35,412 bases of DNA, from positions 1 to 35,412 of the forward strand of contig PBLL01000038.1 of assembly GCA_002721755.1 (NCBI GenBank), read 5' to 3'. The notes below the pieces were generated by a model, which was not told the DNA's origin, made no database searches, and saw only the letters and a program-made list of their open reading frames with translations. The DNA is from Actinomycetota bacterium. Lineage in GTDB: Bacteria > Actinomycetota > Acidimicrobiia > Acidimicrobiales > MedAcidi-G1. Positions 1 to 35,412 of the stretch are shown one piece after another. Position 1 is the stretch's first letter, and every line of letters starts with the position of its first letter. A program made the position numbers and the translations under genes.

Positions 1-795
1 CTATGTCTTGAACTAATTCTTATCTATGGCTTTGACAAAAAGATAGGGGCTTCAGCAGCAGCTACTGTAATTTCACAATGGGTTGGGGCGGCAACTTACC
101 TATTTTGGATTTGGCAAGCTATAGGCAAATTCAAAATTTCTTTACTGCCTAAATTTTTAGCTCTAAGGAGACTTTTAAGAGACTCAAGTGAACTTTTAAT
201 AAGAAATCTCTCTTTGACGGCTTCTTTTGTCGTCGCTACATCTATGGCAGCCCGCTTAAGCAATGTAGATGTTGCTGCACATGAAATTGCATTCCAAGCT
301 TGGTTCTTTCTGGCAATGGCGATGGATGCAATTGCTATTGCTGCACAAGCACTGATAGGAAATCTCTTAGGCGCGGGTAAAGCAAAAGAAGCTCGTTTAA
401 TGGGTCGCAGGGCAATCTTCTGGTCTTCTGGAATAGGTTTTTTCACAGGGTCTGTCTTAGTAATAGCTCATAAACCATTCACAGAAATATTTTCTGCTGA
501 CGGTGCTGTAATTGAACTAGCGAGCTTCCTTGTTTTACATGTTGCTGTGATGGCACCACTGTCAGGTGTTGCATTTGCGCTTGATGGCATCTTAATTGGC
601 GCCGGAGATCAAAGATTTCTAGCTAAAGCAATGCTTTTTTCAGCTCTGATTTCCATCCCTTTAATGCTTATAGTTGTTGGAAATAATCTTGGTATAGGTT
701 GGATTTGGGGAGCTATATGGATTCTGATGACAACTCGTTCGGCTACTTTGTACATTCGTTTTAGAGGTGATAAGTGGCAGAAGTTGGGAAGCTAG
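1..795 (+). CDS. MATE/DinF-family multidrug or metabolite efflux protein, 5' truncated by window edge
   Basis: The frame is open from base 1 to a TAG at 793-795, giving 264 visible residues; the true start lies upstream, outside the window. The protein is strongly hydrophobic with several membrane spans. It carries stretches typical of the DinF branch of the MATE family: VDVAAHEIAFQ, then AIAIAAQALIGNLLGAGK, and a later ALDGILIGAGDQRFL. MATE proteins export cationic drugs or metabolites in exchange for Na+ or H+ across the cytoplasmic membrane. The visible part corresponds to roughly the C-terminal 60% of a family member of about 440 residues. An internal ATG at 214 would give 193 residues, but the upstream in-frame sequence is also MATE-like, so it is not the start. 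Its stop overlaps the gatB stop by 4 bp on the other strand. Substrate unknown. Confidence 0.9.
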   Translation, partial: LCLELILIYGFDKKIGASAAATVISQWVGAATYLFWIWQAIGKFKISLLPKFLALRRLLRDSSELLIRNLSLTASFVVATSMAARLSNVDVAAHEIAFQAWFFLAMAMDAIAIAAQALIGNLLGAGKAKEARLMGRRAIFWSSGIGFFTGSVLVIAHKPFTEIFSADGAVIELASFLVLHVAVMAPLSGVAFALDGILIGAGDQRFLAKAMLFSALISIPLMLIVVGNNLGIGWIWGAIWILMTTRSATLYIRFRGDKWQKLGS

Positions 796-2225
796 CTTTC
801 TGCTTTAGCAGTTAAAATCTGATTTACTATTTTTCCGTCAGCTTGACCTTTAGTTTCTTTCATTACCAGACCGACAAAAAACCCAGATTTTTTCTTTTTC
901 TCTGTTTCATCTCCGTTAATAAAAGCGTCCCAATCGTCAGAATTTTCTGCGATTATCTGACCAACTATTTCTTCCAATTCAGAATTGTCCATCGATTCAA
1001 AACCGTGATTAGCTGCTATCTCGTGTGGATTTCCTCCTGCTTCTACTAGGTCAGCTAGAACTGTCTTAGCCTGTGTTGCAGTAAGTTCACCGTTAATTTC
1101 CATCATTGTGAGTGAAGCAAATGCCTCTGGTGTCAATTCACCAATACCTTCTGCAAGATTATTTTCTATGTGTACAAGAACACGGCTTGGGTCAGCTTGG
1201 AGCGAAATTGTTTTTAAAGCAAACCCATCGAGATTTCTTTGTACAACCAATGATGCTTCTGTCGGATCTACTCCGGTTGCTTTAGCCAATTCATGCCTTC
1301 GGTCTCGCGGTAATGGTGGCAATGAGTCAGAAATTTCTTGTACCCACTCACTAGAAGGGTCAACTGGGACTAGGTCAGGTTCTGGAAAATAACGATAGTC
1401 AAATGCTTCTTCTTTTGATCGCAACTTGTGTGTGCGACCTTCAGCTTCATCCCAGTGACGTGTTTGCTGTTCAACCTCTTGACCAGATTCAATTAGATCT
1501 ACCTGTCTTCTGGCTTCATACTCAATCGCTCTTCCTAGTGATCTTAAAGAATTAATGTTCTTGATTTCACAACGTGTCCCAAACTCTTCAATCCCTTCTC
1601 TACGCACTGACACATTGCAATCAACTCTTAGGGAACCTTCTTCCATTTTTCCATCGGAAGCTCCAATTGTCACCAGGATTGAACGCAATTCAGAAACATA
1701 TTCTTTTGCATCTTCAGAACTGCGAAGATCTGGCGCTCCGACAATTTCGATTAAAGGAACTCCAGATCTGTTGTAGTCAATAAGAGAATAAGAAGCCTCA
1801 TGTATTCTGCCACCTCCCCCTATATGTGTAATTTTTCCTGTGTCTTCCTCTAGGTGTGCTCTCTCGATGCCTATTCTTCGTCCGTCTGGGAGTTCCAACC
1901 ATCCGTCTTTATTTATTGGTAAGTCAAACTGAGAAATTTGGTACGCCTTAGGCATATCCGGATAAAAATAGTTTTTTCTAGCAAATACGGAATTTTGCAC
2001 TTGACAATTCAAAGCCAAACCAACCCTGATTGCTAGCTCCACTGCTTTTTCATTCAATACGGGTAAAGAACCTGGCAATCCCAAAGAAACAGGATCTGTA
2101 TTGCTGTTAGGCGCCCCGCCGAAAGAATTTAAAGCTGATGAAAACATTTTCGTTTTGGTTGCTAGCTCTGCATGAACCTCTAAACCGATAACCATTTCCC
2201 ATCCATTTAACGGTGAATCATTCAC
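792..2225 (-). CDS. gatB: Aspartyl/glutamyl-tRNA(Asn/Gln) amidotransferase subunit B
   Basis: 477 residues, a normal GatB length. GatB binds the mischarged Asp-tRNA(Asn) or Glu-tRNA(Gln), phosphorylates the side-chain carboxylate and accepts ammonia channelled from GatA. The N-terminus MVIGLEVHAEL, the ARKNYFYPDMPKAYQISQFD segment (residues about 83-102) and LRVDCNVSVRR are family hallmarks. The C-terminal 150 residues match the helical and YqeY-like tail domain that contacts tRNA. The ATG start at 2225 lies inside the 3' end of gatA (8-nt overlap), which implies translational coupling. It is the last gene of gatC-gatA-gatB. No asparaginyl- or glutaminyl-tRNA synthetase is in view, so which tRNA is served cannot be told. 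Confidence 0.97.
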   Translation of the reverse strand: MNDSPLNGWEMVIGLEVHAELATKTKMFSSALNSFGGAPNSNTDPVSLGLPGSLPVLNEKAVELAIRVGLALNCQVQNSVFARKNYFYPDMPKAYQISQFDLPINKDGWLELPDGRRIGIERAHLEEDTGKITHIGGGGRIHEASYSLIDYNRSGVPLIEIVGAPDLRSSEDAKEYVSELRSILVTIGASDGKMEEGSLRVDCNVSVRREGIEEFGTRCEIKNINSLRSLGRAIEYEARRQVDLIESGQEVEQQTRHWDEAEGRTHKLRSKEEAFDYRYFPEPDLVPVDPSSEWVQEISDSLPPLPRDRRHELAKATGVDPTEASLVVQRNLDGFALKTISLQADPSRVLVHIENNLAEGIGELTPEAFASLTMMEINGELTATQAKTVLADLVEAGGNPHEIAANHGFESMDNSELEEIVGQIIAENSDDWDAFINGDETEKKKKSGFFVGLVMKETKGQADGKIVNQILTAKAES

Positions 2226-3657
2226 TTATTTCACCGTTTCCCAATTCAAGAACTCTTGCTGCCCGAAACATGTTTTGCTCAGCCAATGCTGGGGCAAGAA
2301 TCTGAACTCCAATTGGCATTCCATCTTTTCCCAAACCAAACGGAACTGACATAGCTGGATGCCCAGCGAGATTTGAAGGGATAGTACATACATCCTGTAG
2401 GTACATTTGCATTGGATCAGTAGTTTTCTCACCTAAGGGAAAGGCTGTAGTAGGTGCGGTCGGACTTATAAGAATGTCAAATTTCTCATAAGCTTTTGCG
2501 AAATCATTCATGATCAATGTCCGAACCTTTTGAGATTTGCCGTAATAAGCGTCGTAGTAGCCGGCCGAGAGTGCATAAGTGCCAAGCATTATTCGACGTT
2601 TCACTTCGTCTCCAAACCCTTTTGTGCGAGTAGCTGTCATCGTTTCTGCCGTAGTAGCCGCTTCTGTTCTTGGGCCAAAACGTATCCCGTCATACCTCGC
2701 AAGATTCGACGAAGCTTCCGCAGGTGCAATCACATAATAAGCGGACAGACCATAGATTGAAGCCGGAACAGATGCTGGTTCAACGATTGCTCCTGCTTTT
2801 GAAAAAACTTTTGTTGCTTCTTCAACTCGTAATAGAACGTCTTCTGATATTCCATCCAAACCTTTTCCTGAGAGTTCTTCAATAACTCCTATTCGCATAC
2901 CTTCTATACCCTCATCGAGAACTTTTGTAATTTCAGGAGAGTTTTCAGAAATTGAAGTGGAGTCTCTTGGGTCGTATCCACTGATTATTTCAAGAGTCAA
3001 AGCAGCATCGGAAACTGTTTTGGCGAAAGGACCGATTTGATCAAGACTCGAAGCGAAGGCAACAAGTCCATAACGAGACACTCTTCCGTAGGTTGGTTTT
3101 ACACCTACGACCCCACAGAGAGCCGCTGGTTGTCTTATAGATCCTCCTGTATCACTGCCCAGTGCTAGAGGTGAAAACCCTGCTGCTACTGCTGCTGCTG
3201 AGCCGCCTGATGAACCTCCTGGAACAAGTTCAAGATTGTGAGGGTTTCTTGTTGGACCAAAAGCTGAGTTCTCTGTTGAAGACCCCATCGCGAATTCATC
3301 GCAGTTAGTTTTGCCAATTAAAATGGCGTCTGCTCTTTTTAATTTGTCTATGACTGTGGCGTTATAGGGGGGTTTCCATCCCTCTAGTATTTTTGAGCTG
3401 CATGTTGTTTCAAGACCGCGGGTACAAAGATTGTCTTTTACTGCAATTGGTACACCTGCGAGAGGTCCCAAAGTTTCTCCTGATGCAATCCTTGCATCTA
3501 TTTGATCAGCATCCTCTAAAGCTTTCTCAGTGGTGACAATATTGAACGCATTCACTTCGGTTTCTAAATTTTTAATGTTTTCAAGATGTTGTTCAACTAC
3601 TGAACGGGCTGTCAGTTCACCTGACGCAACTTTTTTGGCAATTTCCACGGCCTTCAT
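2218..3657 (-). CDS. gatA: Aspartyl/glutamyl-tRNA(Asn/Gln) amidotransferase subunit A
   Basis: 479 residues. GatA is the glutaminase of the GatCAB complex: it hydrolyses glutamine to ammonia for amidation of tRNA-bound Asp or Glu. The amidase-signature triad is intact by alignment to the known spacing: Lys74 in PIAVKDN, cis-Ser149 in GGSSGGS (147-153) and nucleophile Ser173 in SDTGGSIRQPA. The gaps of 75 and 24 residues match those of characterised GatA proteins. The ATG at 3657 overlaps the gatC stop by 4 bp (ATGA type). The 3' end overlaps the gatB start. The gene is complete with no oddities. Confidence 0.97.
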   Translation of the reverse strand: MKAVEIAKKVASGELTARSVVEQHLENIKNLETEVNAFNIVTTEKALEDADQIDARIASGETLGPLAGVPIAVKDNLCTRGLETTCSSKILEGWKPPYNATVIDKLKRADAILIGKTNCDEFAMGSSTENSAFGPTRNPHNLELVPGGSSGGSAAAVAAGFSPLALGSDTGGSIRQPAALCGVVGVKPTYGRVSRYGLVAFASSLDQIGPFAKTVSDAALTLEIISGYDPRDSTSISENSPEITKVLDEGIEGMRIGVIEELSGKGLDGISEDVLLRVEEATKVFSKAGAIVEPASVPASIYGLSAYYVIAPAEASSNLARYDGIRFGPRTEAATTAETMTATRTKGFGDEVKRRIMLGTYALSAGYYDAYYGKSQKVRTLIMNDFAKAYEKFDILISPTAPTTAFPLGEKTTDPMQMYLQDVCTIPSNLAGHPAMSVPFGLGKDGMPIGVQILAPALAEQNMFRAARVLELGNGEISE

Positions 3658-3956
3658 TGGGATTCTCCCAAAATTGGTGGAACACGAAATTGATTTTCTT
3701 CTATTTCAGGGGCTACTTCAAAGACTTCTTCGATATCGAAGTTTTCTATAGGTTCATCAGGACGCAGTACATTCTTTAATGGAATAGGATGTGAACTTGG
3801 TTCAACATCATCCACATTTAAAGCCTCCAAATCAGCTGCATGATCTAAAACTGCACCCAATTGTGAGGTAAAAGAGTCCAACTCTTCCTCACTCAACGAA
3901 AGTTGAGCTAACCGTGCCACATGTGCAACTTCTTCTCGCGAAATTCTTTGAACCAC
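3654..3956 (-). CDS. gatC: Aspartyl/glutamyl-tRNA(Asn/Gln) amidotransferase subunit C
   Basis: 100 residues, typical of GatC, a small clamp that wraps around the GatA-GatB interface and stabilises the complex. The N-terminal ISREEVAHVARLAQLSLSEEE and the later VEPSSHP segment are diagnostic of the family. The start is GTG (3956-3954). No Shine-Dalgarno precedes it. A TACCAT hexamer at 3969-3964 ends 7 nt before the start, so a leaderless mRNA is likely and gatCAB probably has its own promoter, although the upstream kinase gene ends only 38 nt away on the same strand. It overlaps gatA by 4 nt. Confidence 0.95.
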   Translation of the reverse strand: MVQRISREEVAHVARLAQLSLSEEELDSFTSQLGAVLDHAADLEALNVDDVEPSSHPIPLKNVLRPDEPIENFDIEEVFEVAPEIEENQFRVPPILGESQ

Positions 3957-3963
3957 AGTTCAG

Positions 3964-3969
3964 ATGGTA
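3964..3969 (-). promoter_or_regulatory. Candidate -10 element for leaderless gatCAB transcript
   Basis: The minus-strand hexamer TACCAT fits TANNNT and is followed by 7 nt and then the gatC GTG. No clear -35 and no Shine-Dalgarno are seen. Inference from position only. Confidence 0.45.
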
Positions 3970-3994
3970 GAGGAGATATCGGCAAACAAGACCA

Positions 3995-5953
3995 TTATCC
4001 AATGATTAATTCGATTGGAGTCTCAGGCAAACCTAAAGCAGTTCCAGGTGGCTCTTGCCTAGTGACTAAACCAGTGGAAGGTCCGTCAACAGAGATAGAC
4101 CGAAATCCTGCTGCTGCCAATCTCGACTCAGCAGCATCTACTGAGAGCCCAACCACATCAGGGATAGTTCGCGGTTCAGGTCCGGTAGAGACTGATATCT
4201 CGACTTCCGAACCACCTCGGACAGCAGTTTGTGAAGGTGGTTCTAAAGAAACCACATAACCTTTGGGTACGAATTCATCTCTCACTCCAATACGACGCGG
4301 CAAAAGTCCCAAAGTTTCAAGCGCTGCTTCAGCTTCAGAGACCTCACGACCTTCGAGACCAACGGGAATTAATACTGGAACTCTTCCATCTGAAACAAGC
4401 AGATCAACACTGGCACCTTGCGGAAGTTCAGCCATAGGTGCCAAAACTTCTATAATCATTCCCGCTTCAATAGTTTCACTGTAAGCGTAAGAAATTTCAC
4501 CTAATCTCAAACCCACAGATTGAATCAATCTTTCTGCACCTGCAAGACTTTTTCCGGGTAAATCAAGAGGTATTTGGACGCGTTCTGGACCCAGAGAGAT
4601 TACTAAAATCACTGTCTCATCTTCTTCGAGTTCAGTACCTCCGATTGGTTCAGTCGCTAAAACTTCTCCCTCAACCGTGTTATCTCGACGGTCATCACGT
4701 GTTTCCACATTCCAACCTAAAGCAACAACCAATTCTTTTGCACTCTCTCCCGAAGAACCGACTAGTTGAGGCAAAGTTCGAGTCTTAGTTTTCGTTAACT
4801 CCCACAAAAAAGCTCCGAAAACAGTAAAAGCGACTACTAATAATCCCCCCAACACGATATTTACCCAACGTCGCCTCAAAGGCTTTTTTACAGTCGAAGT
4901 TTGTGTCTGAGTCTCAAATGAAACAGTTTCTATCGGCTCTGTGGGAAGGTCAGGTGGAGAGGAAACAGTCGGAGGCACCAAAGGTGCTTCACCTAACAGA
5001 GGGGCCGCTCCAATTTCTCCTGGGCCCACAAAGGGTAGCGGTTCTGGACGCGACATTTTACTCGCAACATCTAGCAACATTGCACCTAACTGTCCTGCTG
5101 TAGGTCTCTCTTCAGAACTAGAACAACCAGCTCGTTTAACTATTGGAGCCAGAACCTCTAAACTCTCCGGAACTGGTACATCTCTACCCTCTCTTGCCCT
5201 CAAAGTTCCTATAACTGTGTTCTCCACAAAAGGAAGATGGCCTGTACTTGCTTCAACCATGCATAACGCCAGAGAGTAAATGTCAGATTTAACTCCAAGG
5301 GGCAATCCACTCGCTTGCTCAGGGGAGGCGTATCGAGCAGTCCCCACGTACCCGCGCAGACCACCTAACTCATCTAGTTGAGGTCCAGAATTGGAAATTT
5401 CTGCTTGGGTCGCGTCCGACAACGCAGCGGCTAATCCGAAATCCGCAACCCTCAAGTGTCCGTCTTGACCGAACAACAAATTCGCAGGTTTAAGATCACG
5501 GTGGATTATTCCCTGTGCGTGTGCATGATCAAGAGCTCTACAGCATTCAAGTGTTATTTGCAGTATTTGAGAAGGGCTTAAAGTCCTACCACTATCTAAG
5601 ATGCTTCTGAGACTTCCTCCACCCAGATATTCAGTGACTATAAACGCCTGTTCGTCTACACCCCAGTCAAAAACCCTTACTGTGTGAGAACTTGTCAAAG
5701 AAGCAGCCACTTTGGCTTCCGTTTTGAACCGTTCAACAAATCCCGGGTACTGAGCGAGTTTGGTATGCAGAACTTTTACTGCCACCTGACGGTCTAAACT
5801 CAAGTCAACTGCCAGATAGACAGAACCTGATCCACCCGTTCCTACAATATTTTGAAGCCTGTAGCGCCCCGCAAATGTCCGACCCGATAGATTTTGAGGA
5901 CTCCAAGAACTTCCTCGACCAAAAGTTCCGCTATCTCTACGTTTTTCTGTCAC
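3995..5953 (-). CDS. PknB-type Ser/Thr protein kinase with one membrane span and four PASTA domains
   Basis: 652 residues. The N-terminal kinase domain (about 30-290) has a glycine loop GTGGSGSV (38-45), VAVK with Lys60, catalytic HRDLKPAN (Asp153), DFG (171-173) and a GTARYASPEQ activation segment. A Pro-rich linker follows. A single membrane helix (about 364-385, after KKPLRRR) puts the C-terminus outside. Four tandem PASTA repeats occupy about 391-455, 457-523, 525-592 and 594-651. PASTA domains bind muropeptides, so this is probably a cell-wall sensing kinase that phosphorylates cytoplasmic division or wall-synthesis proteins. No pbpA, rodA or phosphatase partner adjoins it, unlike the usual actinobacterial pknB locus. 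The GTG start is preceded by TAACCT with a 6-nt gap and no Shine-Dalgarno. It is divergent from the gene at 5987 across a 33-bp palindromic gap. Confidence 0.93.
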   Translation of the reverse strand: MTEKRRDSGTFGRGSSWSPQNLSGRTFAGRYRLQNIVGTGGSGSVYLAVDLSLDRQVAVKVLHTKLAQYPGFVERFKTEAKVAASLTSSHTVRVFDWGVDEQAFIVTEYLGGGSLRSILDSGRTLSPSQILQITLECCRALDHAHAQGIIHRDLKPANLLFGQDGHLRVADFGLAAALSDATQAEISNSGPQLDELGGLRGYVGTARYASPEQASGLPLGVKSDIYSLALCMVEASTGHLPFVENTVIGTLRAREGRDVPVPESLEVLAPIVKRAGCSSSEERPTAGQLGAMLLDVASKMSRPEPLPFVGPGEIGAAPLLGEAPLVPPTVSSPPDLPTEPIETVSFETQTQTSTVKKPLRRRWVNIVLGGLLVVAFTVFGAFLWELTKTKTRTLPQLVGSSGESAKELVVALGWNVETRDDRRDNTVEGEVLATEPIGGTELEEDETVILVISLGPERVQIPLDLPGKSLAGAERLIQSVGLRLGEISYAYSETIEAGMIIEVLAPMAELPQGASVDLLVSDGRVPVLIPVGLEGREVSEAEAALETLGLLPRRIGVRDEFVPKGYVVSLEPPSQTAVRGGSEVEISVSTGPEPRTIPDVVGLSVDAAESRLAAAGFRSISVDGPSTGLVTRQEPPGTALGLPETPIELIIG

Positions 5954-5989
5954 ATGTAAAGGTTACCTCTAGGTAGCCTTTACATTGTG
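5951..5989. promoter_or_regulatory. Start-to-start palindrome with two opposed leaderless promoters
   Basis: The 33-bp gap between the two divergent GTG starts is an inverted repeat that includes both start codons. The left arm reads CACATGTAAAGGTTACCT and the reverse complement of the right arm reads CACAATGTAAAGGCTACCT. They differ by one base and one 1-nt insertion, around a CT centre (5969-5970). Each arm supplies a TANNNT hexamer: TAACCT at 5965-5960 (minus) ends 6 nt before the kinase GTG, and TAGCCT at 5974-5979 (plus) ends 7 nt before the GTG at 5987. Each promoter's -35 region would lie over the other gene's start, so RNA polymerase could probably occupy only one at a time. It could also be a dimeric repressor operator. 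Confidence 0.6.
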
Positions 5990-6400
5990 ACGCGCCGCAA
6001 CTCAATTATCATCTGCTCTCTTATTGCTTTCGGAATAGGTGTACTGGTCATCGCAGCTTTGATTGCTGACGGAGACAACAGTGATATTGTCTTGACTTCA
6101 AATCCAGGAATAATTGAACTAATACCTAGCCGCGGTGACGAAGTAATAGCTCAAACAAATGTAGGAGTGATTTTCTCGTCAACTTGGAAAGGTGAAATTA
6201 CTAGTATCGGAAATACACAGATACCACTTGATCAACAAAAAGTTGAAACCGCTTTAAATTCGGTGGTATTTAGACCTGAAGCTGGGAAAGTAATCGAGCG
6301 GCTACCGGCGGGGAACATTTGTGCATCCGTTGACTACTGGGAAGTCCAAACACCTAGTCGTCGTTCGAGTATGAATTGGTGTTTCCGAGTAATAGGTTGA
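5987..6400 (+). CDS. Small membrane-anchored protein with Ig-like/CopC-like extracytoplasmic domain
   Basis: 137 residues, not assigned to a named family. It begins MTRRN, then has one hydrophobic helix (about 6-27), so most of the chain (28-137) should be outside or secreted. The exported part has a short beta-strand rhythm (GIIELIPSRGDEV, NVGVIFSSTW, VVFRPEAGKVIERLPAGNI) resembling bacterial Ig-like (Big-type or CopC-like) folds. Two cysteines, Cys112 and Cys132, could form a disulfide. The start is GTG with a TAGCCT hexamer 7 nt upstream and no Shine-Dalgarno. The stop lies 4 nt from the ligA stop. Being divergent from the PASTA kinase through a shared palindrome suggests joint control; a role as kinase partner is speculation. 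Confidence 0.6.
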   Translation: MTRRNSIIICSLIAFGIGVLVIAALIADGDNSDIVLTSNPGIIELIPSRGDEVIAQTNVGVIFSSTWKGEITSIGNTQIPLDQQKVETALNSVVFRPEAGKVIERLPAGNICASVDYWEVQTPSRRSSMNWCFRVIG

Positions 6401-6404
6401 AGAT

Positions 6405-9434
<3,030 letters not shown>

Positions 9435-10463
9435 TCATACGACGATCGCCCCACCTGCGACTTGATCTGCTTCATAAAAAACAACACTTTGACCGGAAGC
9501 TACTCTCGGATGAGGCTCTTCCCATGTAAGTAACCCATCCTCCACGCTGGCCTGTTTAGGTTTTCCATGTGCACTTGTTTGGACAAGAAACTCACCTTTT
9601 ATCTTTTTTTCGGACCATATAGGATCTCTAAATTCTGTTTTTTTGACTAAAAGCTGATCAGGTGTTCCTACTGTCACAGTAGCTGTTTCAATATTGACAT
9701 TTGTCGCATACCTCGGCTCTTTACCGCCGGCTAAAAGCATCCCTCGCCTCTGTCCAACGGTAACTAATTCAATTGCTTCTACTTGACCCACTTCAACCCC
9801 GTTTTCATCGATTACTCGCCCAGGCGTTAATGGGATCCTTTTACCTAGAAAATCTGCTCTTCCTTTTTCACGTGTTATGAAGCAAACATCTTGGCTATCA
9901 GGTTTTGTCGCTACTCTAAGTCCCAAACTATTTGCCTTTTCTCTTACCTGATCTTTTGTCATATCTCCTATTGGAAGATGGAGAGATGAAATCTGGTCTT
10001 GATGCAACATATAAAGAACATAGGACTGGTCTTTTGCTTCATCTTTAGCTCTAGCAATACGCGACGTTCCATCTTTTCGTTTAACTACTCGAGCATGATG
10101 ACCAGTAACAATTTTGTCAAAACCAAGCGACTTTGCTCTATTTAGCAGACGATCAAATTTGATATGTCTATTGCATTCAATGCAGGGATTAGGAGTTAGC
10201 CCGGCGGAATGGGCCTCAACATAAGGAGAAACCACGTGTTTTTCAAAATCATCTCCTAAATTAAAAACATGATGTTCAATTCCTAATGCGTTGGCTGCTC
10301 TTCTAGCATCATCTACATCTGAAACAGAGCAACAACCCGAGTCAGACTCTCCACCCCATAGTCTAAGAGTTACTCCAACAACCTCATTGTTGGACTCACA
10401 AGCTAAAGCGGCTGCAACCGATGAGTCCACTCCTCCTGACATAGCTACCATTACTCGTGCCAT
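9435..10463 (-). CDS. mnmA: tRNA-specific 2-thiouridylase MnmA
   Basis: 342 residues. MnmA adenylates U34 of tRNA Lys, Glu and Gln and replaces the 2-oxygen with sulfur. The PP-loop SGGVDSS is at 9-15. The two redox or persulfide cysteines are present: Cys94 in NPCIECNRHIKF and Cys194 in DSQDVCFI. TGHHARV and VGQRRGM are further family blocks. The ATG start shares one base with the iscS stop (TAATG), so it is translated by coupling or reinitiation right after the cysteine desulfurase that would feed it sulfur. The C-terminal beta-barrel is complete. No intermediate TusA-E relay genes are nearby, so direct transfer from the desulfurase is plausible, as described in organisms lacking the Tus relay. 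Confidence 0.96.
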   Translation of the reverse strand: MARVMVAMSGGVDSSVAAALACESNNEVVGVTLRLWGGESDSGCCSVSDVDDARRAANALGIEHHVFNLGDDFEKHVVSPYVEAHSAGLTPNPCIECNRHIKFDRLLNRAKSLGFDKIVTGHHARVVKRKDGTSRIARAKDEAKDQSYVLYMLHQDQISSLHLPIGDMTKDQVREKANSLGLRVATKPDSQDVCFITREKGRADFLGKRIPLTPGRVIDENGVEVGQVEAIELVTVGQRRGMLLAGGKEPRYATNVNIETATVTVGTPDQLLVKKTEFRDPIWSEKKIKGEFLVQTSAHGKPKQASVEDGLLTWEEPHPRVASGQSVVFYEADQVAGGAIVV

Positions 10464-11596
10464 TACCCGAACTCCCTTAATTGTTCAACAGCCTTAGGAA
10501 TAACTTCTAATGCGCATTCTATTTCTTTCTCAGTTGTGGTTCTGCCCAGAGAAAACCTAATTGAACCCTCTGCCGTTTTCGGATCAATCCCCATTGCTTG
10601 CAAAACATGAGAGGGTTCCTGGGCTCCACTCGCACAAGATGAAGCTGCACTGGCGTAAATCCGCTGGTTTTCAAGGAGAAAAAGTAAAGATTCGTTTTCT
10701 ATGTCTTTAAAACAAATATGAGCAATTCCCGGTGTTCTTGGCGTTCCATTTGGGACGGTACAATTCGTATGGCTTATTTTTTTCATCAAACCGTTTTCCA
10801 ATTTATCTCTCAACTTCGTTACTCTCTTGTTCACCTCAGAACGTTCATCTTGTATTAAGCGTGCTGCTTCACCAAGACCAACAATCGCTGGAACATTCTG
10901 GGTCCCGCTTCGTCTTTCTCTTTCTTGTCCTCCTCCACGAATTACGGGCGACAAATTTACACCATCTCTTAAAACCAGAGCTCCTGCTCCTTTAGGTCCA
11001 CCAAACTTGTGCCCAGTGAGACTTATTAAGTGCGCCTTTTTTGACAATTCAGCAACATCTAACCAAGAAGTTGCTTGGACGGCATCTGTGTGAATCACAC
11101 TGCCAGGAGATTTCTCCGCTATGAGATCAGCTGCCATATCGAGATCATTAATAACTCCCGTCTCATTATTTGCCATCATGATTGAAACCAAAGAAATATT
11201 GGCTATTGAATCCAAAAGGGCAGCTAAATTTTCAAGATCTATCCTTCCTGTTGCATCTGTCGGCACAATCATTCCACCAGAATCTCTAACCGGTTCTAGA
11301 ACTGCTGGATGTTCAGTTGCAGAACATACTGCTTGTCCGCCTTTGGCACCAAGTACTCCGTCTATCGCCAAATTATCTGATTCGGTTCCCCCGCTGGTAA
11401 AAATTACATTGCCAGGATCTGCCCCTACCAAGGCAGCTACATTGTCTCGTGCGTCATCTATAGCTCTTCTTGCTTCGCGTGCTAGCCGATGCGATCCAGA
11501 AGGATTGCCCGGGTGTTCTGAAAGCCAAGGCAACATTGCCTGAATCACCTCTTCTCGCACAGGTGTGCTAGCGGCATGATCGAGATAAATATCCAC
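10463..11596 (-). CDS. iscS: Cysteine desulfurase (IscS/NifS family)
   Basis: 377 residues. This PLP enzyme converts cysteine to alanine and a protein persulfide for Fe-S clusters and tRNA thiolation. The N-terminus IYLDHAASTP is classic. The PLP lysine is Lys197 in SLTGHKFGGPKGAG. The catalytic cysteine is Cys321 in SAASSCASGAQEPSHVL, on a loop typical of IscS/NifS class I enzymes. RGGGQERERRSGTQNVP is also conserved. The start is GTG at 11596, with TAACCT ending 6 nt upstream and no properly spaced Shine-Dalgarno. The gene is followed immediately by mnmA, which argues that tRNA thiolation is a main task. The Nfu protein at 13011 may also draw on it for Fe-S assembly. Confidence 0.95.
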   Translation of the reverse strand: MDIYLDHAASTPVREEVIQAMLPWLSEHPGNPSGSHRLAREARRAIDDARDNVAALVGADPGNVIFTSGGTESDNLAIDGVLGAKGGQAVCSATEHPAVLEPVRDSGGMIVPTDATGRIDLENLAALLDSIANISLVSIMMANNETGVINDLDMAADLIAEKSPGSVIHTDAVQATSWLDVAELSKKAHLISLTGHKFGGPKGAGALVLRDGVNLSPVIRGGGQERERRSGTQNVPAIVGLGEAARLIQDERSEVNKRVTKLRDKLENGLMKKISHTNCTVPNGTPRTPGIAHICFKDIENESLLFLLENQRIYASAASSCASGAQEPSHVLQAMGIDPKTAEGSIRFSLGRTTTEKEIECALEVIPKAVEQLREFG

Positions 11597-11602
11597 TCTC
11601 TC

Positions 11603-11608
11603 AGGTTA
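11603..11608 (-). promoter_or_regulatory. Candidate -10 element for leaderless iscS-mnmA transcript
   Basis: Minus-strand TAACCT, the same hexamer as the kinase promoter, followed by GAGAGA and then GTG. GAGAGA directly abuts the start codon, too close to act as a Shine-Dalgarno. Confidence 0.45.
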
Positions 11609-11638
11609 AAGGCAACTGCTTTACTAGCAAAAAATCGG

Positions 11639-11644
11639 CATAAT
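11639..11644 (+). promoter_or_regulatory. Candidate -10 element for the SRPBCC gene
   Basis: CATAAT, one mismatch from TATAAT, ends 5 nt before the ATG at 11650. No Shine-Dalgarno is present, so a leaderless transcript is likely. Confidence 0.4.
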
Positions 11645-11649
11645 TAACA

Positions 11650-12090
11650 ATGGTTCATATCAAACTAGAAATTGAGATAAATGCCTCAGTTGAGCATGTT
11701 TGGGAAAATATTTCAGATATCAAGACCCATGTGAACTGGATGATGGATGCTTCAAAAATAAATATCACTTCTGGTCATGTTGAAGGTTTAGGAGTGACTT
11801 TCGATTGCGAGACGCATGTTGGACCACTTAGAACGACAGACAAGATGGAAATAACTGAATGGATTCCTAATGAAATAATGGCAATTAGCCATAACGGTCT
11901 TGTCGAAGGAAAAGGAAAATTCAAACTAGAGGAAATTCCTGACTCAAAAACTCTTTTCAAATGGGAAGAAAATCTGAGTTTCCCGATTTTTTTAGGTGGA
12001 GAAATAACTGGCTACTTTGCGAAACCTGTTTTAAAAAGAATTTGGAGGAAAAATCTTCGCAAATTGAAACAACTATTGGAAAACCCTTAG
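11650..12090 (+). CDS. SRPBCC-superfamily (polyketide cyclase/START-like) protein
   Basis: 146 residues. The pattern is that of small SRPBCC folds: an N-terminal beta-strand IKLEIEINASVEHVWENISDIKTHVNWM, a run of strands, and a long amphipathic C-terminal helix (about 122-146). These proteins bind hydrophobic ligands in a deep cavity; the ligand here is unknown and no catalytic residue can be pointed to. The start is ATG, supported by a CATAAT hexamer 5 nt upstream. It is divergent from iscS (53 nt apart) and convergent with the rhomboid gene (10 nt apart). A lipid- or quinone-binding role is possible but unsupported by context. Confidence 0.8.
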   Translation: MVHIKLEIEINASVEHVWENISDIKTHVNWMMDASKINITSGHVEGLGVTFDCETHVGPLRTTDKMEITEWIPNEIMAISHNGLVEGKGKFKLEEIPDSKTLFKWEENLSFPIFLGGEITGYFAKPVLKRIWRKNLRKLKQLLENP

Positions 12091-12109
12091 GTTTTCCCAT
12101 TTAACCTAA
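12087..12109. terminator. Possible weak bidirectional terminator between convergent genes
   Basis: A perfect 7-bp inverted repeat TTAGGTT / AACCTAA with a 9-nt loop covers both stop codons. It is AT-rich and has no clear T-tract, so termination strength is doubtful. Confidence 0.3.
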
Positions 12110-13003
12110 TATCGGGTCATACCAATAACTTGAAGCCCAAACACAGGCAACACTGAAACTAATTGCTATCAGTAAAGGAACTAATCGTTTTATAAATATC
12201 GGTAGTCCTCTTGCATCTATTTCGTCAATCAGCCATCCAATAAGCAACCCACCCATCAGACCACCTATGTGTCCTCCAACCGAAATATTAGGTCTGGCAA
12301 ATGTGAAAATTAAATTTATGAGTAGCAGGCTGCCAATTCCATTTGACCAAGGACTTAAACCTCGACGTAACTGGTAAACAACTGTGGCTCCCATCAGACC
12401 AAAAACTGCTCCTGAGGCACCAACCGTTAAAGCAAGAGGATCTAAAAGCATCACTCCCAGCGCCCCCGATAATAAAGAGCCAAAATACAAGATTAAATAG
12501 CTTGTCATGCCTAAAAGTCTCTCTAGTTGGCTTCCCAACATCCACAAAAGAAACATGTTGAATGCCAGATGAATTACGCCAGCATGAAGAAAACCTCCTG
12601 TAATCATCCTCCACCATTCACCTTCAGCAACACCAACGTAATCAATGGAAAATGGAGAGAGCACACGACCGTATCCAACCAAGCCGAAATCAATTGTTAT
12701 ATCGCCTCCTCCTGAACCTAATGACCCTCCTTTTAAAAGAGCTAACAAAAACACCAAGAGGTTTACAGATATAAGTGACCTTGTAGTCAATGACTGTTCA
12801 GAAAAATTACCTAATTTACTATTAGGTCGCGAAAAAGAGGTTCTTTGTCTTCGTGAGTGGATGCTCTGTGGTGCTATACACGCTGGGCAATGAAAGCCAA
12901 CAGAAGCAGTGTGCATGCATTCAGCGCAAATCCGACGATCACAACGCTGGCAAGTAACTCCGGCATACCTATCTGAATGCCAATAACAATTTTTACTGGT
13001 CAT
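12101..13003 (-). CDS. Rhomboid-family intramembrane serine protease with N-terminal zinc-finger
   Basis: 300 residues. The N-terminus (about 6-42) is a B-box-like zinc finger (Cys6, His9, Cys18, Cys21, Cys26, Cys29, His38, Cys39, Cys42). A basic linker and a rhomboid membrane domain of six or seven helices follow (about 75-295). Catalytic Ser197 lies in GASGAVFG and His245 in GGHIGG; the HxGxxHLxxNM block (140-150) is intact. Rhomboids cleave membrane proteins within the bilayer; the substrate is unknown. This zinc-finger plus rhomboid layout is common in actinobacteria. The start is ATG with AGGA about 7 nt upstream. It follows nfu by 7 nt and is probably cotranscribed with it. Confidence 0.93.
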   Translation of the reverse strand: MTSKNCYWHSDRYAGVTCQRCDRRICAECMHTASVGFHCPACIAPQSIHSRRQRTSFSRPNSKLGNFSEQSLTTRSLISVNLLVFLLALLKGGSLGSGGGDITIDFGLVGYGRVLSPFSIDYVGVAEGEWWRMITGGFLHAGVIHLAFNMFLLWMLGSQLERLLGMTSYLILYFGSLLSGALGVMLLDPLALTVGASGAVFGLMGATVVYQLRRGLSPWSNGIGSLLLINLIFTFARPNISVGGHIGGLMGGLLIGWLIDEIDARGLPIFIKRLVPLLIAISFSVACVWASSYWYDPILG

Positions 13004-13010
13004 TTCATTC

Positions 13011-13310
13011 CTAAAGAGTTACTGCCGTTCCTTCATCTGCTGAAGTCTCACCCAAGTTGTAAACGGAAGTTACTTCCGGAACCCTATCCTTTAGAACCCT
13101 CTCGATTCCAGCTTTGATTGTTTGGTCAGACGAATCGCAAGTTACACATGCACCGATTAGTTCAACAGTAACTTCTCCAGTTTCTTCGTTCACCTCATGC
13201 AGCACGACATCACCTTCATCTGCTTGAAGAGCAGGTCTGATTACTTCAATTACCTCTTTTACAAGAGTTTCTAATTTTCTATCTGAATCGTCCACTGAAA
13301 GATCTGCCAT
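13011..13310 (-). CDS. NifU-like (Nfu) Fe-S cluster scaffold/carrier
   Basis: 99 residues, a stand-alone NifU C-terminal domain. Such proteins carry a [4Fe-4S] cluster between two subunits and deliver it to apo-enzymes. The cluster-binding CxxC is in GACVTCDSSDQTIKAGIE, followed by the conserved LKDRVPEV. VIRPALQADEGDVVL matches the family N-terminus. The ATG at 13310 has no Shine-Dalgarno and no tidy hexamer at leaderless spacing; a GATAGT lies 17 nt upstream. The gene leads a two-gene unit with the rhomboid protease, an association I cannot explain functionally. IscS at 10463 is the likely sulfur source. Confidence 0.92.
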   Translation of the reverse strand: MADLSVDDSDRKLETLVKEVIEVIRPALQADEGDVVLHEVNEETGEVTVELIGACVTCDSSDQTIKAGIERVLKDRVPEVTSVYNLGETSADEGTAVTL

Positions 13311-13366
13311 ACTTACAGTTTCGCATGACTATCGACTGACTGCACCCACTTCCGCAAGATTGACAA

Positions 13367-13372
13367 TATTCT
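13367..13372 (+). promoter_or_regulatory. Candidate -10 element for the 60-residue peptide gene
   Basis: TATTCT fits TANNNT and ends 6 nt before the ATG at 13379. This is the best argument that the short gene is expressed. Confidence 0.4.
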
Positions 13373-13378
13373 TAAGAG

Positions 13379-13561
13379 ATGAAATTTTCGTGTCTTATAC
13401 TTGGTCACCAAGGCGGGTGGGATGAAATTTTGCTTGTTGTAGCTCCGTTAGGTTTAATCGCATGGTTGCTCTGGGCCGCCAACCGCAAAGCAGAAAAAAT
13501 GAAATCCGACGATAACTCAAATTTCGAAGCAGAAAATGACCCTAATTCTTCTGAGGGTTGA
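13379..13561 (+). CDS. Small single-span membrane protein (60 aa), unknown function
   Basis: It starts MKFSCLILGHQGGWDE, has one clear hydrophobic helix (about 17-34, ILLVVAPLGLIAWLLWAA), then a charged tail NRKAEKMKS and an acidic, Asn-rich end. The hydrophobic stretch with basic flanks on its C-side predicts N-out, C-in topology. The start is ATG with a TATTCT hexamer 6 nt upstream. The last 20 nt overlap the 3' end of murA on the other strand. No family is recognised. The promoter-like spacing and well-formed membrane segment favour a real gene over a chance ORF, but only conservation would settle it. Confidence 0.55.
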   Translation: MKFSCLILGHQGGWDEILLVVAPLGLIAWLLWAANRKAEKMKSDDNSNFEAENDPNSSEG

Positions 13562-14861
13562 CAAATCCAATTTCTGCACCCAGAGAATGTAAATTGCCTA
13601 CTAAATCCTGATAACCGCGTTCAATGTGGCTAGCCGCTCCTACTAGAGTCTCTCCTTCGGCTGCTAATCCAGCCAAAACCAAAGCAGCTCCCGCCCTTAT
13701 GTCTGGAGCTCGGACAGGTGCCCCTGAGAGTCTTTCAACTCCGCGTACAACAGCATGGTGACCCTCAGCTCGTATATCTGCGCCCATCCTGATCAATTCA
13801 TCAACATAGCGAAATCTTCCAGCAAAAATATTTTCGGTAACTATTCCTACTCCATCTGCGACTGAAAGCAATGTGACGAGAAAAGGCTTGTAATCAGTGG
13901 CAACACCGGGATATGGCAAGGTGGCCAGATCGATCGATTTGAGCCTCTTAGAAACAGTCACACTGACCCCTGAATCAACCTGATTGATCTCTATGCCCAT
14001 CTCGTTTAATTTTTCAACGAGCATTTCCATGTGATCTAAACGAGCTTCTTCTATTAATATCTCACCTCCTGTCATCCCTAAGGCTGACATATAAGTAGCT
14101 GCTTCTATCCGATCCGGAATCACAGTATGTTCAACAGGCTCTAAATGATCTACTCCTTCAACTTGAATGGTTGAAGTCCCTTCACCAGTTACTTGCGCCC
14201 CCATAGAGTTCAGAAAATCTACGAGATCAACTATTTCAGGCTCGCGCGCAGCGTTTTCTATAAGGGTTTTACCTTCAGCTAAAACAGCTGCCATAAGTAA
14301 ATTTTCAGTAGCTCCAACACTTGGAAAACTGAGTAATACTTTACCTCCTATTAATTTTTCAACTTGACCTTCTATATAGCCATGGCTGTTAGTAAATGAG
14401 ACTCCTAGTTCTTCTAGACCTTTTAGATGCATATCTATAGGTCTATGTCCGAAATCGTCTCCACCTGGTACTGATACTTTCGCCCTCCCAAATCTTGCTA
14501 ATAGCGGTCCTAAAACTGCTATGGAGGCTCGCATTCTCTCCACCAATTCATAAGGAGCTACTGGGGTCATCTCTTCAGGTATATCTATTCTCATCTCATC
14601 TTCTTGATGAGAAATTGATGCACCCATTGTTTCCAACAAATTTGACATCAATCGGACATCTGCAATGTGAGGGACATTATTTATTACATATTTTCCCGGT
14701 GCTAACAACGAGGCAGCCATAATCTTCAATACAGAATTTTTTGCTCCAGAAACTCTTACACTTCCTGACAAACCCGATGATTGCTTAATGCAAATAACGG
14801 AATCTTCTTCAAAATGTGAAGAAGATGTTCCAAATTCAGAAGAAAAAGAGTTACTTGTCAC
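13542..14861 (-). CDS. murA: UDP-N-acetylglucosamine 1-carboxyvinyltransferase MurA (Asp-type)
   Basis: 439 residues. MurA transfers enolpyruvate from PEP to UDP-GlcNAc, the first committed step of peptidoglycan synthesis. The two inside-out alpha/beta domains are complete, with GSVRVSGAKNSVLKIMAASLL near the N-terminus and RAGAALVLAGLAAEGET near the C-terminus. The active-site loop reads PGGDDFGHRPIDMHLKGLE: position 135, where E. coli has the fosfomycin-target cysteine (PGGCAIG), is aspartate. This substitution is known from mycobacterial and chlamydial MurA and confers intrinsic fosfomycin insensitivity. About 20 low-complexity Ser/Glu residues precede the usual N-terminus. The GTG start has CATACT ending 6 nt upstream and no Shine-Dalgarno, so it is likely leaderless. 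Confidence 0.95.
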   Translation of the reverse strand: MTSNSFSSEFGTSSSHFEEDSVICIKQSSGLSGSVRVSGAKNSVLKIMAASLLAPGKYVINNVPHIADVRLMSNLLETMGASISHQEDEMRIDIPEEMTPVAPYELVERMRASIAVLGPLLARFGRAKVSVPGGDDFGHRPIDMHLKGLEELGVSFTNSHGYIEGQVEKLIGGKVLLSFPSVGATENLLMAAVLAEGKTLIENAAREPEIVDLVDFLNSMGAQVTGEGTSTIQVEGVDHLEPVEHTVIPDRIEAATYMSALGMTGGEILIEEARLDHMEMLVEKLNEMGIEINQVDSGVSVTVSKRLKSIDLATLPYPGVATDYKPFLVTLLSVADGVGIVTENIFAGRFRYVDELIRMGADIRAEGHHAVVRGVERLSGAPVRAPDIRAGAALVLAGLAAEGETLVGAASHIERGYQDLVGNLHSLGAEIGFVNPQKN

Positions 14862-14867
14862 GTTTTA

Positions 14868-14873
14868 AGTATG
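14868..14873 (-). promoter_or_regulatory. Candidate -10 element for leaderless murA transcript
   Basis: Minus-strand CATACT followed by TAAAAC and the GTG start. The same 6-nt spacer TAAAAC precedes the acyl-CoA ligase start at 33155. Confidence 0.4.
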
Positions 14874-14953
14874 CTTCGCTGTCGACAAAGTTTGCATTCA
14901 CATGCAATTATTCAAGCAAAAACATTTAATTTATTAACGGAAATTAGGAAAGC

Positions 14954-16507
14954 GTGTTTAAGCGAGACAAACAGCTAACAATAACTAAAACTCTTGATGA
15001 TAAAGAATTGAACGCCTTAAGAGAGCCTCGTGATGATCTAGTAGCTGAAAGGCTTGCTGGCGAAGACAAATACGAATTGCTACACGGTCCTTTTTCCAAA
15101 TATGAAAGAAAAATCGTTGTAGAAACCGAAACCAAGGGAGTGAATCTTGTTAGTGAAACTTTTTCGTGGCGGCTTTCAATCCCATTTTGGGGAATTTTCT
15201 TCTCATTTTTGGTCGGTAGATCCCTGCCTAAGAGATCGAAACCGTGGTGGGCGCCTCCAGACCGTTTAAATGAACGATCTGCGAAAGTGTTAGGGATACT
15301 CGCCTGCGTGCAAGTAATAGATGGGTACCTAGGCTCTGTAATCACTCAAACAATCACTTTCGCAGCAGATGAATTTGATCACAGTTCATCAGCACAAGGA
15401 ATTACTCTTGCGGTTGTTCGTGTCGGCGTCTTACTGTCTTTGGGAGTACTTGTAGTAGCAGACAAAAAAGGACGCAGGAACATTCTGTTGCTAACACTAG
15501 TACTTTCAGTTATTTCCACCGCTGCAGGTTCTCTCTCGTCCGGATTCTGGTTTCTTGGAAGTACACAATTAATTGCTCGCGGTTTGACTACAGGTATGGG
15601 AATTTTAATAGGAGTCATTGCTGCTGAAGAACTTCCAAAGGGATCCAGAGCTTATGGAGTAAGCATGTTGTCACTGTCAGCCGCTTTGGGTGCAGGGATC
15701 TCAGTTTGGGTATTGCCAATCGCTGACCTACACGAAAAAGGCTGGAGAATCGTATATTTGGTTCCTTTACTATTTTTGCCACCTCTGATGAAAATCAGTA
15801 AAAATCTTCCAGAATCAATCCGCTATAAGGCCAATTCAAAAGTTGTTAAGGCCGAAAAATCTAAAGAATCGAATAAGAATGAACCTTTTATTAATAATCG
15901 TCTATTTTTATTGGCTGCTGTAGGTTTTCTTCTTTTAATTTTCGCTGCACCTGCCTCGCAGTTTCAAAATGATTTTCTAAGAGAACATAGAGGATATTCC
16001 GCTTCTGGAATAACGGCTTATTGGCTTCTGACTTCCACTCCCGCAGGGATCGCTATATTTTTAGCTGGACGTTTTGCAGACACCCATGGAAGAAAGAAAA
16101 TAGCTACATCGGGTCTTTTGGGTGGAACTTTGTTTATTGTTCTCAGTTACTACTTTTCTGGAGCTTTAATGTGGGCTAGTCATTTGTGCGGAGCCGTACT
16201 CGGGTCTCTTACAGTTGCATTAGGTGTGTATGGACCTGAGCTTTTTTCCACAAACCAAAGAGCTAAATCAAATGGTCTCATTGTCGCCTTTAGCGTGTTA
16301 GGAAGTGCAACCGGTCTTCTGCTTGTAGGTTCAATGACTGACTTTTTTGACAGTTACGGCCATGCTTTTACTATTACCGCTGTTGGTCCCCTTATTGCGG
16401 CAGTATTAGTAATGCTTAAATTTCCTGAAACTGCAAAAACTGAACTCGAAGATCTCAATCCTGGAGACATAAGACCTGAAGACTTTGATGGCACGAAGCT
16501 CGATTAA
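14954..16507 (+). CDS. Major facilitator superfamily transporter with long cytoplasmic N-terminus
   Basis: 517 residues. About 105 hydrophilic residues precede the first transport-domain helix, apart from one weak hydrophobic stretch at about 76-89 (IPFWGIFFSFLVGR). The MFS core has ADKKGRRN in the loop after the second helix (the family GxxxDRxGRR-type motif) and a matching GRFADTHGRKK in the second half. A charged central loop (KSKESNKNE, about 305) separates the halves. Substrate unknown. The start is GTG with AGGAAA 5-8 nt upstream, so unlike many neighbours it has a Shine-Dalgarno. The start is divergent from murA (92 nt) and the stop overlaps the hydrolase stop by 4 bp. Confidence 0.85.
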   Translation: MFKRDKQLTITKTLDDKELNALREPRDDLVAERLAGEDKYELLHGPFSKYERKIVVETETKGVNLVSETFSWRLSIPFWGIFFSFLVGRSLPKRSKPWWAPPDRLNERSAKVLGILACVQVIDGYLGSVITQTITFAADEFDHSSSAQGITLAVVRVGVLLSLGVLVVADKKGRRNILLLTLVLSVISTAAGSLSSGFWFLGSTQLIARGLTTGMGILIGVIAAEELPKGSRAYGVSMLSLSAALGAGISVWVLPIADLHEKGWRIVYLVPLLFLPPLMKISKNLPESIRYKANSKVVKAEKSKESNKNEPFINNRLFLLAAVGFLLLIFAAPASQFQNDFLREHRGYSASGITAYWLLTSTPAGIAIFLAGRFADTHGRKKIATSGLLGGTLFIVLSYYFSGALMWASHLCGAVLGSLTVALGVYGPELFSTNQRAKSNGLIVAFSVLGSATGLLLVGSMTDFFDSYGHAFTITAVGPLIAAVLVMLKFPETAKTELEDLNPGDIRPEDFDGTKLD

Positions 16508-17070
16508 AAAGAAGCCACCCAAGACTTTATTTCATCACTAATCGATTCCTCTAAACCTGTTAACCCGTGACCAGCTCCACCGAACCATTTGGTTGTTACC
16601 GGACCTCGAATTTTTTTCAAATGTTTTTCGAACTCTGACCTTGACCCGAATGGATCTTTTTCACCAGAGATAAATAAACATGGAACTTCGATTTTGTCAA
16701 AATGCTCTATTCTTAGTTTTTCTGGTTCTTTTGGTGGATGCAAAGGATAGCTGATAAGAATCAATCCAATAGAAGGAAGCCCTTCTGCGACGGCCATTGA
16801 ACACATACGACCACCCATACTTCTACCTCCCAAAAGAAGATGTTCTGGATTTAATCCATATTTTTCTGTCATCTGCTTAGAAGTTTCAATAATTGAATTA
16901 ATCAACTTCGGGGCACGATCAGGAGGAAATTTGCGTCCCTGTTCAACATAAGGAAAATTCATTCTTTCTACGGGCAGAGGGGCCATCTTTTTTTCAATAT
17001 CCAACAAGCTTTCGTGAGTTCGATCACTTCCTGCACCATGAGTCAGCAGCATTCCTGAAGGTCTGGGCAT
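16504..17070 (-). CDS. Small alpha/beta hydrolase (dienelactone-hydrolase/KANL3-like)
   Basis: 188 residues from the ATG at 17070; a TTG at 17094 would add eight but has no ribosome or promoter signal. The chain starts MPRPSGMLLTHGAGSD, the first strand and oxyanion region of a hydrolase. The nucleophile elbow is GGRSMGGR (Ser in GxSxG). An acid residue is likely in SGEKDPFGS, and the catalytic His in GAGHGLTG near the C-terminus. The length and HGAG motif fit the small alpha/beta hydrolases annotated as dienelactone hydrolase-like or KANL3/Tex30-like. Substrate unknown. TACGAT ends 6 nt before the ATG. It is divergent from the desaturase gene. Confidence 0.82.
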   Translation of the reverse strand: MPRPSGMLLTHGAGSDRTHESLLDIEKKMAPLPVERMNFPYVEQGRKFPPDRAPKLINSIIETSKQMTEKYGLNPEHLLLGGRSMGGRMCSMAVAEGLPSIGLILISYPLHPPKEPEKLRIEHFDKIEVPCLFISGEKDPFGSRSEFEKHLKKIRGPVTTKWFGGAGHGLTGLEESISDEIKSWVASF

Positions 17071-17076
17071 TTGTGG

Positions 17077-17082
17077 ATCGTA
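17077..17082 (-). promoter_or_regulatory. Candidate -10 element deciding the hydrolase start
   Basis: Minus-strand TACGAT (TANNNT) followed by CCACAA and ATG (17070). It supports the downstream ATG over TTG at 17094. Confidence 0.4.
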
Positions 17083-17126
17083 TATTGATTTCAAGCTGGT
17101 TGTGGAATGTATTGACCATAAGCAGA

Positions 17127-17132
17127 TAATAT
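17127..17132 (+). promoter_or_regulatory. Candidate -10 element deciding the desaturase start
   Basis: TAATAT ends 5 nt before the ATG at 17138 (the overlapping GATAAT ends 7 nt before it). It supports this ATG over the in-frame ATG at 17102. Confidence 0.4.
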
Positions 17133-17137
17133 TTTTT

Positions 17138-18112
17138 ATGCAGGAAAATCAGTCCCACTCCGAAATGCTTGCTTCTGCAACAGGAAAGATGGTAGTAGAA
17201 ACTGAAGAATTTGCTGGTAGTAGTCGACTGCATCCAAATGGAAAACCAAAAGGTGATTTTCGGGATTCCTTGAGAAAAATCCCCGATTTCAGAAACTTTT
17301 TATCAGTCGTCCTGGGTTTGAGTACCCCACCTTTGATTGTTTGGCTAGCGGTCAGTTTCAGTCACCCATTAATTTGGGTGATCGCGATAGTAGGAATGGC
17401 GTTAGCGCAAAATCGTCTTTTTATCTTTCACCATGAAGCTGCGCATCGGCTTCTTTTTTCTAATCGAAAGATCAATGACTTAATTGGTATTCGACTTATA
17501 GGATTGATTACTTTTGGTTCCGGAAGTCATGGATATCGAATAGGTCATATAAAACATCACCGAGATGAATTTGGTCCGGACGAACCAGACTTTATTCTTT
17601 ACAGCTTTTATCCAATTTCTAAACGTTCAATGCGTAGAAAATTGCTAAGAGACATTAGTGGTATTTCCGCTTTTAGAATTATCAAACCAAGATTTAAAAA
17701 ACTTAAACAATCGAGACGTTTACGTTTAACAGCTTCTTTTCTTTTTGGACAAATAGTCGTAGCTTCTCTATTTTGGATTTTTTGCGGTCTAGCGATGTAT
17801 GTGTTCCTTTGGTTGATTCCTTGGGCATGTATTTATCAACTTCTAAACAGGATTCGAGCAATTAGTGAACATGGGGGAATGACCCAATCTTTAGACAGAC
17901 GTGAAACCACTCATTACGTCAAACAAAATCGTCTGGCGGCTTTTTTCATTGTTCCCTTCAATGTTGGTTACCACTTAGCTCACCATGTAGACATGCTGGT
18001 TCCATCTAAAAACCTTCCGCTCCTAAATAAAGCACTTTTAGAAGACGGATACATCTCTTCTAACCAAACTTGGTCCAATTACCGCACCCTTTGGAAGGCT
18101 TTAGTCAACTAA
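17138..18112 (+). CDS. Membrane fatty-acid desaturase-like di-iron protein
   Basis: 324 residues from the ATG at 17138; an in-frame ATG at 17102 would add 12. Three histidine boxes typical of membrane di-iron desaturases and hydroxylases are present: FHHEAAHR (98-103), HIKHH (137-141) and HLAHH near the C-terminus. Hydrophobic helices lie between them (about 55-92, 110-130 and a pair around 195-235). Such enzymes insert double bonds or hydroxyl groups into acyl chains or carotenoids using O2 and reduced ferredoxin or a similar donor. The wide spacing between boxes 2 and 3 fits the FA_desaturase superfamily, but regiospecificity and substrate cannot be read from sequence. It is a single-gene unit, divergent from the hydrolase. 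Confidence 0.85.
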   Translation: MQENQSHSEMLASATGKMVVETEEFAGSSRLHPNGKPKGDFRDSLRKIPDFRNFLSVVLGLSTPPLIVWLAVSFSHPLIWVIAIVGMALAQNRLFIFHHEAAHRLLFSNRKINDLIGIRLIGLITFGSGSHGYRIGHIKHHRDEFGPDEPDFILYSFYPISKRSMRRKLLRDISGISAFRIIKPRFKKLKQSRRLRLTASFLFGQIVVASLFWIFCGLAMYVFLWLIPWACIYQLLNRIRAISEHGGMTQSLDRRETTHYVKQNRLAAFFIVPFNVGYHLAHHVDMLVPSKNLPLLNKALLEDGYISSNQTWSNYRTLWKALVN

Positions 18113-18145
18113 ACCTCATCAGAGTAAAGTTTAAAAACTCCTCTT

Positions 18146-18904
18146 TCAGATCAATATCCTCAAGGTTTCAGATAGTCCACTTGCTTGTAGTTGAATTTCT
18201 TCTTCATCACCAGAACCTTCTGACAATAAGGAAACTAACTCAACTGCTCTATTGCCAATTTCATCCCATTGATTTGCTTCAATTCCAAAAGGAGGTCTGT
18301 GTTCAACTAAAACTGGAGTCAAACGCAATAAGTCACCTACCCCTATATCGTCACTACAATCACGTCTAAGACGGTCACATGCAACAAAAACTTCAGTAAG
18401 AAGTGAATTAGCGTCTAATCCTTCGAGATCAGGGCGTTCGTCATTTACTACTTGGAATGCGTCAAGCGCTGTTTCAATCGCTTCTTCATCAGATTCTTCA
18501 ACTAATAGTCCACCTCCCGAAACGAACTCATGTGGAACACCAAGACGAACTAACAAAGCGCTAAAGGAAGCCTGCTCAGAGTCTGACCATCCTGATGTGT
18601 CATATTCGATTGTTTCAACATCCGGGTCAAGTGTTGGTAAGGAAGTTGATTCTGCTTCCTCTATCAACTGGTCTGCAACTGTCTCATCTTCTTCGCGAAC
18701 CACTAAAGTAGCCCCCTGCCAAACGTGGGGGACGTCATTTAAAGTAAGCAACTGATCAAGTACTAGTCGAGTTTCACCTGCCCACTCATGAAGTTCGTAT
18801 TCGATTTCAGCAGCTGAAGTTGATTCAACCTGATCTTTCTCTTCGATTTCTTCAGAATGATGGTCACTTGCTTCGTTTTTATTTTGCTTTTTCGACCATT
18901 TCAT
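18146..18904 (-). CDS. Acidic cytoplasmic protein with internal tandem repeat, unknown function
   Basis: 252 residues, strongly acidic after a basic first ten. It contains two diverged copies of a ~50-residue unit at about 35-84 and 100-152. Both begin with a short E-Y-[ED] strand, then W, then a helix ending LL..L.VPH, then an aromatic, G-rich turn, LVV or LLVEE, and a DE-rich helix. The fold pattern (strand-helix-strand with a VPH turn) recalls small signal-transducing ferredoxin-like domains such as DUF2007, but I cannot confirm that. Residues 155-252 are helical and carry two cysteines. No membrane segment or signal peptide. The ATG start is preceded by CATTAT with a 6-nt gap. It is divergent from glpX. 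Confidence 0.75.
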   Translation of the reverse strand: MKWSKKQNKNEASDHHSEEIEEKDQVESTSAAEIEYELHEWAGETRLVLDQLLTLNDVPHVWQGATLVVREEDETVADQLIEEAESTSLPTLDPDVETIEYDTSGWSDSEQASFSALLVRLGVPHEFVSGGGLLVEESDEEAIETALDAFQVVNDERPDLEGLDANSLLTEVFVACDRLRRDCSDDIGVGDLLRLTPVLVEHRPPFGIEANQWDEIGNRAVELVSLLSEGSGDEEEIQLQASGLSETLRILI

Positions 18905-18909
18905 TCTCT

Positions 18910-18916
18910 TATAATG
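18910..18916. promoter_or_regulatory. Overlapping, bidirectional -10 element
   Basis: The plus strand reads a perfect TATAAT (18910-18915) directed at glpX. The minus strand reads CATTAT (18916-18911), ending 6 nt before the ATG at 18904. One AT-rich symmetric core could thus open for transcription in both directions. Confidence 0.45.
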
Positions 18917-18965
18917 ACATCATTCACTGCAAAAAAGCTAAACAGCCAATAATCCTGTCTGCGAA

Positions 18966-19982
18966 ATGCACAAGAACTTCTCTAAGGCGCTAGCGTCGCA
19001 TTTGATGAGTAAAAAAGTTCAAACACCAGATAGAAATCTTGCATTAGAACTTGTAAGAGTTACCGAAGCCGCTGCAATGGCTGCTTCAAGATGGATGGGA
19101 AGAGGAGACAAAGAAGGTGCTGACGAAGGAGCCGTAAATGCCATGCGTCGTGTACTAGATACTGTCAACATGGATGGGATAGTTGTCATAGGAGAAGGTG
19201 AAAAAGATGAAGCTCCTATGCTCTTTAATGGTGAGCACTGTGGGAATGGGAATGAACCTGCAACAGATATTGCTGTTGACCCAATTGATGGAACAACGCT
19301 CACAGCTCTTGGAAGAGCGAATGCGATCTCAGTTATAGCTGTTAGTGATAAGGGAACAATGTTTGACCCTGGACCTTGTGTGTATATGGAAAAAATTGCA
19401 GTGGGACCTGGGTGTTCTGATGCGATTGATTTAGCCAAGTCTCCAACTGAAAACCTTCAACAGATCGCAGAGGCAAAAAATAAGACAGTTAGAGATTTGA
19501 CTGCGGTGATTCTAGATCGTGATAGACATTCAGAACTAATTACTGAGGTGCGGGAGGCTGGCGCTAGAATTCGATTAATTTCCGATGGCGACGTAGCAGG
19601 AGCAATTTCTACCGCATGGTCCGAATCTGGTGCAGATGTCCTGTTCGGCATAGGAGGAACTCCGGAAGGAGTAATTTCTGCAGCTGCTTTGAAATGCATG
19701 GGGGGTTCATTTCAAGGGCGGTTATGGCCGCGTAATGAAAAAGAAAGAAAAGCCGCTGAGGAGCAGGACTACGATTTAGAAAGAATTTTGGATCTTGATG
19801 ATTTGGTGTCAGGCAATAACTGTTTCTTTGCAGCTACTGGCATTACGGATGGAGACCTTCTTGAAGGTGTCCGATACGCCGAAGGAATGGCCCATACAGA
19901 ATCTCTTGTAATGCGTTCCAAATCCGGAACTGTCCGTCTTATTAAAACTCATCACCGGTTAGACGATCTGGAAGATGTATAA
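18966..19982 (+). CDS. glpX: Class II fructose-1,6-bisphosphatase
   Basis: 338 residues from ATG 18966. It dephosphorylates fructose-1,6-bisphosphate in gluconeogenesis; some homologues also act on sedoheptulose bisphosphate. Metal and phosphate motifs of the GlpX family are clear: GEGEKDEAP (76-84), [12 protein letters not shown] (101-112, Asp105 and Asp108), [10 protein letters not shown] and [21 protein letters not shown]. The usual family N-terminus begins close to [17 protein letters not shown], so the internal ATG at 19005 ([11 protein letters not shown]) is also a good start and would give 325 residues. It is the only recognised FBPase here. It is convergent with atpC, sharing an inverted repeat across both stops. 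Confidence 0.95.
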
Positions 19983-20014
19983 AGCATAACTAGAACAACT
20001 TTTAAGCTTTATAC
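19977..20014. terminator. Candidate bidirectional terminator between glpX and the atp operon
   Basis: A perfect 9-bp inverted repeat GTATAAAGC / GCTTTATAC with a 20-nt loop spans both stop codons (glpX TAA 19980-19982; atpC TAA on minus at 20011-20009). It is AT-rich with a long loop and no long T-tract, so efficiency is uncertain. Confidence 0.45.
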
Positions 20015-20407
20015 CTCGACTCCTCCGACTCTTAGTCTCACTTCAGACCTTTCAAGTGAAGCAATTGCTTCTTGGTCTTCACTGTTTGACTGAATCGCCT
20101 CTTGAGCTGACAAACGAGCCTCTTTAGCTCTTTCAATATCAATTTCATCAGCTACTTCGGAAACATCTGACAAAATACTGACCTTCGTACCTGCTACTTG
20201 CACGAAACCTCTATGAACAGCGAAAACATCCCTTTCTCCATCTGGTCTAATTACTTCAACTGACCAAACAGAAAGAACTCCGATAAAAGGAACATGTCCG
20301 GGCTGAAAAGCTATGTCTCCACCTTCAACAGTTCGGGCGATAACCATTTCTGCTTCGCCACTATAAGAAATGGATTCTGGTGATACCAGCTCAACCTGAA
20401 AAGTCAC
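20009..20407 (-). CDS. atpC: F1Fo ATP synthase epsilon subunit
   Basis: 132 residues. Epsilon couples the gamma shaft to the c-ring and can inhibit ATP hydrolysis. The N-terminal beta-sandwich is clear (VELVSPESISYSGEAEMVIARTVEGGDIAFQPGHVPFIGVL, with the conserved G-D-I-A-F-Q-P-G-H segment). The C-terminal helical pair (about 90-132, rich in Glu, Ala and Ser) is short but present. The start is GTG at 20407, 5 nt after the atpD stop. It is the last gene of the atp operon and ends in the shared inverted repeat with glpX. Confidence 0.95.
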   Translation of the reverse strand: MTFQVELVSPESISYSGEAEMVIARTVEGGDIAFQPGHVPFIGVLSVWSVEVIRPDGERDVFAVHRGFVQVAGTKVSILSDVSEVADEIDIERAKEARLSAQEAIQSNSEDQEAIASLERSEVRLRVGGVEV

Positions 20408-20412
20408 GATTA

Positions 20413-22811
<2,399 letters not shown>

Positions 22812-22871
22812 TAACAGCCTCCTGTAAACGAATCAGAGTCAACTGGTGTTGCCTTAGTAGGTTACTTTCCA
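22812..22871 (-). promoter_or_regulatory. atpA-atpG spacer carrying a consensus Shine-Dalgarno
   Basis: 60-nt spacer. Minus-strand AGGAGG sits 7 nt before the atpG ATG. No convincing hairpin or promoter is seen here. Confidence 0.6.
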
Positions 22872-24488
22872 CTAGGCCTCCGAAATATCCTCTTCTGGCA
22901 GAGTTGTATCAGCATCAACGATATTCGAATCGGTATCAGCAAACTCTGCATCAGGTGTAGCCTGAGCCGTCTTTGATGAGCCTTCAAACTGCTCTGTAAA
23001 AGCAGCTACGGCCGCTTCAAAAGCCTCTTCGTCAGCTACATTTCCAGATTCACGAATTTCAGTCAAGATTGATGCATGTCGTGTTCTAAACCAATCAAGT
23101 AGTTCTGCTTCAAACCGACTTACATCAGCTATATCAACACCATCTAGATGTCCTCTAGTACCAGCCCAGATAGATACCACTTGCTCTTCAACCAACAAAG
23201 GTGAATTTAGTCCCTGTTTTAAAAGTTCAGTCAAACGATACCCACGATCAAGCTGGGCTTGGGAAACTGCATCCAAATCAGATCCGAATGCAGCAAATGA
23301 CTCTAGTTCACGAAACTGTTGCAAATCTGATTTAAGAGTTCCCACTGCATTTTTCATTGCCTTAACTTGAGCTGCAGAACCAACTCGGGAAACAGAGATT
23401 CCTACATCAATTGCGGGTCTTATACCTGACTTGAAAAGGTCATCTTGGAGAAATATCTGACCGTCAGTAATAGAAATCACATTGGTCGGAATGAAGGCCG
23501 AAACATCACCTGCTTTAGTCTCAATAACCGGCAATGCTGTTAGTGAACCGGCTCCTTTATCATCACTTAACTTTGCGGCACGTTCTAAGAGCCTGCTGTG
23601 CAAATAGAAAACGTCCCCAGGGTATGCCTCCCTCCCAGGTGGACGACGAAGCAGTAAAGACATCTGTCGGTATGCCTCAGCCTGTTTCGATAAATCATCA
23701 TAAACAGCTAGAGCGTGTTCACCATTATCCATCCAGTGCTGACCAATTGCACAACCTGCATAGGGTGCTAGGTACTTAAAGGGAGCTGGGTCTGATGCTG
23801 GTGCTACTACTACCACCGTGTAATCCATAGCACCATGAGATTCTAAAACTGCGACATTTTGCGCAACAGTGGAAGCTTTCTGACCAATAGCCACATAAAC
23901 ACATTTCATTCCTTGGCCGGCTTGGTTGATGATCGTGTCGATTGCGATAGTTGTTTTTCCTGTTTTTCGGTCACCGATGATGAGCTCTCGCTGACCGCGT
24001 CCAATGGGCACTAGGGAATCTATTGCTTTGATTCCTGTCTGCATTGGTTCATGCACAGGTTTGCGTCCCATTATTCCAGGCGCCTGTATTTCCATACGTC
24101 TTGGTTCCGTGTTAGTTAAAGGACCTTTACCATCAATTGGTTCACCAAGAGCGTTTACCACGCGTCCTAACAAACCATCACCAACAGGCAAGGAAAGTAT
24201 GTCGCCAGTGGCACGGACCGTCTGACCTTCTTCTATATCATCAACCTCGCCAAGGACTACTGCTCCAATCGATCCCTCATCTAAATTCAGAGCTAATCCA
24301 AAAGTTCCGCTTTCGAACTGCAATAGTTCATTCACTGCCGCATCTGGCAGACCTGAAACTCTAGCAATGCCGTCTCCCACTTCGAGCACGCGTCCAACCT
24401 GACTTTGCTCCAAACCAGGTTCAAAACCTTCTAGGTTTTTCTGGATTGAAGCAGCTATGTCAGCGGTGCTGATTGTCAATTCAGTCAT
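22872..24488 (-). CDS. atpA: F1Fo ATP synthase alpha subunit with acidic C-terminal extension
   Basis: 538 residues. Alpha carries the non-catalytic nucleotide sites and forms the hexamer with beta. The P-loop is GDRKTGKT (172-179); position 175 is Lys where Gln is usual. [18 protein letters not shown] and the [16 protein letters not shown] and [17 protein letters not shown] blocks are intact. The conserved core ends about Phe501 (AAFTEQF). The last 37 residues form an extension with 11 acidic and one basic residue and no predicted structure. Mycobacterial AtpA has a C-terminal extension of similar size that suppresses ATP hydrolysis; whether this tail does so is inference. The start is ATG with AGAGAG 5 nt upstream. 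Confidence 0.97.
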
Positions 24489-24517
24489 TTTTCTCTCTCG
24501 TCTCGATTACTTTCTTC

Positions 24518-25048
24518 CTACCGGAAATTCTCTCGAAGTTGGTTCAAACGACGACGGACACTCCCGTCGATAATGTCATCACCAATTTCTGTTACCAAAC
24601 CACCTATTACGGATGGGTCAATTACTACTTTTACTTCTACGTCTTTGTTCGTTGCTCCATTCAAAGCTGCAACCAATCTTTCTTTCTGCGCATCATCCAA
24701 TTCGACGGCAGATCGAACAGTGGCAACCGTCTTATTTCTCGAAGCTGCACTTCGTTCGATGAATGCGTCAACAATGCTGGAAAACCGCGAAGAACGCCCT
24801 GAAGCAACAATCATAGATACCAATGCCCTTGTTGTTGAGCTAGCCGATCCCCCCAAAAGATCCTCGACTATCTGTTGCCGACGCTCAACTGGTAAGGACG
24901 AATCATCTAAAGTCGCTTGAAGATTCTCATCTGAACTTAGTGCTTGTGAGAATCTAAATAATTCATCTTCAACAGTCGGTAAAACATCATCTGCTGCAGC
25001 AACAGCAAACAGAGCATCTGCATAACCAGCAATTGCATTATCAGCCAT
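24518..25048 (-). CDS. atpH: F1Fo ATP synthase delta subunit
   Basis: 176 residues. Delta joins the b dimer (stator) to the top of alpha3beta3. The N-terminal helical domain starts IAGYADALFAVA, matching the family Y-A-x-A-L-F pattern. The C-terminal part has the conserved VKVVIDPSVIGGLVTEIGDDIIDGSVRRRLNQLRENF, where G-G-x-x-x-x-x-G-D-x-x-x-D-G-S is the signature. It is a separate gene and not fused to a second b copy as in mycobacteria. The start is ATG at 25048, 2 nt after the atpF stop, with only a weak GGTAG upstream, so translational coupling is likely. Confidence 0.96.
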   Translation of the reverse strand: MADNAIAGYADALFAVAAADDVLPTVEDELFRFSQALSSDENLQATLDDSSLPVERRQQIVEDLLGGSASSTTRALVSMIVASGRSSRFSSIVDAFIERSAASRNKTVATVRSAVELDDAQKERLVAALNGATNKDVEVKVVIDPSVIGGLVTEIGDDIIDGSVRRRLNQLRENFR

Positions 25049-25050
25049 TA

Positions 25051-25821
25051 CTAGCTACCAGCCACTTCATCTATGTATTGATCCACAAGCCTTCGCTGAG
25101 CATCATCATCCAAACTACCTTGAACAACTTTCTCTGCAGCTCCAAGAGCAATTCCCGCAACTTCTGCTCTCAAATCTGCGATCGCTTGCTGCCTTGATGC
25201 TTCTATTTCATTTGCCGCTCGAGTTTTCATTTCAGCAATATCAGCTTCCGCTTTTGCTACCAAATCTGTACGTACTTGATCAGCTGCGCCTCTGGCTTCA
25301 TCAATGAGGCGTGATGCTTCATTTTTTGCATCTGCTAAGCGTGCTTCATAATCAGCATGTACATTCTGTGCATCTGTTTTTGCTTTCTCTGCTGCATCTA
25401 GATCATCTCGAATCTTGTCCGATCTAGCATCCATCGCTGCTTTAACTGCAGGGAAGCCCTTCTTGACCATAACTACAAATAAAATCAAGAAAGCCCCGCC
25501 ACCCCAAATTACCTCACTTAATTCTGGAATTATTGGGCTAGGTGCCTCAAGGCAACTTTCAAGTTTGTCTTCGTTTTTCTTTACCTTTTTCTTTTCATCT
25601 TCAGTTGCACCTTCCGAAGCATGAAGAGAATGAAAAAGGTGCTCAACACCGTGATCATGGTGACCATCATCATGGTGACCTTCTTCAGCTATGTGTTCAA
25701 GTTTTTCAACAATACAACTTCCAATGCTCTCGCCTGAAGCTGAAGCTGGTCCTGCAAAAAACAGCATCCCAACCATTGCAAAAAGCAACGAAAAGCACAG
25801 TTTGGTTCCTCGTCGTCTCAT
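25051..25821 (-). CDS. atpF: F1Fo ATP synthase b subunit with signal peptide and His-rich extracytoplasmic domain
   Basis: 256 residues, about 90 more than a standard b subunit. Residues 1-29 look like a cleavable Sec signal (MRRRGTKLC, hydrophobic core, PASAS). Residues 30-100 would be outside the membrane. They carry nine His within 43-67 (including HHDDGHHDHG), many Asp and Glu, two cysteines (Cys36, Cys90) and a Lys-rich stretch. Then follows the normal b subunit: PELSEVIWGGGAFLILFVVM (membrane helix about 105-121) and a long charged coiled coil (130-240), which forms the peripheral stalk. The start is ATG with AAAGGAAG at good spacing. The exported insert might bind Zn or Cu, or brace the a/c interface; function unknown. 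Confidence 0.93.
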   Translation of the reverse strand: MRRRGTKLCFSLLFAMVGMLFFAGPASASGESIGSCIVEKLEHIAEEGHHDDGHHDHGVEHLFHSLHASEGATEDEKKKVKKNEDKLESCLEAPSPIIPELSEVIWGGGAFLILFVVMVKKGFPAVKAAMDARSDKIRDDLDAAEKAKTDAQNVHADYEARLADAKNEASRLIDEARGAADQVRTDLVAKAEADIAEMKTRAANEIEASRQQAIADLRAEVAGIALGAAEKVVQGSLDDDAQRRLVDQYIDEVAGS

Positions 25822-25850
25822 AAATTCGACTTCCTTTCGATACCTAAGTT

Positions 25851-26207
<357 letters not shown>

Positions 26208-26975
26208 CTAATGTTCTGCGTGCATCGAACCACCGATATAAACAGCAGTCAGAATAGTAAAGATAAAGGCTTGCAAAACAGAAACCAAAATCTCAAAACC
26301 TGTCATTAGTATGAGCATTGCAAAAGGTGCAGCTGCTCCCACATAACCGTTGTCCCACAAAGTCTGAGTGAGAATCGCAAATGTGACTAACAAAAGGTGT
26401 CCTGCAACCATGTTGGCCCACAGTCGAATAGCCAAAGAAAAAGGCCTAACAACAAATGTTGACACCAACTCGATTGGAGTAACAATTAGATATAAAGCTT
26501 TAGGAACGCCAGGGGGGAACAAGGAGTTCTTTAAGTAACCCCCAATACCTTGAGAACGGACACCCACAAAGTTATAGATAACCCAAACAACCAACGCCAA
26601 AGTAATGGGAACGGCCATTCTGCTGTTCGCCGGAAACTGTATTCCTGGTACTACTTCAAAAATATTTGAAAAAAGTATGAAAAAGAACATCGTCGTCAAA
26701 AAGGGCAGATACTTCTTCCCTTCTGGACCTATTGTCTCCATAACAACGGACTCTTCTACGAAATTGACTCCAGATTCAGCTACATGTTGCACACCAACAG
26801 GAACTAAAGATCCCCGTTGTTTCCCAGCAGATAAAAAAATTGCTGAGGTAATCAAAACTGCTGCCAAATAAATCAACACTGTCTTGTTAACAGCAAATAA
26901 TGAACCTGAAAAAAGTATGTCCGGCCAATCAAAAAGATGACTTACAGGTGGGAATTCCAAAGCGATAACATTCAC
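26208..26975 (-). CDS. atpB: F1Fo ATP synthase a subunit
   Basis: 255 residues, with five or six membrane helices. Subunit a forms the two proton half-channels against the c ring. The essential arginine is Arg184 in RPFSLAIRLWANMVAGHLL. LPFLTTMFFFILFSNIFEVVPG (90-111) and the last helix FEILVSVLQAFIFTILTAVYI, with the conserved Q-A-F-I-F, are characteristic. The C-terminal GGSMHAEH is the usual end. The start is GTG at 26975, with AGGAGA about 11 nt upstream and the atpI stop 2 nt before it. Confidence 0.97.
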   Translation of the reverse strand: MNVIALEFPPVSHLFDWPDILFSGSLFAVNKTVLIYLAAVLITSAIFLSAGKQRGSLVPVGVQHVAESGVNFVEESVVMETIGPEGKKYLPFLTTMFFFILFSNIFEVVPGIQFPANSRMAVPITLALVVWVIYNFVGVRSQGIGGYLKNSLFPPGVPKALYLIVTPIELVSTFVVRPFSLAIRLWANMVAGHLLLVTFAILTQTLWDNGYVGAAAPFAMLILMTGFEILVSVLQAFIFTILTAVYIGGSMHAEH

Positions 26976-26977
26976 AG

Positions 26978-27439
26978 TTAACGGATCTCCTTTGATTTAG
27001 TTGGCTTCAAGTCAGGATAAGCCAAAGAAGCTGAAATATAACGTGTCTCTGTAGCAAGTAGCCCTAAATGTGTCACTAGAAGAGTCATAGCAAAAGGAAC
27101 AGTCTTAAACCAATCGAATGACCTAACTGACATAACAACACCTGTCAAAATAGCTAATCTGACGACATAGCCTCCCAGAACTGACCCATAGAGCATGTTT
27201 GGCGATATTTTTACACTTCTTGTAATTATCGCCGCGCCTGTCAGGAAGTTGAAGACTACAAGCACAAGTGCCAACAGAGAAGAAATAGCGCCGCTTAAGC
27301 CCCAACCAATTGCGGAAATAACCAAAAATAAAGGTGACACCCAAAGTGCTCGTAAAGCCAAGTGGTTAGCGATACGTTTCTCTGGTTGTTCAGAAACAGT
27401 TTCCATTGTTCCTTCTTCTAACTCCTGTTTAATTGACAT
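26978..27439 (-). CDS. atpI: AtpI-like assembly/accessory membrane protein
   Basis: 153 residues from the ATG at 27439 (MSIKQELEEG). An in-frame ATG at 27466 would add nine, but GGGAAG lies 6 nt before the inner ATG, which is preferred. Four hydrophobic helices (about 30-48, 50-70, 88-108 and 112-132) fit the ATP synthase I family, which helps assemble the c ring and may carry Mg2+ or Ca2+. It sits directly before atpB, as AtpI does. The start overlaps the end of the preceding atpZ-like gene by 11 nt. Confidence 0.8.
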   Translation of the reverse strand: MSIKQELEEGTMETVSEQPEKRIANHLALRALWVSPLFLVISAIGWGLSGAISSLLALVLVVFNFLTGAAIITRSVKISPNMLYGSVLGGYVVRLAILTGVVMSVRSFDWFKTVPFAMTLLVTHLGLLATETRYISASLAYPDLKPTKSKEIR

Positions 27440-27698
27440 TTTTACTTCCCAGCAACCAAGTTTCACGACGCTGTTCTGCCTCTTGGGTGAGTCTAAGGGT
27501 GTATTGCTTATAAAGTCGCCATGAGGCGTAAGTGATTGTTATACCCACAAATACCAATGTGAAAACAGGAAATATTTCAAGCTTACGATCAAGTAGCCAT
27601 CCTAAAAATCCGAAAATTGCAGGAGTCGCGACAAGTTCAAAAGCTGCTGCCATTGCATCACCTGAACCTTGTTTGATCTCACGTTTTTCTGATTTCAT
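27429..27698 (-). CDS. AtpZ-like small membrane protein (F-ATPase gene 1 family)
   Basis: 89 residues with two hydrophobic hairpin helices (about 18-36, FELVATPAIFGFLGWLLDRK, and 44-62, VFTLVFVGITITYASWRLYK). This is the layout of AtpZ proteins that stand first in many F-ATPase operons and act with AtpI in ion supply or assembly. The short GWLLDRKL motif between the helices supports it. The start is ATG with AGGTGA at about 9 nt spacing. It opens the atp block after a 94-nt spacer downstream of the wecA-like gene. Confidence 0.75.
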   Translation of the reverse strand: MKSEKREIKQGSGDAMAAAFELVATPAIFGFLGWLLDRKLEIFPVFTLVFVGITITYASWRLYKQYTLRLTQEAEQRRETWLLGSKNVN

Positions 27699-27792
27699 GA
27701 TCTAGGTCACCTTATAAAAATTTTCTATAGAAATCGCGGGTTCAAATTCAGAATAAAGAACCGCATGTGAATCTAGATTCTTTATCGTGTCC
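27699..27792 (-). promoter_or_regulatory. Structured spacer upstream of the atp genes
   Basis: 94 nt holding two perfect 12-bp palindromes, TTTCTATAGAAA (27722-27733) and GAATCTAGATTC (27769-27780). Between them is an imperfect inverted repeat GCGGGTTC / GAACCGC (27736-27743, 27758-27764; one bulged G). This is a likely site for an atp promoter and its regulator, or for termination after the wecA-like gene. Minus-strand TATTCT and TATAGA are possible -10 elements, but no -35 is convincing. Confidence 0.4.
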
Positions 27793-28941
27793 TCACAACT
27801 TGGGGAAATGGTCATCTGCCACAATTTCATTTTTTTTTGGTTTATTTGTTTGTAAACGCGGATGAAGAAGTGTGAAAAGGACCAAACATACTCCTGCAAT
27901 ACCCATTGGTACAATCCCATCCCCGCGTCCACTATAAGTGGGCCATAAAACAAACCCAGACAACAAAGCTGTCCATGTCCACAAGATAAATACGACTCTT
28001 CTATGACCATGACCCAGTCGCAAAAGCCTGTGGTGCAAATGATCTTTATCAGCAGTAGTTATGGATGATCCTGGTGTGAATATCCTTCTTATTATTGCGA
28101 ATAGAACATCAATTATCGGGACACCTAAAATGACTATGGGAATAAGTAACGGAGCGAAGAAGAAAAATGATTGACCGCTGTAAGCAGCATCTGTTCTTCC
28201 ACCCACCGAAACTGTAGATGCTGCTAGGAGCACTCCTAACATTAGAGCTCCACCATCTCCCATAAATATTTTTGCAGGATGTGCGTTATGGGGTAAAAAG
28301 CCAATACATATGCCAGCAATAAGAATCGCAATTAATGACCCAGGATTTTCTTCAAATAGAACTCCCTCGTCTGACAATCGGATTGCATAAATCACAAAAG
28401 TTGTTGATGCTATAGCAACTATTCCTGTTGCTAAACCATCTAAACCATCAATCAAATTTATTGCATTAGCTAATAACACAACCCATAAGACTGTTGCCAA
28501 TGCTGCAAGATCGGGTGAAAGTAATACAACATCCACGAAAGGAATCCTGAGAACCACTAAAGATACTCCAACCAATGATAAGACGCTTCCCGCTATTACC
28601 ATCCCTGCAATTTTCGCTGGAGCAGTTATTGGCTTTATATCATCAATCACGCCAACTGCACACATGACAATTGCTGCTAACAAAACTCCTAATATCTCAG
28701 ATCGTGAAGAAAAAACTGCAGAAAAATCACCTATAACCCATGCTGTGAATGAACCCGCTAGCAGTCCAAACAACATTGCAGGTCCTCCTAGGTGTGGAGT
28801 GGGCAATTCATGGACATCTCTTTCATCTGGCGCAGAAATAAGTCCGAAATGGTTAGCTGTCTTACCCGCCAGAGGTGTTGCGACAAAAGTTGCTATGGCG
28901 GCAACCCCTCCGACTATGAGATAAGCGACAATTCCAGGCAT
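27793..28941 (-). CDS. WecA/TagO-type polyprenyl-phosphate N-acetylglucosamine-1-phosphate transferase
   Basis: 382 residues with about 11 membrane helices. The MraY/WecA family links a sugar-1-phosphate from a UDP-sugar to undecaprenyl or decaprenyl phosphate. Motifs: VIDDIKP (98-104), NAINLIDGLDGLA (159-171), FMGDGGAL (226-233) and the cytoplasmic DKDHLHHRLL (298-307), which marks the WecA/TagO/WbpL branch and not MraY. The product would start a cell-wall polysaccharide, as WecA does for mycobacterial arabinogalactan. Its place between glyA and the atp genes matches actinobacterial order (rfe precedes the atp genes in Mycobacterium). The start is ATG, 6 nt after the glyA stop, so it is cotranscribed. 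UDP-GlcNAc is the likely but unproven substrate. Confidence 0.92.
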   Translation of the reverse strand: MPGIVAYLIVGGVAAIATFVATPLAGKTANHFGLISAPDERDVHELPTPHLGGPAMLFGLLAGSFTAWVIGDFSAVFSSRSEILGVLLAAIVMCAVGVIDDIKPITAPAKIAGMVIAGSVLSLVGVSLVVLRIPFVDVVLLSPDLAALATVLWVVLLANAINLIDGLDGLATGIVAIASTTFVIYAIRLSDEGVLFEENPGSLIAILIAGICIGFLPHNAHPAKIFMGDGGALMLGVLLAASTVSVGGRTDAAYSGQSFFFFAPLLIPIVILGVPIIDVLFAIIRRIFTPGSSITTADKDHLHHRLLRLGHGHRRVVFILWTWTALLSGFVLWPTYSGRGDGIVPMGIAGVCLVLFTLLHPRLQTNKPKKNEIVADDHFPKL

Positions 28942-28947
28942 GTGAGC

Positions 28948-30189
28948 CTAATCACCATAAGGAGTGAAAGAACTGCAGAGCTCTCCAACCTCTTTCCTTA
29001 TCAATGAAAGAGAGTTCGGATCTTTCCTCTCTCGTAATGTACGAGCTATCAACTGAGCAATCACCAACATCTCGCTCTCAGTCATTCCTTGAGTAGTAGT
29101 TGAGGGTGTTCCAATACGAACACCGCTCGTAACAAAAGGAGAGCGCGGATCATCTGGCACTGTGTTCTTGTTCAGTGTTATGCCCGCTTCATCAAGAACT
29201 ACCTGAGCCTCTGCTCCAGTTAACTCTTCGTCAAAAGTTCGCAAATCTACTATAAGTAAGTGATTGTCAGTACCGCCGGTTACAAGCCTGAAACCTTCAT
29301 CAGTTAATGCTCCAGCAAGAGCTTGGGCATTCTTAACAATTTGTTTCGAATAAATTTCAAAAGAAGGATCTAAAGCTTCTCCAAAAGCCACGGCTTTAGC
29401 AGCTATATGGTGTTCTAAAGGACCACCTTGTAAACCAGGAAAAATAGCTTTATCCATTTCAGAAGCAAGTTCTTCAGTACTAAGAATGCACCCTCCTCTT
29501 GGACCCCTGAGCGTCTTATGAGTAGTGAATGTTACGACATCACAAAATGGAACAGGATTTGGATGTGCCTTCCCTGCTATCAGTCCTGCTATATGAGCGG
29601 CATCAAACATTAAGTATGCACCTACCGAATCAGCTATTTCTCTTATGGGATCAGCTTCGATTGTTCTCGGATATGCAGTAGCTCCAAGGACTATCAGCTT
29701 TGGTTTAACTTCTTTAGCTTTTTGATGTAAGTCTTCAAGATCTATTAACTCGTCATCAGTTAAACCATATGAGACAAAATTGTAAAGCTTTCCACTGAAG
29801 TTGACTGGTGAACCATGTGTCAAATGACCGCCGTGATCAAGTCGTAAACCAAGAACAGTGTCACCAGGTTCTAATAGAGCTTGGTAAACCGCCATGTTCG
29901 CGCTTGCTCCTGAATGGGGTTGCACATTTGCATGGTCGGCTCCAAATAAATTTTTCACACGCTCACATGCAAGACTTTCAGCTTCATCTACGTGAACATT
30001 GCCGCCGTAATACCTTTTCCCTGGATAGCCCTCTGAATATTTGTTTGTAAAAACAGAACCTGTTGCTGATAGAACCGCAGGTGATGCAAAATTTTCTGAT
30101 GCTATTAATTGCAGTGTGGTGTTCTGGCGATCAATTTCTCTATTTATGATTTCGAATAATTTTTCGTCTTTAAGGTTAGGCCATGGCAT
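28948..30189 (-). CDS. glyA: Serine hydroxymethyltransferase
   Basis: 413 residues. This PLP enzyme interconverts serine and glycine, loading one carbon on tetrahydrofolate. [15 protein letters not shown], the YPGKRYYGG loop, [13 protein letters not shown] and the Schiff-base lysine Lys225 in [16 protein letters not shown] are all present; the length equals E. coli GlyA within a few residues. The start is ATG at 30189 with AGGGGA 9 nt upstream. It is the first gene of the run into wecA-like and atp genes. It is divergent from the inositol-phosphate synthase, 89 nt apart. Confidence 0.97.
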
Positions 30190-30263
30190 GGTTTATTTTC
30201 CCCTAATTTAAGTCTTTTATCAATTGAAACACTGATTCTGAGGTTACAGGGCCTAAGCATACG

Positions 30264-30269
30264 TATCCT
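30264..30269 (+). promoter_or_regulatory. Candidate -10 element for inositol-phosphate synthase
   Basis: TATCCT (TANNNT) ends 9 nt before the ATG at 30279, so the transcript would have at most a few leader bases. No Shine-Dalgarno is visible. Confidence 0.35.
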
Positions 30270-30278
30270 TATTGTTAT

Positions 30279-31583
30279 ATGACTGAAAAATTATCTATTG
30301 CACCCGCTTCTGGTCGACTGGGAGTTTTAACACCTGGTCTAGGAGCGGTAGCTACAACTTTTATTGCTGGAGTAATCGCGGCCCGTCAAGGACTTGCGGT
30401 TCCAATTGGATCAGTAAGCCAAATGGCTCACATCAGATTGGGTAGACGAGACGAAGGAAGAAACCCATTAATCCGTGACTTTGTTCCTTTAGCAAATCTT
30501 GATGACTTGGTTTTTGGTGGATGGGATCCGATTTCTTCAAATGTTCTTGAGGCAGCTAGGACCTGTGGAGTTCTTGACGAAAAAGATATTGCACCGGTTT
30601 CATCTGAACTAGAAGGAATTGTTGCCATGGACGCGGTCTTTGATAACCGTTGGGTAAAAAAATTAGATGGTAAAAGAGTTAAAAATCTTGATTCAAAGTG
30701 GGATCAAGCACAGGCTTTAATAGAAGACATTGAAAAATTTCGTGTTGACAATGAATGTGAAAGATTAGTTATGGTCTGGTGCGGTTCAACCGAAGCTTTC
30801 CAAGAAGCAAGTGAAGTGCACGAAAGTGTCGCTTCATTTGAAGCAGGACTCAAATCGAATGATGAGAACATCGCACCAAGCCAAATATACGCCTATGCAG
30901 CAATTATGAGCGATGTTCCTTTTGCTAATGGTGCTCCAAATCTTGCTCTGGATATTCCCTGCATGGTGGAGCTAGCAAAAAGCAGAGGTGTTCCTGTTGC
31001 AGGAAAAGATTTCAAAACAGGTCAAACTCTTATGAAGACACTTCTTGCGCCTGGTCTTAAAGCAAGAATGTTAGGGCTTAGAGGGTGGTTCTCAACAAAC
31101 ATTCTCGGTAATAGAGACGGAGAGGTTCTCGACGATCCAGACAACTTTAAAACTAAGGAAGTTTCCAAACTTGGGGTCCTTGACACCATTCTTCAACCAG
31201 ACTCATATCCAGATTTGTACGGTGATATAGACCATGTGGTTCGAATTAACTATTACCCACCTAGGGGAGATAATAAGGAAGGTTGGGATAATATTGATAT
31301 TTTTGGTTGGCTCGGATACCCCATGCAAATCAAAGTAGATTTCCTCTGTCGTGATTCGATTTTGGCAGCTCCGATTGTTCTAGATTTAGCTCTTTTTCTT
31401 GATTTGGCAGCACGTGCCGATCAATCTGGTGTTCAAGAATGGCTGTCCTTCTATCTCAAAGCTCCCCAGGCATCAACAGACGCAGGGCCGGAGCACGATA
31501 TCTTCATCCAGCAAACTAAATTAAAAAACACTTTAAGGGAATGGATGGGTGAAGAACCCGTAACTCACTCAGAAGCAGGTTAA
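30279..31583 (+). CDS. ino1: myo-Inositol-1-phosphate synthase (long, Bacteroidetes/eukaryote-like type)
   Basis: 434 residues. It makes myo-inositol-1-phosphate from glucose-6-phosphate using bound NAD+; the product feeds inositol phospholipids, compatible solutes or thiols. The N-terminal Rossmann motif is GRLGVLTPGLGAVATT. Strong family blocks are FGGWDPISSNVLEAA, LVMVWCGSTE, PVAGKDFKTGQTLMKT, WFSTNILGNRDGEVLDDP, INYYPPRGDNKE and IKVDFLCRDSILAAPI. The length and blocks match the long form known from Bacteroidetes and close to the eukaryotic core, not the ~360-residue mycobacterial Ino1. Transfer is therefore possible. The stop is 3 nt from the acyl-CoA ligase stop. Confidence 0.95.
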   Translation: MTEKLSIAPASGRLGVLTPGLGAVATTFIAGVIAARQGLAVPIGSVSQMAHIRLGRRDEGRNPLIRDFVPLANLDDLVFGGWDPISSNVLEAARTCGVLDEKDIAPVSSELEGIVAMDAVFDNRWVKKLDGKRVKNLDSKWDQAQALIEDIEKFRVDNECERLVMVWCGSTEAFQEASEVHESVASFEAGLKSNDENIAPSQIYAYAAIMSDVPFANGAPNLALDIPCMVELAKSRGVPVAGKDFKTGQTLMKTLLAPGLKARMLGLRGWFSTNILGNRDGEVLDDPDNFKTKEVSKLGVLDTILQPDSYPDLYGDIDHVVRINYYPPRGDNKEGWDNIDIFGWLGYPMQIKVDFLCRDSILAAPIVLDLALFLDLAARADQSGVQEWLSFYLKAPQASTDAGPEHDIFIQQTKLKNTLREWMGEEPVTHSEAG

Positions 31584-31586
31584 ATT

Positions 31587-33155
31587 TCAGATCCGAGTTT
31601 CTCTTTCAGCCCAATACTGATCTTTGAGAAGACGCTTATACAACTTTCCTGTTGGATGCCTCGGCAGTTCTTCTCTGAAGTCAATACTTTTTGGACACTT
31701 CAGATCAGCAAGGTGTGACCGGCAATAAGTGATTAGTTCCTTCTCTAAATCCTGACCTGCTCTTTTAGGATCAATCAACTGAACCACTGCTTTTACTTCC
31801 TCGCCAAAGTCATCATTGGGAACTCCTATTACTGCCACGTCAAAAACTTCTGGATGCATTGTCAAAATGTTTTCTGCTTCTTGCGGATAGATATTGACAC
31901 CTCCTGAAATAATCATGTGAGCTTTTCGATCAGTCAAATAGAGAAATCCATCCTCATCGACACGACCTATATCTCCTAGTGTGCTTAAATCTTCTCCGAT
32001 TCGTGATGCAGCTGTTTTCTCAGGGTCGTTGTGGTACTCAAAGCTTGAATCACTCCGGAAGTAAACATTTCCTTCTTCCCCAATAGGAAGTTCATTCCCA
32101 TCATCATCAACTATTACTAGTTCACCAAGTAAAGATTTGCCTACTGATCCTTCGTGATTAAGCCAATCATCTGAATTGATATAAGTGAAACCATTGCCTT
32201 CAGTACCCGCATAATATTCATGCAAAATTGGCCCCCACCATTTAATCATTTGTTTCTTCACCTCAATTGGACAGGGAGCAGCAGCGTGTATAACCGTCTT
32301 CAATGAAGTTGTGTCATATTTCTCACGAACTTCTTCTGGTAATTTCAACATCCTGACGAACATCGTAGGAACCCATTGACTAGCAGTTACGCCATTAGTT
32401 TCAATAGCAGCCAATGCTCCTTCGGGATCAAATTTTTCCATAACGACTACTGTTGCTCCAATACGATGCGCAGCCATACAAAATCTGAGCGGAGCTGCAT
32501 GGTAAAGAGGGGCTGGTGAAAGATACACAGCGTCGGCGTCAATTCCAAATACTGCTCTAAATAACATTGCTTGGGGTGACGGACTGCCCAATGGGACATC
32601 CGGTGCCTTGACTTTGACTCCTTTTGGAAGACCAGTAGTCCCAGATGAGTAAAGCATATCTTGGCCTTCAACTCTGCTTGATTTAGGTTCTTGATCAGTA
32701 CTCTTTATTGCGTCTTCAAAAGAGGTGTATCCATCTAATTCGCCACCAATGGCAAACTTTTCTTGAACTGTCGTATTAGCAAAATTTATTTGTTCAGCAG
32801 TATCTCTAATCCCAACTGAAGTTATAAAAATACGCGCGCCACAATCTTTAACTATGTAACTCATTTCGTCATCTGTAAGACGAGAACTTATTGCTGTGTA
32901 ATACAACCCTGCATAATGAGCACCCCATGCCAATGGCAGAAAATCAATTGTGTTTTCTAAGCAAAAAGCAATGTGGTCTCCAGGGTTAAGACCTAAACCG
33001 GCGAAGAGATTAGCTATACGATTCGACTTTTCGTCTAACTCTGAATAAGTCATCTTTTCACCTGAACCGGTCATAATTATCGCCACCCGTTCAGGTTCGT
33101 TTATTGCCCAAGTGCCTGGATACTCAAGTTGATTTTGGTCGTTTTTTTGTTCCAT
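31587..33155 (-). CDS. AMP-forming acyl-CoA synthetase (FadD-like)
   Basis: 522 residues of the ANL superfamily. It activates a carboxylic acid as acyl-AMP and transfers it to CoA. The P-loop-like motif is YSSGTTGLPKGV (about 172-183), the A5 motif is EYYAGTEGNG, the hinge region is TLGDIGRVDEDGFLYLTDRKAHMIISGGVNIYPQE, and the final catalytic lysine is in PRHPTGKLYKR. The substrate may be a fatty or other organic acid; it cannot be specified. The start is ATG, with TAGTTT ending 6 nt upstream and no Shine-Dalgarno. It is divergent from a CitE-type lyase gene, which also handles CoA esters, so a shared catabolic pathway is plausible. Confidence 0.93.
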   Translation of the reverse strand: MEQKNDQNQLEYPGTWAINEPERVAIIMTGSGEKMTYSELDEKSNRIANLFAGLGLNPGDHIAFCLENTIDFLPLAWGAHYAGLYYTAISSRLTDDEMSYIVKDCGARIFITSVGIRDTAEQINFANTTVQEKFAIGGELDGYTSFEDAIKSTDQEPKSSRVEGQDMLYSSGTTGLPKGVKVKAPDVPLGSPSPQAMLFRAVFGIDADAVYLSPAPLYHAAPLRFCMAAHRIGATVVVMEKFDPEGALAAIETNGVTASQWVPTMFVRMLKLPEEVREKYDTTSLKTVIHAAAPCPIEVKKQMIKWWGPILHEYYAGTEGNGFTYINSDDWLNHEGSVGKSLLGELVIVDDDGNELPIGEEGNVYFRSDSSFEYHNDPEKTAASRIGEDLSTLGDIGRVDEDGFLYLTDRKAHMIISGGVNIYPQEAENILTMHPEVFDVAVIGVPNDDFGEEVKAVVQLIDPKRAGQDLEKELITYCRSHLADLKCPKSIDFREELPRHPTGKLYKRLLKDQYWAERETRI

Positions 33156-33161
33156 GTTTTA

Positions 33162-33167
33162 AAACTA
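33162..33167 (-). promoter_or_regulatory. Candidate -10 element for leaderless acyl-CoA synthetase transcript
   Basis: Minus-strand TAGTTT (TANNNT), then TAAAAC, then ATG (33155). Confidence 0.4.
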
Positions 33168-33237
33168 ATAGAAGATAATCTTATGAATAAAGTCGAAGTA
33201 ATTAAGCAAGACGGACTTTTTGACGTCAGACTGTCTT

Positions 33238-34104
33238 ATGGCAAATTTGTCTTCTCCTGGTTCAGTATTTAAAAGTCTTCTTTTTGCACCTGGAAATAAA
33301 AAAACAGTTTTATCGAAATTACCGCGAAGTGAACCTAGTGCTTCGATAATTGACCTTGAGGATTCTGTTCCTCTTGATGAAAAGGAAAATGCCCGAGAGA
33401 TTACTAAATCAGCAATCATCGAATTAACTCAAGAAGCAGCAGAAATGCCGCTTTTTGTAAGAGTAAACGCTTTTGAAAGTGAACATTTTCATAAAGATAT
33501 CTCAAATGCAATTTCGGATCTTTTGGCTGGTGTTGTTGTACCAAAGATTTCTTCACAAGAAGAAGCTGATCAAATCTCTATTTCTCTTTCTGATTTAGGA
33601 TTCACGGACCTCCCGATCATGGCCGGGTTAGAAACTGTTTCAGGTTTGTTCAATGCTTACGAAATATCTGCGCACCCCAAAGTGAAATGGTGCTATTTCG
33701 GCGCCGAGGATTATGTAGCTGACTTAGGTGGAGTCAGAAGATCCGATAATCGTGAAGTGCTTTTAGCTCGCTCACAGATCTCTCAGGCTGCAAGACTAGG
33801 AGGAATTCATGCAATAGACATGGTTGTGTCTGATTTCAAAGATGAGAAGCGATTCTTAGAAGAAGCCGATGAGGCAAGATCACTGGGCTTTACAGGAAAA
33901 TTATGTATACATCCCGATCAAGTAAGTCTTGCTAATGAAGCTTTTGAACCTACAGAAAAAGAAATTAAGTGGGCTTTAGAAGTAGTAACAGCTTTTGAAG
34001 ATGCTGTTAGAAGAGGCGAGGCTTCAATAGCTATTGGCAGCGAAATGATAGATGAGCCAATTTATAAAAGAGCCCTAGCAGTAACCAAAATGGTGCAACA
34101 ATAG
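33238..34104 (+). CDS. HpcH/HpaI-CitE family CoA-ester lyase
   Basis: 288 residues from ATG 33238; a TTG at 33220 would add six. The TIM-barrel lyase starts SVFKSLLFAPGNK. The CoA/substrate arginine is Arg75 in FVRVN and the Mg2+ ligands are Glu132 (MAGLETVSG) and Asp158 (YFGAEDYVADLGG). The late block GFTGKLCIHPDQV is the family CoA-binding end. Members cleave citryl-CoA, malyl-CoA, methylmalyl-CoA or citramalyl-CoA; the stand-alone gene without CitD or CitF argues against citrate lyase. Which ester is used here is open. The start is not firm: no Shine-Dalgarno and only a poor hexamer; a GATAAT at 33174-33179 would give a leader of about 50 nt. Followed 13 nt later by the LLM gene. Confidence 0.9.
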   Translation: MANLSSPGSVFKSLLFAPGNKKTVLSKLPRSEPSASIIDLEDSVPLDEKENAREITKSAIIELTQEAAEMPLFVRVNAFESEHFHKDISNAISDLLAGVVVPKISSQEEADQISISLSDLGFTDLPIMAGLETVSGLFNAYEISAHPKVKWCYFGAEDYVADLGGVRRSDNREVLLARSQISQAARLGGIHAIDMVVSDFKDEKRFLEEADEARSLGFTGKLCIHPDQVSLANEAFEPTEKEIKWALEVVTAFEDAVRRGEASIAIGSEMIDEPIYKRALAVTKMVQQ

Positions 34105-34117
34105 ATCTGGAGATGAC

Positions 34118-35062
34118 ATGCCAAATTTAGTTCCCAAAGGCGAGGCTTTCTATGGGATCCAATTACCGATCCAAACTCTTACTCAAACTTTGGCAGACCC
34201 TTGGGAAAGTCAAGCCGGACCTGATGAACTAATTTCAGTTGCAAAAGCAGCCGAGTTAGCTGGTCTTGACTTTGTAGGTGTTTGTGATCATGTAGCGATT
34301 CCAGATGACAAATACTCAGCTCATATGACCACAACTTGGTATGACCCCGTGGCGACACTTTCGTGGATTGGAGCAAATACAGAAAATATTCATCTTCTCT
34401 CTGTCGTATGGATTGCTGCTTATCGCCATCCGCTTATTTCAGCTAGTTCTTTTGGAACCTTGTCCCACCTTTCAAATGGTCGCGTCATTCTAGGTGTAGG
34501 AGCAGGGCACGTTAAAGGAGAATTTGAAGCACTAAATGTAGATTTCTCCAAACGTGGATCAATATTAGATGAAAGTATTGACGTCATAAGAAATGCATTC
34601 GCGAGCGAATATGCAACGCATAATGGAAACCATTTTCAGTTTCAACCCGTTGGAGTTGGTCCAAAACCTCCAGAAAATGATCTGCCCATCTGGATCGGAG
34701 GAGCTGGTCCAGCAGCGTGGCGTCGTGTCGGGAAACGGGGTGACGGTTACATCCCCATGGGAAATCCTAGAGAGCAATATAAAGAAATAATTGAGACAAT
34801 CCAGCAAGCAGCTATTGACTCAGGAAGGCAGGGATCAAATTTTGATATAGGAATAATGCCTCCGTGGTCCTATATCGGAGATATTCCTGAAGATCTTCCA
34901 CCAGCAGGTTTAACGGGTTCCCCTGAAAAAATCGCTGAACACCTGAGAGCTGATCGCGATGCTGGGGCAAATGTTTTTCATCTAAAATTCCGCAGCCGTA
35001 CTCTCGATGAATATATTGAACAGTTGAATATTTTCGGTGACGAAGTAAAGCCTTTGCTTTAG
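34118..35062 (+). CDS. LLM-class (luciferase-like) flavin/F420-dependent oxidoreductase
   Basis: 314 residues forming one bacterial-luciferase-type TIM barrel. ISVAKAAELAGLDFVGVCDHV, then SNGRVILGVGAGHVKGEFEA, and DLPIWIGGAGPAAWRRVGKRGDGYIP are the conserved blocks. Actinobacterial members mostly use cofactor F420, but FMN use cannot be excluded from sequence. The substrate is unknown; several relatives act on acyl or steroid-like CoA esters or aldehydes. The start is ATG with GGAG 6 nt upstream, 13 nt behind the CitE-like lyase, so one operon is likely. Complete gene. Confidence 0.92.
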   Translation: MPNLVPKGEAFYGIQLPIQTLTQTLADPWESQAGPDELISVAKAAELAGLDFVGVCDHVAIPDDKYSAHMTTTWYDPVATLSWIGANTENIHLLSVVWIAAYRHPLISASSFGTLSHLSNGRVILGVGAGHVKGEFEALNVDFSKRGSILDESIDVIRNAFASEYATHNGNHFQFQPVGVGPKPPENDLPIWIGGAGPAAWRRVGKRGDGYIPMGNPREQYKEIIETIQQAAIDSGRQGSNFDIGIMPPWSYIGDIPEDLPPAGLTGSPEKIAEHLRADRDAGANVFHLKFRSRTLDEYIEQLNIFGDEVKPLL

Positions 35063-35100
35063 AGTCAACTTGTAATATGAAAGAAACTAGGTCTATTTAA

Positions 35101-35412
35101 ATGAAAGAAATCGACGAAAAAACCCAACAGGCTCTGTTGCTTTTCAACAGGAGAGCGGAAGCGGCTGAAAAAGAATTAGAAGCTACTGCAAAAATAAAAA
35201 AAGCTGAAAAAGCCAAAGATGAAGCTGTGATAGCACTCCAAAAAGCTAAAGACAGTGGAGCAGATCCAGAAGCAGTAGCAGAAGCCGAAGCTTTATGGAG
35301 AAACGCTTTAGATACTTGGCAAAAACTTCGCGATGGAGAAGAAACAGAAGAAACAGAAGAAACAGAAGAAACAGAAGAAACAGAAGAAACAGAAGAAACA
35401 GAAGAAACAGAA
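35101..35412 (+). CDS. Charged, helical protein with EET tandem repeat, 3' truncated by window edge
   Basis: 104 codons are visible from ATG 35101 to the window end with no stop. The N-terminal 79 residues are a Lys/Glu/Ala-rich helix or coiled coil (AAEKELEATAKIKKAEKAK, then ALQKAKDSGADPEAVAEAEALWRNAL). From about residue 80 the chain is Glu-Glu-Thr repeated. No signal peptide is seen. The start is weakly supported: AGG lies about 11 nt upstream and there is no TANNNT at leaderless spacing. I do not recognise the family. The coiled coil plus acidic linker suggests a spacer to a further C-terminal domain (for example a membrane anchor or DNA-binding region) beyond the window. Confidence 0.65.
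   Translation, partial: MKEIDEKTQQALLLFNRRAEAAEKELEATAKIKKAEKAKDEAVIALQKAKDSGADPEAVAEAEALWRNALDTWQKLRDGEETEETEETEETEETEETEETEETE
35338..35412 (+). repeat. 9-bp tandem repeat (gaagaaaca), at least 8.3 copies
   Basis: A perfect 9-nt period runs from 35338 to the window end and stays in frame, coding Glu-Glu-Thr. The copies visible here are identical, which suggests recent expansion by slippage. The array continues past the window. Confidence 0.95.

Follow-up and report, generated by a model that had tools for sequence, protein, structure and literature searches.

We observed that the atpF gene of a marine actinobacterium encodes a b subunit of the F-type ATP synthase with a new, class-specific outer module ahead of its membrane helix. 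Order- and class-wide searches of b subunits recovered the same plan, a signal followed by an exported Cys pair, in about 24 families of Acidimicrobiia, a class of marine and soil actinobacteria. We consider it fairly probable that AtpF is a genuine b subunit of the F-type and that its module is an exported hairpin, closed by a disulfide, that caps the outer face of Fo. Few components of the rotary ATP synthase have been studied as thoroughly as the b subunit, whose outer end is taken to be a short tail; an exported module with paired Cys, spread over this many families of one class, would be a new stator element. No description of a signal- or disulfide-bearing bacterial b subunit was found in the open-access literature.

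The gene lies in a stretch of 35,412 nucleotides (hereafter the window) from a marine Acidimicrobiia lineage whose close relatives are MedAcidi-G1, Acidimicrobiaceae and Acidimicrobiales MAGs and single cells. It occupies positions 25051..25821 of the minus strand and codes for 256 residues, with its ATG at 25821, its stop at 25051-25053 and an SD-like AAGGAAG upstream of the ATG. The Pfam match to ATP-synt_B (PF00430) is confined to residues 110-233 (E=5e-28; 98.2 bits, cut-off 28 bits), and the N-terminal ~100 residues are therefore extra. Both this match, which covers the transmembrane helix and stalk, and the position of atpF in the minus-strand atp operon, between atpE (c subunit, 25851..26114) and atpH (delta subunit, a separate ordinary gene, 24518..25048), identify it as a b subunit. 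A short outer tail is usual for b subunits, though not obligatory; AtpF instead is predicted to export about 75 residues. Elsewhere in the operon, AtpA (22872-24488, minus strand) is 538 residues long with an acidic C-terminal tail.

Chloroplast b and b' precursors have an N-terminal peptide that is cleaved off, and the b subunits of Desulfobacterota and Geobacter presumably carry signal-like N-termini and His/Gly-rich linkers; to our knowledge the latter lack the Cys pair. No match to the exported Cys-paired segment was found in chloroplast b and b' (6fkf), with which AtpF would have presequence removal only in common. Bacterial F-type b subunits (PF00430; Bacillus PS3 6n2y, E. coli 6oqr, mycobacteria 7jg5/7njk) resemble AtpF in their single membrane helix, long cytoplasmic stalk helix, ATP-synt_B match and gene order atpE-atpF-atpH. 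However, the profile match begins at or near the membrane helix in the solved bacterial b chains, and none of them matches the signal-plus-Cys extension. Searches of Pfam and of PDB sequences likewise gave only chance-level matches, with no known domain or relative of the extension.

Next to ATG1, the frame offers in-frame starts at TTG12, ATG16 and ATG19, and then only at residue 112, within the membrane helix. Since there is no start codon between residue 19 and the membrane helix, a standard short b subunit cannot be made from this frame. A downstream start, which the earlier note had named as a refutation, was thus ruled out. SD-like sequences also precede most starts of the extended AtpF in the host family and the order. 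Within the genus, simple pairwise counting gave dN/dS values of about 0.46 (signal), 0.18 (exported segment) and 0.025 (transmembrane helix and stalk); the exported segment is therefore translated and constrained, yet fast-evolving and far freer than the stalk. A spurious reading frame was ruled out by this value together with the presence of the segment in frame in 30/30 family members read.

The first 28 residues (25738..25821, minus strand, as are all parts of the gene that follow) have the make-up of a Sec signal peptide: a positive n-region, a hydrophobic core, and small residues at -3/-1 of the predicted cleavage site (MRRRGTK...GPASA/SGES). Relatives are alike, and the signal peptide proposed in the earlier note is borne out by a signal-like N-terminus in all 30 host-family members read. 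We infer from these sequences that a cleavable Sec signal directs export of the mature N-terminus. Were the signal to stay uncleaved as a second membrane helix, b would span the membrane as a hairpin of two helices, and the Cys segment would be the loop on the outside; in favour of this, the hydrophobic core is always present, and the higher dN/dS of the signal than of the other parts leaves its detailed sequence free. Since the small-x-small (AxA-type) motif is conserved across families, together with a short h-region, and since each b contributes one membrane helix in solved bacterial complexes (PMC9244403), we regard retention of the signal helix as quite improbable.

Behind the signal, residues 29-103 (25513..25737) form an acidic segment with a predicted helix-loop-helix (33-47, 58-66, 74-91). 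Its first Cys, Cys36 (codon 25714..25716), stands where predicted helix 33-47 begins, and its second, Cys90 (25552..25554), is followed by a Pro-rich linker of fixed length (residues 91-103, LEAPSPIIPELSE; 25513..25551) that leads to the transmembrane helix (about residues 104-121; 25459..25512). The cytoplasmic stalk helix (residues 122-256; 25054..25458) has no Cys, and the only other Cys of the protein, Cys9, is inside the signal peptide. Between the pair lies a His-rich loop (residues 43-67; 25621..25695) with nine His (His43, 49, 50, 54, 55, 57, 61, 64 and 67), within which a 15-nt tandem duplication (25648..25677) codes for an HHDDG/HHDHG repeat. The nine His and both Cys described earlier were thus recovered in the 256-residue minus-strand ORF.

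We then compared the extension across relatives. In 30/30 host-family AtpF read, the signal was followed by a Cys at position 36 and by another placed four residues ahead of a PxPI motif. In an automatic tally, in which the signal was called by a rule blind to Cys, 58 AtpF had a signal-like start and 67 were short. Of the former, 57/58 had exactly two Cys in the exported part; the remaining one, L138, is a short b subunit whose hydrophobic start gave a false signal call. None of the 58 had a Cys in the transmembrane helix or stalk, and 66/67 short AtpF had no N-terminal Cys. The distance from the second Cys to the membrane helix was 12 residues in 57/57, and the gap between the pair ranged from 12 to 53 residues. 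The shortest form of the extension occurs in L041 (ECIHILEEGGSVDDCHEAPSPILPE) and L038, and longer forms are like that of L084. Four longer N-termini had no recognised signal: L150 is an f7 protein, and L032, L124 and L133, which are start-choice errors, have the Cys pair once read from a better start. The comparison of N-termini across Acidimicrobiia upholds the Cys pair. The earlier note had made the extension's value depend on its not varying between close relatives; we found that the His loop does vary and that conservation holds for both Cys, for the signal peptide and for the linker from Cys to membrane.

Short b subunits without N-terminal Cys occur in other Acidimicrobiia lineages, so the cap would be dispensable for the ATP synthase as such, and the extension was absent from the genomes read of other classes of the phylum. 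On a tree built from the transmembrane helix and stalk only, the trait required 12 changes, versus 43 with shuffled labels; a single gain followed by several losses is a plausible reading of this tree, whose deep branches are weak. The absence from several lineages and the rapid evolution of the loop would both suit a purely topogenic device, in which the signal ensures that the protein inserts N-out and the exported segment survives as a neutral remnant. Such a remnant would not, however, retain exactly two Cys and a linker of precisely 12 residues in 57/57 sequences, and we consider this explanation very unlikely.

Genomes of family f7 have two b-type genes, and in L048 and L150 one of these has a pre-membrane Cys pair without a recognisable signal. 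L133 (G161:C56) has two tandem atpF, each with a signal peptide and a Cys-pair extension. The G173 assembly holds AtpF with and without the extension on separate contigs (L130, L135; C184, C81), with 5% contamination, and may represent two organisms.

The His residues behave differently from the Cys. The share of His in the exported segment is 8.5% in the host family versus 2.2% elsewhere in the class, with 3-9 per protein in every host-family member read and 0-3 outside the family. Such enrichment, together with the nine His of the window AtpF, would fit a His/Asp loop that binds Zn, Cu or Ni, or that acts as a proton buffer where the entry half-channel opens. Across the host family, however, there is no invariant His column of the kind expected for conserved ligands in a His-rich metal domain. 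The number and position of His and the length of the loop vary within the genus, and length changes even between sister species. With no invariant His column and this within-genus variation, the conserved feature is the Cys frame and not the His, and the rest of the class keeps the same frame with 0-3 His. We therefore rejected a conserved metal site, and a functional role of the His/Asp loop as such appears unlikely. Instead, the 15-nt tandem repeat in the window suggests that the His-rich part is a variable, lineage-specific loop expansion. The stretch between the two Cys would then be a permissive loop, in which His and acidic residues have built up in the host marine family. Where the earlier note had proposed a metal-binding or disulfide-braced cap, the second half is supported as a possibility, with two Cys that are paired throughout the class, and the metal site finds no support; that reading was correct for the Cys but laid its weight wrongly on His, and the extension is more general than it could show.

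The occurrence of two Cys in extended forms and none in short ones, together with export and the lack of other Cys in the mature protein, points to a bond between them, and a disulfide between Cys36 and Cys90 is probably formed in the exported segment. We also counted Cys in 800 kb of the host genome (G000) and found a lean to even numbers in exported proteins that would favour such bonds: among exported proteins with 1-8 Cys, 16 had an even and 5 an odd number, compared with 124 and 113 for cytosolic proteins, the exported set coming from a crude predictor with several false positives. Instead of closing one chain, the Cys might form intermolecular disulfides (C36-C36' and C90-C90') that lock the b2 dimer outside the membrane. 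A b2 homodimer is expected from the single b gene found in the host genome, and Cys that come always as two or none are compatible with such links. Gain and loss of the Cys together, though their spacing is free, is nevertheless what is expected of an intrachain pair. The two b membrane helices of solved structures also touch subunit a at separate sites, which speaks against such cross-links. We give this arrangement little weight and retain the intrachain bond as the preferred reading.

Surveying the enzymes of oxidative folding, we found neither VKOR nor a DsbA/MdbA-type Thioredoxin_4 protein in 25 genomes of the host family (G000-G024), of which the host genome is 78% complete and several relatives are over 95%. 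The DSBA-family matches that were read had no CxxC active site or signal and were not oxidase-like. These negative results weigh against the bond. No pattern linked the extension to the presence of VKOR. VKOR/MdbA-dependent exported disulfide proteins are described in the envelope of Actinobacteria (PMC9974433, PMC12421883). Such proteins share with AtpF the exported disulfide, which is here predicted, and differ from it in that no such enzyme was found in the host family. The bond in AtpF may be formed by an uncharacterised enzyme or by oxygen. These data raise the question by what route disulfides are made in those marine Acidimicrobiia where neither VKOR nor a DsbA/MdbA-type enzyme was found. 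It is also conceivable, though we doubt it, that the cap is redox- or metal-responsive and adjusts proton entry or stator stiffness, with the Cys pair oxidised by an undescribed pathway of the family.

To describe the shape of the segment, we used AlphaFold with 12 sequences, which gave helices at 33-47, 58-66 and 74-91, followed by the long transmembrane and stalk helix. For a shorter family form, helices were placed at fragment positions 5-19 and 31-41, with Cys at fragment positions 8 and 40. Confidence for the exported segment was low (pLDDT about 48-62 for most block means), and at this low confidence Cys36 and Cys90 would stand at helix ends that a hairpin would bring together.

Taken together, a mechanism can be proposed in which the Sec signal peptide is cleaved and mature AtpF begins outside the membrane. 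An acidic helix-loop-helix would be closed at its base by the Cys36-Cys90 disulfide and joined to the usual membrane helix by the fixed 12-residue Pro-rich linker. Since a single b gene was found in the host genome, b2 would carry two such caps. The two copies would lie next to subunit a at the outside of Fo as a rigid cap, which may brace the stator by holding the two b helices in place at their outer ends, either to one another or to subunit a.

The extension likely contacts AtpB, the a subunit (26208..26975, minus strand). The AtpB of the window has no Cys, and no matching Cys in subunit a was common to the extension-bearing genomes. Outside Acidimicrobiia, in other actinobacterial families, we observed loci (L094-L096, L098, L099, L105, L112 and L113) in which the outer N-terminus of AtpB carries Cys before TM1, usually two (e.g. 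TEIFDYTKNCLFGSGSYCVTRVSFW). These Cys are possibly an independent brace on the same face of Fo.
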